A program made the translations under genes and the position numbers. A stretch of 64,000 nt of DNA from Thermogutta terrifontis (GTDB lineage: Bacteria > Planctomycetota > Planctomycetia > Pirellulales > Thermoguttaceae). Under the pieces are notes generated by a model. The model ran no database searches. It saw only the letters and a program-made list of their open reading frames with translations, and was not told the origin of the DNA. Positions 1-64,000 of this stretch are shown in pieces (position 1 is the stretch's first letter; each line of letters starts with the position of its first letter). Location: positions 744,001 through 808,000 of the forward strand of contig NZ_CP018477.1 of NCBI RefSeq assembly GCF_002277955.1, written 5' to 3'.

Positions 1-1013
1 ACCAGTATGTGACGATCACGGACCGAATGAATTATGTTTCGCCGATGGCCAATAACGTGGCCTGGCACCTGGCGGTGGAGAAGCTTTTGGGGATTGAAGT
101 GCCTCCCCGCTGCCAGTATCTGCGGGTGATTGTCGCCGAGCTGGCGAGGATCGCCGATCATCTCGTGTGCAACGCGGCTGTGGGACTGGATACCGGGGCT
201 TTCACGTTCTTCATGTACGCCTTCAATCCGCGAGAGATGATTTATGACATTTTTGAGGCTCTCTGCGGTGCCCGGTTCACCAACAGCTATACCCGGGTCG
301 GGGGACTGATGTATGATGCGTCGCCCAAGGCCATCGAACTGATTCGGGAATTCGTGAAGCGGTTTCCGCGGGCTTTGGACGACATGGAACGGCTCCTGAC
401 CCGAAACCGCATCTTCATCGACCGCACCAAGGGTATCGGCGTTCTCACCAAGGAGGAGGCGATCAACCGGGGCGTGACCGGTCCAGTTGCCAGGGCGAGC
501 GGAGTAACACGCGACCTGCGAAAGGACGAACCCTACCTGGCCTATAAAGATTTTGATTTTCAGATTTGCTGCGCCCAGGCTGGTGATTGTTACGCGCGGT
601 ATCTGGTGCGGATGGCGGAGATGCGGGAGAGCCTCAAAATCATTCAGCAGGCGATCGAAAACCTGCCGCCGGGGCCAGTCAATGTGGGGGTGAGCGAACG
701 CATCGCCCTGCCGGAAAAATGGCAGGTAAGGTCCACTATCGAGGGGCTCATCACTCACTTTGAGTTGATCATGAGCAATCGGGGATTCGAGGTTCCCTGC
801 GAAGAGGTGTACTGTGCCACGGAGTCCCCGAACGGGGAACTGGGCTTCTACATCGTGGGGGATGGTTCTCCCTATGCCTACCGCGCACGGTGCCGACCGC
901 CTTCCTTTGTCCACTTTGCATTGTTCCCCCACTTGATACGCGGGCATACTTTGAGCGACGTGGTGGCAGTGCTGGGGAGTTTGAACATCATAGCCGCGGA
1001 GCTGGACCGGTAA
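1..1013 (+). CDS. nuoD: NADH-quinone oxidoreductase subunit D (5' end outside window)
   Basis: This is the 49-kDa-type subunit of complex I, which helps form the quinone-binding site in the peripheral arm at the membrane. The reading frame is open from the first base (Q-Y-V-T-I-T-D-R-M-N-Y-V-S-P-M), so the gene starts upstream; the GTG at 9 is internal. Family hallmarks visible are DRMNYVSPMANN, the VEKLLGIEVPPRCQYLRV stretch, RIADHLV, and the C-terminal RPPSFVHFALFPHLIRGH and DVVAVLGSLNIIAAELDR. About 335 residues of the usual 400 or more are present. nuoE follows at once, and nuoA-C are expected just upstream of the window (inference from the usual gene order). Confidence 0.96.
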   Translation, partial: QYVTITDRMNYVSPMANNVAWHLAVEKLLGIEVPPRCQYLRVIVAELARIADHLVCNAAVGLDTGAFTFFMYAFNPREMIYDIFEALCGARFTNSYTRVGGLMYDASPKAIELIREFVKRFPRALDDMERLLTRNRIFIDRTKGIGVLTKEEAINRGVTGPVARASGVTRDLRKDEPYLAYKDFDFQICCAQAGDCYARYLVRMAEMRESLKIIQQAIENLPPGPVNVGVSERIALPEKWQVRSTIEGLITHFELIMSNRGFEVPCEEVYCATESPNGELGFYIVGDGSPYAYRARCRPPSFVHFALFPHLIRGHTLSDVVAVLGSLNIIAAELDR

Positions 1014-1063
1014 GGACCATTCCGGTGATGCCACCGGCGAAGGAGCTTGGTGAGGAGCAAGCC

Positions 1064-1582
1064 GTGAACGACAAGCAGACGCCGACCGAGGTCCCGTGCG
1101 AGACGGGGCGTCAGATTCTGAGCGAGGGTCTCCGCGACAGGATTCGTGCGTATTTGCCGCGGTATCCGTCGCCGCGGGCGGTCGTGCTGCCGGCGCTTCA
1201 CCTCATTCAGCAGGAGTTGGGCTACGTACCTCCCCAGGCGGTGCGCGAGCTGGCTGCCCTGCTGGGAATTCCTGCCCCGGAAATTCAGGATACCCTGACG
1301 TTTTACGGATTTTTCAAGCAGCACAAGCCGCTGGGCAAGTATCGCGTGTGGGTGTGCCGATCGCTGAGTTGCGCCATCTGCGGGGGAGAAGATCTGCTCG
1401 GTTATCTTCAGGAAAAATGGCAGATCGAGCCCGGTGACACGACGGCCGACGGGCGGTTCACTCTCGAGGCGGCCGAGTGTCTTGGGGCGTGTGAGATGGC
1501 CCCGGCCGTGCTGATCAACGAGACCATTCATGCCCGCGTCACCCGAGAGAAGCTGGACGAAATCCTGGATCAGTTGCCCTGA
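1064..1582 (+). CDS. nuoE: NADH-quinone oxidoreductase subunit E (2Fe-2S)
   Basis: This is the 24-kDa-type subunit of the NADH dehydrogenase module, carrying one [2Fe-2S] cluster next to the NuoF flavin. The four cysteine ligands are visible as C-R-S-L-S-C and, further on, C-L-G-A-C-E-M-A-P. I place the start at the GTG at 1064 because a strong GAGGAG lies at 1052-1057 with six bases of spacing, giving 172 residues, the normal family size. The frame is open further upstream (ATG at 1028, and into nuoD), but those starts lack a comparable ribosome site and add residues unlike the family. The gene lies between nuoD and nuoF, 23 bases before the latter. Confidence 0.95.
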   Translation: MNDKQTPTEVPCETGRQILSEGLRDRIRAYLPRYPSPRAVVLPALHLIQQELGYVPPQAVRELAALLGIPAPEIQDTLTFYGFFKQHKPLGKYRVWVCRSLSCAICGGEDLLGYLQEKWQIEPGDTTADGRFTLEAAECLGACEMAPAVLINETIHARVTREKLDEILDQLP

Positions 1583-1605
1583 ATACTTCCCACACAGAGA
1601 GTGCC

Positions 1606-2991
1606 ATGGAGAGTTTTGAACCGGTGCTGTTAGCGAACATCCAGCGACCTGACAGTCATACCCTGGCCGTCTACGAAGCCACGGGAGGGTACCAAACGCT
1701 GCGCCGGGCACTCCGGGAACTTTCACCCGCTCAGGTTGTGGACGAGGTTCGACGAAGCGGTTTACGGGGTCGTGGGGGGGCAGGTTTTCCCACGGGCCTG
1801 AAATGGTCGTTTCTTCCGGCGGACCATCCGGGACCGATCTATTTATGCGTCAATGCGGACGAAAGTGAGCCGGGCACGTTTTGCAACCGTGTCCTCATGG
1901 AGTTGGATCCTCATCAGGTACTGGAGGGAACGATCCTCAGCGCGTATGCGACACGCGCGACAACGGCTTACATCTATCTCCGCTATGAATACCCGCTGGC
2001 CTATCGGCGGTTGCAGGCGGCCATCGATGAAGCCTACGCGGCGGGTTATTTGGGCAGGAACATCCTCGGCTCCGGTTTTTCGCTGGATGTGTACATACAT
2101 CGGGGCGCAGGGGCCTACATTTGCGGCGAAGAAACTGGCCTTATCGAGAGCATTGAGGGTAAGCGGGCGTGGCCTCGCAGTAAACCTCCTTTCCCGGCGG
2201 TCGAAGGGCTCTTTCGCAAACCCACCGTGGTCAACAATGTGGAGACGCTTGCCTGCGTGAAACACATCATCGAACGCGGAGCCGACTGGTTCCGCAGCAT
2301 CGGTGTGCCTCCATCACCAGACGATCCCCGTGATCCGGGAAGTTTTGGCCCGAAACTGTTCTGTATCAGCGGACATGTCAACAAGCCGGGGTGTTACGAG
2401 GCACCGCTGGGAATTTCCTGTCGTGAATTGATCGAAAAGTTTGGCGGTGGGGTGTGGAAGGGCCGCCGCGCCAAGGCGGTTGTGCCTGGAGGACTGAGCA
2501 CGGGCGTCCTTTCCGTGGACGAGCTGGATGTGCCCATGGATTTTGTGGGGCCAGTTCAGAAGGGATGCCTGGGGCTGGGGACGGGGGGTGTCATCGTCAT
2601 GGATGAGACCTACCCGATGATTGAATTCCTTCACAACAGTTGTCGGTTCTTCGCTCACGAAAGCTGCGGCCAATGCACGCCGTGTCGCGAAGGGACCAGT
2701 TGGGCCCTGCAAATCGTCAGGAGAATCAAAGCGGGGCGGGGGCGACTGGTGGATCTCGACCTCCTTTTGGAAATTGCGGACAACATCGGGATCATCCCGG
2801 GGACAACCATCTGCGGTTTGGCGGACGGCGCGGCGTGGCCGATAAAGACGGCGATTCGGAAGTTTCGGGAGGAGTTGGAAGATTACATCAAACGAACAAA
2901 CCCCACGGGTTACAAGACCCGGCGGCCGGTGCCCGCCCTGGACAACGGTTCTCCTTCCCACAAGGAAAGTCCCGTGTCGTTCCAGGGATAG
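1606..2991 (+). CDS. nuoF: NADH-quinone oxidoreductase subunit F (FMN, NADH-binding)
   Basis: This is the 51-kDa-type subunit that oxidises NADH, holding FMN and a [4Fe-4S] cluster in the tip of the peripheral arm. Visible signatures are the FMN/NADH glycine-rich stretch GLRGRGGAGFPTG near residue 55, NADESEPGTFCNR, GAGAYICGEETGLIESIEG, and the cluster motif ESCGQCTPCREG with a later cysteine in TTICGL. The protein is 461 residues, slightly longer than the usual 430-450 because of a loose C-terminal tail rich in Pro and Ser. ATG at 1606 follows nuoE by 23 bases, consistent with one transcript. Confidence 0.97.
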   Translation: MESFEPVLLANIQRPDSHTLAVYEATGGYQTLRRALRELSPAQVVDEVRRSGLRGRGGAGFPTGLKWSFLPADHPGPIYLCVNADESEPGTFCNRVLMELDPHQVLEGTILSAYATRATTAYIYLRYEYPLAYRRLQAAIDEAYAAGYLGRNILGSGFSLDVYIHRGAGAYICGEETGLIESIEGKRAWPRSKPPFPAVEGLFRKPTVVNNVETLACVKHIIERGADWFRSIGVPPSPDDPRDPGSFGPKLFCISGHVNKPGCYEAPLGISCRELIEKFGGGVWKGRRAKAVVPGGLSTGVLSVDELDVPMDFVGPVQKGCLGLGTGGVIVMDETYPMIEFLHNSCRFFAHESCGQCTPCREGTSWALQIVRRIKAGRGRLVDLDLLLEIADNIGIIPGTTICGLADGAAWPIKTAIRKFREELEDYIKRTNPTGYKTRRPVPALDNGSPSHKESPVSFQG

Positions 2992-3109
2992 CAGGCGGTC
3001 AGCGATGAGCCAGGCAAGGAGGTGAGCGGGGTGGATAGTCCAGGGGCGGGGGCATGGCCGAACAGGTGAACCCCACCATGCATGAAAATGAGGGGGAAGG
3101 AAGTCAACT

Positions 3110-4747
3110 ATGCCGGTGGTGATCGTTGACGGAAAAGAGATTGAAGTCAGAGCAGGGGAGCGTCTGAACGCCATCGAGGTGGCGGCCCGCGCAGGCGTGC
3201 AGATTCCCCATTACTGCTGGCACCCTGGTTTATCGGTCGTCGCCAGTTGCCGGATGTGTTTGATCGAGATGGGCACACGCGATCCTCAGACGGGAAACGT
3301 CGTCATGCTGCCCAAACTCGTCCCCGCCTGCAACACCCTGGTCAGGGATGGGATGGTGATTGTCACCAACACCGAGAAGGTGGCGCGGGCACGGGCGATG
3401 GTGGAGGAAGACCTGCTCCTGCGTCATCCGATCGATTGTCCGATCTGCGACAAGGCCGGGGAGTGTCGGCTTCAGGATTATCATTTTCAGTACGGGCAGG
3501 GTGAGCGCCGGGCGGATATTCGCCCGATCACCAGTCGCAAACGGGACATCGGGGATCTGTTTCTGTTCGTGGACCGTTGTATCATGTGCAGCCGGTGCGT
3601 GCGCTTCACGCGAGAGATTTCGGGAACTTCGGAGCTCATGATCGTCAACCGCGGGACGCACGAGGAAATTGACGTGCTCCCCGATGTTCCTCTCCACAAC
3701 AAACTCTCGGGCAACGTGGTGGACCTCTGTCCAGTAGGGGCCCTCGCGGATAAAGACTTCCTTTACAGACAGCGGGTTTGGTATCTCCGACGCAAGGCGA
3801 GTGTGTGCGGTCTGTGCGCCACGGGATGTTCCATTTGGATTGAGGAAAATCAGGATCGCGTCCACCGCATCAAGCCGCGGGAAAATATGTTCGTCAACAA
3901 ATGGTGGATCTGCAACGACGGCCGGTACGGTTATCCGTTCATCCATCACCCAAGCCGGATTCGGGGGGTGGTGCGGCGTACGACGAGCGGGCAGGCGGCC
4001 ATCGGCTGGACTGACGCTTTGCGGGAGATCGAGGAAAAGGTGCGAACGGCGGCTCGCCCGGCAATGTGTCTGTCGCCGTTTCTCACCAATGAAGAGGCGT
4101 ATCTTGCTGCCCGATGGATGCGGAACATGCATCCGGACAGCGTCATCGCTCTGGGGCCGGTGCCACGCGAAGGGGAAGATGAGCGATTCCCGGGTGGATT
4201 TGTGATCTCAGCCGAAAAATGTCCCAACCGGCTTGGGGTGGAAGCGATTGCCTACGGGTTGGGAAATGGGGTGCTCGGTTGGTCGGACTTCCTGGAGGAA
4301 GTCGCCGCGGGTCGGATTGATCGCGTCATCGTCCTGGCGGGTTATATCAAGCCGTGGCTGGATGAATCGCAGGCGGAGACGGTGAGGAAGGCAAACTGGG
4401 TGGCGCTGGCCGATCTGTTTCCCAGCCCCCTCAGTGGAAAAGTGGACCTCCTTTTGGGAATGGCGACCTACGCCGAGCATGAGGGATCGTACGTGAACCG
4501 CAGTCATCGGCTGCAGTGGTTGCAGCGAGCCGTCCGACCACCCCTGGGCAGCCGCTGTGTGGGGATGGTCTTCTGGGAGCTCAGCGGTCGAACGGGGGTT
4601 TATCAGCCACGAATGGTTCTGGCGGAACTGGCGGCGGAGTTGCCGTACTTCTCGGCGGCTGCCGGGGAGATCCCCGACGTGGGTGTGGATCTGCGCGTCA
4701 ACCAGTTGGCGCCGAGCACCGCGGAAACGCAGGCCAGCACGGCCTAA
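3110..4747 (+). CDS. nuoG: NADH-quinone oxidoreductase subunit G (short form)
   Basis: This is the 75-kDa-type iron-sulfur subunit of complex I. The N-terminal ferredoxin domain has the [2Fe-2S] ligands (CWHPGLSVVASCRMC and later PACNT). Next come the His/Cys cluster HPIDCPICDKAGEC and the CIMCSRC/DLCPVG pair. A further four-cysteine set, CGLCATGC with WICNDGR, matches the N7-type cluster. The C-terminal molybdopterin-oxidoreductase-like region is short: 545 residues against roughly 700-900 in many bacteria. A 118-base gap separates it from nuoF; an AGGGGGAAGGAA tract lies just before the ATG at 3110. The reduced C-terminal region is the only unusual feature. Confidence 0.95.
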   Translation: MPVVIVDGKEIEVRAGERLNAIEVAARAGVQIPHYCWHPGLSVVASCRMCLIEMGTRDPQTGNVVMLPKLVPACNTLVRDGMVIVTNTEKVARARAMVEEDLLLRHPIDCPICDKAGECRLQDYHFQYGQGERRADIRPITSRKRDIGDLFLFVDRCIMCSRCVRFTREISGTSELMIVNRGTHEEIDVLPDVPLHNKLSGNVVDLCPVGALADKDFLYRQRVWYLRRKASVCGLCATGCSIWIEENQDRVHRIKPRENMFVNKWWICNDGRYGYPFIHHPSRIRGVVRRTTSGQAAIGWTDALREIEEKVRTAARPAMCLSPFLTNEEAYLAARWMRNMHPDSVIALGPVPREGEDERFPGGFVISAEKCPNRLGVEAIAYGLGNGVLGWSDFLEEVAAGRIDRVIVLAGYIKPWLDESQAETVRKANWVALADLFPSPLSGKVDLLLGMATYAEHEGSYVNRSHRLQWLQRAVRPPLGSRCVGMVFWELSGRTGVYQPRMVLAELAAELPYFSAAAGEIPDVGVDLRVNQLAPSTAETQASTA

Positions 4748-4873
4748 CGGATGGATTTCAATTTCGTGAGCGAGAGGCTCAACACCGCGAGTGGTGATGC
4801 ACAAATCGTTGGGAACAACATCAATGGGAGACCGGGCACACGATCAGTAGATCAGCCCGATTGAGGCTCGAAC

Positions 4874-6157
4874 ATGGTCGGATTGATCATCGAAACATGC
4901 GTCAAAATTGCCCTCGCACTGGGGGTTTTGATGACCGCGGCGGCCTACCTGGTCCTTGTCGAGCGGTGGATTGCCGCGTGGGTTCAGGACCGGATTGGGC
5001 CGAACCGCGTGGGGATTCCTCTCACCAATATTCGCCTGTTTGGCCTGGGACAGCCGATTGCTGATGGTGTCAAATTGATCTTCAAGGAAGAATATGTCCC
5101 CGGGCATGTGGACCGAGTGGTTTACAACCTGGGGCCGATTCTCACCTTTGTGGCGGCGGTGGCGGTCTATGCCGTGGTGCCCTTGGGCCAGGTGGATCTG
5201 GGCATTCCGGGATGGCGGCCCATTGACCTGACGATTGTCCCCCAATTTGATGCGGCGCTGGTGTACCTCTTTGCGGCCAACGGCGCGGCCGTTTATGGTG
5301 TGATCGCAGGGGGCTGGGCCAGCCGAAACAAGTACAGCCTGTTCGGAGCACTCCGTGCCGCGGCTCAACTTATCGCTTATGAGATCCCACTTAGTCTGAC
5401 GCTTCTGGTCGTTGCGCTCCACGCGGGCAGTCTTCGGCTTGACCAGATGGTGCTCCAGCAGGCCCAAACGGGAATATGGAATATCGTCCTGCATCCGCTG
5501 ACGTTCCTGGTGTTTTTCGTGGCTGTGACGGCGGAGGCGGCCCGGCTTCCCTTTGACCTCCCCGAAACCGAGCAGGAGCTCGTCGGTGGATTCCATACTG
5601 AATACAGCGGCATGCGTCTGATGACGTATCTGGTTTCGGAATTCCTCCACATGGTGACGGCCGCGGTGCTCATTGTCCTGTTGTTTTTGGGTGGATGGCA
5701 TTTCTGGGGTCTGACGGGCACGGAGCCCGTGGCCGGGATCGGTGGGGCCCTGCTTCGCATTATCGTCTTCACGGTGAAGGTCCTCGTGGTGATCTGGTTT
5801 TTCATGATGATGCGCTGGAGCTGGCCGCGGTTCCGGTTCGATCAGCTCATGCGGCTGGCGTGGAAGGTTCTCATTCCGTGGGGAATGGTGCCGCTGGTGA
5901 TCCTGGTGTGGTGGTATTCGGGTGGCGAGGAAGCGCTGGGACTGGAAGGTGGTCGGGCCCTTGCCGTATTGGCGGCCATCAATTGGGCGGCCCTCATTGC
6001 GGTATGGATGGTGACGGCCCGGCTCAGCCCCCCCTCGTATGACAACCGGCCGCGGCAAGACCTGGTGAGATTGGCAAGGCAGTCGGAACAGGCCATCCCG
6101 GCTGGAGTTCGCCCCACGGCAAAAGACTGGCAGCCGAGCTTCGACAATGAAGAGTGA
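4874..6157 (+). CDS. nuoH: NADH-quinone oxidoreductase subunit H
   Basis: This is the membrane subunit that joins the quinone site to the proton channels. It is polytopic, with about nine hydrophobic segments. The family signatures VERWIAAWVQDRIGPNRVG, GQPIADGVKLIFKEE and the acidic loop FDLPETEQELVGGFHTEYSGM are all visible. At 427 residues it exceeds the usual 325-350 through an extra transmembrane segment and a hydrophilic C-terminal tail after about residue 385. The GTG at 6154 overlaps its stop, but the better nuoI start lies at 6172. Confidence 0.96.
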   Translation: MVGLIIETCVKIALALGVLMTAAAYLVLVERWIAAWVQDRIGPNRVGIPLTNIRLFGLGQPIADGVKLIFKEEYVPGHVDRVVYNLGPILTFVAAVAVYAVVPLGQVDLGIPGWRPIDLTIVPQFDAALVYLFAANGAAVYGVIAGGWASRNKYSLFGALRAAAQLIAYEIPLSLTLLVVALHAGSLRLDQMVLQQAQTGIWNIVLHPLTFLVFFVAVTAEAARLPFDLPETEQELVGGFHTEYSGMRLMTYLVSEFLHMVTAAVLIVLLFLGGWHFWGLTGTEPVAGIGGALLRIIVFTVKVLVVIWFFMMMRWSWPRFRFDQLMRLAWKVLIPWGMVPLVILVWWYSGGEEALGLEGGRALAVLAAINWAALIAVWMVTARLSPPSYDNRPRQDLVRLARQSEQAIPAGVRPTAKDWQPSFDNEE

Positions 6158-6171
6158 ATGGAGTTAGTCCC

Positions 6172-6741
6172 ATGAAGCCCGATAGCTCTGAAATACGCTG
6201 GGTGGACGAGCCGCCGCTGACGCCGGCTGAGCGGTCCTATTTGCCTCTCTTCATCGAAGGACTGACGACCACATTGCGCCATCTATTCAGTCCCAAGATC
6301 ACGGTGCAATTTCCCGAAGAGCGCCACGAGTTTCCTGATCCGATCATCTACCGTGGAGTGCACCGTCTCAACAGGGACGAACAGGGTCGGGTGAAATGCG
6401 TCGCGTGTTTTCTCTGCGCGACTGCCTGTCCCGCCCATTGCATCGACATTGTGGCCGCGCCCAGCCCCTGGCCGGATCGCGAAAAATATCCCGTCGTTTT
6501 CAACATCGATATGCTTCGGTGCATATTCTGCGGGATGTGTGAAGAGGCGTGTCCCGTGGATGCCATCGAACTGACAAGTTTGTACGATCTGTCCGGCAAG
6601 AGCCGGGAAGAGATGATCTTCGACAAGGAAAAGCTTCTCAGCGTGTATGATCAAACCAAAGACCTTGAGCCTCCCCGTTGGATGCGGGAGCAGGACGTGG
6701 TCGAAGACCAGAAGACTGACTCGGCTTCCGGAGAAACCTGA
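6172..6741 (+). CDS. nuoI: NADH-quinone oxidoreductase subunit I (two 4Fe-4S)
   Basis: This ferredoxin-like subunit carries the two [4Fe-4S] clusters that pass electrons towards the quinone. Both motifs are intact: CVACFLCATACPAHCI and CIFCGMCEEACPVDAI. I chose ATG 6172, preceded by GGAG at 6160-6163, which gives 189 residues. An alternative GTG at 6154 overlaps the nuoH stop and would add six residues. The N-terminal stretch GLTTTLRHLFSPKITVQFPEE matches the membrane-contacting part of the family. nuoJ follows after 58 bases. Confidence 0.95.
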   Translation: MKPDSSEIRWVDEPPLTPAERSYLPLFIEGLTTTLRHLFSPKITVQFPEERHEFPDPIIYRGVHRLNRDEQGRVKCVACFLCATACPAHCIDIVAAPSPWPDREKYPVVFNIDMLRCIFCGMCEEACPVDAIELTSLYDLSGKSREEMIFDKEKLLSVYDQTKDLEPPRWMREQDVVEDQKTDSASGET

Positions 6742-6799
6742 CTGACGAGCGAGGGACAGATTCTTTCAGGCAAACGTTGCCCGGAAAGGTGGAAATACG

Positions 6800-7567
6800 A
6801 TGGTTTCGGGTACGACCATTCTCGTAGCGGGGATGTTGTTGACCCTGGCTGGGCTGTTCTGGGCCCTGCCCTGGGGGACGGCTCGCCGTCGAGCCCCGGG
6901 CTGGGTCCTGGTGGCTTCAGGACTGGTGATGATGGCCAGCCTGATTCCCTCGTTTGGGGGTTTTCTTGCCCGAGGCGTTCTCTGGGGAATGACGCTGGTG
7001 ACGCTGGGGTCGGCGGTGGCCATGATCACCTCGCTGCGCCCGCTCTACAGTGCCCTGTGGTTCGGGATGACAGTCCTGGGTACCGCGGGACTGATTTTGT
7101 ATCACGGGGCAGAATTTGTCTCGATGGCCCTTATTGTGGTCTATGTTGGGGCCATTCTGGTGGTCTTCCTCTTTTTGATCATGCTCGATGAACCTCGCGG
7201 TCAGGCGGGATTCAATCGCCGGAGTTGGGAACCTTTTATGGCGTCGCTGGCCGGGGTGGTGCTGATCGGCCTGGTGACTGGGAGTGCGTTGGAGGCCTTG
7301 CGGCCGCAGGACGCGCAAAACGAGGCCGCTCCGCCGGCTCTCATGAGCGGTGAGAAACATGCGTCGGGTTTGGTGCCGACGGCGACGGTCGAGCTGGGCC
7401 AGGAACTTTTTGGGTCGTTTGCCCTCGCTGTGGAAGCGTTAGGACTCCTGCTGATGCTGGCACTTATGGGGGCCACTGTGATCATTGCCCGGCCATTGGA
7501 ACCTTTGATCGATCTCAGAAGCTGGGAGGCACCGGGTATGCCCAGCCTGGTGGAATGGCTGCCGTGA
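6800..7567 (+). CDS. nuoJ: NADH-quinone oxidoreductase subunit J
   Basis: This is a small polytopic membrane subunit of the complex I membrane arm. Hydrophobic segments are followed by the conserved VYVGAILVVFLFLIML helix (around residues 115-130), typical of NuoJ/ND6. The last predicted helix, ALAVEALGLLLMLALMGATVIIA, is also typical. Length is 255 residues, longer than the about 180 of enterobacteria, because of an extra N-terminal helix pair and a Pro/Ala-rich loop around residues 165-195. It sits between nuoI and nuoK. Confidence 0.92.
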   Translation: MVSGTTILVAGMLLTLAGLFWALPWGTARRRAPGWVLVASGLVMMASLIPSFGGFLARGVLWGMTLVTLGSAVAMITSLRPLYSALWFGMTVLGTAGLILYHGAEFVSMALIVVYVGAILVVFLFLIMLDEPRGQAGFNRRSWEPFMASLAGVVLIGLVTGSALEALRPQDAQNEAAPPALMSGEKHASGLVPTATVELGQELFGSFALAVEALGLLLMLALMGATVIIARPLEPLIDLRSWEAPGMPSLVEWLP

Positions 7568-7600
7568 CGACAGAGACGGAATATATGGAATTTGACAGCG

Positions 7601-8050
7601 ATGTCTGAGAATGCCCTTTTAATTCAACAATTGTGGGTTGGTGCCTGCCTGTTTGGGTTGGGACTGGTGGGGTTCCTCAGCCGCCGGAACCTCATCCTCA
7701 TGTTTCTGTCCGTGGAGCTTATGCTCCAAGGCGTGTCGCTCAGTTTTGTTAGTTGGGGCCGTTTCCACGGACAACTTCAGGGGCAGGTTTTCGCCCTGTT
7801 TGTGATGGCGGTGGCTGCGGCTGAGGCGGCCGTGGCACTGGCCCTGGTTCTCAATCTCGTCCGTGCTCGATATGGCCTGGACGTGTTGAGGGTCCAGCAC
7901 CTGAGGGAGGAGGGCGTGGGCGAAATTCCCCGTGAAGCAGAAGAGGAGGAAATACCGTCCCCGCCACCGCCCAGTTGGCCCAAGTTGCCGCGGGTCGGAC
8001 GCGCTCCTGTGATCCCGGAAGAAGTCCTCGAATATCGACCGAGTGTCTGA
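7601..8050 (+). CDS. nuoK: NADH-quinone oxidoreductase subunit K with hydrophilic tail
   Basis: This is an ND4L-type subunit with three transmembrane helices. The conserved segment GLVGFLSRRNLILMFLSVELMLQ carries the glutamate needed in the proton channel, and a second helix, VMAVAAAEAAVALALVL, carries the other conserved Glu. I start at ATG 7601; a TTG at 7592 would add three residues. Normal NuoK is about 100 residues; this one is 149 because of an extra C-terminal tail of about 50 residues, rich in Glu and Pro (EAEEEE followed by PSPPPPSWPKLP). The stop at 8050 is five bases before the nuoL start. Confidence 0.93.
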   Translation: MSENALLIQQLWVGACLFGLGLVGFLSRRNLILMFLSVELMLQGVSLSFVSWGRFHGQLQGQVFALFVMAVAAAEAAVALALVLNLVRARYGLDVLRVQHLREEGVGEIPREAEEEEIPSPPPPSWPKLPRVGRAPVIPEEVLEYRPSV

Positions 8051-8055
8051 CGACC

Positions 8056-10119
8056 ATGAGCTTTTTGATTGTCCTCGTTGCAGGAATGCCGCTGGTGGCC
8101 GCCCTCGTGACGGCTGTGCTGGGACCGCGCGTTTTGCGAGAAAGCAGTCATGTCCCCACCGTAACGGCCACGGCGATTTCGTTCGTAGGCTCACTGGCGC
8201 TTCTGGGGATGCTGTTACGATCGGCCCCGGCCGTCCACGGCAGTCATTCTGGCGAGCACGTGCCGACGTTTGAGCGAGTCTTCGAGCTGTGGAGTTGGGC
8301 GGACATCAGTCCCAGTGGCGCATCCGTCGAGCGACCTGTTCCCCATGGCACGTGGGATTTCGCGAGATTTCATATTCCGGTGGCGCTGCGGGTGGATTCG
8401 CTCACGGTCTTCATGCTCGTGACCGTGACGTTCATTTCGCTGCTGGTGGCGATTTATTCCATCGGATACATGCACGAGGACCCTGGCTACTGGCGCTTTT
8501 ATACGTACATCAGCCTGTTTGTCTTTTCCATGATCATGCTCGTTTCCGTGAGCAATTTTGTCCTTCTTTATGTTTTTTGGGAGGCGGTGGGCCTGTGCAG
8601 CTATCTGCTCATCGGATTCTGGTACAGAAAGCCGGAGGCAGCCGCGGCAGGCAAAAAAGCTTTTTTGGTGAACCGTGTGGGGGATTTCGGCTTTGCCCTG
8701 GGGATCTTCCTGCTGTGGTCGATGTATGGGACGCTCAACTTCCACGACACGATCGATCCGCAGACGCAGGAGGTGTTTTCCGCGGGGATCCTGGGGACTG
8801 CCCGACTTCTCCACCCGGAAAAGGGGCTCATTCACGGGGGACTGGCGACCGTCGCCTGTCTGCTCCTGTTTGCGGGGGCGTGTGGAAAGAGTGCCCAGTT
8901 TCCGCTTCATGTGTGGTTGCCCGACGCGATGGAAGGCCCCACGCCGGTGAGCGCTCTTATTCACGCGGCCACGATGGTGACGGCGGGCGTTTACATGGTT
9001 GCCCGGTGCATGCCGCTGTTCCAGGTCGCCCCACATGTTCTGGAGATTGTCGGTGGAGTGGCTACGTTTACGGCTCTCATGGCAGCCATCATAGCGCTCA
9101 CGCAAACCGATCTGAAGCGGATTCTGGCGTACTCCACGATCAGCCAGCTCGGTTACATGTTTTTGGGGCTCTCCGTGGGCGGGCTGGTGGGAGCGGCAGC
9201 CGCCATGTTCCACCTCTTCACGCACGCTTTCTTCAAGGCCCTGCTCTTCCTTGGAGCAGGAAGTGTGATGCATGCAACAGGAGGTGTCATCGACCTGAAT
9301 CAAATTGGCGGGCTGCGGCGCCGGTTGCCGTGGACGCACGTTACCTTCCTGATTGGCAGTCTGGCCCTGGCGGGGATTTTTCCCCTGGCGGGATTCTTCA
9401 GCAAGGATGAGATTCTGGTCGCTCTCGCCGGACGGGCCCATCACAGTGGCTACTATCAGCTGCTGCTGGTCGTGGCAATGGCGACCGCGTTTCTCACCGC
9501 GGTGTACACGTTCCGAGCGTATTTCCGCACATTCTTTGGCGAGGAACGCGTCCCCGCGGAGAGCGCCGGCCATGTTCACGAATCCCCACCGGTGATGCTG
9601 ATTCCGCTGGGCATTCTGGCCGCGGCTTCGGTCATTGCCGGAGCGTTGGTGGGACCAACGCGGTGGGTTGAGCATTTCCTCAGCGGGACGGTAAGTCTGG
9701 ATGCAGCCGCGCGGCTGGCCGGGCATGGCACGGCAACTCACGCGGGAACCATCCCCTGGATCAGCCTGCTGCTGGCGGCGCTCGGTGTGGTCGTGGCGGC
9801 CGGCGTGGTTTTCGGGCCCAGTGCCTTGGTCGATGGGATTGTCGCCCTTTTCCGAGCCATTGGCCTGTACACGCTTTCTTACCGAAAATTCTTCTTTGAC
9901 GAGATTTATCAGTGGGTCGTGGTCCGACCTTTGGCCGGACTGGCGGGTGTGGCTGCCTGGATTGACCGGTTTGTGATTGACTGGCTGGTGGACGTTGTGG
10001 GCCTTATTCCTCGCTTTCTGGGAGCCATGTTACGTGGTGTCCAGAACGGGTTGGTCCCGTGGTATGCCCTGGGAATGGTCCTCGGCATGCTTGTGCTGCT
10101 GGCGGCGCTTGTGCTGTAA
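8056..10119 (+). CDS. nuoL: NADH-quinone oxidoreductase subunit L
   Basis: This is an antiporter-like proton-pumping subunit at the distal end of the complex I membrane arm. It has 14 or more hydrophobic helices, and the conserved core FWEAVGLCSYLLIGFWY, FPLHVWLPDAMEGPTPVSALIHAATMVTAGVY and DLKRILAYSTISQLGYM is present. ATG 8056 gives 687 residues, in the normal range; the frame is open upstream through the nuoK end, but those codons belong to nuoK in another frame. The C-terminal lateral helix region is followed by a 147-base gap before nuoM in which I see nothing clear. Confidence 0.96.
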   Translation: MSFLIVLVAGMPLVAALVTAVLGPRVLRESSHVPTVTATAISFVGSLALLGMLLRSAPAVHGSHSGEHVPTFERVFELWSWADISPSGASVERPVPHGTWDFARFHIPVALRVDSLTVFMLVTVTFISLLVAIYSIGYMHEDPGYWRFYTYISLFVFSMIMLVSVSNFVLLYVFWEAVGLCSYLLIGFWYRKPEAAAAGKKAFLVNRVGDFGFALGIFLLWSMYGTLNFHDTIDPQTQEVFSAGILGTARLLHPEKGLIHGGLATVACLLLFAGACGKSAQFPLHVWLPDAMEGPTPVSALIHAATMVTAGVYMVARCMPLFQVAPHVLEIVGGVATFTALMAAIIALTQTDLKRILAYSTISQLGYMFLGLSVGGLVGAAAAMFHLFTHAFFKALLFLGAGSVMHATGGVIDLNQIGGLRRRLPWTHVTFLIGSLALAGIFPLAGFFSKDEILVALAGRAHHSGYYQLLLVVAMATAFLTAVYTFRAYFRTFFGEERVPAESAGHVHESPPVMLIPLGILAAASVIAGALVGPTRWVEHFLSGTVSLDAAARLAGHGTATHAGTIPWISLLLAALGVVVAAGVVFGPSALVDGIVALFRAIGLYTLSYRKFFFDEIYQWVVVRPLAGLAGVAAWIDRFVIDWLVDVVGLIPRFLGAMLRGVQNGLVPWYALGMVLGMLVLLAALVL

Positions 10120-10266
10120 GTGCCTCGGCCGTGAAAAGGACGGTTCGGGAACAGGACTCAAAGGAACGGGACGTAATAAGAAAACACAACGCCCGAAAAT
10201 TGAAACGTCATCGGCAAGGATTTTTCGCGACGATTGATGAGTTTTGATCAACTGTAGGACACACGC

Positions 10267-12051
10267 ATGGGCACGTTACTGGCAATTACCGTTTTTCTTC
10301 CGCTGGTGGGCGTTCTCCTCGCCGGTCAAACGCGGGAGTCGGCTCGACTGGTGGCCCTGACGGTCGTGCTCGTGAACTGCTTGCTCAGCGGATATCTCGT
10401 GTTTTCCTATCCGGCGGGCGCGCCGAGTTTTGCCGTGCTGGAGGTGCCCTGGTGGCATCGGTCGGAGGCCACGCTCGGGGTACGCTTTGCCGTGGGGCTG
10501 GACGGGCTGAGCGTGTGGCTGTACGGTCTCACCTCGCTTCTCATGATCACCTGTGTTTTGGTGAGCTGGGAAGCGGTGAAAGACAGCGCTCCCGCGTTTT
10601 ATCGCCTTCTGCTTCTGCTTTATACGGGCATGTTGGGAGTCTTTGTGGCCCGCGATGTGCTCCTCTTTTATCTGTTTTTTGAAGCGACACTGATTCCCCT
10701 TTTTTTCCTGATCGGGATTTGGGGGCACGAGGAGCGGCGTTATGCCGCGATGAAGTTCTTCCTTTTCACGCTTGCCGGCAGTGTGCTGACGTTTTTGGGT
10801 TTGCTGGCCCTGGTGATCTGGAATGCCTACGCGAGCGGTTCGGGAGTGGTGACGTTCTCCATTCCCGAACTGACGCAACGGCTGGCGGAACTGCGTGAAC
10901 GGGGGCAACTACCGCTGGCTTTCCAGCTTTGGGTGTTCTGGGCGCTGTTCGCGGGATTCGCCGTGAAAGTACCGCTGGTACCGCTTCACACGTGGTTGCC
11001 GCTGGCGCACGTGGAAGCCCCCACCGCGGGAAGCGTGCTCCTGGCCGGCATTCTCCTGAAAGTTGGTGGGTATGGATTCCTCCGTTTTGTCCTCCCGATG
11101 GTGCCCGATGCGACAGCGCAGGTAGCCCCCTGGATTCTTGGCCTTTCCGCGATCGGGATCATTTACGGGGCCCTGACGGCCTTTGCCCAGCGGGACATCA
11201 AACGCCTGATCGCCTATTCCAGCGTGAGCCATCTCGGGTTCTGTATGCTGGGAGTTTTCACGCTCAATGCCCTCGGGCTGCACGGAGGGCTTTTGCAGAT
11301 GATCAACCATGGACTGGCCACCGGTGGGCTTTTTGCCGTGGTGGGGATGATCTATGAACGATATCACACACGGAAGATCGAATCTTTTGGCGGCCTTGCC
11401 CTGAAGCTCCCCGTCCTGGCGTTTTTCATGTTCGTGCTCACGTTTTCCAGTATCGGCCTGCCCGGTCTGAACGGGTTTGCCGGAGAATTTCTGGTTTTAG
11501 TGGGGATGTTCCAGCGGGCGTGCCACGTCGGAGGGTGGGAATGGGCCTTCGCTGTGGCGGGCACTTTGGGGGTGGTGCTCGGCGCGTGGTATATGTTGAC
11601 GCTGGTGGGACGTGTGTTCTTCGGGGCACTTCGCGAGCCCCCCTCGGAGAGTGTGGCTGCCCGCGATGGCGCGACGGCTGAACAGTCGGAGCCCCGCGAG
11701 GAATGGCACACCTATTCCGTCTCGGCAGGGCAGCACGGTGTCCGGGATTTATCCCTGCGGGAAGTGCTGGCTCTTGCGCCGCTGGTTGTATTCATTGTCT
11801 GGATCGGCATTCAGCCGCAGTTTTTCCTGAGTCGGATGACCCCCGCCTTGAAGTCGGTCCAGAAGTCCCTTGCGGCACCCGCGCCTGCCCAGATCGCGGA
11901 CGGAGCGGTTATTCCTGGACCACGCCAATTGCTTGGTGGGGACGTGCTGACCGGCCAAGTGACGCCGATTGCTGGAAGTGAAGAGCAACTCGCTGACGCC
12001 GTGTACACAGAACACGTGACATTTAATCGCGCGACCAACCATGATGACTGA
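10267..12051 (+). CDS. nuoM: NADH-quinone oxidoreductase subunit M
   Basis: This is the second antiporter-like proton-pumping subunit of complex I. Recognisable parts are FFEATLIPLFFLIGIWG, VKVPLVPLHTWLPLAHVEAPTAGSVLLAGILLKVGGYG and FAQRDIKRLIAYSSVSHLGFCMLG. The protein is 594 residues against the usual 500-550, with the extra length in a hydrophilic insert before the last helix and a C-terminal tail. Its last eleven bases overlap the nuoN start at 12041, pointing to translational coupling. Confidence 0.96.
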   Translation: MGTLLAITVFLPLVGVLLAGQTRESARLVALTVVLVNCLLSGYLVFSYPAGAPSFAVLEVPWWHRSEATLGVRFAVGLDGLSVWLYGLTSLLMITCVLVSWEAVKDSAPAFYRLLLLLYTGMLGVFVARDVLLFYLFFEATLIPLFFLIGIWGHEERRYAAMKFFLFTLAGSVLTFLGLLALVIWNAYASGSGVVTFSIPELTQRLAELRERGQLPLAFQLWVFWALFAGFAVKVPLVPLHTWLPLAHVEAPTAGSVLLAGILLKVGGYGFLRFVLPMVPDATAQVAPWILGLSAIGIIYGALTAFAQRDIKRLIAYSSVSHLGFCMLGVFTLNALGLHGGLLQMINHGLATGGLFAVVGMIYERYHTRKIESFGGLALKLPVLAFFMFVLTFSSIGLPGLNGFAGEFLVLVGMFQRACHVGGWEWAFAVAGTLGVVLGAWYMLTLVGRVFFGALREPPSESVAARDGATAEQSEPREEWHTYSVSAGQHGVRDLSLREVLALAPLVVFIVWIGIQPQFFLSRMTPALKSVQKSLAAPAPAQIADGAVIPGPRQLLGGDVLTGQVTPIAGSEEQLADAVYTEHVTFNRATNHDD

Positions 12052-13642
12052 CTGGCTACCTGAAATCGTGCTCACGATTGTGGCCGTTTTGTGCCTGGTT
12101 CTTGCGCCTTTCCAGGTGCGGCGGAGTTGGTTCTACGCGCTGTCCCTCGTCGGGATGGTGGCCGGTGTCACGCTGTTTTATCTCCAGCAGGGATTTCTCG
12201 TTTCCAGCAAAGACATGCTGGCTGTGTTCGGCCGAGGGCTGGCCTTTTCCGTGGGGCTGATCCTCGTGCTGACGGCCAGTTCTACCGGACAGGAAGGCGA
12301 ACACGAAGGCGAGCGATTGGGGAGTCTGCTCCTGGGGATTGTCGGTCTGGCGCTGGTTGCTCGGGCGGAAGATCTGGTACTTCTGTTTGTCGGATTGGAG
12401 CTCATCTCCGTCGCCTCGTACATCCTTCTCTATGTCGATAAGGAAGGGCCCAATTATCGGGAGGCGGCTACCAAGTACTTTTACCTCAGCGTGCTTTCCT
12501 CGGCCGTGTTCCTGTATGGGCTGAGCTTTGTGTACGGCCTGGCCGGCACGCTATCGCTGAAGGGGCTGATGCAGGCGGGGGCGCAGGGCGTGTTTGCAGG
12601 TGTGATCGGGGCCATTCCGGTAGTGCTGGTCCTGACGGGAATTGGCTTCAAGATCGCCGCCGTACCGTTTCACTTCTATGCTCCCGATGTGTATCAGGGG
12701 ACTTCTCACCGCAATGCAGCCTTGCTGTCGGCCCTCCCCAAGGCGGCGGGCATGCTGGTGCTGGTGCGGCTGCTGCTGGAGGGAATGTTCGGAGGACCGG
12801 ACCGCGCATGGCAGGTGGTCCTGGCGCTTTCCGTGCTCACCATGACGCTGGGAAACGTCCTCGCCCTGTGGCAGACGAATCTGCGGCGACTTCTCGCCTA
12901 CTCTTCAATTGCCCATGCAGGATACATGCTCATCGGTCTCACCGTGGCGATGACGTACGCCACTCCCCAGGGACATCTGTGGGATGGGGCAGCAGCGTTG
13001 CTTTTCTATCTTATCGTGTATCTTCTGGCGACACTGGGCGCATTCGCCGTGCTCGGCATGCTGCGACTTGGCGATCAGCCAGTCGAAACCCTTGATGACC
13101 TCCGCGGGCTGGCTTATGCACCTCACATGGATTTGCGATTGCTGGCCTGGTCGCTGGCGATCTTCATGCTGAGCCTGGCGGGGATTCCACCGTTGGCTGG
13201 TTTTTGGGGGAAACTCGCCGTGTTCTTCAGCGCGCTGGATGTGGGGGGAGTTCCCGGTGGTGGGCCCGCGAGGTCACGCCTCGTCTTCCTCGCCGTGGTG
13301 GGGGCCGTCAATGCGGCCATCGCCGCCGCGTATTATCTCCGGGTTGTGGGAGCAATGTTCTTTGTCACGGCTCGTGGTGAGACGGCGGGCCAGGAAAGGC
13401 AGGCGGTCCAACTTCGGCAGGGTGCCATGCCGGCCATGCTCGCCGTTGCCCTGTGTTTGATTATGACGGTCCTCATCGGCATTGCCCCAGGGAGGTGGAT
13501 CGATCATGCCCGACGGGCCAGCCCCACGCTCCGCGGACCACAGCGATCCATGAAGCTCGCCACCATGGAAGGGAAGCTTTTGGAAATGAGCGGTCCTGCG
13601 GCATTACCTCTGTCGCCCGTGTCGCAGGACGTGTCCGAATGA
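12041..13642 (+). CDS. nuoN: NADH-quinone oxidoreductase subunit N
   Basis: This is the third antiporter-like subunit and the last nuo gene here. Family parts include LFVGLELISVASYILLY, the amphipathic KIAAVPFHFYAPDVYQGTS, and QTNLRRLLAYSSIAHAGYMLIG. Length 533 residues; the first about 25 residues form a helix beginning at the ATG at 12041, inside the nuoM end. Thirteen or fourteen hydrophobic segments are visible. No strong terminator is seen after the stop; a decayed copy of the window's hairpin repeat lies about 145 bases downstream. Confidence 0.95.
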   Translation: MMTDWLPEIVLTIVAVLCLVLAPFQVRRSWFYALSLVGMVAGVTLFYLQQGFLVSSKDMLAVFGRGLAFSVGLILVLTASSTGQEGEHEGERLGSLLLGIVGLALVARAEDLVLLFVGLELISVASYILLYVDKEGPNYREAATKYFYLSVLSSAVFLYGLSFVYGLAGTLSLKGLMQAGAQGVFAGVIGAIPVVLVLTGIGFKIAAVPFHFYAPDVYQGTSHRNAALLSALPKAAGMLVLVRLLLEGMFGGPDRAWQVVLALSVLTMTLGNVLALWQTNLRRLLAYSSIAHAGYMLIGLTVAMTYATPQGHLWDGAAALLFYLIVYLLATLGAFAVLGMLRLGDQPVETLDDLRGLAYAPHMDLRLLAWSLAIFMLSLAGIPPLAGFWGKLAVFFSALDVGGVPGGGPARSRLVFLAVVGAVNAAIAAAYYLRVVGAMFFVTARGETAGQERQAVQLRQGAMPAMLAVALCLIMTVLIGIAPGRWIDHARRASPTLRGPQRSMKLATMEGKLLEMSGPAALPLSPVSQDVSE

Positions 13643-13955
13643 CGCTCCCCAGGGCCAGGCAAAGAGGGAGCGAACCGTTTCCTGAACGGTCTTCCGATTC
13701 TGAATTGCGGATCCCAAGCGAGTCTCTGCCACCGGCCTCGCCTGCCCTGCCCGGTGACGGGAGACGGAGTATCCAGCGTGGAGAAACGGACCTGACACGG
13801 AGGTCCCTCCGATGAGCCGGTGTTGCTGGTTGCTCGAGCTGTCTTCACAATGAGTCAAAAGCCGCGTGCGGGTTCCCCTCGAGGGACGTGGTATCCGGAC
13901 GAAGAGTCTGTCGGCCATTTCGGCAACACCAATGATGTGATGTTGACCGCTACAC
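13643..13955. other. Gap between nuoN and glycosyltransferase gene
   Basis: No gene is supported in these 313 bases. Open frames here do not resemble proteins. The only structure I can point to is a decayed hairpin at 13788-13806, listed separately. No tRNA or clear promoter was seen. Confidence 0.6.
13788..13806. repeat. Decayed copy of the 19-bp hairpin repeat
   Basis: GGACCTG ACACG GAGGTCC has the same 7-5-7 layout as the hairpins listed further right, with the loop and two stem positions changed. It is followed by CTCCGA, the usual flank, and preceded by GTATCCAGCGTGGAGAAACG, which resembles the ATCCA spacer found beside other copies (for example 55322-55339). It is the only copy I found in the first 27 kb. 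Confidence 0.6.
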
Positions 13956-14747
13956 ATGGTGGATCAGGGCGAGTGCCTTATCGTCATCGCGACCTATAAC
14001 GAGCGGGAAACTCTGCCCCCGCTTTTGGAGGCCATTTTCACCACCGTGCCAACCGTGGATGTGCTTGTGGTGGACGATAATTCACCCGATGGCACAGGCG
14101 AGTGGTGCGAGGAATATTCCCGCGGGGATCCGCGTTTGCGGTGTCTTCATCGACCCGGGAAGCAGGGTCTCGGTTCGGCGATCATCGCGGGCCTTCGCGA
14201 AGGTATTGCCCAGGGGTATCGCTACGTGCTCACCATGGATGCCGATTTCAGCCATCCGCCGGAGAGGCTCCCCGATCTGCTCGCCGCCATGGAACCGGCC
14301 AATGGGCCAAAGGTGGATGTGGCGATCGGTTCCCGTTATGTCCCTGGCGGCCGGATTGAAGGCTGGCCCCTGCGACGGCATCTGATGAGTCGCGCGATCA
14401 ACTGGTTTGCGCGACTGATGCTCGGCTTGCCCGTCCGGGATTGCAGTGGCAACTTCCGGTGCTACCGAGCGGCGACACTCGCCCGATTGGACTTCAGTGA
14501 GTTCTGTTCGTCGGGCTATGCATTTTTTGAGGAAATCCTTTACCGCATGCGGAAGATTGGGGCCGTCTTCTGTGAAGTGCCCATCACGTTTGTGGACCGG
14601 CGGGAGGGAGCCTCCAAGATCACCTGGCGGGAAGGGCTTCAAGCGGTGGCGGTCATTGTGAAACTGGCCCTTTCCGAACGCTGTGGGCGCGGAAAACCGC
14701 GGAAAAAGAGCAACCAATTTTCCGTCAGAGAGTCCGCCGATCCGTGA
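13956..14747 (+). CDS. Glycosyltransferase family 2, polyprenol-phosphate mannose synthase type
   Basis: The protein (263 residues) belongs to the GT-A fold family that transfers mannose or glucose from a nucleotide sugar to polyprenyl phosphate. The N-terminus CLIVIATYNERETLPPLLEAI and VDVLVVDDNSPDGTGEW hold the nucleotide-binding aspartates. YVLTMDADFSHPPERLPDLL gives the DxD-like metal site, and IGSRYVPGGRIEGWPLRR matches the Dpm1 class. There is no C-terminal membrane domain, so it is the soluble bacterial type. It follows the nuo operon on the same strand after 313 bases and probably has its own transcript. The exact sugar cannot be read from sequence. Confidence 0.88.
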   Translation: MVDQGECLIVIATYNERETLPPLLEAIFTTVPTVDVLVVDDNSPDGTGEWCEEYSRGDPRLRCLHRPGKQGLGSAIIAGLREGIAQGYRYVLTMDADFSHPPERLPDLLAAMEPANGPKVDVAIGSRYVPGGRIEGWPLRRHLMSRAINWFARLMLGLPVRDCSGNFRCYRAATLARLDFSEFCSSGYAFFEEILYRMRKIGAVFCEVPITFVDRREGASKITWREGLQAVAVIVKLALSERCGRGKPRKKSNQFSVRESADP

Positions 14748-14954
14748 GAGGGGCGTATCAAATCTGAGGCGGTCGCGGTGCCGCTGCCCCGATGCGAGCG
14801 AAAAATATTGGAAATCAACTCGCCGTTCTTGGTTATTCTTGGCGGAGAGGGCGGCGATGGGCTAAAAAGAAGCCTGGGCGATACCGTCTTATCGTGCCCG
14901 TCCTGACGCTTGCTACTTTGGGTAAACAGTTGACGCCCCACACAGCTTGATCAA

Positions 14955-15137
14955 TCAGGTGAACGCGTCCAAGAGCTGGAGAATTGCCGCGATGATGCCC
15001 ATGAAGACGACGATCCAGACGAGGGTCTTGACCCCATGCCGCAAGACGGCCGGCATCGCCTCTTGCCGGGTGCCGGCATAAACCAGACTCACGGCGATGA
15101 GGAGCGGTACGAGATACCACATGTAATTAACGGTCAT
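14955..15137 (-). CDS. Small membrane protein of unknown function
   Basis: A 60-residue protein starting at ATG 15137 (M-T-V-N-Y-M-W-Y-L-V) with two hydrophobic helices, LVPLLIAVSLVYAG and TLVWIVVFMGIIAAILQLL, joined by a short polar loop TRQEAMPAVLRHGVK. A longer start at 15176 exists but adds an unconvincing N-terminus. It lies 51 bases downstream of the 15189-15836 gene on the same strand and is probably co-transcribed. I do not recognise the family; the two-helix layout suggests an integral membrane protein. Confidence 0.6.
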   Translation of the reverse strand: MTVNYMWYLVPLLIAVSLVYAGTRQEAMPAVLRHGVKTLVWIVVFMGIIAAILQLLDAFT

Positions 15138-15188
15138 AACGCAATCGATTCCTGCGTTGGTGTGTAAAAAGTCCACCGCTGTTCGCAG

Positions 15189-15836
15189 TCACTTCGAATT
15201 GGCCATTTCTCCGGCATTGGCAGGGGCCGCGGCGCTGGGAGAGTCCTGGGCGGCCTCCTGGTCTTTGCGGGCGGAAGGTTCCGGGAACAGCGGCCCGCCA
15301 AATGCATCGAATATCACCAAAATATTGAGCAATCCGGCGATTGCCGTGTACAGGCTTCCCAGATCGAAGTAGGCGTGCAACTCGTAACAGATCCGCGACA
15401 GCGTGGGCGGATTACCGTCATCCGTTCCCAGTCGGGGAGGTGCCATGAAGTTATTCCATAAGGGCGGCTTGTTCTGACGTACCCGGGCAGCCTGGATCAG
15501 GGCCGGCATGGCCGGCAGTCCCACACCGATCTGGCAGAGGTAGTATAGCCGCATGTCTCCCGGCCGAAACGACGCGTACACCACTCGCGCATATCCGAGC
15601 TCGCGGTTCCCCCCCAGATAGCAGCCATAGATGAACAGGCCCATGATGCACACGAAAAACAGGATGGCTTTGGCCTGGCGGCCCTGATACCAGTGGCCAA
15701 GTCCTGGCAGCAACCACGCCAGAAACGCTGCGATCCAGGGATCCTTCAAAGTCACCCACCGGCCTTCTTCGTCCAGAAAGCCAGGACTACGCTGCACGGC
15801 GGGGGCTTGCGTCAGGGTGCGCGCTCGTTCGCCCAT
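15189..15836 (-). CDS. Membrane protein with a PGLGHWYQGR-type helix, unknown function
   Basis: A 215-residue protein with an N-terminal polar stretch. The core begins KDPWIAAFLAWLLPGLGHWYQGRQAKA, followed by a hydrophobic helix (ILFFVCIMGLFIYGCYL), and a further hydrophobic stretch (YTAIAGLLNILVIFDAFG) lies near residue 175. The PG-GH-YQG motif occurs in TM2-like small membrane proteins and in planctomycete proteins of unknown role (I recall a DUF6677 label, unverified). The C-terminus is Pro/Ala-rich. It is followed on the same strand by the 60-residue membrane protein. Function is not assignable. Confidence 0.75.
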   Translation of the reverse strand: MGERARTLTQAPAVQRSPGFLDEEGRWVTLKDPWIAAFLAWLLPGLGHWYQGRQAKAILFFVCIMGLFIYGCYLGGNRELGYARVVYASFRPGDMRLYYLCQIGVGLPAMPALIQAARVRQNKPPLWNNFMAPPRLGTDDGNPPTLSRICYELHAYFDLGSLYTAIAGLLNILVIFDAFGGPLFPEPSARKDQEAAQDSPSAAAPANAGEMANSK

Positions 15837-16077
15837 GATTGGCCTTCAATTTGATGGGATGGGATATTCCTCGTGCGGGGGTTCTGAGCAACAATCTGTC
15901 GGCTGACCGGACATCCTGCCAGCGACAGGCCAAACCAGGCTGAGTGTTCTTTCATTGAAGCTAGTCGAGACATGGGAAAATTGCAACGGGTCGCGTGGTT
16001 CGGGAGAACCCGCAATCCCGCAACCACCAACCGCCGCCAGCGTGTAAAAAACCCGCGGACCCGAGCAGTTCTTCCGG

Positions 16078-17226
16078 TCACCGGCCTTTGAGCTCCAGCA
16101 TACGTTCCAGGGCCACCAGGGCATCTTTCGCCGTGGCATCATCAACGCGAATGACGTTGACCGGCGTACCGGCCGCCAGGTTTTCCGCGGCCCAGCAAAG
16201 ATGGGGCAGGTCGATGCGGTACATCGTGGAGCACATGCACACGACCGGGGCCAGGAAATAGATTTCCTGTTCAGGGTGCTTCTTCTTCAGACGATTGACG
16301 AGGTGAAGTTCAGTACCGATCGCCCATTTGGTGCCGGGAGGGGCCTCCTCCACCGCCCGAATGATCCTGCCCGTCGATCCCACGACGTCGGCCTTTTCCA
16401 CGACCTCCTTCATGCACTCGGGGTGCACGAGGATTTTGATGCCGGGATAGTTGGCGCGGAAATAATCGACGTGCTCCGGGCGGAAAATCTGATGGACGCT
16501 ACAGTGGCCTTTCCAGAGGATGACCGTGGACTTTTCGATGGCCTCCCGGGAATTGCCACCCAATTCTCGGGCATAGGGATCCCATACTGGCATTGCTTCT
16601 AAGGGAATGCCCATTTTCAGGGCGGTATTTCTGCCGAGGTGCTGGTCCGGAAAGAAGAGCACGCGTCGTCCCCGGGAGAGCGCCCACTGGAGGGCCACAT
16701 CCGCATTGGCAGAGGTGCACACGGTGCCCCCGTGCCGTCCGCAAAATGCCTTGAGTTTGGCGGACGAATTGACGTAGGTAACGGGAATTACCTCAGAAAT
16801 GTCGATGACCTGGCTTAACTGCTGCCAGCACTCCTCCACCTGGTCGATCTCCGCCATGTCGGCCATGGAGCAGCCTGCTTTCATGTCCGGCAGAATGACG
16901 GGAATGCGTTCGCCGCGCTGGGCTACTTTTTCCGGCCGATTGGCAAGGATGTCCGCAGTCTCCGCCATGAAATGGACACCGCAGAAGATGATGGCACGGC
17001 AGGCTTCGTTCTCGGCCGCCAGGGCACTCAGGCGATAGCTGTCTCCCTGAAGGTCGGAAAGCTCAATCACCTCATCCCGCTGATAATGGTGGCCGAGGAT
17101 AAGCAATCGCGGACCCATCTCCCGTTTGACGGCCAGAATCCGTTCTCTCAGTTCGTCCGGGGAGAGTTTCTTGTAGGCCTCGAACGGATAGGTTTCACTC
17201 TGAGCGGTTTCCAGCACACTTGTCAT
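16078..17226 (-). CDS. nadA: Quinolinate synthase
   Basis: NadA condenses iminoaspartate with dihydroxyacetone phosphate to make quinolinate, the first ring of de novo NAD synthesis, using a [4Fe-4S] cluster. The protein is 382 residues. Landmarks are LILGHHYQRDEVIELSDLQGDS near residue 43, IIFCGVHFMAETADIL, CTSANA, VHPECMKEV, and the C-terminal APVVCMCSTMYRIDLPHLCW, which between them supply the cluster cysteines. It stands alone on the minus strand, so nadB and nadC are elsewhere. The next gene on this strand is fxsA, 82 bases upstream. Confidence 0.95.
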   Translation of the reverse strand: MTSVLETAQSETYPFEAYKKLSPDELRERILAVKREMGPRLLILGHHYQRDEVIELSDLQGDSYRLSALAAENEACRAIIFCGVHFMAETADILANRPEKVAQRGERIPVILPDMKAGCSMADMAEIDQVEECWQQLSQVIDISEVIPVTYVNSSAKLKAFCGRHGGTVCTSANADVALQWALSRGRRVLFFPDQHLGRNTALKMGIPLEAMPVWDPYARELGGNSREAIEKSTVILWKGHCSVHQIFRPEHVDYFRANYPGIKILVHPECMKEVVEKADVVGSTGRIIRAVEEAPPGTKWAIGTELHLVNRLKKKHPEQEIYFLAPVVCMCSTMYRIDLPHLCWAAENLAAGTPVNVIRVDDATAKDALVALERMLELKGR

Positions 17227-17308
17227 TGGTCGAGCACCTTATATTGATGAAGGTTGTGGGCAGCAAACAGGATTTTTATCTCCAGCCGGGGGAGAGAATT
17301 CACATCTC

Positions 17309-17800
17309 TCAACGGACCCTGCGGAACTCCACATCGATGACGTTGTCCTCAAACGGCGGCTCCGGCGGCACAGCCGAGTCGCTTGAGTAAAACCACCAGG
17401 CTGATCCGGCACGAGGTGCCCCAACCGTGGTGAACACGAAGCGTCGCGCAAGGTACCTGCGGAGTGCTGCCTTGATGAAATCCCTCATTGGGCGAAAGAG
17501 CAGGGCAAAGCCGATCACATCGGTGATCAATCCCGGGGTTAGCAGGAGGACTCCTGCCACAAGTACGAGGAGCCCGTCGAACATGGCGTCGGTGGGAAGT
17601 TCACCTCGGGCGAGCTGTTCGTTGAAGCGAAACCAAACGCGGAGTCCTTCCCGGCGAACCTCGGCCGCCCCGATGATCGCCGTGACGACGACCAGGGCCA
17701 GGGTTGGCAACCAGCCAATGTGGGCGGCCATCCACAGCAGGATCGCCAGCTCCACAAACGGGAAGATCAGAAACAATCCAAGCAACCAGAGAAAAAACAT
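17309..17800 (-). CDS. fxsA: FxsA family membrane protein
   Basis: A 163-residue membrane protein of the FxsA family, first known for reducing phage exclusion by F plasmid in E. coli. The hallmark N-terminus LFLIFPFVELAILLWMAAHIGW and TLALVVVTAIIGAAEVRREGL, followed by LPTDAMFDGLLVLVAGVLLLTPGLITDVIGFALLF, is nearly textbook. The C-terminus is polar and ends EDNVIDVEFRRV. It lies just upstream of nadA on the same strand. Its cellular role here is unknown. Confidence 0.9.
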   Translation of the reverse strand: MFFLWLLGLFLIFPFVELAILLWMAAHIGWLPTLALVVVTAIIGAAEVRREGLRVWFRFNEQLARGELPTDAMFDGLLVLVAGVLLLTPGLITDVIGFALLFRPMRDFIKAALRRYLARRFVFTTVGAPRAGSAWWFYSSDSAVPPEPPFEDNVIDVEFRRVR

Positions 17801-18442
17801 TCGGGAGACTCCATGCGAATGATTGTCCGGCAGGCAAAACGTCTCGTTTGATTCTCACCGTTAATTTTATCCCGCCAGAGTCCAAAAAAGGCGCTCCGTC
17901 GTGTGTTGATGGACCGGAGCGACGATATTACTTGATCGATCGGGTTTATTTTGTGTGCCTATTTTGCCTATCTTTCTGGCGTTGGCAAAAAGGTTGGGAG
18001 ACGAAGAACGGTTGTGCCGATTCAGTCGGAAAGCCCGAAGCGACACGGTTCGGGGCCGGGATCGGTGTTGGGTTACTCGGTTCCCGACTTCCGGAGGGGA
18101 TGGCTGCTCTCCAATCGCCTTTTGCACAGGTGGTATAATCGGAATTTTCAGCGACGGTCCAATCGGCGCGAACCTGGATGCCAAGTCGTTCCCTGATGGA
18201 GAGGAGATAACGTTTTGCCTGCAAGCCGAGCTGTCAGGTGGGGGAAATCTCGCCCGAATTACCCGGCGGCGACTGGTCATGGGGCTAACGAACCGCAAAA
18301 AGGTGGGCGAATTGCAATTTCCGGGATCGCTGGGTGTGAGCAGGTCGTGAGCCGGTGAGGGCGTATCCCTTGGAAACGGCCAAGGAGCGGTTTCGGCTGT
18401 GTGCCGGCCGTTGATCAATACACGGAATGGGAGTGGATCTTG
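17801..18442. other. Intergenic region between divergent fxsA and phosphorylase genes
   Basis: No protein-like frame is supported in these 642 bases. A perfect TATAAT at 18134-18139 could be a -10 box for the downstream phosphorylase gene, but I see no convincing -35 at the right distance (18111-18116 reads CCAATC), so I leave it as a possibility. No hairpin repeats of the family seen further right are present. Confidence 0.5.
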
Positions 18443-20638
18443 ATGGGAATTGCAGAACTCTCCACCAACCACAGCATTCGTCCGGCAGTGGAGCTCAGCA
18501 TGTCCGCCCAAACGATGTACGACAAATGTGTCACCCTTGCCAGGAATCTCTGGTGGACCTGGCAACCGGACGTGATCAACCTCTTTCGCGATCTTGATCC
18601 CATTCGATGGCGGCAGTTGGACCACAATCCGGTGGCCCTCCTGGCAGAAATGACTCCGGAGCGGTTGGAGGCGCGGGTGGCCGAGCTAGCCCTGCAGAGC
18701 CGGATCAACCAGGCCTACCGTCGGCTCAAGGAGTACCTCTCGGAACGTCCCCTGTGGGCACGTACGAACGCTGGGGTCCTTGGTTCGAAGCCGGTGGCGT
18801 ACTTCTCTCTGGAGTATGGTGTTCACGAGTCTGTGCCCATCTATTCTGGGGGTTTGGGGGTTCTTTCGGGCGATCACTGTAAGAGCGCGAGTGACCTAGG
18901 CGTGCCCCTGGTGGCCATCGGGTTGTTTTACGATCAGGGGTACTTCAAGCAGCATTTGACGGTCGATGGCTGGCAGGAGGAAGAGTACATCGACGTGGAT
19001 GTCACTAAGTTGCCCCTCGACCTGGTGACGGACGCACAGGGCAAACCCATCATCATCACACTGGAAACGCGCACTTCGCGTCTGATGGCCAAAGTGTGGC
19101 AGATGCGCGTGGGGCGGGTCAACATTTACCTGCTGGATACCGATGTGGAGGGGAACAGCCCCGAGGACCGCGAATTGACCAGCCGCCTCTATGGCGGTGA
19201 TAACCGCACGCGGATTCGGCAGGAGTTGGTGGCGGGTGTGGGCGGCGTGCGGGTCCTGCGGGCTTTGGGGATCAAGCCGGGTGTCTATCATCTCAACGAG
19301 GGTCACAGTGCCTTCGCCGTCCTGGAGGTCATTCGGGAAAAGATGATGGACGACGGCCTCAGCTTTGACGAAGCCTTCCGCGAGGTTCGCCAGTGCACTG
19401 TTTTCACCACCCATACGCCGGTTCCTGCGGGACATGACCGCTTTGACGCGGGACTTGTCGAGGAACACCTCGGACCACTGCGCGACGCCCTCGGGATCTC
19501 GCACGAGACGCTGATGGGGCTGGGACGCGTGGAGCCCTCGCGGATGGACGAACCATTCTGCATGACGGTGCTGGCCCTGAAATGCTCGCGAAAGGCCAAC
19601 GCGGTGAGCGCCCTTCACGGGCGGGTAACGCGTCAGATGTGGTCCTCTCTGTTTTCGTGGCGCGTGGAAGACGAGGTGCCGATTGGCCATATTACCAATG
19701 GTGTCCATATCCCCAGTTGGCTGGCCTGGCAGATGAAGCTCCTCTATGACCGCTACTTCCCCGATCGGTGGTTCGAACGGATGGGGGAACCTGAAGTCTG
19801 GCAGGCCATTTACAATGTGGATCCCGGCGAACTGTGGGAAACGCACCTCACGCTGAAGAACCAGTTGCTGGCATTCGTTCGACGTCGGGTGAGCCGACAG
19901 TGCCGTCGCCGCAATGAACCGGACGAGGTGATCGAGGCTGCCCGAACGATCCTTGACCCGAATATCCTCACCATTGGTTTCGCACGACGTTTTGCGACCT
20001 ACAAGCGTGCGCCGCTCATTTTGCACGATATCGATCGGCTTGCGCGAATTGTCAATGATCCGCAGCGGCCGGTCCAGTTTATCTTCAGTGGGAAAGCGCA
20101 TCCACGGGATACGGCGGGCAAGGAGTTTATCAAGGCCATTGCCAATTTGCGGCATGATCCCCGCTTTGCCAAGCGGATTGTCTTCATTGAGGATTACGAC
20201 ATCAACGTGTGCCGCCACATGATTCAGGGGGTGGATGTGTGGCTCAACACCCCGCGACGACCGCTGGAAGCCAGCGGGACAAGCGGCCAGAAAGCCGTCC
20301 TCAATGGCGCTCTCCATTTCTCGGTGCTGGACGGGTGGTGGGCAGAGGCCTACGACGGCTCAAACGGCTTTGCCATTGGGCATGGGGCGACGCATCGCTC
20401 CGAACATGTCCAGGACGCGCGGGATGCGGAAAGCTTCTACCATGTGCTGGAAACCCAGGTGATCCCCGAGTTCTACGATCAGGACGCCGATGGCTTGCCA
20501 CGCCGCTGGGTCCTCCGCATGATGAATTCCATCAGTTCACTGGCATGGCGGTTCAGTTCGCACCGCATGGTGGCGGATTACGTTCGCCTGGCCTATCTGC
20601 CGGCTGCCTGCGGGACCAGCGCCGAAATGCCGCGATGA
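18443..20638 (+). CDS. glgP: Alpha-glucan phosphorylase
   Basis: This enzyme cleaves glycogen or maltodextrin with phosphate to give glucose 1-phosphate, using pyridoxal phosphate. The first about 110 residues match the DUF3417 N-terminal region (CVTLARNLWWTWQPDVINLF). The catalytic part follows with YFSLEYGVHESVPIYSGGLGVLSGDH, HLNEGHSAFAVLE, TTHTPVPAGHDRF, ARRFATYKRAPL and the phosphate/PLP region EASGTSGQKAVLNGALHFS. I place the start at ATG 18443 (731 residues); a GTG at 18401 would add 14 residues. It belongs to the alpha-glucan phosphorylase subgroup rather than the classic MalP/GlgP group. No other glycogen gene is nearby. Confidence 0.93.
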   Translation: MGIAELSTNHSIRPAVELSMSAQTMYDKCVTLARNLWWTWQPDVINLFRDLDPIRWRQLDHNPVALLAEMTPERLEARVAELALQSRINQAYRRLKEYLSERPLWARTNAGVLGSKPVAYFSLEYGVHESVPIYSGGLGVLSGDHCKSASDLGVPLVAIGLFYDQGYFKQHLTVDGWQEEEYIDVDVTKLPLDLVTDAQGKPIIITLETRTSRLMAKVWQMRVGRVNIYLLDTDVEGNSPEDRELTSRLYGGDNRTRIRQELVAGVGGVRVLRALGIKPGVYHLNEGHSAFAVLEVIREKMMDDGLSFDEAFREVRQCTVFTTHTPVPAGHDRFDAGLVEEHLGPLRDALGISHETLMGLGRVEPSRMDEPFCMTVLALKCSRKANAVSALHGRVTRQMWSSLFSWRVEDEVPIGHITNGVHIPSWLAWQMKLLYDRYFPDRWFERMGEPEVWQAIYNVDPGELWETHLTLKNQLLAFVRRRVSRQCRRRNEPDEVIEAARTILDPNILTIGFARRFATYKRAPLILHDIDRLARIVNDPQRPVQFIFSGKAHPRDTAGKEFIKAIANLRHDPRFAKRIVFIEDYDINVCRHMIQGVDVWLNTPRRPLEASGTSGQKAVLNGALHFSVLDGWWAEAYDGSNGFAIGHGATHRSEHVQDARDAESFYHVLETQVIPEFYDQDADGLPRRWVLRMMNSISSLAWRFSSHRMVADYVRLAYLPAACGTSAEMPR

Positions 20639-20709
20639 ATTTCCGGTTCCCTGTCTGGCGTGAGGAAATACGGGCAATCTTTTAGAAATCGAAGAAAAGG
20701 TCTTTCTTG

Positions 20710-22002
20710 ATGCTGGCCGGGAACGTATACGAAGAACTCCGCTGGCGCGGGCTTATTCACCAATGTACCGACGAGGAGACGCTCCCCAAATTGCTCGCCG
20801 AGCGACCGCGCACCGTCTATGCGGGCTTCGATCCCACTGCCGATAGCCTCCATGTGGGGCATCTCATGGCGATCATGGTCTTGCGGCGATTTCAGCAGGC
20901 GGGCCATCGTCCAATTGCCCTGGTCGGCGGAGCCACGGGAATGATTGGCGATCCCAGCGGCAAGTCGGAGGAACGCAAACTTCTGGCCCTCGACGAACTC
21001 CGCCACAATGTGGAAGCGGTGGCCCAGCAACTCCGGCGGTTCCTCGATTTTGATCGCCAGCCGAACGGGGCGCTTCTTCTCAACAACTACGATTGGATGT
21101 CGCGGTTCAGCTTCCTCGATTTTCTCCGCGAGGTGGGAAAGCACGTTCCCGTCAATGTGATGCTCACCAAGGATTCGGTGAAAGCCCGGCTCGAGAGGAG
21201 TGACTCCGGCCTCAGTTACACCGAGTTCAGCTACATGCTGCTCCAGGCGTACGACTTCGTGTATCTCTATCAGAATTACGGGTGCGAAATCCAGGTCGGC
21301 GGGAGCGACCAGTGGGGAAATATCACCGCGGGGATCGATCTGGCCCGACGCCTGCTTGGCGTCCAGCTCTATGGGCTGACGTGCCCGCTGCTCACCAAGA
21401 GTGACGGAACCAAGATGGGAAAGACGGAGAGTGGGGCCCTCTGGCTGGACCCGCGCAAAACGTCACCCTATCAGTTCTATCAGTACTGGATCAATCTCGA
21501 AGACGACGTGGTGGAAAAGTGCCTCAAGTATTTCACCGACCTTCCCCGCGAAGAAATCGAAGCGGTGGTCGGGGAGCATCTGGCACAGCCGGAAAAACGA
21601 CTCGGGCAGCGGCGGCTCGCTCAGGAATTGACTCGGCTGGTCCATGGTGAAGAAGGTCTGGCCGCCGCTGAGCGAGCGACGGCCATTCTTTTCGGTGGGG
21701 AAATTGATCGCCTGACCGATCGGGAACTGGGCGAAATTTTTCATGATGTCCCCAGTCATGCGGTGAGCCGGGAACGGCTCAACGGGGAAGGCCTGCCGCT
21801 CGTGGAAGCCCTCTGTCTGGCTGGGCTCGCCAAGAGCAAAAGTGAAGCCCGACGCATCATTCAGCAGGGCGGTGCCTATGTGAATAACCGGCGGGTGCTT
21901 GACCCTGACGCACGCCTCACCCCGTCCGATCTGGCGAGCGAGACCACGATTGTGCTCCGCACCGGCAAAAAACACTACGGCCTATTGCGATTTGAGGGCT
22001 AA
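20710..22002 (+). CDS. tyrS: Tyrosyl-tRNA synthetase
   Basis: TyrS charges tRNA-Tyr with tyrosine. The 430-residue class I enzyme shows the first signature DSLHVGHLMAIM (HVGH in place of HIGH) near residue 50. It also shows the GGATGMIGDPSGKSEER loop, the tyrosine/tRNA pocket YMLLQAYDFVYL and GGSDQWGNITAGIDL, and the second signature TKMGKTESG. The C-terminal S4-like RNA-binding domain is present (LVEALCLAGLAKSKSEARRIIQQGGAYVNNRRV). Start taken at ATG 20710; a TTG at 20707 is adjacent. It converges with the membrane-protein gene on the minus strand, whose stop lies nine bases away. Confidence 0.96.
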   Translation: MLAGNVYEELRWRGLIHQCTDEETLPKLLAERPRTVYAGFDPTADSLHVGHLMAIMVLRRFQQAGHRPIALVGGATGMIGDPSGKSEERKLLALDELRHNVEAVAQQLRRFLDFDRQPNGALLLNNYDWMSRFSFLDFLREVGKHVPVNVMLTKDSVKARLERSDSGLSYTEFSYMLLQAYDFVYLYQNYGCEIQVGGSDQWGNITAGIDLARRLLGVQLYGLTCPLLTKSDGTKMGKTESGALWLDPRKTSPYQFYQYWINLEDDVVEKCLKYFTDLPREEIEAVVGEHLAQPEKRLGQRRLAQELTRLVHGEEGLAAAERATAILFGGEIDRLTDRELGEIFHDVPSHAVSRERLNGEGLPLVEALCLAGLAKSKSEARRIIQQGGAYVNNRRVLDPDARLTPSDLASETTIVLRTGKKHYGLLRFEG

Positions 22003-22011
22003 TTCCCCGGC

Positions 22012-23664
22012 TCATTCGGTTTTTGTCGGCCCGACGCGATAGATCACGTAATCGTTGTCCGGTCGGCAAAACACGGGCTCGAAGTTCAACGGGGGAGTTC
22101 GCTGGGTGAGAATGTACTCAAACTGGTACTTCTGCGCCAGATCGCTCAATCTGGCCTCGCCCAAATCGGTGGCATTTCGCGCCCACCACTCACCGCGGAT
22201 GGGATCGTTGATGAGGTAAATATCCTTGAGTTTTGCCCACCAGGCGACGATAGACCCAGCGTCTTGGGGAATTTCTTTCCAGGTGACCACTTCGCTTCGA
22301 TTGGCATACCATTTGAACGTGCTCTTGGTGAGTGGGGTGAGGAATCGGGCATCCGCGGGGGTGTTGGCAGAGATCCACTGACAGACTTCCCGCCATTGCC
22401 GAAATTCCCGGCGAGCGATGGGGTCCTCCTGCCAGATAGACCACCAAAGGGCGGTTTGCCCACTCTGCCAGGTACTCCACATGACGTCTGTCCATTCCGT
22501 TCGAGGCAGGGTGGCCTGCGTGCGGACCGGCACATAGCTGCTCAGATGGAAGACACATCCCACAGTTCCCAGCGTGACCAGAGCCGCCCGAGAAGGGCCG
22601 GGGACGGCAATCCGATTGCTGGCCACCATTCCGATCCACAGGGCCGCTCCTAGCGGAACCGCGACGTCCGAAAGTCGGAACCAATAGTAGCGGAGCACTG
22701 CCGCTGCAAACTCGGGCCAGATAGTCACACTCCATGCAAGCATCCAACCACAGAGAGCGATGACCAGGCTTCCCAGAACAAACCGATGAATTCGTTGCCA
22801 GGCTTCCGTGCCCCGCCACCCATGCGATGCACCAAGAAACAGGCCGGTAAGAATGAGAAACCGTGTGGCGTCCTCAGGGCGAAAACATCCTGGCACGAGG
22901 TGATGGGCAAGACGCTCGAACGTGTAAATCCGATGGGCTTCGCGGAGAATCTCCGGCGGCACGTTCCACGTCAGGGCAAGTGAAGGAACAACACCCGGCA
23001 GTGCCAGAACCCCCGCTATCAGCACGGCAGGCAACAACATTTTCCAGTGCGGCTGTCGGCCGTTCATCAGCCATGCCACGAAAAGCGCCACAAGGGACCA
23101 GCCACCGACCAGAACATGGAAGGCAGTGGCCAGCCCCATCAGGATGAGGCTGGCCTTCCACTGTCCAGCAGCGAGCATGCCCAAACCGAACAAAACAACG
23201 GCATACGCAAAGCCCTTGGCCTCCACGCCCCCGATGACCCATTCTCCGGCCATGGCCATCCGTTCCTGAAAGGCCGCAAAAAGAATCGCGCCTAACACGA
23301 GCGACCATCCGCGTAGCCCCAGACACCTGCCCAGAAAGCACCAGCCGGCGGCAAGTAACGCCCAGGTGAGGACGCGTCCGGTCCAGGCCAGCACTGGCAA
23401 CGGAAGAAAAAGCGACAACCAGCCAAACGTGAAATAAAACACCGCGTGCGCGTCGCCAGTAGCGAAGAAATCGTCCCGCGGACACCACTGAGGGTTCCAG
23501 AAGTGAACGGCTTTCCCGAGGTAGTACGGTTCGTTGACATCGGGGACCGGCCACGCTCCCTGCCATGCGAAGGCCACCAAAACCACGAGCCACTCCCCAA
23601 TGCGAACCGGGAGCACCCTCAGTGACGGGCACGCGCTTGTGAGACTAAACCGTTCGAGAACCAT
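22012..23664 (-). CDS. Large polytopic membrane protein, unknown function
   Basis: A protein of about 550 residues with roughly ten hydrophobic helices in the first 390 residues, then a soluble C-terminal part of about 150 residues (WSIWQEDPIARREFRQW, CQWISANTPADARFLTPLTKS). The layout of many helices and a polar C-terminal domain with a D-A-R-F-L-TP motif resembles GT-C-like glycosyltransferases and their planctomycete relatives (I recall DUF6798, unverified). I prefer ATG 23664, preceded by AGGAG; a TTG at 23751 would add 29 residues. No catalytic residues can be named with confidence. Confidence 0.7.
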   Translation of the reverse strand: MVLERFSLTSACPSLRVLPVRIGEWLVVLVAFAWQGAWPVPDVNEPYYLGKAVHFWNPQWCPRDDFFATGDAHAVFYFTFGWLSLFLPLPVLAWTGRVLTWALLAAGWCFLGRCLGLRGWSLVLGAILFAAFQERMAMAGEWVIGGVEAKGFAYAVVLFGLGMLAAGQWKASLILMGLATAFHVLVGGWSLVALFVAWLMNGRQPHWKMLLPAVLIAGVLALPGVVPSLALTWNVPPEILREAHRIYTFERLAHHLVPGCFRPEDATRFLILTGLFLGASHGWRGTEAWQRIHRFVLGSLVIALCGWMLAWSVTIWPEFAAAVLRYYWFRLSDVAVPLGAALWIGMVASNRIAVPGPSRAALVTLGTVGCVFHLSSYVPVRTQATLPRTEWTDVMWSTWQSGQTALWWSIWQEDPIARREFRQWREVCQWISANTPADARFLTPLTKSTFKWYANRSEVVTWKEIPQDAGSIVAWWAKLKDIYLINDPIRGEWWARNATDLGEARLSDLAQKYQFEYILTQRTPPLNFEPVFCRPDNDYVIYRVGPTKTE

Positions 23665-23999
23665 GAACTCCTGAACAACTCGGTGGACCTGAGGCGAAAA
23701 TCTGTTTGCCGTCGAACTTTCGCTGTCGCGAACGGACTTGGCGGAAAACAAGCGGATTATCGCCTTATCATACCACGTGGAAGGGGCACGGATCGGTCGG
23801 CATGAAGAAGGAATCGGCCCACCGAGCCTCGGCGGACCCGAGGTCGTGTTGCATCAGATAAGCCTGGAAAAAATGTGGATTGCCCATTTCGGCTGACGAT
23901 CAAATGAATAAGCTGTGCCGCTCGGAGGGCTTATGGGGATGAATCAAGGTGTATGAAAAGGGTGGGTTGTAACCAATAAGTGGACTCCGAGGCATCATA

Positions 24000-24872
24000 A
24001 TGGTGTCCGAAACTTGCTGGTCGCATTCTGACGTGGTGCTCATTTTGTGCGCGGGTGATGGGGTTCGGTGGAACAACTATTTGGGCGTTCCCAAGCAACT
24101 GGCGCCCCTCGGTGGTGTGCCCGTTCTGCAACGTTCGACGCAACTGGTGCAGGAGCTAACCGAGTGTGTACCGGTGGTGGTCACTGCTGGCGAGAGGCTC
24201 GCGCAGCCGGCGACCCGGCTGTTTTGCCCGGCGCGACGCCGCTGGATTGTGGAAACCTTAGCCGCCACAGCGAATCTTTGGGGCCGAAGTACGATTGTCC
24301 TGCTGGGGGATGTTTTTTACTCCAGGGAGGCTATGCGAGGGATTTTCGAGTGTTCGGGAGACCTGATCTTTTTCGGCAGGACTGGCGCCAGTTTCCTTTC
24401 CGGCAAGCGTTATGGTGAGATCTTTGCCCTGAAATTTACTTCCTCCGCTGCCCCTTTTGTACTCCAGGGTCTTGAGCGTGTTATCCAGAAGGCGGAACGT
24501 GGAGGGCGGGGCAAACTTTGGGAATTGCTGGAGGATTTGCGAACCGCTGGCAGGACCGCCGTAGCGTTCCAGCATGTTGAAGATGAAACCGACGATTTTG
24601 ACTGCCCAGAGGATTATCGGCGGATGGTCTGGCTCTATCGGGGTTTTGGATCGCAGAGCAAAGCCGTCCGGACAATGGCAAGGATCGTCGGCCTGTTATT
24701 ATTCGGACCCCACGCGATCTGGCATCGTTGGAAACAGTGGAGAACCGATCGGCGACGAGCGGGCGAAAACCCTGACCTGGTGCCACGACCACGTCCCGTG
24801 CGGTTGGCTGGCTATCACCATCCCGGCGCGTTTTTGTCGGCACCCCAGTATGCGCCACTGGCCCATGAATAA
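24000..24872 (+). CDS. Nucleotidyltransferase-like protein (MobA/IspD-type fold)
   Basis: A 290-residue protein whose first half looks like the NTP-transferase fold. VVLILCAGDGVRWNNYLGVPKQLAPLGGVPVLQRS has the glycine-rich nucleotide loop followed by a P-K-Q-L lysine motif, and LWGRSTIVLLGDVFYS carries an LxGD aspartate where the metal site should be. The second half is polar and Arg-rich, with VEDETDDFDCPEDYRRM. ATG 24000 follows a GAGG. It is not IspD or MobA by length and detail; the substrate is unknown. It stands alone on the plus strand, divergent from the membrane-protein gene. Confidence 0.65.
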   Translation: MVSETCWSHSDVVLILCAGDGVRWNNYLGVPKQLAPLGGVPVLQRSTQLVQELTECVPVVVTAGERLAQPATRLFCPARRRWIVETLAATANLWGRSTIVLLGDVFYSREAMRGIFECSGDLIFFGRTGASFLSGKRYGEIFALKFTSSAAPFVLQGLERVIQKAERGGRGKLWELLEDLRTAGRTAVAFQHVEDETDDFDCPEDYRRMVWLYRGFGSQSKAVRTMARIVGLLLFGPHAIWHRWKQWRTDRRRAGENPDLVPRPRPVRLAGYHHPGAFLSAPQYAPLAHE

Positions 24873-25319
24873 AAAAAACTCGCCAGCGCGGCGATGGCGA
24901 ACAGGAGGGCCCGCTTCTTCACGTGGGCACCGTGAACCCTGGCCTGCGTCATTCTGATTCCGGGGCCCGGCGGTGATCAGAGTCCACGCTGGTCAGAGTT
25001 ACTTAAGTCGGCGACGGTTCCCTGCGGGCAAAGTATCGGCCCACCGTCAATCCATCGAAAACTCACGCTGGTCGAGTCTTTTTTCCCGTTCTTTTGTATC
25101 GCCCGTTAAAGGCTTTCTCTTGAGCAATTGCCATCCTAACCCACTCATCGACGCGCGGCAAGACACCCCTCCCCGGCAGGGGCCAGCGACAAACTGCTTG
25201 ACTGGTTGGGGCCATTACAGCACAATAGTAAATGGTTAAGCTATTGGCGGTTCATGCGTTTTCCGAGTGGTTACGAAGAAGCGGTTTTGTGGTTTCCTGC
25301 TGTAGTGGAGGGTTTTGCC
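24873..25319. other. Intergenic region before the DUF1559 gene
   Basis: No gene is supported in these 447 bases; the open frames are short and unlike known proteins. No repeat, tRNA or clear promoter was recognised. The final bases probably contain the promoter for the prepilin-like gene. Confidence 0.5.
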
Positions 25320-26453
25320 ATGCGCCATCGTGCTTTCACACTGGTTGAATTACTTGTTGTCATTGCGATTATCGGGATTTTAATTGCTCTCTTACTGCCG
25401 GCGGTACAAGCTGCCCGGGAGGCTGCCAGGCGATCTCAGTGCACAAATAATTTGAAGCAGATTACCCTAGCGGCGCACAACTTCCACGACGTTTACAAGC
25501 GGTTGCCTTGCGGAACAAACGACCCCTTGTGGGTGAAGGGGTTCACAAGGTATGGAACGACCACCCGCATCGATTGTGTGGATGTGTATTCGTTCCGTGT
25601 GACTCTGCTACCCTATATCGAACAGCGGGCTTTGTATGATGTGATCACGGGTTATTGCAAGCAGGCGTCCGAGACCAACCCGTATGTTTGGAACACGGGC
25701 AATGGCAATTGCAACATTCCGCTACCGTGGGCCCCGGACGACATGTACGATGGGCGTCCTAATCCGTTTGAGACCTATATTGCGACCTACGTCTGCCCAT
25801 CGGATTCGAATGCGAATACGTCTCAGCGCACCAACGTCTTGGGGTGTGGTAATTACGTGGGAAACCGTGGCGATGCGCCAGTGGGGGATACATGGCGCGA
25901 AACGCGTGGCTTGTTCGGGCCGGGCAACTGGGTTGTGATCGATATGGCCGGCGTGACGGACGGAACCAGTAATACGGTGTTCCTCTCAGAAACCTGTGCA
26001 GGGAACGCGGACTCGCTGGCGGGTGATGTGAACATTAAGTCGGGTATCGGGACGAGTGTGAATCCGGTTCGGCAGGCACCAGCCGTATGTTTGACTCTGC
26101 GAACCGCCCAAAACACGATTTCCGGTGGTACGTCCTCGGCAAAAGCTCGTCGCTGGGCTGATTCCCGTAACTGGTATGGCGTGTTTTTCACCTGCTTGCC
26201 ACCCAATACGGTGTCCTGTGGTCCGGAGCGCGAAGCACTCATTACGGCCTCAAGTTATCATCCGGGCGGGGTGAATGTGGCGTTCGTCGATGGTTCAGTT
26301 CGCTTCATCAGCGAGACGATTGACGCTGGAGACCCAACAAAAACGCTGCCCGCGCCAAATCCCAATGAACCACACCAATACACGGGTCCTTCGATCTACG
26401 GTGTATGGGGTGCCCTTGGCACACGTGCTGCCAACGACACAGCGTCGCTCTGA
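25320..26453 (+). CDS. DUF1559 family prepilin-like protein
   Basis: The protein (377 residues) begins [19 protein letters not shown], a class III type IV prepilin leader with cleavage expected before FTLVE, then [17 protein letters not shown]. The remainder is a mainly beta DUF1559 domain ending in the characteristic H[15 protein letters not shown] motif (near residues 315-330). This family is greatly expanded in planctomycetes, where it is thought to form pseudopilin-like or surface proteins. I choose ATG 25320 because the leader must be near the N-terminus; upstream codons in frame (from 25206) are unlikely to be translated. A small lipoprotein gene follows after 78 bases. Confidence 0.93.
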
Positions 26454-26531
26454 CGTAATCTTTTGCGCGGTTAGGGTCAAAGGTTTCCGTCGATTCTAAC
26501 AAAGTCGATTTTCGAAAGCAGGATGATATCT

Positions 26532-26993
26532 ATGAACATGAGACAGGTTCAGCTTGCGGGCTTTCTTTCGTCTGTATTGTTGTTTTCGGTTTGGATCTCT
26601 GGGTGTGGTCAAAGTGGACCGAAAACTGCTCAGGCGATGGGTGTGGTCACCTACAAGGGCCAACCCGTGGAAGGAGCCAACGTCATGTTTAGCCCGACCA
26701 CCCAAGGACAGGGAGTGGCCGCCATGGCGGTGACGGATGCCGCCGGGAAGTTCACGCTTCAGACCGCGCAGGGGAAACCTGGTGCTGTCCCCGGTGAATA
26801 TGTGGTTATGATCACCAAGACGGAAATGGTACCCACAGGAGAGAAAGTCCCTAAACCGGAAGGTGGCATGGAAGACGTCATGACGACGAAACATCTTCTC
26901 CCCGAAAAGTACAGGTTTCCGTCCTCGACACCATTGAAAGTCAAAATCGAAGAGGGCAAAGTCAACGAGTTTCAATTCAATCTCGAAGACTGA
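26532..26993 (+). CDS. Small lipoprotein with carboxypeptidase-regulatory-like fold
   Basis: A protein of about 153 residues with a signal sequence and lipobox (VWISGC, cysteine near residue 25), so it is probably lipid-anchored outside the inner membrane. The mature part, GVVTYKGQPVEGANVMFSPTT through VTDAAGKFTLQT and GEYVVMITK, matches the beta-sandwich domain (transthyretin/carboxypeptidase-regulatory-like) seen in many planctomycete lipoproteins. Starts at 26523, 26532 and 26538 are all in frame; 26532 has an AGGA eight bases upstream. It follows the DUF1559 gene and is closed by a strong terminator, so the two likely form one transcript. Confidence 0.85.
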   Translation: MNMRQVQLAGFLSSVLLFSVWISGCGQSGPKTAQAMGVVTYKGQPVEGANVMFSPTTQGQGVAAMAVTDAAGKFTLQTAQGKPGAVPGEYVVMITKTEMVPTGEKVPKPEGGMEDVMTTKHLLPEKYRFPSSTPLKVKIEEGKVNEFQFNLED

Positions 26994-27023
26994 CCGCTCT
27001 CTCGATCGAGTTCATGCGCGGAG

Positions 27024-27058
27024 CCGCCTGAGACGCTCAATCGTTTCAGGCGGTTTTT
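27024..27058 (+). terminator. Rho-independent terminator after the lipoprotein gene
   Basis: A 12-bp stem, CCGCCTGAGACG (27024-27035) pairing with CGTTTCAGGCGG (27042-27053) with one G-T pair, encloses the loop CTCAAT and is followed by a run of five T. It lies 31 bases after the lipoprotein stop and is the clearest intrinsic terminator in the window. Confidence 0.9.
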
Positions 27059-27382
27059 CTGTTTGACTCGATACTGCACTCACACGTGGCGGTGAAGAGA
27101 TCCGTTTGCGTTGCGAACGCTCTTGGCGACGGAATGCCAACAAATTGAAACTGGACAAACTAATAAGACTCACAGAGAAAGGATCAAGTTATTCCTTGAG
27201 GCAGCTAGGCAGGAAGAAGCGGTGTTTCACAGTGAGAATGATGGTAGTGGCAGGTAAACATGGGCTCAGATTGGTGTTTCAGCAGCCACAGTGCTCGCTT
27301 CGCGCGTACCACCATCCTCTTGCATGAGCGATTGAGTAGTCGCAGAGTGTCCTAGCTTATAACAAGCTTCTCAGCGTCTACC
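27059..27382. other. Intergenic stretch before the first repeat array
   Basis: Here I see nothing that looks like a gene. The 324 bases have lower GC than the surroundings. The array of palindromic repeats begins at 27383. Confidence 0.5.
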
Positions 27383-27470
27383 GGTAGGGGCAATTCATGA
27401 ATTGCCCCTACCAGGGCCAGTCACAGCACACGGCCGAGTGGCACCGGGCACGACAGGCGTGCCCCTCCGA
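27383..27470. repeat. 88-bp direct repeat, left copy
   Basis: This block begins with the 30-bp palindrome, continues through AGGGCCAGTCACAGCACACG and ends with a GGGCACGACAGGCGTGCCC hairpin and CTCCGA. It matches 30228-30315 at 86 of 88 positions in the same orientation, the differences being one base in the palindrome and one in the hairpin loop. The two copies flank the kinase gene. Confidence 0.9.
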
Positions 27471-27510
27471 CCTTTTTCCGGAGGGACGTGCTTGTCAGGT
27501 CCGCCGTTTG

Positions 27511-27673
27511 ACGTTGGATCATCCATTCGCTTTCGGCGGGGACTGAAGTCCCGCGCCGAAAGCGGGGCTAAAGCCCCGCACTCCATGGAGTGCGGCGATT
27601 CATCGCCGCTTTTTCGTGAAGGCTTTAGCCTTCACAACCTTGGCGTCGGTCCGGATGGAACGACGATAACCGG
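27511..27673. repeat. 163-bp multi-palindrome module, copy A
   Basis: A run of consecutive inverted repeats: TGGATCATCCA; GCGGGGACTGAAGTCCCGC; GCGGGGCTAAAGCCCCGC; ACTCCATGGAGT; GCGGCGATTCATCGCCGC; TGAAGGCTTTAGCCTTCA. Most have an unpaired two-base centre (GA, AA, TC, TT). Nearly identical modules lie at 27881 and 30006. Confidence 0.9.
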
Positions 27674-27880
27674 TCGCGGTGGAATTCGACCCTCCAATCC
27701 ACACAATGGAGGTCCGCACAATTGGAGGGACCCGCTTGTCAGGTCCGTTTTTTTCGAGCGTTGATAATCCATTTCGTTGCGCGGGCACGACAAGCGTGCC
27801 CCTCCGACCTTCGGAGGGACGTGCTTGTCAGGTCCGTTTTTTTGGAGGGACGTGCTTGTCACGTCCGTAATACAGCGCTC

Positions 27881-28039
27881 GATCATCCATTGTCTTTCCG
27901 CGGGGACTGAAGTCCCACGCCGAAAGCGGGGCTAAAGCCCCGCACTCCATATGGAGTGCGGCGATTCATCGCCGCTTTTTAGTGAAGGCTTTAGCCTTCA
28001 CAACCTTGGCGTCGGCCCGGATGGAACGACGATAACCGG
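27881..28039. repeat. 163-bp multi-palindrome module, copy B
   Basis: Same order of palindromes as copy A. It differs by a two-base insertion that keeps symmetry (ACTCCATATGGAGT in place of ACTCCATGGAGT) and by an A in AGTCCCACGC. It is followed directly by the 20-bp CAATTCATGAATTG palindrome. Confidence 0.9.
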
Positions 28040-28464
28040 TCGGGGCAATTCATGAATTGCCCGGACAACGTCGGAGGGACCTGCCTGTCAGGTCCGATGA
28101 ACACCGGTTGACAACTCATTCCCTTTCACCGGGCACGACAGGCGTGCCCCTCCGAACGATTTCTCGGAGGGACCCGCCTGTCAGGTCCGTTTTTTCTCGG
28201 AGGGACGTGCTTGTCACGTCCGCTTATTCGATGTTGGATAATCCATTCCCACTCCCCGGGCACGACAAGCGTGCCCATCCGGGCCCCCTCCCCAGAGATA
28301 TAACCACTTTTTCTCCACCAACCGGAACTCGAACGTCCAGACGGGCTTGTTTCTTCGGGCCGTTTAAAATGGCGAACTGTTTGCGGCGCCTGCTGGGCAA
28401 TTACAATGGGGAAAAGCATCCCTGATTAGCGGTGTTGTTTTGTTGTGGCCGGAAGGGGTCTAAA

Positions 28465-29724
28465 ATGGACGACGTTGTACGGGCATTTTTAGAAAATGAG
28501 CAGAAGCTCCGGCTTGTTAGGCGGCTGGGAGTGGGCGGATTCGGCGAGGTTTGGGACGCCGAATCTGACAGTGGAGTTCGCTCCGCCATCAAGGTTTCGC
28601 ATCAGACGATCGACAATACCAATCCTGCCGTTCAAAAAGAGCTGCAAAACCTCAAGCTCATCCGGGCCCTGACGGGCCATCCCCACATCGTCAGTCTTCT
28701 CGACTACTGGGTGGTCTCCGGATATTTGGTCACCCGGTGGGAACTTGCGACCGACGGAACACTCCTCGACATGCTGGAAAGATACCGCCAGGACGGGCAA
28801 CCGGGCATTCCTCTCAAACAACTTATCAAGTGGATTTATGAGGCGGCAGATGGCCTGGACTTTCTTCACGAGAAGGGGATTTATCACCGCGACATCAAGC
28901 CGCAGAACCTGCTCCTTTTCCACGGGCATGTGAAGCTGGGAGATTTGGGGTTGGCGAAATTGGTGGGGGCCAGCACGGCGTCGCACACAGGTTCCGGAAC
29001 GTTCGGTTATTTGCCGCCCGAGGCCTGGGAGGAGCACCGGCTGACGCGAAGCGTGGACCTTTACTCCCTGGCGGCAACGTACATCAAGCTGCGGACGGGG
29101 CAGGAACCGTTTGGTAGGAACCCCGTGGAGATTTTCGAACGGCAGCGGACGGGCCGGCCCGTGCTGGACGGGCTCCTACCGGAAGAGGCAGACTTGGTGC
29201 GGCAAGCGCTTGCTCCCCGGCCGGAAGACCGGCCACGGGACGGCGCGGCGGCCTGGGTGCGGAGCTTATACAGGGCGCTACGGGGCGAAGGCCGATCAGG
29301 TGCGGGCGTGCCTTCCACGGGGCCTGCTGCGGGTGCCAGCCAGGCCACGTTTTCGGCATCGCCTCCGGGCCTGCGGCCCGTGGTAGCACAGCCAGGGGTG
29401 GGGGTGGGCGAATGGGGACATTCTGCTCCCGCCGCTCGTCCAGCATCTCCCCCTGCGGGTTTTGCTCCCAAAGGCGACAAGGCCGGAGGGGCCTTACATC
29501 GGGCTAAGGACCGTACCGAAGAGGAGATGGACCCGGCCATCACCGGGGCCATCGTCGGGGCCATCTTTTGGGCCATCCGCGGGGCCATGAGCAATGGCAT
29601 CGGCGGGGCCATCGCCGGGGCCATCGTCGGGGCCATCTTTGGGGCCATCGGCGGGGCCATCTTTGGGGCCATCGGCGAGTCCATCGGCGGGTCCAGTATG
29701 AAGTGGAAAAAGCGGGCCAAGTAA
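28465..29724 (+). CDS. Ser/Thr protein kinase with glycine-zipper C-terminus
   Basis: A Hanks-type kinase of 419 residues. The ATP loop LGVGGFGEVW is near residue 22, the lysine in SAIKV near 43, HRDIKPQN at 141, DLG (in place of DFG) at 160, and GTFGYLPPEAW and DLYSLAATYIKLRTG follow; the catalytic residues are intact. After about residue 280 comes a Pro/Ala/Gly-rich linker. Residues 360-404 are a run of tetrapeptides such as GAIV, GAIF and GAIG, giving glycine every fourth residue, a GxxxG zipper able to pack in a membrane, then KWKKRAK. No WD40, PASTA or other sensor domain is visible. ATG 28465 is chosen; a start at 28432 would add eleven residues. The gene sits between two repeat arrays. 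Confidence 0.9.
   Translation: MDDVVRAFLENEQKLRLVRRLGVGGFGEVWDAESDSGVRSAIKVSHQTIDNTNPAVQKELQNLKLIRALTGHPHIVSLLDYWVVSGYLVTRWELATDGTLLDMLERYRQDGQPGIPLKQLIKWIYEAADGLDFLHEKGIYHRDIKPQNLLLFHGHVKLGDLGLAKLVGASTASHTGSGTFGYLPPEAWEEHRLTRSVDLYSLAATYIKLRTGQEPFGRNPVEIFERQRTGRPVLDGLLPEEADLVRQALAPRPEDRPRDGAAAWVRSLYRALRGEGRSGAGVPSTGPAAGASQATFSASPPGLRPVVAQPGVGVGEWGHSAPAARPASPPAGFAPKGDKAGGALHRAKDRTEEEMDPAITGAIVGAIFWAIRGAMSNGIGGAIAGAIVGAIFGAIGGAIFGAIGESIGGSSMKWKKRAK
29527..29695 (+). repeat. Tandem 12-bp repeat inside the kinase gene
   Basis: Units close to GGGGCCATCGTC or GGGGCCATCTTT repeat about eleven times with some decay, always keeping the frame so that each unit encodes Gly-Ala-Ile-X. The period of four codons makes the glycine zipper of the kinase tail. 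Confidence 0.85.
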
Positions 29725-30005
29725 CCGAAAATACAGCGCCCTGTTTGTAAGCATGGGTGCGAAGGACCACCCCTTCGCTGCCTGATCAATGCTTGCCCGA
29801 CCAAAAGTCGTTGGAGGCATTGCCCCAAGCCCATCGCGTGAAAATGCTGGCATACGTGGGGCGGAAGCTTCCGCAAGGGACCCGCGACGGGGCGGACCTG
29901 GTGCGGCAGGCGGTCAAGACTTGTCCTGCGTTTTGCCGTGGGCACGACAGGCGTGTCCCTACGAACGATTTCTCGGAGGGACGTGCTTGTCACGTCCGCC
30001 GTTTG

Positions 30006-30170
30006 ACGTTGGATGGTCCATTGCCTTTCGGCGGGGACTGAAGTCCCGCGCCGAAAGCGGGGCTAAAGCCCCGCACTCCATATGGAGTGCGGCGATTCAT
30101 CGCCGCTTTTTCGTGAAGGCTTTAGCCTTCACAACCTTGGCGTCGCTCCGGATGGAACGACGATAACCGG
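30006..30170. repeat. 165-bp multi-palindrome module, copy C
   Basis: Same chain of palindromes as copies A and B, with ACTCCATATGGAGT as in B and GAAGTCCCGCGCCG as in A. It is in the same orientation as the other two, on the other side of the kinase gene. Confidence 0.9.
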
Positions 30171-30227
30171 AAGGGGCGATTCATGAATCGCCCGGACAAC
30201 ACATGGACCATGGCCAAACCAGATTCC

Positions 30228-30315
30228 GGTAGGGACAATTCATGAATTGCCCCTACCAGGGCCAGTCACAGCACACGGCCGAGTGGCACCGGGCACGACA
30301 AGCGTGCCCCTCCGA
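30228..30315. repeat. 88-bp direct repeat, right copy
   Basis: Matches 27383-27470 in the same orientation. One base change breaks a pair in the 30-bp palindrome (A opposite C at 30235/30250), and the hairpin loop reads ACAAG rather than ACAGG. Confidence 0.9.
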
Positions 30316-30342
30316 CGCCTCGCACGCCCCATTTCACGGTGT

Positions 30343-31536
30343 TTACAAAAGTGGGGATGCATCAGCTCCCTCCGCTGGTGTCATTACCCTGCCGGAGGAT
30401 GCTCCCCCGCGCTCGGCGATGAGGGAATCCAGTTCCTGTTTCAGACGGGGGAGGATTTCATCGTAAGTGAAGCTGCCCAGACTGATCGGACCCCGTTTGA
30501 GGTTGACATACCTCGGACCGCACCACAGTCCCAGATCAGCATCGTCCGTCTCGCCCGGCCCGTTGACCCGGCAACCCATCACGGCGATGGTGATCGGGTA
30601 ATCTGCCGCGTAGGCGGTGAGTTCCCGCACTTTCTCGGCAAGCTCCACAAAAGCAGCGTTCTCCACACGTGAACAGCTTGGGCAGCTCACGATATTGAGT
30701 CGGCCGGGGATCCACGGTTCCACGGTCACCCGACCTGCCAACACGTCCTCCACGATTTGCCGCCCTGCCAGGACCTCTTCGTGTTTTCTTTCGTTGGGGA
30801 GCGTGAGCGACACACGGATTGTGTCGCCGATTCCAGAGGCCAGCAGCGGGACGAGCGCCGCCCGGGTTTTGAGGATTCCCTCCGGCGGCATCCCTGCTTC
30901 GGTGACTCCCAGGTGCAGGGGCACGTCCGGCCGAACGGCTGCAAATCGCCGGTTCAATTCCACGACCAGCCGGGGATCGGAATCCTTCAGGGATACGCAG
31001 TACTGCGTAAAACCGAGGCGGTCGAGCAGCTCGCAGTGCTCGAAGGCAGACTCCAGCATCGGCGATATCTTGTCCTCGGGTGGGAATTTGTCCCGCTTGG
31101 CCGGATCGACGGAACCGCAATTAACCCCCACCCGCAGTGCACACTCATACCTGGCAGCCACTTCTGCAATGAACCGCACCTTATCCTGCCACGGCACCTG
31201 GGGTTGGTGGTGGTAGAGATGTCCCGGATTGTAGCGAACCTTGTTGACGAACGGGGCAACTTCCGTAACCAGACGATAGTTTTCCTGGAGATCCACCGAC
31301 AGATTGGCTTCGGTCCGCTCGCGAATTTCCCGCAGGGCGTCCGCATCTTTATGGCTATCCACAGCGATCCGAACAATGCCGGCGCCCGCCTGGCGGAGCT
31401 GCTCAGCCTGGGCAGCGGTGGCCGCCACGTCCTGTGTTTTTGTGGCGCACATGCTTTGGACAACGATTGGGTGTCCCCCTCCAAAGACGACGGTGCCCAC
31501 CCGGACGACGCGTGTCGAATTCCGCGGCATACTCAC
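30343..31536 (-). CDS. ispG: 4-hydroxy-3-methylbut-2-enyl diphosphate synthase
   Basis: IspG (GcpE) carries out the next-to-last step of the MEP isoprenoid pathway, reducing MEcPP to HMBPP with a [4Fe-4S] cluster. The protein is 397 residues. [22 protein letters not shown] opens the TIM-barrel part, [12 protein letters not shown] is the mid-barrel motif, and the cluster region is [13 protein letters not shown] plus [17 protein letters not shown]. ATGs at 31536 and 31530 are both possible starts. It lies 12 bases after the transporter ATPase gene and is likely the last gene of that transcript. The other MEP gene in the window, dxr, is 25 kb away. Confidence 0.95.
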
Positions 31537-31548
31537 CTCAATGGACTA

Positions 31549-32307
31549 TCAAAGTGCTACCTGTTCCAGGAATCGTGAAGTGCGAGGATGTTCCGGCGCG
31601 GCGAAGACCTGATGAGGCGGTCCATCTTCAATGATTTCCCCGTCGGCAAGGACGATCACGCGATCGGCTACCCGCTGGGCAAAGGCCAACTCGTGGGTGA
31701 CGAGGATGAGCGTCATCCCGTCGCGGCGCAGATCTTCGAGGACGGCGAGCACCTCGGCCTTCAATTCTGGGTCGAGGGCGCTCGTGATCTCGTCACACAG
31801 CAGGCCGAAAGGCTCCATCGCCAGAGCTCGGGCAATCGCCACCCGCTGTTTCTGACCGCCCGAGAGCTCCCGCGGATAAGCATCGCCGCGATCCGCCATG
31901 CCCACCCGAGCCAACAGCGCCAGCGCTCGACGTTCCGCTTCCTTGCGGGGCATTTGATTGACATGGATAGGGGCTTCGATGATATTCTGAAGGGCCGTCA
32001 AATGGGGAAAAAGCTGGAAGTCCTGAAAGACCATGCCCAGCCGCTGGCGGATGAGGCGAAGGGTGGCGAATGGTGCTGGCCGCTTCCCGGGTCGCAGCAC
32101 ATGGGGGCCAATCCGCACGATGCCCGCATCAAACGGGCACAGCCCATTCAGGCAGCGGAGAAGGGTCGATTTCCCCGCTCCGCTCGGTCCAATGATGGCC
32201 ACCGTCTCACCGCGGGCGACGTGAAAACTCACGTTACGGAGCACCACGCGGTGACCGAAGCGTTTCCACAGACCTTCCACCTGGACGTGGAATTCCTCTC
32301 GGTTCAC
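31549..32307 (-). CDS. Amino-acid ABC transporter ATP-binding protein
   Basis: A 252-residue ATPase of the polar amino-acid transporter class (GlnQ/HisP type). Walker A is GPSGAGKST near residue 40. The Q-loop region GMVFQDFQLFPHLTALQNI, signature LSGGQKQRVAIARAL and Walker B LLCDEITSALDP (a D-E pair as in the family) are all present, followed by the H-loop ILVTHE. The start overlaps the stop of the fused permease gene by one base, so the two proteins are made together and should form one importer. Confidence 0.94.
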   Translation of the reverse strand: MNREEFHVQVEGLWKRFGHRVVLRNVSFHVARGETVAIIGPSGAGKSTLLRCLNGLCPFDAGIVRIGPHVLRPGKRPAPFATLRLIRQRLGMVFQDFQLFPHLTALQNIIEAPIHVNQMPRKEAERRALALLARVGMADRGDAYPRELSGGQKQRVAIARALAMEPFGLLCDEITSALDPELKAEVLAVLEDLRRDGMTLILVTHELAFAQRVADRVIVLADGEIIEDGPPHQVFAAPEHPRTSRFLEQVAL

Positions 32308-33842
32308 TATCCTTTTCCCCAGCGTTTTTCCAAGTGTCGGGATAAAGCACCCAGGGGCACCGCCAAAATCAGGTAAAGCATCGCCGTTACAAAACCAATC
32401 TCAAGATATTTTAGGCTGGACTTGGCCAAAATTTGATACTGCTTGGTCAATTCCACAACCGCCACAATGCTGACGATGCTGGTGTCTTTGAAGAGGGCGA
32501 TAAAGTCGTTCGTCATGGGCGGAAGGATGGTTCGAATAGCCTGAGGGAGGATGATTCGCCGAAATGTGAGGATACGGCCCATCCCCAGCGACGCTGCGGC
32601 TTCCCACTGTCCCGCAGGAATGGCCCGAATCCCTGCCCGATAGATCTCGGCCTCGTAGGCGGCGTAATTGAGCCCAAAGCCCAGAATCGCGGCCGCCATC
32701 GGCGAAAGCCGCAGCGAAACCGGCAGGCCATACGCCTCAGCCACGGTGGGGAGTCCGTAGTAGAGAAAAAACAGAAGCAGCAGCACCGGAATGCCGCGGA
32801 AAAACTCCACGTAGGCAACGGCTGCCCAGCGAAGGGGCCACGGTCCGAACAGCCGGGCCAGCGCGATGGGCAGCCCCAGAACAACGGCGACCGCCATACT
32901 CACCACTGACAGATAGGTCGTGACACCCGCTCCCTGCAGGAGCAGGGGAAAATACGTGCGGAAGGTCCAGCGGCGCCGGGCCTCCGCCAGGACATCGGTC
33001 AGCTCAGCACGAGCCAGTTTTTCCTGAGCGTCGTTCCAAAGGCCCCATTTTTCGTAGATCTTGCGAAGCGTTCCGTCGGCAATCAAACTGTCCAGGGCGC
33101 GATCCACCTCGGCGGCCAGCGCCTCGTCTTCTTTCCGAAAGGCGATGGCATAATATCCCTCGCCCATGGGCTCACCGAGGAATTTCAGCTCGGGATTGGG
33201 TTTGGCGAAGTACACGGCGATCGGCAGATCCATGAGAACGGCGTCGATCCGCCCGAGTTCAAGATCCAGATAGGGTTCCGTCTGGTTGCCGTAGAGCTTG
33301 GGGGAAAAGCCCATCTCTTCGAGGAGTCGCTGAGCGGCGGTTTCTTCCAGGGTGCCCACCGTGCCCCCCAAGGCCAGTAATTCCTCCAAATTTTGAAAAC
33401 GCGTTTCGTCTTTGCGAACGACAAGCTGGAGCGTGTATACATAATACGGTCGCGAAAATCGCACCACCTTTGCCCGATCGGGCGTGACTTCCAGGCCATT
33501 CATGGCAAAGTCGAAATCGCCCCGCTGAAGCCCCGCCACGAGGCTCATGAAATCGTACTGGACCCATTCGATCGGCCGTCCCAGACGTTTGGCTAGGGCC
33601 TCGGCCAGGTCCACCTCAAACCCAATGACCCGATGCGGATCGGCGGGGTCCTGGAAAATGTAGGGTGCCCCTCCTTCGGCATCCGCTGCCCAGCGGAGAG
33701 GTCGCATCTCTTCGGCAAAAGCAAAGCCGGGCAGAATGCCCAACACCATAAGGAGAATGACCTGGCGACCGGCAAAAAGGCCGTTCAGAAACTCTGTCAC
33801 GTGGCCCCAGATCGCGGGGCGGGATACGGAATTCTCACTCAT
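32307..33842 (-). CDS. Fused amino-acid binding protein and ABC permease
   Basis: A single 511-residue chain holds both the substrate-binding and the membrane part of an importer. Residues 20-42 are a signal or anchor helix. Residues 48-280 match the bacterial extracellular solute-binding family 3 (PYIFQDPADPHRVIGFEVDLAEALAKRLG, YYAIAFRKEDEALAAEVDRAL). Residues 300-505 are the HisM/GlnP-type permease with several helices and the ATPase-contact EAA loop (AIPAGQWEAAASLGMGRILTFRRIILPQAI). Such fusions are known in some bacteria. It overlaps the heparinase-like gene by eight bases and the ATPase gene by one. The amino acid carried cannot be told from sequence. Confidence 0.92.
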   Translation of the reverse strand: MSENSVSRPAIWGHVTEFLNGLFAGRQVILLMVLGILPGFAFAEEMRPLRWAADAEGGAPYIFQDPADPHRVIGFEVDLAEALAKRLGRPIEWVQYDFMSLVAGLQRGDFDFAMNGLEVTPDRAKVVRFSRPYYVYTLQLVVRKDETRFQNLEELLALGGTVGTLEETAAQRLLEEMGFSPKLYGNQTEPYLDLELGRIDAVLMDLPIAVYFAKPNPELKFLGEPMGEGYYAIAFRKEDEALAAEVDRALDSLIADGTLRKIYEKWGLWNDAQEKLARAELTDVLAEARRRWTFRTYFPLLLQGAGVTTYLSVVSMAVAVVLGLPIALARLFGPWPLRWAAVAYVEFFRGIPVLLLLFFLYYGLPTVAEAYGLPVSLRLSPMAAAILGFGLNYAAYEAEIYRAGIRAIPAGQWEAAASLGMGRILTFRRIILPQAIRTILPPMTNDFIALFKDTSIVSIVAVVELTKQYQILAKSSLKYLEIGFVTAMLYLILAVPLGALSRHLEKRWGKG

Positions 33843-35823
33843 TCTCCACAGGCTCGATGACTATTTCCACGGACAGTTCTTTCACTGGTTCTTTCAGTTT
33901 CCCGGCGAGCCGAACCGGCTTCTTCCGATAAGTGACATTCTCGTCAATTTCCTCTTCCTGCCAGAGGAGCTCTCCCGAGGAAGGCAGGACCCGAACGCGA
34001 ACTGCCTGGCGGCCTTCACCGACGATCCAGCCCTGGTCCGTCCGCTTCCAGGGCGAGTAGGTGATGACCGCCTCTTCAAATTCCTGCGGCGAGCCAAAAG
34101 CGACTTCGTCCCGCACCGTGAGACGCCCCCGGCCTGTTCGCTCATAGGTGAAGGTGCGCACCAGTCGTTCCAGCTCTTTGACGGCATACGCCGAAGAGAT
34201 ATCCATTTTCAGAACGTCCCGCTGTTCTGTGAACTGCGTTTCAAGAATTTTCGCCCGGGCATCGCTACCAGGACGTTGAAGCTGCCCTGCCACCACGGGA
34301 ACAGGGTGACCGTAGGAGTTAAGGACTTTACTCTCGTAACGTCGACTGCTGAAGGTTCTCGCCGTGTAAACCTCCGCCCCAGGATCGACGAGCGGAACAC
34401 CTCCGGCCAGTGTCACCACAAAACTGCCCACGTCGTTGTGATTGTGATGCTCTGCGTTATGACCACCTTTCAGCGCAACGGCCAGCTTGTCGGGGGAAAG
34501 GTCGGCCGGACGGGCAATGAGGATTCCCGCATCGGGGAACCAGTCCCGCAGTTCGTGCCGCCGCGGGGTTTCGGCTTTTGCCGGCCGGTCTTGCAGCGAA
34601 TTGGGCATCGCAAAGACGGCCATTTCCGGCAAAAAGCTGCTGAAGCCCGCGCCCGGTCCCACATGGCGGCGTTCCAGTTCTAACAGGCCGAGCTGGTATC
34701 GCCGACTCAGGTAGGCCATCAGCACAGGATCGGGACGCGCCCCGAAGTGGCAATCGGCGAATGCCGGATACAGCCCCGGTGCAATCTCCATCCGGAATCC
34801 AAACAGAGCAATGGGCACAATCCTGGGATCAGCGAAGAGATCGAGATGACCGCCAGTGGCCTGGTAGAGCGTTTCACCAAGCAAGGTGAAATGGCCGAAG
34901 CCGTAGTTCCAGTATCCAATCCCCTCCGAGCAGTAACCGTCCTCGGTAAAGCCTTTCAAAAAGTATTGGATGTACTTTTCTGCGGCGGCGACAAAGAACG
35001 CCCGACGCTGGGGATCGCGGATATTCTCCAAAGCCGCTCCCACCACGTTGGCCAGACACACGGCGTTCCAGTTGTTGGTTCCTGTGAGCCACCACAAACG
35101 GGGATTGCCCGTGTTCACCGCCTTCTCAAACGGGGCGAAAATCCGCCGTTCGAGTTCTCTCGCAATGAGTTGCCGGGTCTCGGGGGAAAGTTTGTCCGCC
35201 AGCCAAAAATCGACGGTAGCCAGATTCCATGCCGTGCCCGACGACCCGAGGTCGATTTCCACCGTCCGTCCATAGAAGTTGTCCAGTCGGCCATCGTGGG
35301 CGGGCATGACCCATGTCTTCTCCGCGGCCAGCGCTGCGATGAGCTTCTCGATCTCAGGGATAAATCGACCGCGATTTTCCAGGCACTCCGCCGCTGCGAG
35401 GGTTCCCAGTCGGGATCGCCGCGCGCTGTAGGGTCCCTCGTAGCGACGCCGATTTCCAGTACGGGAAAAATCGAGATAAAGATCGTCAGGCAGATCGGGG
35501 ATGGGCGTCCGCAATTCTCTTTCCGCCGTGCCTATGACTTGAGAGAAGTCCTCATGTTTCGCCAGGGTTTCCCATACGGTGCGGTCGGATGCCGGCCTTC
35601 CCACGCCGCGGGGTTCTTTAGGAAGATATTGCGCCCAGAACTGCACCCGCTCAGCCGGCACACCCCCGTCGACCGGCTCCCCGCGAACAGCACCGGCGGT
35701 AGCAACGAGCAAGGTCCCCACAATGAAAATGTAGATTGTGTCACCGGGGAAATTCCTTCGCCCTACTTTCCACGAAAAAGACCACCGCCCGGTTTCCGGA
35801 TGGATTGCGTTGAATCGGATCAT
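33835..35823 (-). CDS. Heparinase II/III family protein
   Basis: A 662-residue secreted protein. After a long N-terminus (a hydrophobic stretch IYIFIVGTLLVATAGAVRG near residue 31-50) comes an alpha/alpha toroid (WWLTGTNNWNAVCLANVVGAAL, YCSEGIGYWNYGFGHF). A beta-sandwich follows with the family motif HHNHNDVGSFVVTLAGGVPLVDPG, where the His/Asn pair and the following Asp belong to the heparinase II/III family. These are polysaccharide lyases acting on uronic-acid-containing chains. GAGGAA lies five bases before ATG 35823. It overlaps the transporter gene, so lyase and importer may be expressed together, though an amino-acid importer is an odd partner. Confidence 0.88.
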   Translation of the reverse strand: MIRFNAIHPETGRWSFSWKVGRRNFPGDTIYIFIVGTLLVATAGAVRGEPVDGGVPAERVQFWAQYLPKEPRGVGRPASDRTVWETLAKHEDFSQVIGTAERELRTPIPDLPDDLYLDFSRTGNRRRYEGPYSARRSRLGTLAAAECLENRGRFIPEIEKLIAALAAEKTWVMPAHDGRLDNFYGRTVEIDLGSSGTAWNLATVDFWLADKLSPETRQLIARELERRIFAPFEKAVNTGNPRLWWLTGTNNWNAVCLANVVGAALENIRDPQRRAFFVAAAEKYIQYFLKGFTEDGYCSEGIGYWNYGFGHFTLLGETLYQATGGHLDLFADPRIVPIALFGFRMEIAPGLYPAFADCHFGARPDPVLMAYLSRRYQLGLLELERRHVGPGAGFSSFLPEMAVFAMPNSLQDRPAKAETPRRHELRDWFPDAGILIARPADLSPDKLAVALKGGHNAEHHNHNDVGSFVVTLAGGVPLVDPGAEVYTARTFSSRRYESKVLNSYGHPVPVVAGQLQRPGSDARAKILETQFTEQRDVLKMDISSAYAVKELERLVRTFTYERTGRGRLTVRDEVAFGSPQEFEEAVITYSPWKRTDQGWIVGEGRQAVRVRVLPSSGELLWQEEEIDENVTYRKKPVRLAGKLKEPVKELSVEIVIEPVENE

Positions 35824-36069
35824 GGCTTTTCCTCCCCACTCATGGGCTCAACGACCGAATGACGTGTTTCTGCCGCGTGGTGGGCATTCCGCGCGTTCCA
35901 CCGGCAACATCTCGTGAAGGTTCTCAACACTTGGCAGTTTTAATGGCGAGGACGTGGACTGGCGATCTCACAGAGGGCAACGCAGCATTCTCGGCCTAAA
36001 CGAAAGACCGTACCTGCAACAACTCGCGTTACGGCGGGCCACAATTTTCTGGACGCACGCACGATGGGA

Positions 36070-37425
36070 TCAATCGAACGTCGTCAATCGCATGCCAAAA
36101 TGTTTTAACACCACGTGGAACACGTCGGTATCCCGGGCAGGCTCCGGCGGCAGTATTCCCGGGTGGGAGCTGATCAGCACCGTCCGCTGGGACTTATCGC
36201 GAACGGGCGCACCGTGCGATCCCTGAACCAGTTCCGCCTTCAGAGGAATACCCCGGGTGTTGGGATCAAAAAACAGTTCGACGGGATCATACCCAGGTTT
36301 GCGGTGGATGTCCACCTTCCTGGCGAACGGGGGTGCCAGGTGATCCTCCAGCCAGTAGTAGTACGCGAACCACGCATCCGGCTGCGCACTGAGAATGACC
36401 TCTCCGCTCCGCGGATGGTTGAGGTGGTACCGCGATCGTTCTTCCAGGGCCAGTACCTCGTCCACACCGGGAAGACCTCGGAAAAGCCCCACCACTCTTT
36501 CAATCACGTCAGGCTCGGCATCTTTTACGTAGATATGCGCCACCTGGTGATCGGCCAGGGCCCAGGCCGCACTGTTTTCGGTGTCAAGGTACTCCCCGTC
36601 TTTTTCTTCACGCACCTTCAGCAGGCCGGCTTCCCGGAGAATTCGGTTGGGATACACAACCCGTTCCACGGGAGTGATGACGTATTCTCCAGCAACCAGC
36701 CAGAGAGGGTCTCCATCGTAGGCGTCGCGGAGACCGGTCATCAATCGGCCGAGGACTTCGTCCAGTTCCTGGACGGCTTTCATCGCGGCGGCACTCTCCG
36801 CGCCATCCCGCTGTGCCGCGTAGTCCAGATGGGGAAGATAGATGTAGAAAAAGTTTGGCCGATATTCCTGCGCAAGCAGGATGGCGGATTCCACAATCCA
36901 GCGCGTGCTCTCGATGTTGGCCAGCGGTCCCCAAAAGCGATGCAGGGGGAAATCCCCCAGGGCCTCCCGCAGTTTCAGATAGAGGTCCTCCGGGCGTGTG
37001 TAACACCAGAGGGTCTCGGTGCCGTCGGGATTGTGGATCGGTGCCGGCGTGCAGATGTACTCGGCCCCACACTCTTTGGAATGGAGAGGAAACCAGGCCG
37101 CGCTCACCAGACCACGCTCATGATGATAGAGAAAGTCCCACAATTGCGGTGCCTCAATGCAGTCATTGGGAGACGTCCACATTTCCACTTCATCGCGATC
37201 CCGCCAGTAAAAGCCGTTGGCGATCACCCCGTGTTTATCGGGAAGCCGGCCGGTGGTCATATTCGCTTGCACGGGACAGGTGACCGCGGGGAAGCTGGGG
37301 ACCAGGTCCACGATCTCCCCGCCCGCCGTCATCTCCTGAAGGTTTTGCATCCGGGCGACATCTTTTTCCCGCAGATGGGGCACCGACAGAAGCACGACAT
37401 AGTCGTCGAGTTTGGCAGTACTCAT
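36070..37425 (-). CDS. Alkaline-phosphatase-fold phosphodiesterase (EboF-like)
   Basis: A 451-residue soluble protein of the type I phosphodiesterase/nucleotide pyrophosphatase group. The catalytic area LVPSFPAVTCPVQANMTTGRLPDKHGVIANGFYW carries the Thr nucleophile near residue 49 and the metal-site pattern of the family. A second set, IYLPHLDYAAQRDG with the D-x-x-x-x-x-D/H layout and LADHQVAHIYV, supplies further metal ligands. There is no signal peptide. It is the last of four minus-strand genes together with two TIM-barrel proteins and a prenyltransferase; proteins of these kinds occur together in ebo clusters. A 457-base repeat-bearing gap separates it from the next gene. Confidence 0.88.
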   Translation of the reverse strand: MSTAKLDDYVVLLSVPHLREKDVARMQNLQEMTAGGEIVDLVPSFPAVTCPVQANMTTGRLPDKHGVIANGFYWRDRDEVEMWTSPNDCIEAPQLWDFLYHHERGLVSAAWFPLHSKECGAEYICTPAPIHNPDGTETLWCYTRPEDLYLKLREALGDFPLHRFWGPLANIESTRWIVESAILLAQEYRPNFFYIYLPHLDYAAQRDGAESAAAMKAVQELDEVLGRLMTGLRDAYDGDPLWLVAGEYVITPVERVVYPNRILREAGLLKVREEKDGEYLDTENSAAWALADHQVAHIYVKDAEPDVIERVVGLFRGLPGVDEVLALEERSRYHLNHPRSGEVILSAQPDAWFAYYYWLEDHLAPPFARKVDIHRKPGYDPVELFFDPNTRGIPLKAELVQGSHGAPVRDKSQRTVLISSHPGILPPEPARDTDVFHVVLKHFGMRLTTFD

Positions 37426-37882
37426 CCGGTGTATCTCACTGTGTTAATTGTCCTTGCGCTGCTTGGCTGCACAACTTGTTCTCTGAATCTGCAATTTTTA
37501 TCACACACGGGGGATCCCGACAATTGCTGACTCATTTCCACCTTTCCTGTGCCGATGGGGACGCGAGCGTCCACACGGGTGATCGTGGGGCAACATTCAA
37601 CCCAGAGCGACCTGCCTGTGAGGTCTTCATTCGGAGGGACCTGCTCGTCAGGTCGGCATCTTCGGAGGGACGTGCTCGTCACGTCCGCTTTCGGAGGGAC
37701 CTGCCTGTCAGGTCCGCTTGTCAGCCTTGGATGATCCACCCCAATTCATTGGACCCGACAAGCGGGTCCCTCCGACTCCAATCCATCGCGTTGCGGTCGG
37801 GGCAATTCATGAATTGCCCCTACGGCGCACCGTGCCCGCGGCGTACCGTAGGCTTTTTGCAAAAGTGGGGAGGGATCGGGGG
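37426..37882. other. Gap between two genes of the ebo-like cluster, with repeats
   Basis: The 457 bases separate the phosphodiesterase gene from the isomerase gene in what should be one transcript. The right two-thirds is hairpin array III; the left part has no feature I can name. No gene is supported. Confidence 0.6.
37608..37820. repeat. Palindromic repeat array III
   Basis: Hairpins start at 37637 (GGACCTG, loop CTCGT, one terminal mismatch), 37668 (perfect GGACGTG/CACGTCC, loop CTCGT), 37697 (perfect GGACCTG/CAGGTCC, loop CCTGT) and 37751 (perfect GGACCCG/CGGGTCC, loop ACAAG). A weaker one is at 37608. A perfect 22-bp palindrome centred on TTCATGAA is at 37799-37820. The spacer before 37751 contains TTGGATGATCCA. 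Confidence 0.88.
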
Positions 37883-38722
37883 TCAGCCCGCTTGTTCGAC
37901 AAACGGCCGCAACGCTTCGTAGGCCCGCCGCGCCGCGTCGAACCCCAGATGGCTGTGGCGACTCAGCTCCACATAAACTCCTTTGCCGTAGCGAACCTGA
38001 CGGAGGGCTGTGAACACCTCCGCAATGTCCAGCTCTCCTTCGCCGAACATGAGATGTTCGTGAACGCCGCGGCGCATGTCTTCGATATGCACATTGACCA
38101 GGAGCGAACCGTGGAGCGTGATGATGTCGCTCAGCTTTCCCTCCTGCTGGCAAATGACGTGACCCACATCGAGAGTGAGCCGACATCCTGTGTCGGGCGA
38201 GCGCTCGCGGAGTTCGTCGAATCGTTGGACGGTGTCAATAAACATTCCCGGTTCGGGCTCCAAACCGATCGGCATACCGAATGCGGCCGCCTCGTCGCAG
38301 AGACGTTTCAGGCCCTCTGTGAGCCAGCTCCACGCATCATTCTCCGCGACTTCTGGGTGCCTGATGCCCGACCAAATTGATAGACAATCGGCGTTCAGCG
38401 CCACAGCGCAGCAAAGGGCGTGGCGATAGAACTGCATCCGCCGCTGTCGTTCCGCTGGAGTGGGCGAGATGAGACTCGGCTCATGCTTCCGCCAGGGGTC
38501 GAGGAGATATCGCGCCCCGGTTTCGATAACGCACCGCATCTCCAGCCGATCGAGGACATCGCGAATCTCGTGCAGTTGCCGTTGCCAGTGGGGATTCGAT
38601 GGCGAAAGGAGGTAGTGATCAATGGTCAGGGCGACACCACGGTATCCAATTTCCGCCAATCCGCGGATGGCCGTCACCGGCTCGTGATGGACAAGACCGT
38701 TGGTGTTGTAACCCAGGTACAT
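37883..38722 (-). CDS. Sugar phosphate isomerase/epimerase, TIM barrel (EboE-like)
   Basis: A 279-residue protein of the xylose isomerase-like TIM-barrel family. The N-terminus MYLGYNTNGLVHHEPVTAI and GYRGVALTIDHYLLSP, the acidic GLEPEPGMFIDTVQRF, LTLDVGHVICQ and VNVHIEDMRRGVHEHLMFGEGELD follow the usual order of metal-binding Glu, Asp/His and Glu. No signal peptide. It overlaps nothing and lies 44 bases from the UbiA-type gene on the same strand. Substrate unknown. Confidence 0.85.
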   Translation of the reverse strand: MYLGYNTNGLVHHEPVTAIRGLAEIGYRGVALTIDHYLLSPSNPHWQRQLHEIRDVLDRLEMRCVIETGARYLLDPWRKHEPSLISPTPAERQRRMQFYRHALCCAVALNADCLSIWSGIRHPEVAENDAWSWLTEGLKRLCDEAAAFGMPIGLEPEPGMFIDTVQRFDELRERSPDTGCRLTLDVGHVICQQEGKLSDIITLHGSLLVNVHIEDMRRGVHEHLMFGEGELDIAEVFTALRQVRYGKGVYVELSRHSHLGFDAARRAYEALRPFVEQAG

Positions 38723-38766
38723 GGCGGGCTTTTCCTCTCATCCGTACAACGCGACTAAGAGTTGGA

Positions 38767-39726
38767 TTAGGTGCTAGCAATCCAGCGACCGGCCCAGGTG
38801 GCCGGAAGAATCAGGGCCAGCACGGGCAGGGCACCCAGCGGACCATGGGCTGTGAACACCACGGCCGCATCCAGAATGATAATCCCCATGACGGCCTGGG
38901 TGACGAGCCGCTGTACCCGCGCTGGTGACGGTGCCGCAAGGACCCATATCCCACGCAACAGCATCCAGCCGGCCAGGATGCCCAGGAGGGCGTACCACCG
39001 CCAGGAATCGATCACAAATCGCTCCGCTGTGACCGCGTATCCGGTGATTATGGCAAGACCTGCCATCATCGTCGCCAGCCCGCCGGCGAGCCAGCCACGG
39101 TGGGGGGTGTCGGCCTCGGTTCGGGCAAACGCTGTAATTCCCGCGACATAAACCGCCATTCCCACCGGCAGCGGCAGCCACGCGCAGTTCCACGGTGACA
39201 GCGTGGTGCCAAGGACGAAGTTAATCCCGCGACACGTCCCCATTACGGCAGGGCCCAAAAAAGTTTTTTTCATCACGAAGTTGTAGACGACTATGGCCGC
39301 AGCCAGAAAAAGGGCCACGAGGATCGGTCGCACCGTTCCCGCACGCCAGGCCACATAGGCGCTGAGCACCACCGCCACCATCAAGAATCCCCATCCCAAC
39401 CAGAAGGCCATCGAGGCGGGGACGAATCCCGAGGGAATGGGACGCTGGGGCCGTTCCCGGGCATCAATCTCTCGATCGACCCAATCGTTGAGAACCACAC
39501 CGGCGGCATAAAAAGTCACGCCCGCGAACACAAGCGGCCAGAGGAACGACAGGCTTTCCGGCGTGATGGGGGAATGACACAGGAAGAATCCTGCCAGCAC
39601 GTCGGCCGCGGCGGTAAACAGGTTGGGTAACCGAATAAGTTGACAGTATGCCCGAAAGGACTCGGCCGGCCCCACAAATCGGCGATCTCGAGTTGCCTGC
39701 CCAGCAGACTGTCTGATGCGGGTCAC
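38767..39726 (-). CDS. UbiA-family prenyltransferase (EboC-like)
   Basis: A 319-residue membrane protein with eight or nine helices. The first aspartate motif is LNDWVDREIDARERPQRPIPSG near residue 82, the classic N-D-x-x-D-x-x-x-D of UbiA enzymes, which attach a prenyl chain to a ring or sugar alcohol. The N-terminus carries a polar tail (TRIRQSAGQATRD) before YCQLIRLPNLFTAAADVLAGF. It sits between two TIM-barrel genes with gaps of 44 and 3 bases, so all are probably translated from one mRNA. The acceptor is unknown. Confidence 0.9.
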   Translation of the reverse strand: MTRIRQSAGQATRDRRFVGPAESFRAYCQLIRLPNLFTAAADVLAGFFLCHSPITPESLSFLWPLVFAGVTFYAAGVVLNDWVDREIDARERPQRPIPSGFVPASMAFWLGWGFLMVAVVLSAYVAWRAGTVRPILVALFLAAAIVVYNFVMKKTFLGPAVMGTCRGINFVLGTTLSPWNCAWLPLPVGMAVYVAGITAFARTEADTPHRGWLAGGLATMMAGLAIITGYAVTAERFVIDSWRWYALLGILAGWMLLRGIWVLAAPSPARVQRLVTQAVMGIIILDAAVVFTAHGPLGALPVLALILPATWAGRWIAST

Positions 39727-39729
39727 CTG

Positions 39730-40635
39730 TCACGGCCTCCCTTGGTTGCCCGGGTTTTGCGACGTTTTTTCAGCGCAATGTCCACCGGCTGGGTCGCCCA
39801 CAACAAGAGGCAGCAAAACCTCCCTTGCACGTCGGCCTGCCTCGTCGGGATTGTCGATGTAGGGATAGAGTTCCACCGTGATCCAGCCATCGTAGCCGGT
39901 CCGTTTGATGGCTGAAATCACTGCCGCAAAGTCGATGGCGCCCTCGCCTGGCACCAGGTGGTGATGCACTCGTTCCGCGGAAATGTCTTCGATGTGGTAG
40001 TGTCGGGTCCACCGGGCCATGGTTTCCACCCAGTCTTGCGGGTCTTCACCCACGCAAAACGCATGGCCGATGTCAAAATTCAGTCCCACAGCCGGCGAGT
40101 CAATCCACGAGATGAACTCCAGGAACTGCTCGAATCGTTCGATCAGCAGTCCCGGTTCCGGCTCGATGAGTAAATTGACGCCAAGCTTTTCTGCAAGCTC
40201 GACACAGGGCATGAGTTCATCGTAAAAAATCCGCAGGGCATGGCGGCGGGTCATTCCCGGGGGCAGGGGGCCTCCCGGCTCCGTCTGAATTCCCGGTGCC
40301 CCCAGATCAGCAGCCAGGTGAAGCGCCCGGAGGGTGTGGTCTCGCCGAATCGCCCGATAAAACGGCTCCGGCTCGATCCACGACGGATGCCAGTACGGTT
40401 GCCGGACATCGCTGACACCCCGCATCATGAACGCGTTGATATTGGAAATTTGCAGGCGATGCTCTTCGAGAATGCTCCGCAACCGATCCACATCCGCCGG
40501 GAGCAGGCTGAGGGGCCAGGCGTGGGGAACATCCGCAAGAAGCTCCAGCCCCTCGTATCCCAGGGAGGCGATGCGGGCAGCCGTCTCCGCGAAAGAAAAT
40601 CGTGTGTAAGCGTTACTGCTGTAGGCCAGTTTCAT
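39730..40635 (-). CDS. Sugar phosphate isomerase/epimerase, TIM barrel
   Basis: A 301-residue member of the xylose isomerase-like TIM-barrel family and the first gene of the four-gene set. It shows MKLAYSSNAYTRFSFAETA, GYEGLELLADVPHAWP, LLIEPEPGLLIERF, VGLNFDIGHAFCVGEDP, YHIEDI and WITVELYPYIDNPDEA, the expected series of metal-binding residues. It is distantly similar to the 37883 gene (both have IEPEPG/LEPEPG and DIGHAF/DVGHVI), suggesting an old duplication. The stop is three bases before the UbiA start. Confidence 0.86.
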   Translation of the reverse strand: MKLAYSSNAYTRFSFAETAARIASLGYEGLELLADVPHAWPLSLLPADVDRLRSILEEHRLQISNINAFMMRGVSDVRQPYWHPSWIEPEPFYRAIRRDHTLRALHLAADLGAPGIQTEPGGPLPPGMTRRHALRIFYDELMPCVELAEKLGVNLLIEPEPGLLIERFEQFLEFISWIDSPAVGLNFDIGHAFCVGEDPQDWVETMARWTRHYHIEDISAERVHHHLVPGEGAIDFAAVISAIKRTGYDGWITVELYPYIDNPDEAGRRAREVLLPLVVGDPAGGHCAEKTSQNPGNQGRP

Positions 40636-40875
40636 ACGTTGGGATGTCCTTATCAGCGTTCCTCACATGCCCATCAATGCTGTCAATGACCGAACGAGCT
40701 ATTCTACCCGCTCCTGAAGCCGCGCAATACAACAGTATCGCACGCGGTGGAAACGGAAAAAGCTACCTGCCCGCTACCACCGGGCTTTGCTGACTGGTCT
40801 CACCGCTCCACGCTTCCCCAATGGCTGGCGCCAATTAGTTTTCTGCCGCGTCTTGGGTATCAGATCTGATTCCAT

Positions 40876-41718
40876 CTAACTGCTTGCGCTCCGATAGCTG
40901 CGGAGTGCGGCAAGAAAGACCAACCGACAGAGCACAAGCATCGCGACGGTGGCCACAATCGTAAATCCCGCCAGTGCCCAGTCCTGGGCTGTTTGCGGTT
41001 TGAGGGGCCGGGCAATGAAGCGAGCCGGGACGTTCACCGCCACAAGAACGGGAATGATAAATGTGAAAAACCAGCGGAAAGGTCGGCCGAAACGACCTTC
41101 ATAAATCTCCATGGGATACCGCGCAAAGTTGACAATGTAGAACCAGAAATCGAAGAGCGTTTCATTTCGCCCGAGCCACACACTGGTGGACGCCATCATA
41201 AACATCAGCGAATACAGTATCAGCAAGCCGCAGATTATATACACGATATAGAGGGCTGTTGTGATGGCCGAAGGCACATAATTCATCTGCCTCAGCGAAT
41301 AAAGCAGCAAAAACAGCCCGACGAGAAAATTTCCCGACGAAGACCATTCGACTCTTTGAAGCGACACAATAAACTGCGTGTCGATCGGTTTGAGGAGAAG
41401 AAAATCCAGGTTCCCCTGGCGGACAAAATTGCCGAAATTATCGGCGTTTGTCATGAAAAGCATGGCGGCCAGGCTGTTGATCATCAGGCCCGTGCCGGTG
41501 AAGGCAAAAAACTCATATTTGCCCCAGCCGGTCCCGACGCCCAGGGACGGCGTATATCGAAAGATGAGGATATAAAAACCCAGGTTCATAAACACCCAGG
41601 AAAGGGAAGAAAGAAATTCGATGATAAAATTAGCCCGGAAAGTCATGTCCCGAATAAGACTGTTGCGGGCAAATGTGCCAAACACGAGTAGATACTGTCG
41701 CAACGGAATCACGGTCAA
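40876..41718 (-). CDS. ABC-2 type transporter permease
   Basis: A 280-residue membrane protein with six hydrophobic helices, starting MTVIPLRQYLLVFGTFARNSLIRDMTFRANFIIEFLSS. NFVRQGNLDFLLLKPIDTQFIVS is the typical ABC-2 (DUF990-like) loop. It forms an exporter with the neighbouring permease, whose stop overlaps this start by four bases, and with the ATPase at 42640. The cargo is unknown; members of this class move lipids, polysaccharides or drugs outwards. Confidence 0.88.
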   Translation of the reverse strand: MTVIPLRQYLLVFGTFARNSLIRDMTFRANFIIEFLSSLSWVFMNLGFYILIFRYTPSLGVGTGWGKYEFFAFTGTGLMINSLAAMLFMTNADNFGNFVRQGNLDFLLLKPIDTQFIVSLQRVEWSSSGNFLVGLFLLLYSLRQMNYVPSAITTALYIVYIICGLLILYSLMFMMASTSVWLGRNETLFDFWFYIVNFARYPMEIYEGRFGRPFRWFFTFIIPVLVAVNVPARFIARPLKPQTAQDWALAGFTIVATVAMLVLCRLVFLAALRSYRSASS

Positions 41719-42587
41719 CCTCCGAAGCCGCTGTACCGCTTCAGGCCACGTTGAAGGGTCAGCTTGGCGAGCACCATAAAGGTGACCACCCAGGCCGCCT
41801 GAATGAGCAGTCCCATCACCAGTTCTTCACCCCGTACCTTTCCCAGAAACACGGCACTCGGAAAATAAGCGAGGTACTGCAGCGGTATCATCCGCACGAT
41901 GGTGTAAAACGGTTGTGGCAGCATGTCAATGGGAAACATGTGCCCGGAAAAGAAAAAACTCAAAAGCATATAAATGAATAAAAGGGAGCTTACTTCCAGA
42001 AACCAGAATCCCAAAAGTCCGATGGTGGCTTCGAGGAAAAAACCGAGAAGAAAGGCCATTATCAAAGAGGCAACATAGGCGGCCCATTCCCAGCCGTGGG
42101 GCGTATGGAGAAAAAATCCGCGACAGAGATAAAAGACAATGGCAAACGGCACCGCGGCAATGCTGTAATAAACGAGTTTGTGCGCAACCCGATAGAAAAA
42201 TAAAAATTCCAGCAGCCCAATTGGCTGAATAAGAAACTTTTTGATGCCGCCTTCACGAATTTCGCGAGTGATGCCGGAGGCCAGGCCCGGCATGCTGGAG
42301 AACGCGCGGCTGAGCATCGTCAGGAGGTAGTAGGCCACCATATCCTGGTAGCGGTAACCCACGATGCGCGTTTCCCCGCCAGAATTGCCCGGTACTGCCG
42401 CGAAGACGGCCGCCCAGAGAAACATTTGTGTGACGATGGGGAGAAAACGCATGAGCGTGCCCAGCATGAAGTCGCCGCGGTAGACAATCCGCTCCTGAAT
42501 GCTGATGCGGAGAATGGTCCCCCAGAGGCGACATCGACCGAGAATTCGCCGGGAGAAAGTGTTGATGTCGAAAGGAACTGTGCTCAT
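41715..42587 (-). CDS. ABC-2 type transporter permease
   Basis: A 290-residue membrane protein, the second half of the same exporter. It has six helices and a loop like that of its partner (GGIKKFLIQPIGLLEFLFFYRVAHKLVYY). Its start is at ATG 42587 and its stop overlaps the next gene by four bases. The ATPase gene is 52 bases upstream. Two different permeases plus one ATPase imply a heterodimeric membrane part. Confidence 0.88.
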   Translation of the reverse strand: MSTVPFDINTFSRRILGRCRLWGTILRISIQERIVYRGDFMLGTLMRFLPIVTQMFLWAAVFAAVPGNSGGETRIVGYRYQDMVAYYLLTMLSRAFSSMPGLASGITREIREGGIKKFLIQPIGLLEFLFFYRVAHKLVYYSIAAVPFAIVFYLCRGFFLHTPHGWEWAAYVASLIMAFLLGFFLEATIGLLGFWFLEVSSLLFIYMLLSFFFSGHMFPIDMLPQPFYTIVRMIPLQYLAYFPSAVFLGKVRGEELVMGLLIQAAWVVTFMVLAKLTLQRGLKRYSGFGG

Positions 42588-42639
42588 CGATGACCTAATG
42601 GATGATCCTCACCTGGTGTGGTTAAGTCGCGATTGACGG

Positions 42640-43668
42640 CTACTCATCCAGGGAATGTAAAGGGGAAGGTACGAGGGATTCTTCTCCCGTACGATGGGCG
42701 GAGGTGAACAACGTGGCGATCAGTTCCTCCAGGGGCGGGTCCTCGACGCTGACGTCTTCAGCAGTGTACTGCGCCAGGATGGCGCGCACGATTTCCGTGG
42801 CCTCCGTCCGTGGTACCCGAAGCTTGATCCGCGGCGGCTCCCTGAGGATCACCTGGCCGAAGCGACCAAGATCGCCGGCGGGCGTTCCGTTGGCAAAGCG
42901 GATTGTGATGATTTTGTACGCCCCGAGATGATCGACCAGGCTGCTCAGCGAGCCATCGTAAATGATGCGACCATCGAAGATAACGACGACCCTTCGGCAC
43001 AGGGCCGCCACATCCTTCATGTAGTGGCTGGTCAGGATGACGGTGGTTTTCTTCTGGGCCTGGTACTCTCGGAGAAACTGCTGAATGGTGTATTGGGCCA
43101 CCACGTCGAGCCCAATGGTCGGTTCATCCAGGAACAAAACTTCGGGCGAGTGCAGGAGAGCCGCAATGAGTTCCATCTTCATGCGTTCGCCCAGTGACAG
43201 CTCCCGCACCGGGCGGTGAATGAGATGCCGAACGCCCAGCATTTCCGTCAATTCATCACGGGTGCGGGTGAATTGGTCGGGTGGAATCTGGTAGATTTGC
43301 TGATGCAGGCGGAACGACTCGGCAGCCGGGAGGTCCCACCAAAGCTGATTTTTCTGACCCATCACGAGGGCGAATCGTCGTCGGTAGGAGTTTTCCCGCT
43401 TCCATGGCACATGGCCGAGCACGGTGGCCGTTCCCGCGGTGGGGGTGATGATTCCCGATAGCAGCTTGAGGGTGGTCGTCTTCCCCGCACCATTAGGGCC
43501 GAGAAAGGCAACGAATTCGCCCCGTTCCACCGTCAGACTGATGGATCGGACGGCGTGAATCACCTCGTACTCTGGGCGCAACAGCCCCCGGACGGCCGCC
43601 CAAAGGCCTTCTTTCTTTCGGCTGACTCGGTAGGTCTTCGACAGATTACAGATTTCAATCGCGCTCAT
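42640..43668 (-). CDS. ABC-2 transporter ATP-binding protein
   Basis: A 342-residue ATPase. It shows Walker A LGPNGAGKTTTLKLLSG near residue 57, the Q-loop area ALVMGQKNQLWWDLPAAESF, signature LSLGERMKMELIAALLHSPEVLFLDEPTIGLD and H-loop ILTSHYMKD. The C-terminal about 90 residues are the accessory domain seen in NatA/DrrA-type exporters. It is the first of three genes on the minus strand and is divergent from the sulfatase gene, with a 466-base gap between them. Confidence 0.94.
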   Translation of the reverse strand: MSAIEICNLSKTYRVSRKKEGLWAAVRGLLRPEYEVIHAVRSISLTVERGEFVAFLGPNGAGKTTTLKLLSGIITPTAGTATVLGHVPWKRENSYRRRFALVMGQKNQLWWDLPAAESFRLHQQIYQIPPDQFTRTRDELTEMLGVRHLIHRPVRELSLGERMKMELIAALLHSPEVLFLDEPTIGLDVVAQYTIQQFLREYQAQKKTTVILTSHYMKDVAALCRRVVVIFDGRIIYDGSLSSLVDHLGAYKIITIRFANGTPAGDLGRFGQVILREPPRIKLRVPRTEATEIVRAILAQYTAEDVSVEDPPLEELIATLFTSAHRTGEESLVPSPLHSLDE

Positions 43669-44134
43669 ACTTTCGATTATATGACCCGCCGCTTAATCGG
43701 GGGCATTGTTGACCTCATTCCCAGCCTTTCCCGGCAGAGCATACCTCGGAGGGACCCGCTTGTCGGGTCCGATTGATACCGATTGATGACCCATTCCCCT
43801 TCACCGGGCACGACAAGCGCCGCTCTGGGGTTCGCCGATAAGGGCGATTCATGAATCACCCCGGCAACAGCTTGCGCTGCAGCCTCTCAAGCATCTTATA
43901 GGTTTTGAGAAGAGTCGGAATGGACGGGGCCCGCGGCCCGGAAGCGGCGACGTTCTGGGTATGTTACAATGAGCGCGCCTCGGCCTGGCGGCACAGATCG
44001 CAAGGCTTTTCCCCAAGTCTTTCTGCCGGGGTTGCGATGTCGCACGGGCTGGGCGCTGGGCGGGTGATTGGCCCTGTTTGGCCGTGGGTGGTGGTTGCAG
44101 TTTTTTTGGTCTTTGAGTGTGGGGAGGTGTGATC
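43669..44134. other. Divergent intergenic region, ABC exporter and sulfatase
   Basis: The region must hold promoters for both directions. It contains hairpin array IV at 43752-43861. Around 43980-44130 there is low-complexity text and a GGGGAGG at 44121-44127, which is the ribosome site of the sulfatase. No gene or RNA is recognised. Confidence 0.5.
43752..43861. repeat. Palindromic repeat array IV
   Basis: A perfect GGACCCGCTTGTCGGGTCC hairpin at 43752-43770 and a broken GGGCACGACAAGCGCCGC unit at 43806 are followed by a 20-bp palindrome, GGGCGATTCATGAATCACCC (43842-43861), with one mismatch. The spacer reads GATTGATGACCCATTCCCCTTCACC, the same text as in the other arrays. Confidence 0.8.
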
Positions 44135-45559
44135 ATGCGTGCGGCTGTGATGTGGCTTGTGTGTTTGGGTGCGGGCTTGTGGGGCCTAGCGTCGAGAGCG
44201 GCGGAACCGTCGCAGCGGCCCAATTTTCTCATCATCATGGCGGATGACTGCACCTACAACGATTTACCCGTGTACGGCGGGAAAAACGCTTTCACCCCCA
44301 ACATTGATCGGCTTGCTCGGGAGGGATTGGTCTTTGATCGGGCGTATTTGAGCATGGCGATGTGTCAGCCCTGCCGGGCCGAACTCTACACCGGCCTTTA
44401 TCCGATGCGGAACGGGTGTTGCTGGAATCACTCGGCGTCGCGGCCGGGGATTCGCAGTCTGGCCCATTACCTTTCCGCGCTGGGCTACAGGACGGGGCTG
44501 GCGGGGAAGGTCCATGTCGAACCGAAAACGGTTTTTCCATTCGAAGACGTCCCGGGATTTTGCCCGAATTGCACCGCCGACCCTACGCCTCCGCACAATG
44601 TCGAGGGGATTCGAGAATTCATGACGCGGAAGAACGATCAACCCTTCTGCCTGATTGTGGCGTTGGTGGAGCCGCACGTTCCCTGGGTGATGGGGGATCG
44701 TTCCCGCTACCCGGTGCGGAACCTCAAGCTGCCGCCTCACATCGCGGACACACCGAAAACGCGGGAAGACTTTGCCGCGTATCTGGCGGAGATCACCTAC
44801 ATGGACAGTCAGGTGGGAGATATCCTGCGGGTGCTGGATGAAGCAGGGCTCCGCGATTCGACGCTCGTGCTGTTCACCTCGGAGCAGGGGGCCCAATTCC
44901 CCGGTTGCAAATGGACGAACTGGAACCTTGGGGTCCACACGGCGCTCATCGCGCGATGGCCGGGGCACGTGCCCGCCGGACGCCGGACAGCCGCCCTTGT
45001 GCAGTACGCGGACGTGGCCCCCACGCTCATTGAGCTTGCGGGCGGCAATCCCGCGGATTTTGGCCCCTTGGACGGGACGAGCTTTCGCGAAGTGCTGCTG
45101 GGCCTGAAAGACGAACATCGCCGGTACGCCTATTTTGCCCACAATAATTTTCCGGAAGGCCCGCCGTACCCCATTCGCTCCGTCACTGACGGCGAATGGC
45201 ACTACATCCGCAATCTCACCCCGCAGGAAGTCTATATCGAGAAACACGTTATGGGTCAGCTCGGCGGTGCCACACCTCACAACAAGTACTGGCCGACGTG
45301 GATGGCCCACTCGTGGAACAATCCCACGATTTATGGGTTGGTCAAGCGCTACATGGTGCGTCCGGCAGAAGAGTTGTATCGGCTTTCGGAAGACCCTTAT
45401 GAGATGACCAATCTTGCCGATCGGGCCGAGTTCGCCGAGATCAAGGCCCGGCTGGCCAAAGAACTCGATCGCTGGCTGGCGGAGCAAAAAGACCCAGGCG
45501 TGCCGCTCGACACCCCCGAGGCTCACAAAGCCATGAAGGAGGGACAGCCACTTTTTTGA
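44135..45559 (+). CDS. Sulfatase (arylsulfatase family)
   Basis: A 474-residue secreted sulfatase. A signal peptide (MRAAVMWLVCLGAGLWGLASRAA) precedes the metal site NFLIIMADDCTYNDLPVYGG. The formylglycine motif is MCQPCRAELYTGLYP, i.e. C-x-P-C-R, so a cysteine replaces the usual serine or threonine at the fourth position while the core C-x-P-x-R is kept. FTSEQGAQFPGCKWTNWN and the Asp/Asn metal ligands complete the fold. GGGGAGG eight bases upstream sets the ATG at 44135. The family hydrolyses sulfate esters, often of polysaccharides; planctomycetes carry many copies. It stands alone. Confidence 0.93.
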   Translation: MRAAVMWLVCLGAGLWGLASRAAEPSQRPNFLIIMADDCTYNDLPVYGGKNAFTPNIDRLAREGLVFDRAYLSMAMCQPCRAELYTGLYPMRNGCCWNHSASRPGIRSLAHYLSALGYRTGLAGKVHVEPKTVFPFEDVPGFCPNCTADPTPPHNVEGIREFMTRKNDQPFCLIVALVEPHVPWVMGDRSRYPVRNLKLPPHIADTPKTREDFAAYLAEITYMDSQVGDILRVLDEAGLRDSTLVLFTSEQGAQFPGCKWTNWNLGVHTALIARWPGHVPAGRRTAALVQYADVAPTLIELAGGNPADFGPLDGTSFREVLLGLKDEHRRYAYFAHNNFPEGPPYPIRSVTDGEWHYIRNLTPQEVYIEKHVMGQLGGATPHNKYWPTWMAHSWNNPTIYGLVKRYMVRPAEELYRLSEDPYEMTNLADRAEFAEIKARLAKELDRWLAEQKDPGVPLDTPEAHKAMKEGQPLF

Positions 45560-46018
45560 ATGGATCGCGGGCTAAGCTACCGAGCGTCTCGAGCATTCGC
45601 GAGCCAAAGGAAAATTCTTCGGCGTGGAAGCGGAAGAACGTAATGTGCCCACGCAAGCAAATGAAGATTGCCTCAGGCGGACCGTAAAGCTACCGTAAGG
45701 GTGTGTCCTCGCCAAACTGATGCCTCTGCAAGCCCGCACGGTGGGGGAGGCACACCTTCACAAATCCGCCCCGTGGGTCGTCGGTTTCGGCCCGCCCGGA
45801 CTTATATCGAGTGATCCCTTATGACCACCGTAACCATTGCTGGACTTGTGCAAGAAAGATGGGCCTGTACAGATGTCCGTCAGCTCAGGACGCTCGTTTC
45901 CTCAAACGCGACCGCTTATACTAATGGTTGATTTGGCGGATACCTCGATTCAGTGCTATGACAAATTTCAAGTGTAGTTCGCTCTGACGGTTATGGGACA
46001 GAAAGGAAGGAGGGCGTC
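45560..46018. other. Intergenic region before the pseudokinase gene
   Basis: The left part carries a predicted folded RNA or DNA structure at 45676-45770, listed separately. The right part is AT-richer and ends in AAGGAAGGAGGG, a strong ribosome site for the next gene. No gene is supported. Confidence 0.5.
45676..45770 (+). ncRNA. Possible structured RNA or leader, unidentified
   Basis: GGCGGA (45676-45681) pairs perfectly with TCCGCC (45765-45770). Inside, AAGG-TGTG-CCTC (45697-45710 with two single-base bulges) pairs with GAGGCACACCTT (45747-45758). That gives a closed multi-part fold of 95 bases with a 36-base apical loop. I could not match it to a known riboswitch. It lies about 250 bases before the pseudokinase gene. 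Strand is taken from that gene; the fold is equally possible on the other strand. Confidence 0.35.
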
Positions 46019-48100
46019 ATGGCAGTGGGGCTAGCGGCTGCGATTCGCGAGCAAACGGGGATGATTCTCCTGGAACGGCTAGGGACGGGACCGTGCTTCG
46101 AAACCTGGCAGGCAGTGGCTTACACCGGAGTTCCTGCGCTGGTTAAAGTGTTCCGTGAGCCCTGGTTTTTAGACGCTGCGGAACTCGAACGCTTCCATGA
46201 TTATCTCGACGAACTCACGATGATCGCTTGGCACCCGCACCTGAACCGACTCGTGGACTGGTGGAACGTCTCAGGCCGACTGGTCCTTTGGTACCAAGAG
46301 CCGGGTTCAGAAGTGCTTTTAGGCAGTTGGGCACGTTCCCCAGTTCCCACGCCACCTGAAAAACTCTTTCCTTCTCTCACGGATATAGCGAGTGCCCTCG
46401 ATTATGTCGGCCGTATGGGGAGCTTTCATGGTTACCTCAAGCCCCATCATCTTTTGGAGTCCCTAGGGACTCGCTCCCTCGTCGAAACGGGACTTCTGCC
46501 TCTTCGTTTTTATCTTTGGAATCGCTTTCGTGTGCGCGTTTCCTGGGAATTTGTCCCGCCGGAACTCCAACGGGGTGAAAAGCCATCGCCGACCACGGAC
46601 CTCTACTCGCTCGGATTGATTTACCTCATGTTTCGCACGGGATGGCTGCCGGCGGCCCAGGAGTCTCCGCAAGTCGCGCAAGAGGACGAGGTCCTCGTCC
46701 AAGTCGGAAGGCTGGAAAAATGGGAGCGGGATTTGGTGCAACCCCTTCTTGCTCCGTCCCCTGCAGAGCGGCCGCAGTTCAGCCCGCTCGATTGGGTGCT
46801 CGCCTTGCGGCAGCGCTATTTTGAGATGTCTTCGGTTCCCTCCGGTCAGAAAGACGTGCACCACAAAGTGACGGAACTCGTCCTCGAAGATCGCGAGCTT
46901 ACAACCGTTGAGCTTTCCCGACTTCAGCCCGGGGGAACTCTCTGGCTGACGTCACACGTTTATCACCTCCGAGAACCACTCGTCCTCTGGAAACCGCTCC
47001 GCATTTGTGGGCAGGGGAAAAAACCAGCGCGGATTGTGGTGCATGGTTGCCGAGTAGGCATGGAAATTCTCGCCTGCGGTGAGGTGGTTCTGGAGAATCT
47101 CGCCTTCCAGCATAAAGGAGAGGAGCCTGCCGATATCGTGCGGGTTCGTGCTGGAAAGCTCCTCGCCGAGCGCTGTGACTTCAAGGGGAATGGGGCGGAT
47201 CAAGGAGTCAACATTACGGAACGAGGGGAGGGCATCATCCGCCACTGTGTATTTCGTGGCCTTGACACGGGAATCGCTGTAGGCGTTCATGGTCGCGCAC
47301 AGATTGAGAACTGCCGCTGTGAGGGGAACCAATTTGCCGGGATTGTGGTTAACGAACATAGTCAGGCCGTCATCGCCAACTGTGAGATTCTGGAAAACGG
47401 GGAACAGGGGATCTACGTCGGGCTCCATGCCGCAGCCGAATTGGTGGATAATCGCTGTCTTCGCAACAAAGACGCTGGGATTGCCGTATTTGACTCGGCG
47501 CGGGTAAGCGTCCAGCGCAACGCGTGCGCACTCAATCGAGGAAACGGGATCAACATTGCCTCGGCAAAGCATGCGATCCTCACGGACAATACGTGTTCGC
47601 AAAACGGAGAATATGGGATCGGTTGTTACTCAGGTGAGACGGTCGCCATCACTTACAACCGGTGTGTTGGAAATCTCCGGGGGGGCATCGACTTAGGGGA
47701 GCTTCCCTCAGTTCAGGTGAGAGCCAATACGGTGGCTGGAAATCACGGGCCCGGTATCGAGATCTCCACCGGGTTAGTCAGTTATGAGTCGGCCGAACCT
47801 GAACAGAAACGCGTTTCCGCGGCGAGTGTCCTCGTCAGCGTAAACGTGTCTAGCCGCAATGACGGACCGGGCGTGTGGGTCCGCAAGGAGGCACAGGTGA
47901 CACTGAGAGGAAATCAATGCATAAATAACGGAGGGCCGGGCATCCTCTTTTCCGACTCGAGCGGTGGCCGGGCAACAGGTAATCGATGCCAGGGGAATGC
48001 AGGCGGCGGGATTCGCGTAGAAGACTCGGCGGCTCCTTTTCTGGATGGCAACCTGACAGAAGACGAGAATGACCCAAACACTGGAATGGGAAAAGCCTAG
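46019..48100 (+). CDS. Pseudokinase-like domain fused to right-handed beta-helix
   Basis: A 693-residue protein. The first 270 residues follow the kinase fold: LERLGTGPCFETWQA replaces the glycine loop, ALVKVF keeps the lysine (residue 43), FHGYLKPHHLL (residues 136-146) stands where H-R-D-x-K-P-x-N should be, and no DFG is found, yet TTDLYSLGLIYLMFRTG keeps the alpha-F helix. It therefore lacks the catalytic Asp and metal-binding Asp. Residues about 340-690 are repeated beta-helix coils (IENCRCEGNQFAGIVV, IANCEILENGEQGIYV, VTLRGNQCINNGGPGILF). Its kinase part resembles that of the kinase at 28465 (HPH-L-LL/LVDWW). It has no signal peptide, so it is likely cytoplasmic. Confidence 0.8.
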   Translation: MAVGLAAAIREQTGMILLERLGTGPCFETWQAVAYTGVPALVKVFREPWFLDAAELERFHDYLDELTMIAWHPHLNRLVDWWNVSGRLVLWYQEPGSEVLLGSWARSPVPTPPEKLFPSLTDIASALDYVGRMGSFHGYLKPHHLLESLGTRSLVETGLLPLRFYLWNRFRVRVSWEFVPPELQRGEKPSPTTDLYSLGLIYLMFRTGWLPAAQESPQVAQEDEVLVQVGRLEKWERDLVQPLLAPSPAERPQFSPLDWVLALRQRYFEMSSVPSGQKDVHHKVTELVLEDRELTTVELSRLQPGGTLWLTSHVYHLREPLVLWKPLRICGQGKKPARIVVHGCRVGMEILACGEVVLENLAFQHKGEEPADIVRVRAGKLLAERCDFKGNGADQGVNITERGEGIIRHCVFRGLDTGIAVGVHGRAQIENCRCEGNQFAGIVVNEHSQAVIANCEILENGEQGIYVGLHAAAELVDNRCLRNKDAGIAVFDSARVSVQRNACALNRGNGINIASAKHAILTDNTCSQNGEYGIGCYSGETVAITYNRCVGNLRGGIDLGELPSVQVRANTVAGNHGPGIEISTGLVSYESAEPEQKRVSAASVLVSVNVSSRNDGPGVWVRKEAQVTLRGNQCINNGGPGILFSDSSGGRATGNRCQGNAGGGIRVEDSAAPFLDGNLTEDENDPNTGMGKA

Positions 48101-48969
48101 GGGCCAGATGATGGGCTCCCACAGTGACCTGTCAGAGAGTTTCACCCGTGTCGCGGACAAGTCCGGGGAACCGAGCGGCGACATCAAAAAAGGCTTCCTC
48201 CTACCAAGCGGCTGAGTCTGACAACGGACATGTCCACGACGGGGGCGGCCACGAAAACCCTCGGTAGATTGGCACCATTCCTTCTCGATTACCTTCGCCC
48301 GTTGTTCAAAGCCAACGCCTTGCTGCCGGGTGGCCTCCTGCGTACGTTAGCGTTCTTCTCCAACCGAAAATGGCAATTCCTGTCTGCGGGTCTTACGGCG
48401 GGGCGTTAAGCCCGGACTCGGAGTGTTGTTAGCCCTTACGGCTCGACAAACCACTACACGGCCGTGGTTCCTCGTGCGAGTTTCCACAAGGGGATGGTGA
48501 AAGCGTGCGTAGGTGCGTAGCGTGTCTGAGTCGCGGTGCAAGGCCACCGGAAAACACAACGTCTCTTCCGATGGGCGGACCTGACAAACAGGTCCCTCCG
48601 GAATGGAGGTGCATGCTTCTCGTGTCCAGCGAGACTGCGCAAGCCGGTGTCCAGGTTCGCGCCCGTTTCCAGTAGCAGGGATAAAGCAAAGATGGGTCAG
48701 GCTACCGCCAGGCCTCGTAGTCTCTTGCCAGATAGCATAGGATGGAATGATAAGGCAGGCGGGTGGCGGGGCTCCCAGCGAGGCGGGGCACTTCCATCAA
48801 GGCGTCCAGTAACACACGCAAAATTTCTGGCCGGCCGTTGATCGTAAGTTGCCAGTCAAACGTCAACTGTGCTGATTCGGTGCGCGTTTGATGGCTCGGT
48901 CGGGCACGGATCAGATCGTCTTCACGCACGTGTGAGCAAACTGTTGCCCCAAAAAAGTAGATTTTTCCC
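48101..48969. other. Intergenic region before rimO
   Basis: 869 bases in which I support no gene. A minus-strand frame at 48702-48971 reads fairly like protein (for example LTFDWQLTINGRPEILRVLLDALMEV) but has no family resemblance I know and overlaps rimO. One hairpin of the repeat family lies at 48577-48595. No tRNA was found. Confidence 0.5.
48577..48595. repeat. Single 19-bp hairpin repeat
   Basis: GGACCTG ACAAA CAGGTCC: perfect stem, loop one base off ACAAG. The usual CTCCGGA flank follows. It is the only copy in its gap. Confidence 0.75.
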
Positions 48970-50433
48970 ATGAGTGAACCACTTCCGCAGATTCCTCTTC
49001 ATCCGAACCCATTGGCGACGTCGGGACAGCTTGAGACGGAGGCTCGGCCGAGCGGCGGGCCATCACAGGGAGGACCTCGGGGTAAATGCAGCATGATTGC
49101 CCTGGGATGCCCGAAAAACCTCGTGGACGGGGAACGGATCCTCGGGCTGCTCCGCGATGCCGGCTGGGAGCTTGAACCGAACCCTGAAAGGGCCGATGTG
49201 GTCGTGGTCAACACGTGTGGTTTTCTCCGCTCCGCGCGGGAAGAATCCTTCGAGGCCATCGAGGAGATGCTCAAGCTGAAAAAGCGGGGCAAGATTCGAG
49301 GAGTTATTGTGGCGGGATGTCTCGCCGAACGAGACCGCGACGCGCTTCTCGACCGATTTCCGGAGGTGGATCAGGTCATCGGCGTGTTCAGCCGGGATGA
49401 AATCACCCGGGCGATTGCCCGCATTGAATCGGGAATTCAGGAACAGCGGACAATCTTTCAACCGGCGAGTGTGGTTCCGCTGGATGATCGTCGGCGGCTG
49501 CGGGTGACGCCGCGTCATCTGGCCTATCTGAAGATTTCCGAGGGCTGCGACCGACTCTGCACATTTTGCACCATTCCCCATATTCGGGGACGCCACGTGA
49601 GCAAGCCGATGGAGTTGATTCTGGCCGAGGCCCGGGAACTTGCGGCCGACGGCGTGAAAGAGTTGGTGATCGTTGCCCAGGACACCACCTACTACGGGAT
49701 GGACCTGGTGGGGCGGCCGCTGCTTGCGGAACTTCTCAGCCAATTGCGGGAGATTCCCGGCTTCACATGGATCCGGCTCATGTATCTCTATCCGATGTAT
49801 TTCACGGATGAGTTAATCGGCGTCCTCCGCGAAGGTGGCCCGATCATCCCTTATCTCGATCTGCCGCTCCAGCACATCAATGACACGATTCTGCGGCGGA
49901 TGAAACGCCGCGTGACACGTGCCGAAACGGAGGCCCTGTTGGCGCGTTTACGGGAAAGCATTCCCCAGCTCGTTCTGAGAACGACAATGATCGTGGGCTT
50001 TCCGGGGGAGACGGAAGCTCAGTTCCAGGAGTTGGTGGAGTTTGTCAGGAAACAGCGCTTCGAGCGACTGGGAGTTTTTGAGTATTCGCGTGAGCCGGGG
50101 ACTCCCGCCGCCCGGCTCAAAGATCACCTTCCCCGCCGTGTCATCCGTGCCCGGCGCGAGTACCTCATGGAGGTGCAGCAGGAGATCGCGTTTGAATGGG
50201 CGCGGTCTCAGGTTGGCCGAAAAATGACGGTCCTCCTTGACCAGCGCCATCCGGACCAGAAAGATGTCTGGCTGGGACGCACTTATGCGGATGCCCCAGA
50301 GATCGACGGGGCGGTTTATGTGACCGGGAGGAATCTGTCGCCCGGCCAGTTCGTGGAGTGCGAAATTGTGGCCGCGGAGGGATACGACCTTGTGGCTGCC
50401 CCGCTGGCGGAAGATGCAGCCGTGGCTTCCTGA
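48970..50433 (+). CDS. rimO: Ribosomal protein S12 methylthiotransferase
   Basis: RimO is a radical-SAM enzyme that adds a methylthio group to an aspartate of ribosomal protein S12. N-terminal domain: CSMIALGCPKNLVDGERI (residues 40-57), NTCGFLRSAREESFEAI and VAGCLAERDRDAL carry the three cysteines of the first cluster. The radical-SAM motif is KISEGCDRLCTFCTIPHIRG near residue 190. A C-terminal TRAM domain follows (MTVLLDQRHPDQKDVWLGRTYADAPEIDGAVYV). The NxT/LGCPKN pattern and VIVAQDTTYYG fit RimO rather than MiaB. The first about 35 residues are an added Pro/Gly-rich tail. ATG 48970. Confidence 0.93.
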   Translation: MSEPLPQIPLHPNPLATSGQLETEARPSGGPSQGGPRGKCSMIALGCPKNLVDGERILGLLRDAGWELEPNPERADVVVVNTCGFLRSAREESFEAIEEMLKLKKRGKIRGVIVAGCLAERDRDALLDRFPEVDQVIGVFSRDEITRAIARIESGIQEQRTIFQPASVVPLDDRRRLRVTPRHLAYLKISEGCDRLCTFCTIPHIRGRHVSKPMELILAEARELAADGVKELVIVAQDTTYYGMDLVGRPLLAELLSQLREIPGFTWIRLMYLYPMYFTDELIGVLREGGPIIPYLDLPLQHINDTILRRMKRRVTRAETEALLARLRESIPQLVLRTTMIVGFPGETEAQFQELVEFVRKQRFERLGVFEYSREPGTPAARLKDHLPRRVIRARREYLMEVQQEIAFEWARSQVGRKMTVLLDQRHPDQKDVWLGRTYADAPEIDGAVYVTGRNLSPGQFVECEIVAAEGYDLVAAPLAEDAAVAS

Positions 50434-50452
50434 ACCAGGGGAGAACTCTGTC

Positions 50453-51451
50453 ATGAATACCCGCACGCGGAGGGAATGGTTGCTCCAAAGTGGAATGGCA
50501 CTGGCGTCAATCGGACTGTCTGGCTTTGCGGGTGCCCTGGCCGAAGAAAGCACCCATGAGGGTGAAGCAAAGGGTGAGCAAAAGAAACCCGGAAGGCGGC
50601 GGTTTCGGGCAGCGTTATCGTGCTCTGCCATCGGAGTGCCGGCCGATCAGATGCAGAGCCTGGAATACGCGATCAAATATGGGTTCGAGGCAATCGAGCC
50701 GCAGCCGGAGTTTCTCGCCCGACTGTCTGATGACGAATTAGCCGGACTTCGCGAAAAAATGAAGGCCCACAACGTGGGTTGGTCGGCAGCGGGAGTGCCG
50801 GTGGATTTCCGGGGTTCGATCGAGCGATTTACCTCCACGCTGCGCGGCTTCCCTAAGTACTGCGAAGTTCTTCAGCGGGCGGGGGTGGACCGATTGGGCA
50901 CTTATCTCTCACCTACCTCTCGCGACCTCACCTATTTGCAGAACTTCCGTCTCCATGCCAAGCGATTGCGGGCGATCGCCGACATCGTGGGCTGCTACGG
51001 CATGCGGCTGGGGCTGGAATACGTGGGGCCGAAGAAATCCTGGAGTGCCGGCCGATATCCCTTCATTCACACTCTGCGGGAAATGAAGGAACTCATCGCG
51101 GAGATCGATCATCCCTGTGTGGGCTTCACCCTGGATAGCTGGCACTGGTACACGGCTGGCGAGACGCGCGAGGACCTCCTCGGCCTGAGGGGCGATCAGG
51201 TCATCGTGGTGCACCTCAATGATGCCCCTGCCGGGATACCGGTGGATGAACAGATCGATTCCGTGCGGGAGCTTCCCTGCGCGACGGGGGTGATCGATTT
51301 GAAGGGCTTTCTTTCGGCACTGGTGGAGATCGGATTCGATGGACCGGCCTATATCGAACCATTCAAGAGGGAACTGCGGCAGTTGCCACCGGAGGAGGCG
51401 GTGCGAGTGACGGCCGAGGCCATGCGGAAAGCACTCGCGCTCGTGGAGTAA
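50453..51451 (+). CDS. Tat-exported sugar phosphate isomerase/epimerase
   Basis: A 332-residue xylose isomerase-like TIM-barrel protein with a Tat signal (TRTRREWLLQSGMALASIG) and likely cleavage after GALA near residue 30. Barrel landmarks: YGFEAIEPQPEFLARLSDD, YGMRLGLEYVGPKKSW, VGFTLDSWHWYTAGE, QVIVVHLNDAPAG and GPAYIEPFKREL, with Glu, Asp and His metal ligands. ATG 50453 follows GGGGAGAA. It lies 19 bases after rimO, so it may be co-transcribed with it although unrelated. The substrate is unknown; such exported isomerases are common in planctomycetes. Confidence 0.86.
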   Translation: MNTRTRREWLLQSGMALASIGLSGFAGALAEESTHEGEAKGEQKKPGRRRFRAALSCSAIGVPADQMQSLEYAIKYGFEAIEPQPEFLARLSDDELAGLREKMKAHNVGWSAAGVPVDFRGSIERFTSTLRGFPKYCEVLQRAGVDRLGTYLSPTSRDLTYLQNFRLHAKRLRAIADIVGCYGMRLGLEYVGPKKSWSAGRYPFIHTLREMKELIAEIDHPCVGFTLDSWHWYTAGETREDLLGLRGDQVIVVHLNDAPAGIPVDEQIDSVRELPCATGVIDLKGFLSALVEIGFDGPAYIEPFKRELRQLPPEEAVRVTAEAMRKALALVE

Positions 51452-51516
51452 AACGAACGTGATCCCCGGAAAGTGCGGTAGAGCGCGGAAGAGGCCAGCC
51501 CGAACGGCCGACGGCT

Positions 51517-53001
51517 TTATTCCAGCCCGACGGCTTGTTTCACACGGGCCTTCTCGCCGAGGCGCTTGAGCCCCTCGACCGTGACCGATGTCCCATCCAG
51601 AAATACCTCGCGGAGTTGAGGTAGCTTTTCCAGGAAGGGTACAGCCGCGTCGGTAATCCCCAGATTGCCGCTCAGATCGAGCGATTCCAAATGCGAAAGG
51701 TTGCTCAGATACTGCACGCCGACATCCGTCACCTGCGTTTGCGAGACATTGAGTTTTCGCAACGTGGATATTGCGGCAATATGTTCTAAACCGGCATCGG
51801 TGATCAACGTCTGAGCAAGAGAGAGTTCCTCCAGGGATGGCAGTTCCCGGAGGGATGTCAGGGCGGAATCATCTACCATCGTCTGGGGAAGATTGAGGAC
51901 GCGGAGTGACGGGTGTGTGCGAAGCTGACTCAAAAAGGTGCCGCGGAGCGGCAGGTCCCGCAGAGAAAGCGTCCGCAGCTTCGTCCAACCTGCCACGACA
52001 GCCGCCAGGGCGTCGTCCGTAAGTGAGGTGCAGCGGAAGAGAGTGAGCGATTCCAGTGGTAGCCGCGCCAGGGCTTGAAAGCCATTGGGTGTGGCGGGGG
52101 ATTCTTCAAGTGTGAAACTGATCAGTCGGGGGAATCGGCCCACAGCAGACAGGCAGGTGTCATCGATATGGTATCCCCGCAAGCGGAGGTCGGCCAATTG
52201 CGGGAGTTCTGCCAATCGGGTGAGCACCTGAGCGTTCACGCCGGCGCAGTTCCGCAGATCCAGCAGTCGTAACCGGGGCAGTTGGGAGAGCCTTTCCAAC
52301 GCATCGGAGGAAAATTGAGTTTCGAGAAGGTAGAGGTGGGTGAGGGCAGGAAAATCGGCCAGAATACCGATGGCTCCATCAGTCAACTTGACAGAGCGCC
52401 GCAAATTGAGCGACCAAAGGCGGGGCAGATTTTTCAGTGCGGCAAGGGATTGATCGTCAATTTGTGTATTTTCCAGCCCCAGTTCCTCCAATGTGGTTTT
52501 CTGAGCGAGTTGTTGCACGCCAGCGGGCGTTACGCCGAACCCGGCCACGCGAAATCGCCGGAGGTGCGGCAATTGCACGACCAGCGCAATCTCGGCGTCG
52601 CTGCCACTGCGGCGTTCCCCGGCCAGGTCTACTCCGATGAGACGTCCCTGCTGGTCGAACTCCAGGCCAGCCTGGGCTGCCAGAAGACCATTGATGATCT
52701 TCGCGAATTCAGCGGGAACCGACTGCTTGGCCGCCTCGTCAGAGCCGGTCAGGGCGCGGACCCAATCGAGTTCGCTCGGGCCGCTAGGGGGGCGAGTGAT
52801 GCCCTCGCCCTGGTTCGGAGATGAAACACCAGCCGGTGCGGCCTGCTTAGCTTCAGCGTTTTGGGAGGACCCTTGCTGTTTTACAGGCGCCGTTTTGCCC
52901 GTGGCGGTTCGATCTTGATCCGCTGGTCCGCGCCGACACCCCTGAACCAAAACGCAGGCCAGGACCGCCAGCACGATCATCCATGGCGAAGTCAGACGCA
53001 T
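51517..53001 (-). CDS. Leucine-rich-repeat lipoprotein
   Basis: A 494-residue protein starting MRLTSPWMIVLAVLACVLVQGC, a signal sequence with lipobox (VQGC) that predicts lipid anchoring. A Ser/Pro/Gln-rich linker follows, then from about residue 145 to the end about twelve leucine-rich repeats of 24 residues, for example LRKLNVSQTQVTDVGVQYL and LRSLPSLEELSLAQTLITDAGL-type units. These are of the ribonuclease-inhibitor/FBXL kind, usual in planctomycete proteins, and probably bind other proteins. An upstream in-frame start at 53139 would run into the rpsA end, so I use ATG 53001. It is 82 bases downstream of rpsA. Confidence 0.88.
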   Translation of the reverse strand: MRLTSPWMIVLAVLACVLVQGCRRGPADQDRTATGKTAPVKQQGSSQNAEAKQAAPAGVSSPNQGEGITRPPSGPSELDWVRALTGSDEAAKQSVPAEFAKIINGLLAAQAGLEFDQQGRLIGVDLAGERRSGSDAEIALVVQLPHLRRFRVAGFGVTPAGVQQLAQKTTLEELGLENTQIDDQSLAALKNLPRLWSLNLRRSVKLTDGAIGILADFPALTHLYLLETQFSSDALERLSQLPRLRLLDLRNCAGVNAQVLTRLAELPQLADLRLRGYHIDDTCLSAVGRFPRLISFTLEESPATPNGFQALARLPLESLTLFRCTSLTDDALAAVVAGWTKLRTLSLRDLPLRGTFLSQLRTHPSLRVLNLPQTMVDDSALTSLRELPSLEELSLAQTLITDAGLEHIAAISTLRKLNVSQTQVTDVGVQYLSNLSHLESLDLSGNLGITDAAVPFLEKLPQLREVFLDGTSVTVEGLKRLGEKARVKQAVGLE

Positions 53002-53083
53002 ACACCGGTTTCCGACGAAGAAAGTCCGGCCGGTGACGCGAAACACCACCGGCCGAACGTGGGACGTCTCGCTGATGTTGCAA

Positions 53084-54886
53084 TCAGCCAGCGTTCTCGG
53101 TTTCGTGATCGGTGGTGAGGCCCTGAATGAGCGGTCCACCAGAACTGCCCAAACCGCCCTTGAGCTCCTTCTCCTTTTCGCGTTCCTTTTCCTTTTTGGG
53201 TTCGGGGGCGGGTTCCGGCTCGGCGGCCTGCTGCTCCTCTTCTGCCCATTCCACCCGCTTTCGGGAGAGGCCGATCTTCCGCTCTTCTTTGTCCACGCGG
53301 AGGATTTTCACCTCGATTTCATCACCGACCTTGACGATTTCCTCGGGGTTATCCACTTTGTGGTCGGCCAGCTCGGAAATGTGCAGCAGACCTTCCAAAC
53401 CGTCCTCCAGTCCGACAAAGACGCCAAAATTGGTGATCTTGGTGACTGTACCTTTGACGATTTGACCCGGCTGGTATTTGGAGGGAATGTAGGTTTCCCA
53501 GGGATCTTCCGTGAGTTGCTTAAGCCCCAGGGCAATGCGACGGCGGTTCTTATCCACGGAGAGCACGCGGCATTCGATTTCCTGACCTTTCTGGAGTACT
53601 TCGCTGGGGTGCGTGATCTTGCGGGTCCAGGAGAGGTCGCTCACATGGAGCAGGCCGTCGACGCCCTCTTCCAGTTCCACGAACGCGCCGTAATTTGTGA
53701 TGTTCCGCACAATACCCTTGACCACGGAACCCACGGGATAACGCTCTTCCACGTTCTCCCAGGGATTTTGCATGGTCTGCTTGATGCCCAGGGAGATCTC
53801 CTGTTTTTCCTTATCGATCCCGAGGACAACGACCTCGACTTCGTCGCCCACCTGGACCACTTCGCTGGGATGATTGATCCGCCGTGTCCAGGACATTTCG
53901 CTGATGTGGACCAAGCCTTCGACCCCTTCTTCCAGCTTGACAAAGGCACCGTAGTTCATCACGTTGACCACGGTCCCCTTCACGCGGCTGCCCACGGGAT
54001 AGCGCAGCTCGATGTCTTCCCACGGGCTGGGAGTCTTCTGTTTGAGGCCGAGGGCGATTTTCTCTTTTTCGCGATTGACGTCGAGAATAACGACCTCGAT
54101 TTCTTCATCGATGGACACCATTTCTGAGGGATGATTGATGCGCCCCCAGCTCATATCGGTGATGTGAAGCAGGCCATCGATGCCGCCCAAATCCACGAAC
54201 ACGCCGAAATCGGCGATATTCTTGACGATGCCTTTGCGACGCTGGCCGACCTCCAGTTCGGCGAGGAGCTGGGCCTTCTTTTCGGCACGCTCCTGCTCGA
54301 TGAGCGCCCGTCGGCTGACGACGATATTCCGCCGCGATTCGTCAATTTTGAGGACCAGACACTGCACCGTGCGTCCGATGAATTCCCCAATGTCCGCGGG
54401 ACGGCGGATATCCACCTGGCTGGCGGGCAGGAACACGTTCACACCGATATCGACCAGGAGGCCGCCCTTGATTTTTCGGGTGACGATGCCGGTCACGACG
54501 TCGCCTTCCTTGACCGTTTCCATCACCCGCATCCAGGCCCGGATTTTCTCCGCCTTGCGCTTGCTGAGGGTGATCATCCCACGATATTCGTCCCCCAGCC
54601 CGTACATGTCTTCAAGTTCTTCCACCAGAACGCTGACGGTTTGACCCGGCTTTGGCGGCTCTTCGTTTTCCGTCCATTCCGAAAGGGGGACGATGCCCTC
54701 GCTCTTGGAGCCGACATCGACGACCACAAAATCTTTTTCCACCCGGAGAACTCGCCCTTCGACAATCTGATTGACAGCGATCTCCGAGGCGGCCAGCGCG
54801 AGGGCCTCAGGATCCATGCCGCCATAAGCGGCTTCCAGTTCTTCCGGAGTGACTTCCACCTGGCGAATAAGGTTGCGATTGACCAT
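53084..54886 (-). CDS. rpsA: 30S ribosomal protein S1
   Basis: S1 binds mRNA on the small ribosomal subunit and is needed for translation initiation. Six S1 domains are visible in 600 residues, starting with IVEGRVLRVEKDFVVVDVG near residue 40, then VVTGIVTRKIKGGLLVDIG, RRKGIVKNIADFGVFVDLG, RVKGTVVNVMNYGAFVKLE, VVKGIVRNITNYGAFVELE and IVKGTVTKITNFGVFVGLE. The last three are the most alike, each followed by SWTRRINHPSEV-type text. The C-terminal about 45 residues are Glu/Lys/Pro-rich. ATG 54886 (MVNRNLIRQ). It is followed by the LRR lipoprotein gene. Confidence 0.96.
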   Translation of the reverse strand: MVNRNLIRQVEVTPEELEAAYGGMDPEALALAASEIAVNQIVEGRVLRVEKDFVVVDVGSKSEGIVPLSEWTENEEPPKPGQTVSVLVEELEDMYGLGDEYRGMITLSKRKAEKIRAWMRVMETVKEGDVVTGIVTRKIKGGLLVDIGVNVFLPASQVDIRRPADIGEFIGRTVQCLVLKIDESRRNIVVSRRALIEQERAEKKAQLLAELEVGQRRKGIVKNIADFGVFVDLGGIDGLLHITDMSWGRINHPSEMVSIDEEIEVVILDVNREKEKIALGLKQKTPSPWEDIELRYPVGSRVKGTVVNVMNYGAFVKLEEGVEGLVHISEMSWTRRINHPSEVVQVGDEVEVVVLGIDKEKQEISLGIKQTMQNPWENVEERYPVGSVVKGIVRNITNYGAFVELEEGVDGLLHVSDLSWTRKITHPSEVLQKGQEIECRVLSVDKNRRRIALGLKQLTEDPWETYIPSKYQPGQIVKGTVTKITNFGVFVGLEDGLEGLLHISELADHKVDNPEEIVKVGDEIEVKILRVDKEERKIGLSRKRVEWAEEEQQAAEPEPAPEPKKEKEREKEKELKGGLGSSGGPLIQGLTTDHETENAG

Positions 54887-55874
54887 TGGACAAACAACAC
54901 CCTACAACAAAAAACGCTGCAGCAAGCGGAGGCGAGGGAGGTAAAATCCGATCGGCGAGCAACGCCGCTTACGAAGAAGCAGCGTCTCGGCTATCAAGCC
55001 CTTTTGGTTTGATTGAGAAATCCACGATCCGCATTACCGCTCCGGGTGACCGTCCCCCGCCCCATGCGAGGGATACCGCGGTCACCCATTAATGGACACA
55101 GTATAACACCATTCCCGCCACCCCACAATTGGAACGCCGGCGGAGGGAAGATTTGGCGGGACACCTTCCAGGGCGTCCGAGGAACCTCGGAGGGGCACGC
55201 TCGTCGTGCCCATTGAAGGGGAATAGGCCGTCAACCGTTGTTCATCGGACCTGACAGGCAGGTCCCTCCGGGAAATCCTTCGGAGGGGCACGCTTGTCGT
55301 GCCCGGTGAATAACACTGGATAATCCAACATCGCGAAGCGGACGTGACAAGCACGTCCCTCCGAGAGGTGGCTCCACAGGCAGGTCCCTCCGACGTTGTA
55401 GGGGCGATTCATGAATTGCCCCAACCGAAACGCGAGTGAATTGGAATGGATTATCCAAGGTTGAAAAGCGGACGTGACAAGCGGTCCCTCCATGGCAAGG
55501 TTCGGAGGGGCGGGTTCCATTCCGGCCGATCCACCCTACCAAGCCGTCCACCGTCTGCCCTGGCCAGCGCTCCCGATGACCGTGCAGAAACGGCAAGAAA
55601 AAAGTAAACTTGCATATCGGGCAGGGAGGTGCACCGGAATCCTGGACTACCGGGCACGAAGCATTTTTTTAGCGCCGTGCCGAACAAACTCCCATCGGAT
55701 AAACTGGGCGGATTCGCGTCCCCCTTCGGAGAAAGTGGGGTTGCCCGAGGCCGATGCGGCAGGAATCCGTGCCGGAGGAATCCGTCAAAGGAAAGTTGAG
55801 AATTTACGATCGTGGCCACACTTCCACTCGTGGCTCATGTCATTGATCAAGTTTGACCAGCACACCCCCTCGGC
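54887..55874. other. Divergent region between rpsA and dxr, with repeats
   Basis: 988 bases that hold the promoters of rpsA and dxr. The middle (55193-55487) is array VI. Reading frames such as that at 55231-55596 come from the repeats. No gene, tRNA or riboswitch is recognised. dxr has no strong ribosome site near its start. Confidence 0.55.
55193..55487. repeat. Palindromic repeat array VI
   Basis: Four clean hairpins: 55193 (GGGCACG/CGTGCCC, loop CTCGT), 55247 (GGACCTG/CAGGTCC, loop ACAGG), 55286 (GGGCACG/CGTGCCC, loop CTTGT) and 55340 (GGACGTG/CACGTCC, loop ACAAG). A truncated unit is at 55470. A 22-bp palindrome at 55401-55422 shows a G facing a T in its stem. Spacers read as reverse complements of those in array I (TGGATAATCCAACATCGCG, TGGATTATCCAAGG). 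Confidence 0.88.
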
Positions 55875-57032
55875 ATGACCGATTCGAGTCAGGGAATAGC
55901 AGTCCTCGGATCCACAGGCAGTATTGGTCGAAACGCGTTGGAGGTCATCGCTGCCTCGGAAGGCAGATTGCGCGCCGTAGTTTTGGTGGCGCGATCGAAT
56001 ACGCAGCTTCTGGAACGGCAAGCCCACGAGCATCGGCCGACGCTTGTCGTGGTGACTGATCCAGAAGCGGCGAGGCGGCACGGAGTTTGGAATCTACCGC
56101 CAGAGACGGAACTCCGCGTCGGGGAGGAGGCCGTGCTGGAGGCTGTCAGCTCGCCGACAGTGGATCGGGTCCTCTCCGCGTATGTGGGAATAGCCGGATT
56201 GCGAGCGACGTGGAAGGCCGTGGAGGCCGGTAAAACCGTGGCCCTCGCTAATAAGGAAAGTCTCGTCGTGGCAGGGCCGCTTATCACGCAGTTGGCGCAG
56301 CAAACGGGTGCCCAAATTCTCCCCGTGGACAGCGAGCACTCCGCCGTCTTCCAGGCGCTGCGGAGCGGTCAGCCGAAGGAGGTTCGGCGCATCATTTTGA
56401 CGGCAAGTGGCGGGCCGTTTCGCACGAAAAAAAAGGAAGAGCTTGCCTCCGTCACGGTGGAAGAAGCTCTGGCGCACCCCACCTGGAAGATGGGCCGCAA
56501 GATTACGGTGGACTCTGCCACCTTGATGAACAAGGCCCTGGAGATCATCGAGGCCCGCTGGCTGTTTGGTGTGACCGCTGAGCAGATCGCGGTGGTGATC
56601 CATCCCCAGTCGATTGTCCATTCCATGGTGGAATTTGTGGATGGTTCGGTGATTGCCCAGCTCAGTCCGCCGGACATGCGGCTTCCCATTCAATATGCGC
56701 TGTATTATCCGGAGCGCTGTCCTGGAATTGCGCGAAAAATCGATTGGACGCAGGTTCTCGATCTTCGCTTCGAGCCGCCGGATCCGGAGCGTTTTCCTGC
56801 TATTCGGCTGGGGCTCGAAGCGGCTCGCCGCGGGGGGACGGCGGGGGCTGTCCTCAATGCAGCCAACGAGGCGGCGGTAGAATGCTTTTTACAGGGGCGG
56901 CTTCGGTTCGACCAGATTGTTCCGGCCTGCGAGGCAGTGCTGGAATCCCATCCGTTTGATCCTGAACCGACCTTGGAACGCATTTTTGAGTTGGATTCCT
57001 GGGCCCGAAGGGAGATTGCACATTGGACCTGA
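55875..57032 (+). CDS. dxr: 1-deoxy-D-xylulose 5-phosphate reductoisomerase
   Basis: Dxr converts DXP to MEP with NADPH, the committed step of the MEP pathway. The 385-residue protein begins MTDSSQGIAVLGSTGSIGRNALEVI (NADPH loop). Also visible are ALANKESLVVAGPL, the active-site region PVDSEHSAVFQAL, ASGGPFR and HPTWKMGRKITVDSATLMNKALEIIEARWLF with its metal and substrate residues, followed by EQIAVVIHPQSIVHSMVEFVDGS. Family length is normal. It overlaps the rseP start by ten bases. Confidence 0.96.
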   Translation: MTDSSQGIAVLGSTGSIGRNALEVIAASEGRLRAVVLVARSNTQLLERQAHEHRPTLVVVTDPEAARRHGVWNLPPETELRVGEEAVLEAVSSPTVDRVLSAYVGIAGLRATWKAVEAGKTVALANKESLVVAGPLITQLAQQTGAQILPVDSEHSAVFQALRSGQPKEVRRIILTASGGPFRTKKKEELASVTVEEALAHPTWKMGRKITVDSATLMNKALEIIEARWLFGVTAEQIAVVIHPQSIVHSMVEFVDGSVIAQLSPPDMRLPIQYALYYPERCPGIARKIDWTQVLDLRFEPPDPERFPAIRLGLEAARRGGTAGAVLNAANEAAVECFLQGRLRFDQIVPACEAVLESHPFDPEPTLERIFELDSWARREIAHWT

Positions 57033-59275
57033 CCAGCTTCATACTCGTGGCTTTTTTAGCAGGATCGGCCTGGCTCTACGTGCTGATGGTCGTGGTGGGG
57101 CTGGGACTGATCATCTTTGTTCACGAACTCGGCCATTTTCTGGTGGCCAAGGCGTGCGGGGTAAAATGCGAGAAGTTTTATCTCGGATTCGATATCTTTG
57201 GGCTACGGATTGCGCGGTTCCGCTGGGGTGAAACCGAATATGGGATTGGTATTCTTCCCCTGGGCGGATACGTGAAAATGCTCGGGCAGGAGGACAATCC
57301 GGCGCGGCTGCGTCAGGAACTCGAGCGTGCCAGGTCGGCGGGGCTGGCCCCGGACGCTGTCATCAGCGAAGAGGGAGTAACTGTGGCGGCAGCTCAGGCG
57401 GCCCTCTATGATCCCCGCAGTTACCTCGCCAAAAGTGTTCCCCAGCGAATGGCGATCATCTCCGCCGGGGTGATCATGAATCTCATCTTCGCGTTCATCG
57501 TGGCTGTCATTGCCTTTGCTATCGGAGTGGATGAGTTCCCCTGCACGGTGGGACAGGTTGCGCCGGGGGAAGGTGCATGGCGAGCGGGGATTCAGCCGGG
57601 CGACAGAATCATCGCCATCAACGGTAGGCAAACAATGCGATTTCAGGACATCCAGCAGACAATCCCCCTCACACGCCGTGGAGCAGAAGTCGCTCTTACC
57701 GTGGAGCGGCTCGGCAGATCCGCGGCCGACCAACTCGAAAAAAGCGTTTTTGACGTGCGGATCGTGCCCGACCGCATTCGCGTGATCCCCACGATTGGTG
57801 TGTCCAACGCATTCACCACAGAGCTGGCAGATCCTCCCTGTTTTCCAGGAAGTCCCGCTGCCGCGCTCGGCGACCAACTGAAACCGGGATGGAAGATCGT
57901 CCGCGTTAACGATCGCCCCATCGCCGATTATGCCGAGTTGCATCGCCAGTGGGCGCTGACCTGGGGCCAGTCTGTGGAGATCACTCTCGAATCTCCAGAG
58001 GAACCACACACGCAGGGGAATGAGGCGAAAAAAGTCACGCTGCGTCTCGATCCTTCCAGCGTGCGGGATTTGGGGCTTGTCCTGGAATATGGGCGGATTG
58101 TGGCCGTCCAGGCCGACTCGCCGGCAGCACAGGCTGGCATTCAACCGGGGGATGAACTCGTTGCGGTGGAATGTCCCGCCGACATCGTTTGGGACGGCGA
58201 TCTTCTCGAGCTTCCCTATGTCCTGCAGAAGACGCTTCGGGAGCGGCAAGGTGCGAATGTTCCAGTTGTCCTCTCCATTCGTCGCTCCGCACAGGAAGAG
58301 CCAGCCTTCGCTGAGGACGATAGGGCATTGAAAGATTCCCCCCACACAGCACCGCCGGGAGAGAATCACAGCGTGACGGTCCCGGCTCGGTTGGCCAGCT
58401 CTTTCGCCGAACTATACACCCCCGATAGCCCGTGGGAAATCCCGCAGCTTGGAATCGCCGTTGAGATCCTTCCGCGGGTGCGAGCAGTTCGGCCAAAATC
58501 ACCCGCGGCCGAGGCCGATATCCAGCCTGGCGACGTGATTGTGGCGGCCAAAACCATCTCGCCCCGGGCAAACGTTCAGAATGCCGACGCGCCTGCAGTG
58601 GAATCGGAACTCGAGGTCCGGTTCGACGTTCAGCGTGGCAACAACAAGGCCACCTGGGCCACGTTTTTCCATGAATTGCAGAAATTTCCGCTTGGGACAC
58701 AGGTGGAACTCGTACTCCGCCGGGCAAAAGGGAGTGAGAAATCTCACGGTGATGCGTCTGATCCGGAAGCGGCACCTCAGGAGTTGACTGTTCGCCTGGA
58801 GCCTCATGTGCGAAACGACTGGTACTTTCCCGATCGGCAGCTCCTCTTTCAGCCGATGACGTTTCACATGCGGGCTGGCGGCTTTTTCCAGGCCATCGAA
58901 ATGGGAGCCAGTGAAACGTGGACCTCGGTGACGCTGATCTATCGCATCCTCAATCGGTTGACTCGGGGAGATGTGTCACCGCGGGCACTTGTCGGGCCGA
59001 TTGGCCTAGTGCAGACGGCCTATCGCGTGGCGTCTCAGGGCACGGGGCGATTCCTCCTCTTCCTCACCCTTCTGAGTGCCAACCTGGCGGTCGTCAATTT
59101 CCTGCCCATTCCTGTGCTGGACGGGGGCCATATGGTCTTTCTGCTGTACGAGGCCATCCGCGGCAAGCCGCCCAGCGAAGCGGTTTATGTCGGGCTTTCC
59201 TACCTCGGGCTGGCCATCATTCTGGGTATCATGCTCTGGGTTTTTGGACTCGATTTGGGACTCATTGCCCGTTGA
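57023..59275 (+). CDS. rseP: Site-2 intramembrane protease with four PDZ-like segments
   Basis: RseP-type zinc protease that cuts membrane-anchored anti-sigma factors and signal peptide remnants. HELGHFLVAKACG (HExxH near residue 34) and the C-terminal FLPIPVLDGGHMVF (near residue 698) form the active site, with four hydrophobic segments. The middle is long: PDZ-like stretches are at TVGQVAPGEGAWRAGIQPGDRI, FPGSPAAALGDQLKPGWKIVRVN, VQADSPAAQAGIQPGDELV and VRPKSPAAEADIQPGDVIV. Total length 750 residues against about 450 in E. coli. The TTG at 57023 overlaps the dxr stop and has GGGAG upstream; a GTG at 57047 is an alternative. Confidence 0.9.
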   Translation: MDLTSFILVAFLAGSAWLYVLMVVVGLGLIIFVHELGHFLVAKACGVKCEKFYLGFDIFGLRIARFRWGETEYGIGILPLGGYVKMLGQEDNPARLRQELERARSAGLAPDAVISEEGVTVAAAQAALYDPRSYLAKSVPQRMAIISAGVIMNLIFAFIVAVIAFAIGVDEFPCTVGQVAPGEGAWRAGIQPGDRIIAINGRQTMRFQDIQQTIPLTRRGAEVALTVERLGRSAADQLEKSVFDVRIVPDRIRVIPTIGVSNAFTTELADPPCFPGSPAAALGDQLKPGWKIVRVNDRPIADYAELHRQWALTWGQSVEITLESPEEPHTQGNEAKKVTLRLDPSSVRDLGLVLEYGRIVAVQADSPAAQAGIQPGDELVAVECPADIVWDGDLLELPYVLQKTLRERQGANVPVVLSIRRSAQEEPAFAEDDRALKDSPHTAPPGENHSVTVPARLASSFAELYTPDSPWEIPQLGIAVEILPRVRAVRPKSPAAEADIQPGDVIVAAKTISPRANVQNADAPAVESELEVRFDVQRGNNKATWATFFHELQKFPLGTQVELVLRRAKGSEKSHGDASDPEAAPQELTVRLEPHVRNDWYFPDRQLLFQPMTFHMRAGGFFQAIEMGASETWTSVTLIYRILNRLTRGDVSPRALVGPIGLVQTAYRVASQGTGRFLLFLTLLSANLAVVNFLPIPVLDGGHMVFLLYEAIRGKPPSEAVYVGLSYLGLAIILGIMLWVFGLDLGLIAR

Positions 59276-59592
59276 TTGCGGGTAATTGGAGGGCGGCGGC
59301 AGCACGGGGCACATTCCGCTCACCTTGCAGGGGAAGAGGAGATAAAATGACGGGCAGGGCAGCGTGCCAGGCCGTCCGCCGAATGATCTTGTGTTCCCGT
59401 TTCGATCCGAGGAAAGACCACCACTCCGGGGCGTCGCAGCGCGCGGTCTTTCGAATTATACCGACAGATTTCTTATAGCATGGTCGGTTCCGGTTTTTGC
59501 AGCGATACTATTTCGAGTTAAGGGAGGGCAAGGTTTCCCAGCGGCTCAAATGGTGCTGTCCTACAGGGCCTTGTCGAAGTAGAGAGGTCGAT
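59276..59592. other. Intergenic region between rseP and the ATPase gene
   Basis: 317 bases with no clear gene except a possible small frame at 59347-59478 (listed). GAAAGACC (59412-59419) and GGTCTTTC (59446-59453) form an 8-bp inverted repeat. A TATACC at 59458 might be a -10 box for the ATPase pair. Confidence in any promoter is low. Confidence 0.4.
59347..59478 (+). CDS. Possible 43-residue small protein
   Basis: An ATG at 59347 preceded by GAGGAGATAAA (a strong ribosome site) opens a frame of 43 codons, MTGRAACQAVRRMILCSRF and so on, ending at a TAG (59476-59478). The peptide is basic and has three cysteines but resembles nothing I know. The ribosome site is the only real evidence; chance is quite possible. 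Confidence 0.25.
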   Translation: MTGRAACQAVRRMILCSRFDPRKDHHSGASQRAVFRIIPTDFL

Positions 59593-60561
59593 ATGCTGAC
59601 TCACCTGAAGATTGAGCGGTTTAAGTCCATCCGGTATTTGGAGCTGGAGTGCCGGCGAGTGAATCTTTTCATCGGCGGGCCGAATACCGGTAAATCCAAT
59701 ATCTTAGAAGCCCTGGGGCTGCTCTCCTGGTGCGGAAGCAATAGGACGAACCTTTCCGGTTTCGTGCGAGCTTCGCACCCCCAGCATCTCTTTTTTGATT
59801 TTATTACGGACGAAGCCGTGCGGATTGAATTTGGAGGAAAGCCTTCTGGGGTGCTTTCGTTGCGATTGGAAAATCAACAGTTCTGCTTCTTCTACGGTTC
59901 TCAAAATATCGGCCGCATTTCTGGGTTGGGTTCCGAAAGCCTAAGCGCGGAGAAGAGCAAACGTGACGAACTCTCCTTGATTCGCAAGTATCGGTTTCGA
60001 CTTTCAGATTCAGCCATGACTGTACCTGGTCCTCTCTTTGTTCCAGACGGAGAAAATTTATTTGCCGTCATTTCTGGTTCGAAGGTTCTGCGAGAATGGG
60101 TGGCCGAGTTGTACCGTCCCTACGGCTTTTCGCTCGTCGTTAAGCCGCTGGAGGGCAGGTTCGAGTTGCAGAAACAGCAGAACGGAATGGCTATCAGTTT
60201 TCCCTTTGTTTCCACCTCCGAGACCCTTCAGCGGATTGTCTTTTATTACGTCGCGATGGCTTCCAATCGCGATGCGGTTTTGGTGTTTGAGGAGCCGGAG
60301 GCCCATGCCTTTCCGTACTACACCAAATATCTCGGCGAGCAGATTGCGGCCGACTCGTCCAACCAATATTTCATCGCGACCCACAATCCGTATCTCCTCA
60401 CGGCGGTACTGGAAAAAGCCAATCGCAACGAAGTCGCGGTTTTCGCTGTCCAGTACAAGGACTATGAAACCAGGGCGACGGCTTTGACCGATGAGCAAAT
60501 CAGTCGGCTTCTGGATGCGGATCCTTTTCTCGGATTGGACGCTGTGCTGCAGGCTGACTGA
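59593..60561 (+). CDS. AAA15/OLD-like ATPase
   Basis: A 322-residue P-loop ATPase of the AAA15/RecF-like type. MLTHLKIERFKSIRYLELECRRVNLFIGGPNTGKSN gives the beta-strand, arginine and Walker A pattern of SMC/OLD ATPases. STSETLQRIVFYYVAM replaces the signature, Walker B is VLVFEEPEAHAFP and the H-loop is YFIATHNPYLL. OLD family proteins also carry a Toprim nuclease, but here the chain stops after the ATPase part and a Toprim-like partner follows with a one-base overlap. ATG 59593 follows AGAGAGG. Such pairs are often defence systems, which is inference here. Confidence 0.85.
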   Translation: MLTHLKIERFKSIRYLELECRRVNLFIGGPNTGKSNILEALGLLSWCGSNRTNLSGFVRASHPQHLFFDFITDEAVRIEFGGKPSGVLSLRLENQQFCFFYGSQNIGRISGLGSESLSAEKSKRDELSLIRKYRFRLSDSAMTVPGPLFVPDGENLFAVISGSKVLREWVAELYRPYGFSLVVKPLEGRFELQKQQNGMAISFPFVSTSETLQRIVFYYVAMASNRDAVLVFEEPEAHAFPYYTKYLGEQIAADSSNQYFIATHNPYLLTAVLEKANRNEVAVFAVQYKDYETRATALTDEQISRLLDADPFLGLDAVLQAD

Positions 60562-61028
60562 TGCTCTACGTCGAGTGCTTTGCGGATGAGAAGCTGGTCC
60601 ACAGCCTGGGTGTGCGACGGCGACACGTTCGCCACGCTAAATGTAAAGGCGAGGTCCTCAACAAACTGCGACAGCAACCAGCCGGGATTGGACTGGTCGA
60701 TCAGGATCCTCATGCAGCCCAGCCTTCCGAACTGAACAATTACCGAGAGATAAAGCGCGGCGGAGGTTTGATCCTGCTTGAACACAGGGACGGATCAAAC
60801 CGCCGGGTCATCATCCTGTGCCCGAGACTGGAAGAATGGCTTTACCAGCGAGCGGCGACTCGCGGTATTAATCCACAAAAATACGGGTTGCCCGGTTCAG
60901 CCCAGGAACTGAAAAAGATCCCTCATTACGAAACAAAGCAGCAGTTTCCCGAGTTCCTCCAACAGCTTCGCCAATTGGATGAGGAAATGGCTCTTCTTGA
61001 GGACTGGCTGCGGGAATTCACGGTGTGA
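60561..61028 (+). CDS. Toprim-like partner of the ATPase, unknown function
   Basis: A 155-residue protein translated from ATG 60561, which shares its A with the ATPase stop (TGATG), so translation is coupled. The start MLYVECFADEKLVHSLG supplies a conserved-looking Glu, and GIGLVDQDPHAAQPSEL supplies a D-x-D, a layout like the Toprim nuclease fold. RRVIILCPRLEEWLY and the C-terminal helical segment LRQLDEEMALLEDWLREF complete it. I do not recognise a named family. Function as a nuclease is inferred only from the E/DxD pattern and the partner. Confidence 0.6.
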   Translation: MLYVECFADEKLVHSLGVRRRHVRHAKCKGEVLNKLRQQPAGIGLVDQDPHAAQPSELNNYREIKRGGGLILLEHRDGSNRRVIILCPRLEEWLYQRAATRGINPQKYGLPGSAQELKKIPHYETKQQFPEFLQQLRQLDEEMALLEDWLREFTV

Positions 61029-61691
61029 GCAGCGTTTCCTTTTGGGGACCACTTCAAACCGTTGTCACCCCTGCAAAGGCAAGCCCGGCGACAGGAGAGT
61101 CTTCATTCCCAAATTGTGCGGGGGAGTTGAGGCCGATCGATCCTCCGCTGGCAGGAAACTGTTCCGGAATAGATGATCTATCCGATCTTCTCGGGCACGA
61201 CAAGCGTGCCCCTCCGAAACATCCCTCGGAGGGACCTGCTCGTCAGGTCCGTCATTTTCGGAGGGACGTGCTTGTCACGTCGGCCCTCTTGGAGGGACCT
61301 GCTTGTCAGGTCCGCAGTTTGACATTGGATCATCCATTCCCTTTCCTCGGGCACGACGAGCGTGCCCCTCCGAAGGACATCGCGGAAGAACCGGCTTGTT
61401 GGAGCCACATTCCAACGTTGGGAGAATCCCGAACGTTGGGAGAATCCATTGCGTCGACCGGGCTCCCATGCTCGGTTCAGTTGCCGGGTAAACGGCAGGG
61501 GCAATTCATGAATTGCCCCTACCAACACATTGCCCCGGTGGCATCGCACAGGTCTTTCCAAAGGTGCGGAGTGCGGAGGGTGCGGAGATTCGGGGTGCGA
61601 ATGGGGATCCTCTGCCCGTCTTGCGTAGGGTGTCGAAATCGTTCACGATGACGATTTACCCTGCCACGTCATCCATGGAATTGACATTGCT
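61029..61691. other. Gap before cdsA, mostly repeat array VII
   Basis: 663 bases without a supported gene. Bases 61193-61519 are the seventh repeat array. The last 150 bases before cdsA have no feature I can name; the start of cdsA is preceded only by GACATTGCT and lacks a clear ribosome site. Confidence 0.55.
61193..61519. repeat. Palindromic repeat array VII
   Basis: Hairpins start at 61193 (GGGCACG/CGTGCCC, loop ACAAG), 61232 (GGACCTG/CAGGTCC, loop CTCGT), 61264 (GGACGTG, loop CTTGT, one terminal mismatch), 61295 (GGACCTG/CAGGTCC, loop CTTGT) and 61349 (GGGCACG/CGTGCCC, loop ACGAG). A perfect 22-bp palindrome centred on TTCATGAA is at 61498-61519. A tandem AACGTTGGGAGAATCC occurs twice at 61414-61447. 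The spacer at 61324 contains TTGGATCATCCATTCCCTTTC. Confidence 0.88.
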
Positions 61692-62612
61692 ATGTCTCCG
61701 CTTGCGCAGCGAATCGTTTTTGGTAGTTTCCTGGCGGGCGTTGCCCTGGTGTTGTGCTGGCTTGATGTGAATGCCGGCACACCGGACGGGTTGTGGTTAT
61801 TTCCAGCCCTCGTCGTGCTTGTGTTTTTTTCAGGGAACGAGATTGTGGCGCTTTGTCGAGGTGCGGGGGTGGCACCCCTGGCCTGGCTTGTGCATCTGGG
61901 GAATTTTCTCACGATCAGCGCCACATGGGGGATGGCCCTGTTCTGGCAACGCTGGGAAGCCGCTCATCCTGATCGACTTGTGCGGTCGTGGGATATCGCG
62001 GCCGTCTCGAGCATGGCTGCCATGATGGCTTTGGCGGGAACAGTTTTTCTTGCTTTCCTGGTGGAAATGCAGCGCTACCGCCGTCCGGGAAGTGCCAACA
62101 TCAACGTGGCCGGCACGGTGTACGCGGTGTGTTACATTGGGCTGCTGGCCAATTTCCTGGTGCAACTGCGGATGGCCTTTGGGATGGAGGCCCTGGCGTC
62201 CTTTTTGATGATTGTCAAACTGGGCGACACTGGGGCGTTTGCGGTGGGCAAATTTCTGGGGCGTCATCGGATGGCCCCGCAGCTCAGCCCCAAAAAGACG
62301 ATTGAAGGGGCGGTGGGGGCCGTCGTGTTCGGGGTCACGGGGGCATTTGTGGCGTTTTACTGGCTATTGCCGCTGTTTGGACTGGAGACAATTAGGCCGC
62401 GATGGCAGGTGTGCCTTCTGTACGGCGTCCTGCTGGCTATCGTGGGAATGATTGGCGACCTGGCAGAGTCTCTCATCAAGCGAGATGCCCAGCAGAAGGA
62501 CTCCAGCCGTCTCCTGCCCGGCCTCGGTGGGGCTCTCGATCTCATCGACTCGTCCCTGATGGCGGCGCCGGTGGCGTATCTTTTCTGGCTTTTCGGATGG
62601 CTGCAACGGTGA
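61692..62612 (+). CDS. cdsA: Phosphatidate cytidylyltransferase
   Basis: CdsA makes CDP-diacylglycerol from phosphatidate and CTP, the key step before phospholipid head groups are added. It is a 306-residue membrane protein with about eight helices. The signature KLGDTGAFAVGKFLGRHRMAPQLSPKKTIEG lies near residue 175, and the C-terminal family motif is GDLAESLIKRDAQQKDSSRLLPGLGGALDLIDSSLMAAPVAY. In many bacteria cdsA lies directly before dxr and rseP; here it is downstream of them and separated by the ATPase pair and repeats. Confidence 0.95.
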   Translation: MSPLAQRIVFGSFLAGVALVLCWLDVNAGTPDGLWLFPALVVLVFFSGNEIVALCRGAGVAPLAWLVHLGNFLTISATWGMALFWQRWEAAHPDRLVRSWDIAAVSSMAAMMALAGTVFLAFLVEMQRYRRPGSANINVAGTVYAVCYIGLLANFLVQLRMAFGMEALASFLMIVKLGDTGAFAVGKFLGRHRMAPQLSPKKTIEGAVGAVVFGVTGAFVAFYWLLPLFGLETIRPRWQVCLLYGVLLAIVGMIGDLAESLIKRDAQQKDSSRLLPGLGGALDLIDSSLMAAPVAYLFWLFGWLQR

Positions 62613-62629
62613 AGTTGGACGGCGAGCTT

Positions 62630-63478
62630 TCAAGCGGGAAACAGGTTGCGCGGACTCTCCGGTTGATGCCCGGCCGAGCTTGCCAGGTTTTCAGAGGTTT
62701 CTCTGGGGAGTTTGTTCTCTGCATGGACAGCCGCCGTGTCGAAGTGCGGGGCGGGAAGGGCAATCGCAGATGGAGGGGCCTGCGCAACAAAGTACTCGGC
62801 GAACCCCACGGCGTCCCACACGACACTGGCTGGGATGTAGCCGCGGAGCACAATTCCCGCCAGCATGTAGCAGGGCAAGAAGAGCACCCGGCGCCACAGA
62901 AATCGCCTGCCAGCCTGTCTAATGGTCAACCGGTGCCCCTGGGCAATTTCCATCAATTGGGGTAAAGACACCAGGCTCCGATGGGTGGGATCGTCCCAGA
63001 AATTAAGGCATCCGCGGATGCCAAACCATCCGTTGCGGGCGGGCGGGAAGCGGAGGGACCGGGCAGAAGGGACCTCAACATAGAGCAGGCCGCCGGGACG
63101 CAGTTTTGGCAGCAGGTCCTGGAACACTTTGACCGGCTGACGGAGATGCTCCAGCACGTGGGAGCAGAAGATCACGTCATAAGCAGCATCGGGAATAGCA
63201 GTAAGAACTGACGGTTGATCGAGATCCAGCGGAAAAAAACGGTCCATGGCCGCCTCGTCCGCGGCATCTCGATTCCACGTCTGGCAGTCCACTCCCTCGT
63301 ACCGGCAGGAAGGAAAGTACCGTTTCGTGAGGGAAGGGCTGTGGTTGCCGCAACCGATGTCGAGAACGGTGGCCCCGGGCCGGGAAAGGACGTCACGCAC
63401 GGCGAGGAAGCGGTGCGGGTATTCGAACCATGCATAAATCTTACGCAGCGTTTTCAAGAAGATATTCCCTGCGCTCAT
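62630..63478 (-). CDS. SAM-dependent methyltransferase
   Basis: A 282-residue class I methyltransferase. The SAM motif I is ATVLDIGCGNHSP near residue 37, an acidic residue follows in YEGVDCQTWN, and DAAYDVIFCSHVLEHLRQPVKVFQDLLPKLRPGGLLYVEVP is the typical motif II/III area of Methyltransf_11/23 proteins. The substrate is unknown. I choose ATG 63478 (MSAGNIF); a start at 63505 is possible. The start lies inside the 3' end of the HAD gene, an overlap of about 38 bases, so they are co-transcribed. It converges with cdsA. Confidence 0.88.
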   Translation of the reverse strand: MSAGNIFLKTLRKIYAWFEYPHRFLAVRDVLSRPGATVLDIGCGNHSPSLTKRYFPSCRYEGVDCQTWNRDAADEAAMDRFFPLDLDQPSVLTAIPDAAYDVIFCSHVLEHLRQPVKVFQDLLPKLRPGGLLYVEVPSARSLRFPPARNGWFGIRGCLNFWDDPTHRSLVSLPQLMEIAQGHRLTIRQAGRRFLWRRVLFLPCYMLAGIVLRGYIPASVVWDAVGFAEYFVAQAPPSAIALPAPHFDTAAVHAENKLPRETSENLASSAGHQPESPRNLFPA

Positions 63479-64000
63479 GGCGACTGCTTCTGGGCACGAT
63501 ATCAAGACAATCGATCAATTCTGAAAGATGCGTGATGCGGTAGTCCGGAGGGGCCTCCGCGAGGTCGGGGTGGTGACGAAAGTAGCCGTCGTATCGCACA
63601 ATGCGAACGGTCTTCATGCCCAGCCGGGCGGCACCCCAAATGTCGCGTCGTGGGTGGTCGCCTACAAACACCACCCGCATGGGCTCAGTTTTCAACGCGC
63701 GACAGGCGGTCAAAAAAGGGAGCGGATCGGGTTTCCAGAACGGGCGGCCCAGTTCGTCGGTGCAGACAATGACATCCACCATGGAGGCCAGATCCAGAGC
63801 GGCGAGCTTTCTTCGCTGGACCTCCCGATGACCGTCCGTCACGATGCCCAGCCGAAAATGACGGCAGAGCTCGACGAGAACCTCGCGGGTCTCGGGGGGC
63901 AGCTCTATTTTGGGAACATGCGATCGCACCATGCGAACGAGCTGGGGAATCCAGCCTGGATCGAAGTTCAGGCGTCGCGCCGCGTGCTGGAAGACGCGGT
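63441..64000 (-). CDS. HAD-family phosphatase (5' end outside window)
   Basis: A haloacid-dehalogenase-like hydrolase cut by the window edge. Motif II (FRLGIVTDGHREVQRRKL), the lysine of motif III (FWKPDPLPF) and motif IV (VVFVGDHPRRDIWGAARLGMKTV) are visible; the first motif with the nucleophile Asp lies outside. The frame stays open to the last base (FQHAARRLNFDPGWIPQLVRMV), so the ATG at 63932 is internal. It probably acts on a small phosphorylated metabolite, and its 3' end overlaps the methyltransferase gene. Confidence 0.85.
   Translation of the reverse strand, partial: RVFQHAARRLNFDPGWIPQLVRMVRSHVPKIELPPETREVLVELCRHFRLGIVTDGHREVQRRKLAALDLASMVDVIVCTDELGRPFWKPDPLPFLTACRALKTEPMRVVFVGDHPRRDIWGAARLGMKTVRIVRYDGYFRHHPDLAEAPPDYRITHLSELIDCLDIVPRSSRHERREYLLENAA

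Follow-up and report, generated by a model that had tools for sequence, protein, structure and literature searches.

A conserved gene pair of an OLD-type ATPase and a small Toprim-like partner in Thermogutta terrifontis, archaea and a pleolipovirus, with a possible role in defence or inter-virus competition

Defence systems built from an ATPase and a Toprim nuclease are known mainly from bacteria. In PARIS, also termed 'class 4 OLD', an AAA_15/AAA_21 ATPase gene (AriA) lies beside a separate gene for a Toprim-type nuclease (AriB), and the system is found on mobile elements in both bacteria and archaea (PMC9122126), although class 4, the PARIS-like split pairs, has also been reported as restricted to bacteria (PMC12796447). 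AriB is kept inactive by a hexamer of AriA, is set free when a phage protein acts as the trigger, and then cuts tRNA (PMC12409363). PARIS loci are detected by an ATPase with at least 32 bits against AAA_15 or at least 27 bits against AAA_21, together with an adjacent DUF4435 gene (PF14491) of at least 27 bits (PMC9122126). In single-chain OLD proteins, by contrast, an N-terminal ABC ATPase is fused to a C-terminal Toprim domain. The old gene of P2 is carried by a virus and acts against lambda (PMC9122126). The metal-site residues of Bp OLD are E400, E404, D455, D457 and E508 (with T506), of which E508 sits in a helix beyond the Toprim core; the same arrangement is found in RNase M5, with E96 as its late glutamate (PMC6755086).

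The pair described here was found in a 64,000-nucleotide stretch of DNA (the window) from Thermogutta terrifontis, the genome of which is a single contig of 4.81 Mb. It lies between the housekeeping genes rseP and cdsA, and its features, in window coordinates, are as follows.

55875-57032, dxr, upstream of the pair
57023-59275, rseP, upstream of the pair
59593-60561, + strand, ATPase gene, 322 aa, AAA_15/AAA_21, OLD/RecF/SMC-type ABC
59674-59700, + strand, Walker A loop GGPNTGKSN, ATPase residues 28-36; G28, N31, G33, K34 and N36 invariant in 13 homologues
60217-60234, + strand, SETLQR stretch, ATPase residues 209-214; T211 and R214 invariant in 13 homologues
60286-60306, + strand, Walker B FEEPEAH (VFEEPEAH), ATPase residues 232-238; E234, P235 and E236 invariant in 13 homologues
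60376-60390, + strand, H-loop ATHNP, ATPase residues 262-266; T263 and H264 invariant in 13 homologues
60559-60563, + strand, TGATG junction, ATPase stop TGA (60559-60561) and partner ATG (60561-60563) with one base in common
60561-61028, + strand, partner gene, 155 aa, orphan family with a Toprim-like acid set; 31 homologues; AlphaFold pLDDT 95.5
60573-60587, + strand, E5 and D9 of the partner, after the first strand; E5 in 31/31, D9 in 30/31; Toprim-like Glu and +4 acid
60699-60707, + strand, D47-x-D49 of the partner (DxD motif), at the end of the third strand (41-47 in the model); D47 in 29/31, D49 in 30/31
60831-60833, + strand, E91 of the partner, in P-x-L-E-x-W, the third acid, at a helix start (90-100 in the model); 31/31
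61692, start of cdsA, downstream of the pair

The ATPase scores 46.1 bits against AAA_15 (cut-off 32.1) and 44.6 bits against AAA_21 (cut-off 27) in Pfam, values that lie above the PARIS thresholds for the ATPase. The first-pass annotation had recognised an OLD/AAA15-like ATPase from its motifs, and in an alignment of 13 homologues Walker A, Walker B and the H-loop are indeed largely invariant. The SETLQR stretch, by its position, is probably the ABC signature motif. The chain ends at 322 aa and has no C-terminal nuclease domain, so that the fusion seen in single-chain OLD proteins is absent here. PADLOC returned many low, unspecific matches for the ATPase (NsnB, HEC-01A, AriA, GajA), and its score against AriA was no better than those against the NsnB or HEC-01A models.

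ATPase and partner form a conserved unit. Their coordinates, lengths and one-base overlap were correct as first annotated, and the two genes stand in the same order at more than 25 independent loci, which span archaea, the Geoglobus virus GahPV1 and, among bacteria, Planctomycetota, Verrucomicrobiota, Bacteroidota and Chloroflexi. Wherever the locus is intact, the ATPase directly precedes the partner, usually with an overlap of 1 or 4 bases, and the genes are separate at all loci. When the ATPase was searched separately from the partner in 295 archaeal genomes, it was found in 18 and the partner in 21, with both in 17 (Fisher p = 6e-23); the eighteenth ATPase genome (G1123) keeps only a 3' remnant of the partner. 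Over 27 pairs of proteins, identity between ATPases correlates with identity between partners (r = 0.85), a value that is descriptive only, because species comparisons are not independent. There is one copy per genome, except that in G981 a single broken copy lies in two pieces. From planctomycetes to archaea the partner keeps its reading frame, at 26-56% identity, and is therefore a true gene.

The distribution of the pair is patchy. Two of 60 relatives have the partner, and a genome from a different genus of the same family (G033) has it at another locus. Within its own phylum the partner was found in 3 of 392 genomes, T. terrifontis included, within the phylum of a Pedosphaera MAG (G456) in 4 of 388, and within an archaeal phylum, that of a Methanoperedenaceae MAG, in 21 of 295. 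Eleven loci came from a collection of genome contigs (Verrucomicrobiota, Bacteroidota, Chloroflexi and Methanoperedenaceae), one of them being the same G033 copy. Geoglobus ahangari pleomorphic virus 1 (GahPV1), a pleolipovirus, carries the pair as gp15-gp16 at 36% identity. Scans of viral contigs found no relative. The GahPV1 pair (L011:5020-7174) is flanked on both sides by similar winged-helix regulator genes, the first of which, of HxlR type, overlaps the ATPase start; an HxlR-type regulator gene also precedes the pair at one further locus (L070). In a midpoint-rooted FastTree tree of the concatenated proteins archaea and bacteria are mixed, with a Chloroflexi copy among archaea and an archaeal copy among planctomycetes. 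In the window, the two genes have a G+C content of 52% and 54.5%, against 59-60% in the flanks. We favour the view that the pair, which is patchily spread across domains, is horizontally mobile.

Several copies look decayed. About 8 of 22 archaeal copies, all from MAGs, look broken, and some of these may be assembly errors. The ATPase is frameshifted or interrupted in three genomes (G1132, G1098, G925), the partner has a stop in G1044 and is deleted in G1123, and remnants are found in G1054 and G1089. Such broken and remnant copies suggest a dispensable gene with fast turnover. In G981 (L086:741-2227) a reverse-transcriptase-like gene occupies the place of the ATPase and is, by sequence resemblance, probably that of a group II intron, and the partner has an internal deletion.

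At its own locus the pair is not a fixed component. Two congeners (G002, G003) have dxr-rseP without the pair, which removes the concern that it belongs to this locus in all relatives; in both, rseP and cdsA are on different contigs and cdsA is in another context. In the closest genome (G001, dxr 98% identical) cdsA was not found and the contig ends inside rseP, and absence of the pair there therefore cannot be judged. In the segment 55875-62612 of the window, as in the congeners, dxr and rseP adjoin; cdsA follows the pair here and lies elsewhere in G002 and G003, which indicates that gene order has been rearranged within the genus. The repeat array thought to follow the pair proved to be something else: GGGCACGACRAGCGTGCCCCTCCGA is a dispersed repeat with 9 copies in the window (27446-30315, 55187-55304 and 61193-61373) against 0 expected by chance. 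A CRISPR or RNA element after the pair was rejected, as the repeats are dispersed through the window and Rfam gave no match. The same repeat also occurs beside dxr in G001 (L136). No sigma-70-like promoter site was found for the pair, a result that is uninformative as to whether it has its own promoter.

Elsewhere, most loci are in housekeeping surroundings that differ between lineages, including trpA, hypE, acnA, mutS, accC, nicotinate phosphoribosyltransferase and hpnH-hpnJ. Some lineages keep the pair at one site (trpA, acnA, hpnH-hpnJ), and this could indicate a resident role. In two Verrucomicrobiota (L020:5633-9917, by NCBIfam names, and L024:1396-5783, by sequence resemblance) the pair sits almost without gaps between the hopanoid genes hpnH and hpnJ. 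Neighbours of defence type are SIR2_2 at L018 and HsdR with YgjP at L067 and, by sequence resemblance, at L069; further such neighbours are a DNA methylase (L079), a DUF4365 protein (L083), a nucleotidyltransferase (L158) and a Mrr-STAND protein (L157). The locus with the deleted partner (L156:7191-15711, in G1123) holds the ATPase together with two SIR2_2 genes, a nucleotidyltransferase-HEPN pair and a truncated DUF499-like gene. The pair thus occurs at different loci and, at several of them, beside defence-type genes, as would be looked for in the defence module that the first-pass annotation had proposed.

Among 31 partner sequences exactly five charged positions are at least 90% conserved, and all are acidic: E5, D9, D47, D49 and E91. 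The glutamate and DxD pointed out at the outset in this 155-residue protein are among them (E5 in 31/31, D47 in 29/31, D49 in 30/31). Their counterparts in Bp OLD are E400, E404, D455, D457 and E508, and at the level of sequence the two sets agree in order, +4 spacing, DxD and a late glutamate at a helix start. An invariant glutamate after strand 1 and a DxD after strand 3, the hallmarks of the Toprim superfamily, are both present (strands 2-4 and 41-47 in the model). So too, again by sequence comparison, are the marks of the OLD/RNase M5/DnaG subgroup, an acid four residues after the glutamate (D9, 30/31) and an acid in a later helix (E91, 31/31). AlphaFold models of the partner (pLDDT 95.5) and of a second homologue (97.2) both have the predicted order strand-E-helix-strand-helix-strand-DxD, with E5 after strand 1 and D47 closing strand 3, an order that fits Toprim.

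The partner matched no family model and no known defence model: searches of Pfam, NCBIfam, PADLOC and PHROGs gave nothing above chance for it, even when 15-29 homologues were included and E values up to 10 admitted, a profile search of the PDB gave no match, and PF14491 (DUF4435) was unmatched by the partner and 14 homologues at E up to 10. Foldseek comparison of both models with the PDB, run without a positive control, gave no match with an E value of 0.001 or less, nor was a Toprim protein recognised among the 50 listed, and the first model had no Toprim relative among viral structures (BFVD). An hhalign comparison of the partner with seven DUF4435 sequences brought the Glu and the DxD regions into register, with a score of 27.3 (pairwise E = 0.003, not database-corrected), which is above but close to the maximum of 24.6 among 150 unrelated single proteins; comparisons of single sequences of the partner and DUF4435 scored nil. 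Column-shuffled controls shown were below 18 apart from one aberrant value of 136, which probably arose from the shuffling of gap columns. By these profiles, similarity to the AriB-type DUF4435 appears marginal. The OLD-like Toprim (PF20469) aligned to the partner in hhalign over only 14 columns outside the motif region and gave no Pfam hit. A literal split OLD was rejected on this ground, and the description of the pair as an OLD protein split in two was accordingly dropped, the partner matching no known defence model either.

We regard the partner as probably a metal nuclease of Toprim type or derivation. The same small protein could instead be a new alpha/beta metal-binding fold with acids after strands 1 and 3, like CheY-like receivers, in which case the pair could make or sense a ligand. 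The absence of a Toprim match in Foldseek for models of such high pLDDT speaks for a new fold, as do the weak alignments to CheY (E about 1) and the OLD-like Toprim alignment that misses the motif region. We nevertheless consider it rather unlikely, given five conserved acids in the order of OLD and RNase M5, with +4 spacing and the last acid in a helix, and the in-register alignment with DUF4435. For AriB, the link to Toprim at first consisted of no more than a weak HHpred match (E = 0.02; PMC9122126), and later work established it as a Toprim nuclease (PMC12409363).

Two other readings concern the role of the pair. A cellular ATPase-nuclease that serves DNA repair, replication or control of the cell cycle would agree with the many copies among trpA, hypE, mutS, accC, acnA and hpnH-hpnJ. 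Such a role has been proposed for Cran1, an OLD ATPase of archaea that seems to be essential and to have no antiviral function (PMC12796447). The pair, however, is rare and patchy, absent from two congeners, virus-borne and often broken; such patchiness and breakage are not expected of an essential repair factor, and we think this role improbable. Slightly more doubtful still is a toxin-antitoxin pair for plasmid or virus stability, with the partner as toxin and the ATPase as antidote, to which the tight two-gene overlap, the viral copy, the Pfam annotation of AAA_21 as a putative AbiEii-type toxin ATPase and the nucleotidyltransferase-HEPN pair near one archaeal copy lend some weight. In PARIS, the closest known design, deleting either gene is non-toxic, which excludes a toxin-antitoxin system there (PMC9122126), while the genome that keeps the ATPase without an intact partner fits either reading.

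On balance we lean towards a mobile two-gene system of an ATPase and a Toprim-like nuclease on the PARIS/OLD plan, most likely serving host defence or competition between viruses or mobile elements. PARIS is the nearest in layout, with an AAA_15/AAA_21 ATPase gene beside a separate nuclease gene, and it likewise occurs on mobile elements in bacteria and archaea (PMC9122126). The partner differs in having no DUF4435 match and in its 155 aa, roughly half as long as the DUF4435 open frames of 284-338 aa compared here (L087, L088, L099, L100); the pair is not filed as PARIS because the adjacent DUF4435 is missing. OLD classes 1-3 and 5 (P2 Old, GajA of Gabija, retron effectors, Cran1) share the ATPase superfamily and a matching acid set of a glutamate, a +4 acid, DxD and a glutamate in a later helix (PMC6755086), but here each locus found encodes the ATPase and the nuclease-like domain separately, and similarity to PF20469 is lacking in the motif region. 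Unlike these OLD systems, the window locus has no GajB helicase, reverse transcriptase or membrane partner. RNase M5 is also a small Toprim protein, with an active site that resembles that of OLD in E96 and further acids (PMC6755086), a likeness based on published acids; it differs in maturing ribosomal RNA and in lacking an ATPase partner. Similarity to Mad3-Mad4 of MADS is too weak for membership: MAD3, the best NCBIfam match of the ATPase, reached 34.5 bits, far under its cut-off of 420, mad4 was touched weakly by one of 29 partners (E = 0.047), and no methyltransferase or other MADS gene lies beside the window pair. The pair may thus be a distinct split ATPase and Toprim-like system that works like PARIS and OLD systems. 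We found no description of it in the literature searched, the coverage of which excludes most subscription journals.

By analogy with these systems, the ATPase would oligomerise with ATP, keep its small partner inactive and sense a signal related to infection. On triggering, the partner would become an active two-metal nuclease through E5, D9, D47, D49 and E91 and cut nucleic acid, either tRNA as AriB does or DNA as OLD does, so that infection would stop. Complex formation, sensing, nuclease activity and a defence role are all drawn from this comparison. Carriage by a virus recalls P2 old, which makes inter-virus competition as plausible as host defence.

Defence-gene detectors that use the libraries searched here would miss the pair, because the partner has no model. 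More tentatively, we suggest an immune or inter-virus system of two genes common to bacteria, archaea and a pleolipovirus, with an effector nuclease of about 150 aa that is regulated by an OLD-type ATPase and has either a fold so far absent from the PDB or a strongly remodelled Toprim fold. The pair would offer one of the smallest ATPase-controlled effectors, and a probably thermophilic version would suit structural work. With 21 of 295 genomes in one archaeal phylum against about 1% in two bacterial phyla, and with carriage by a pleolipovirus, it would extend the split ATPase-nuclease design across domains.
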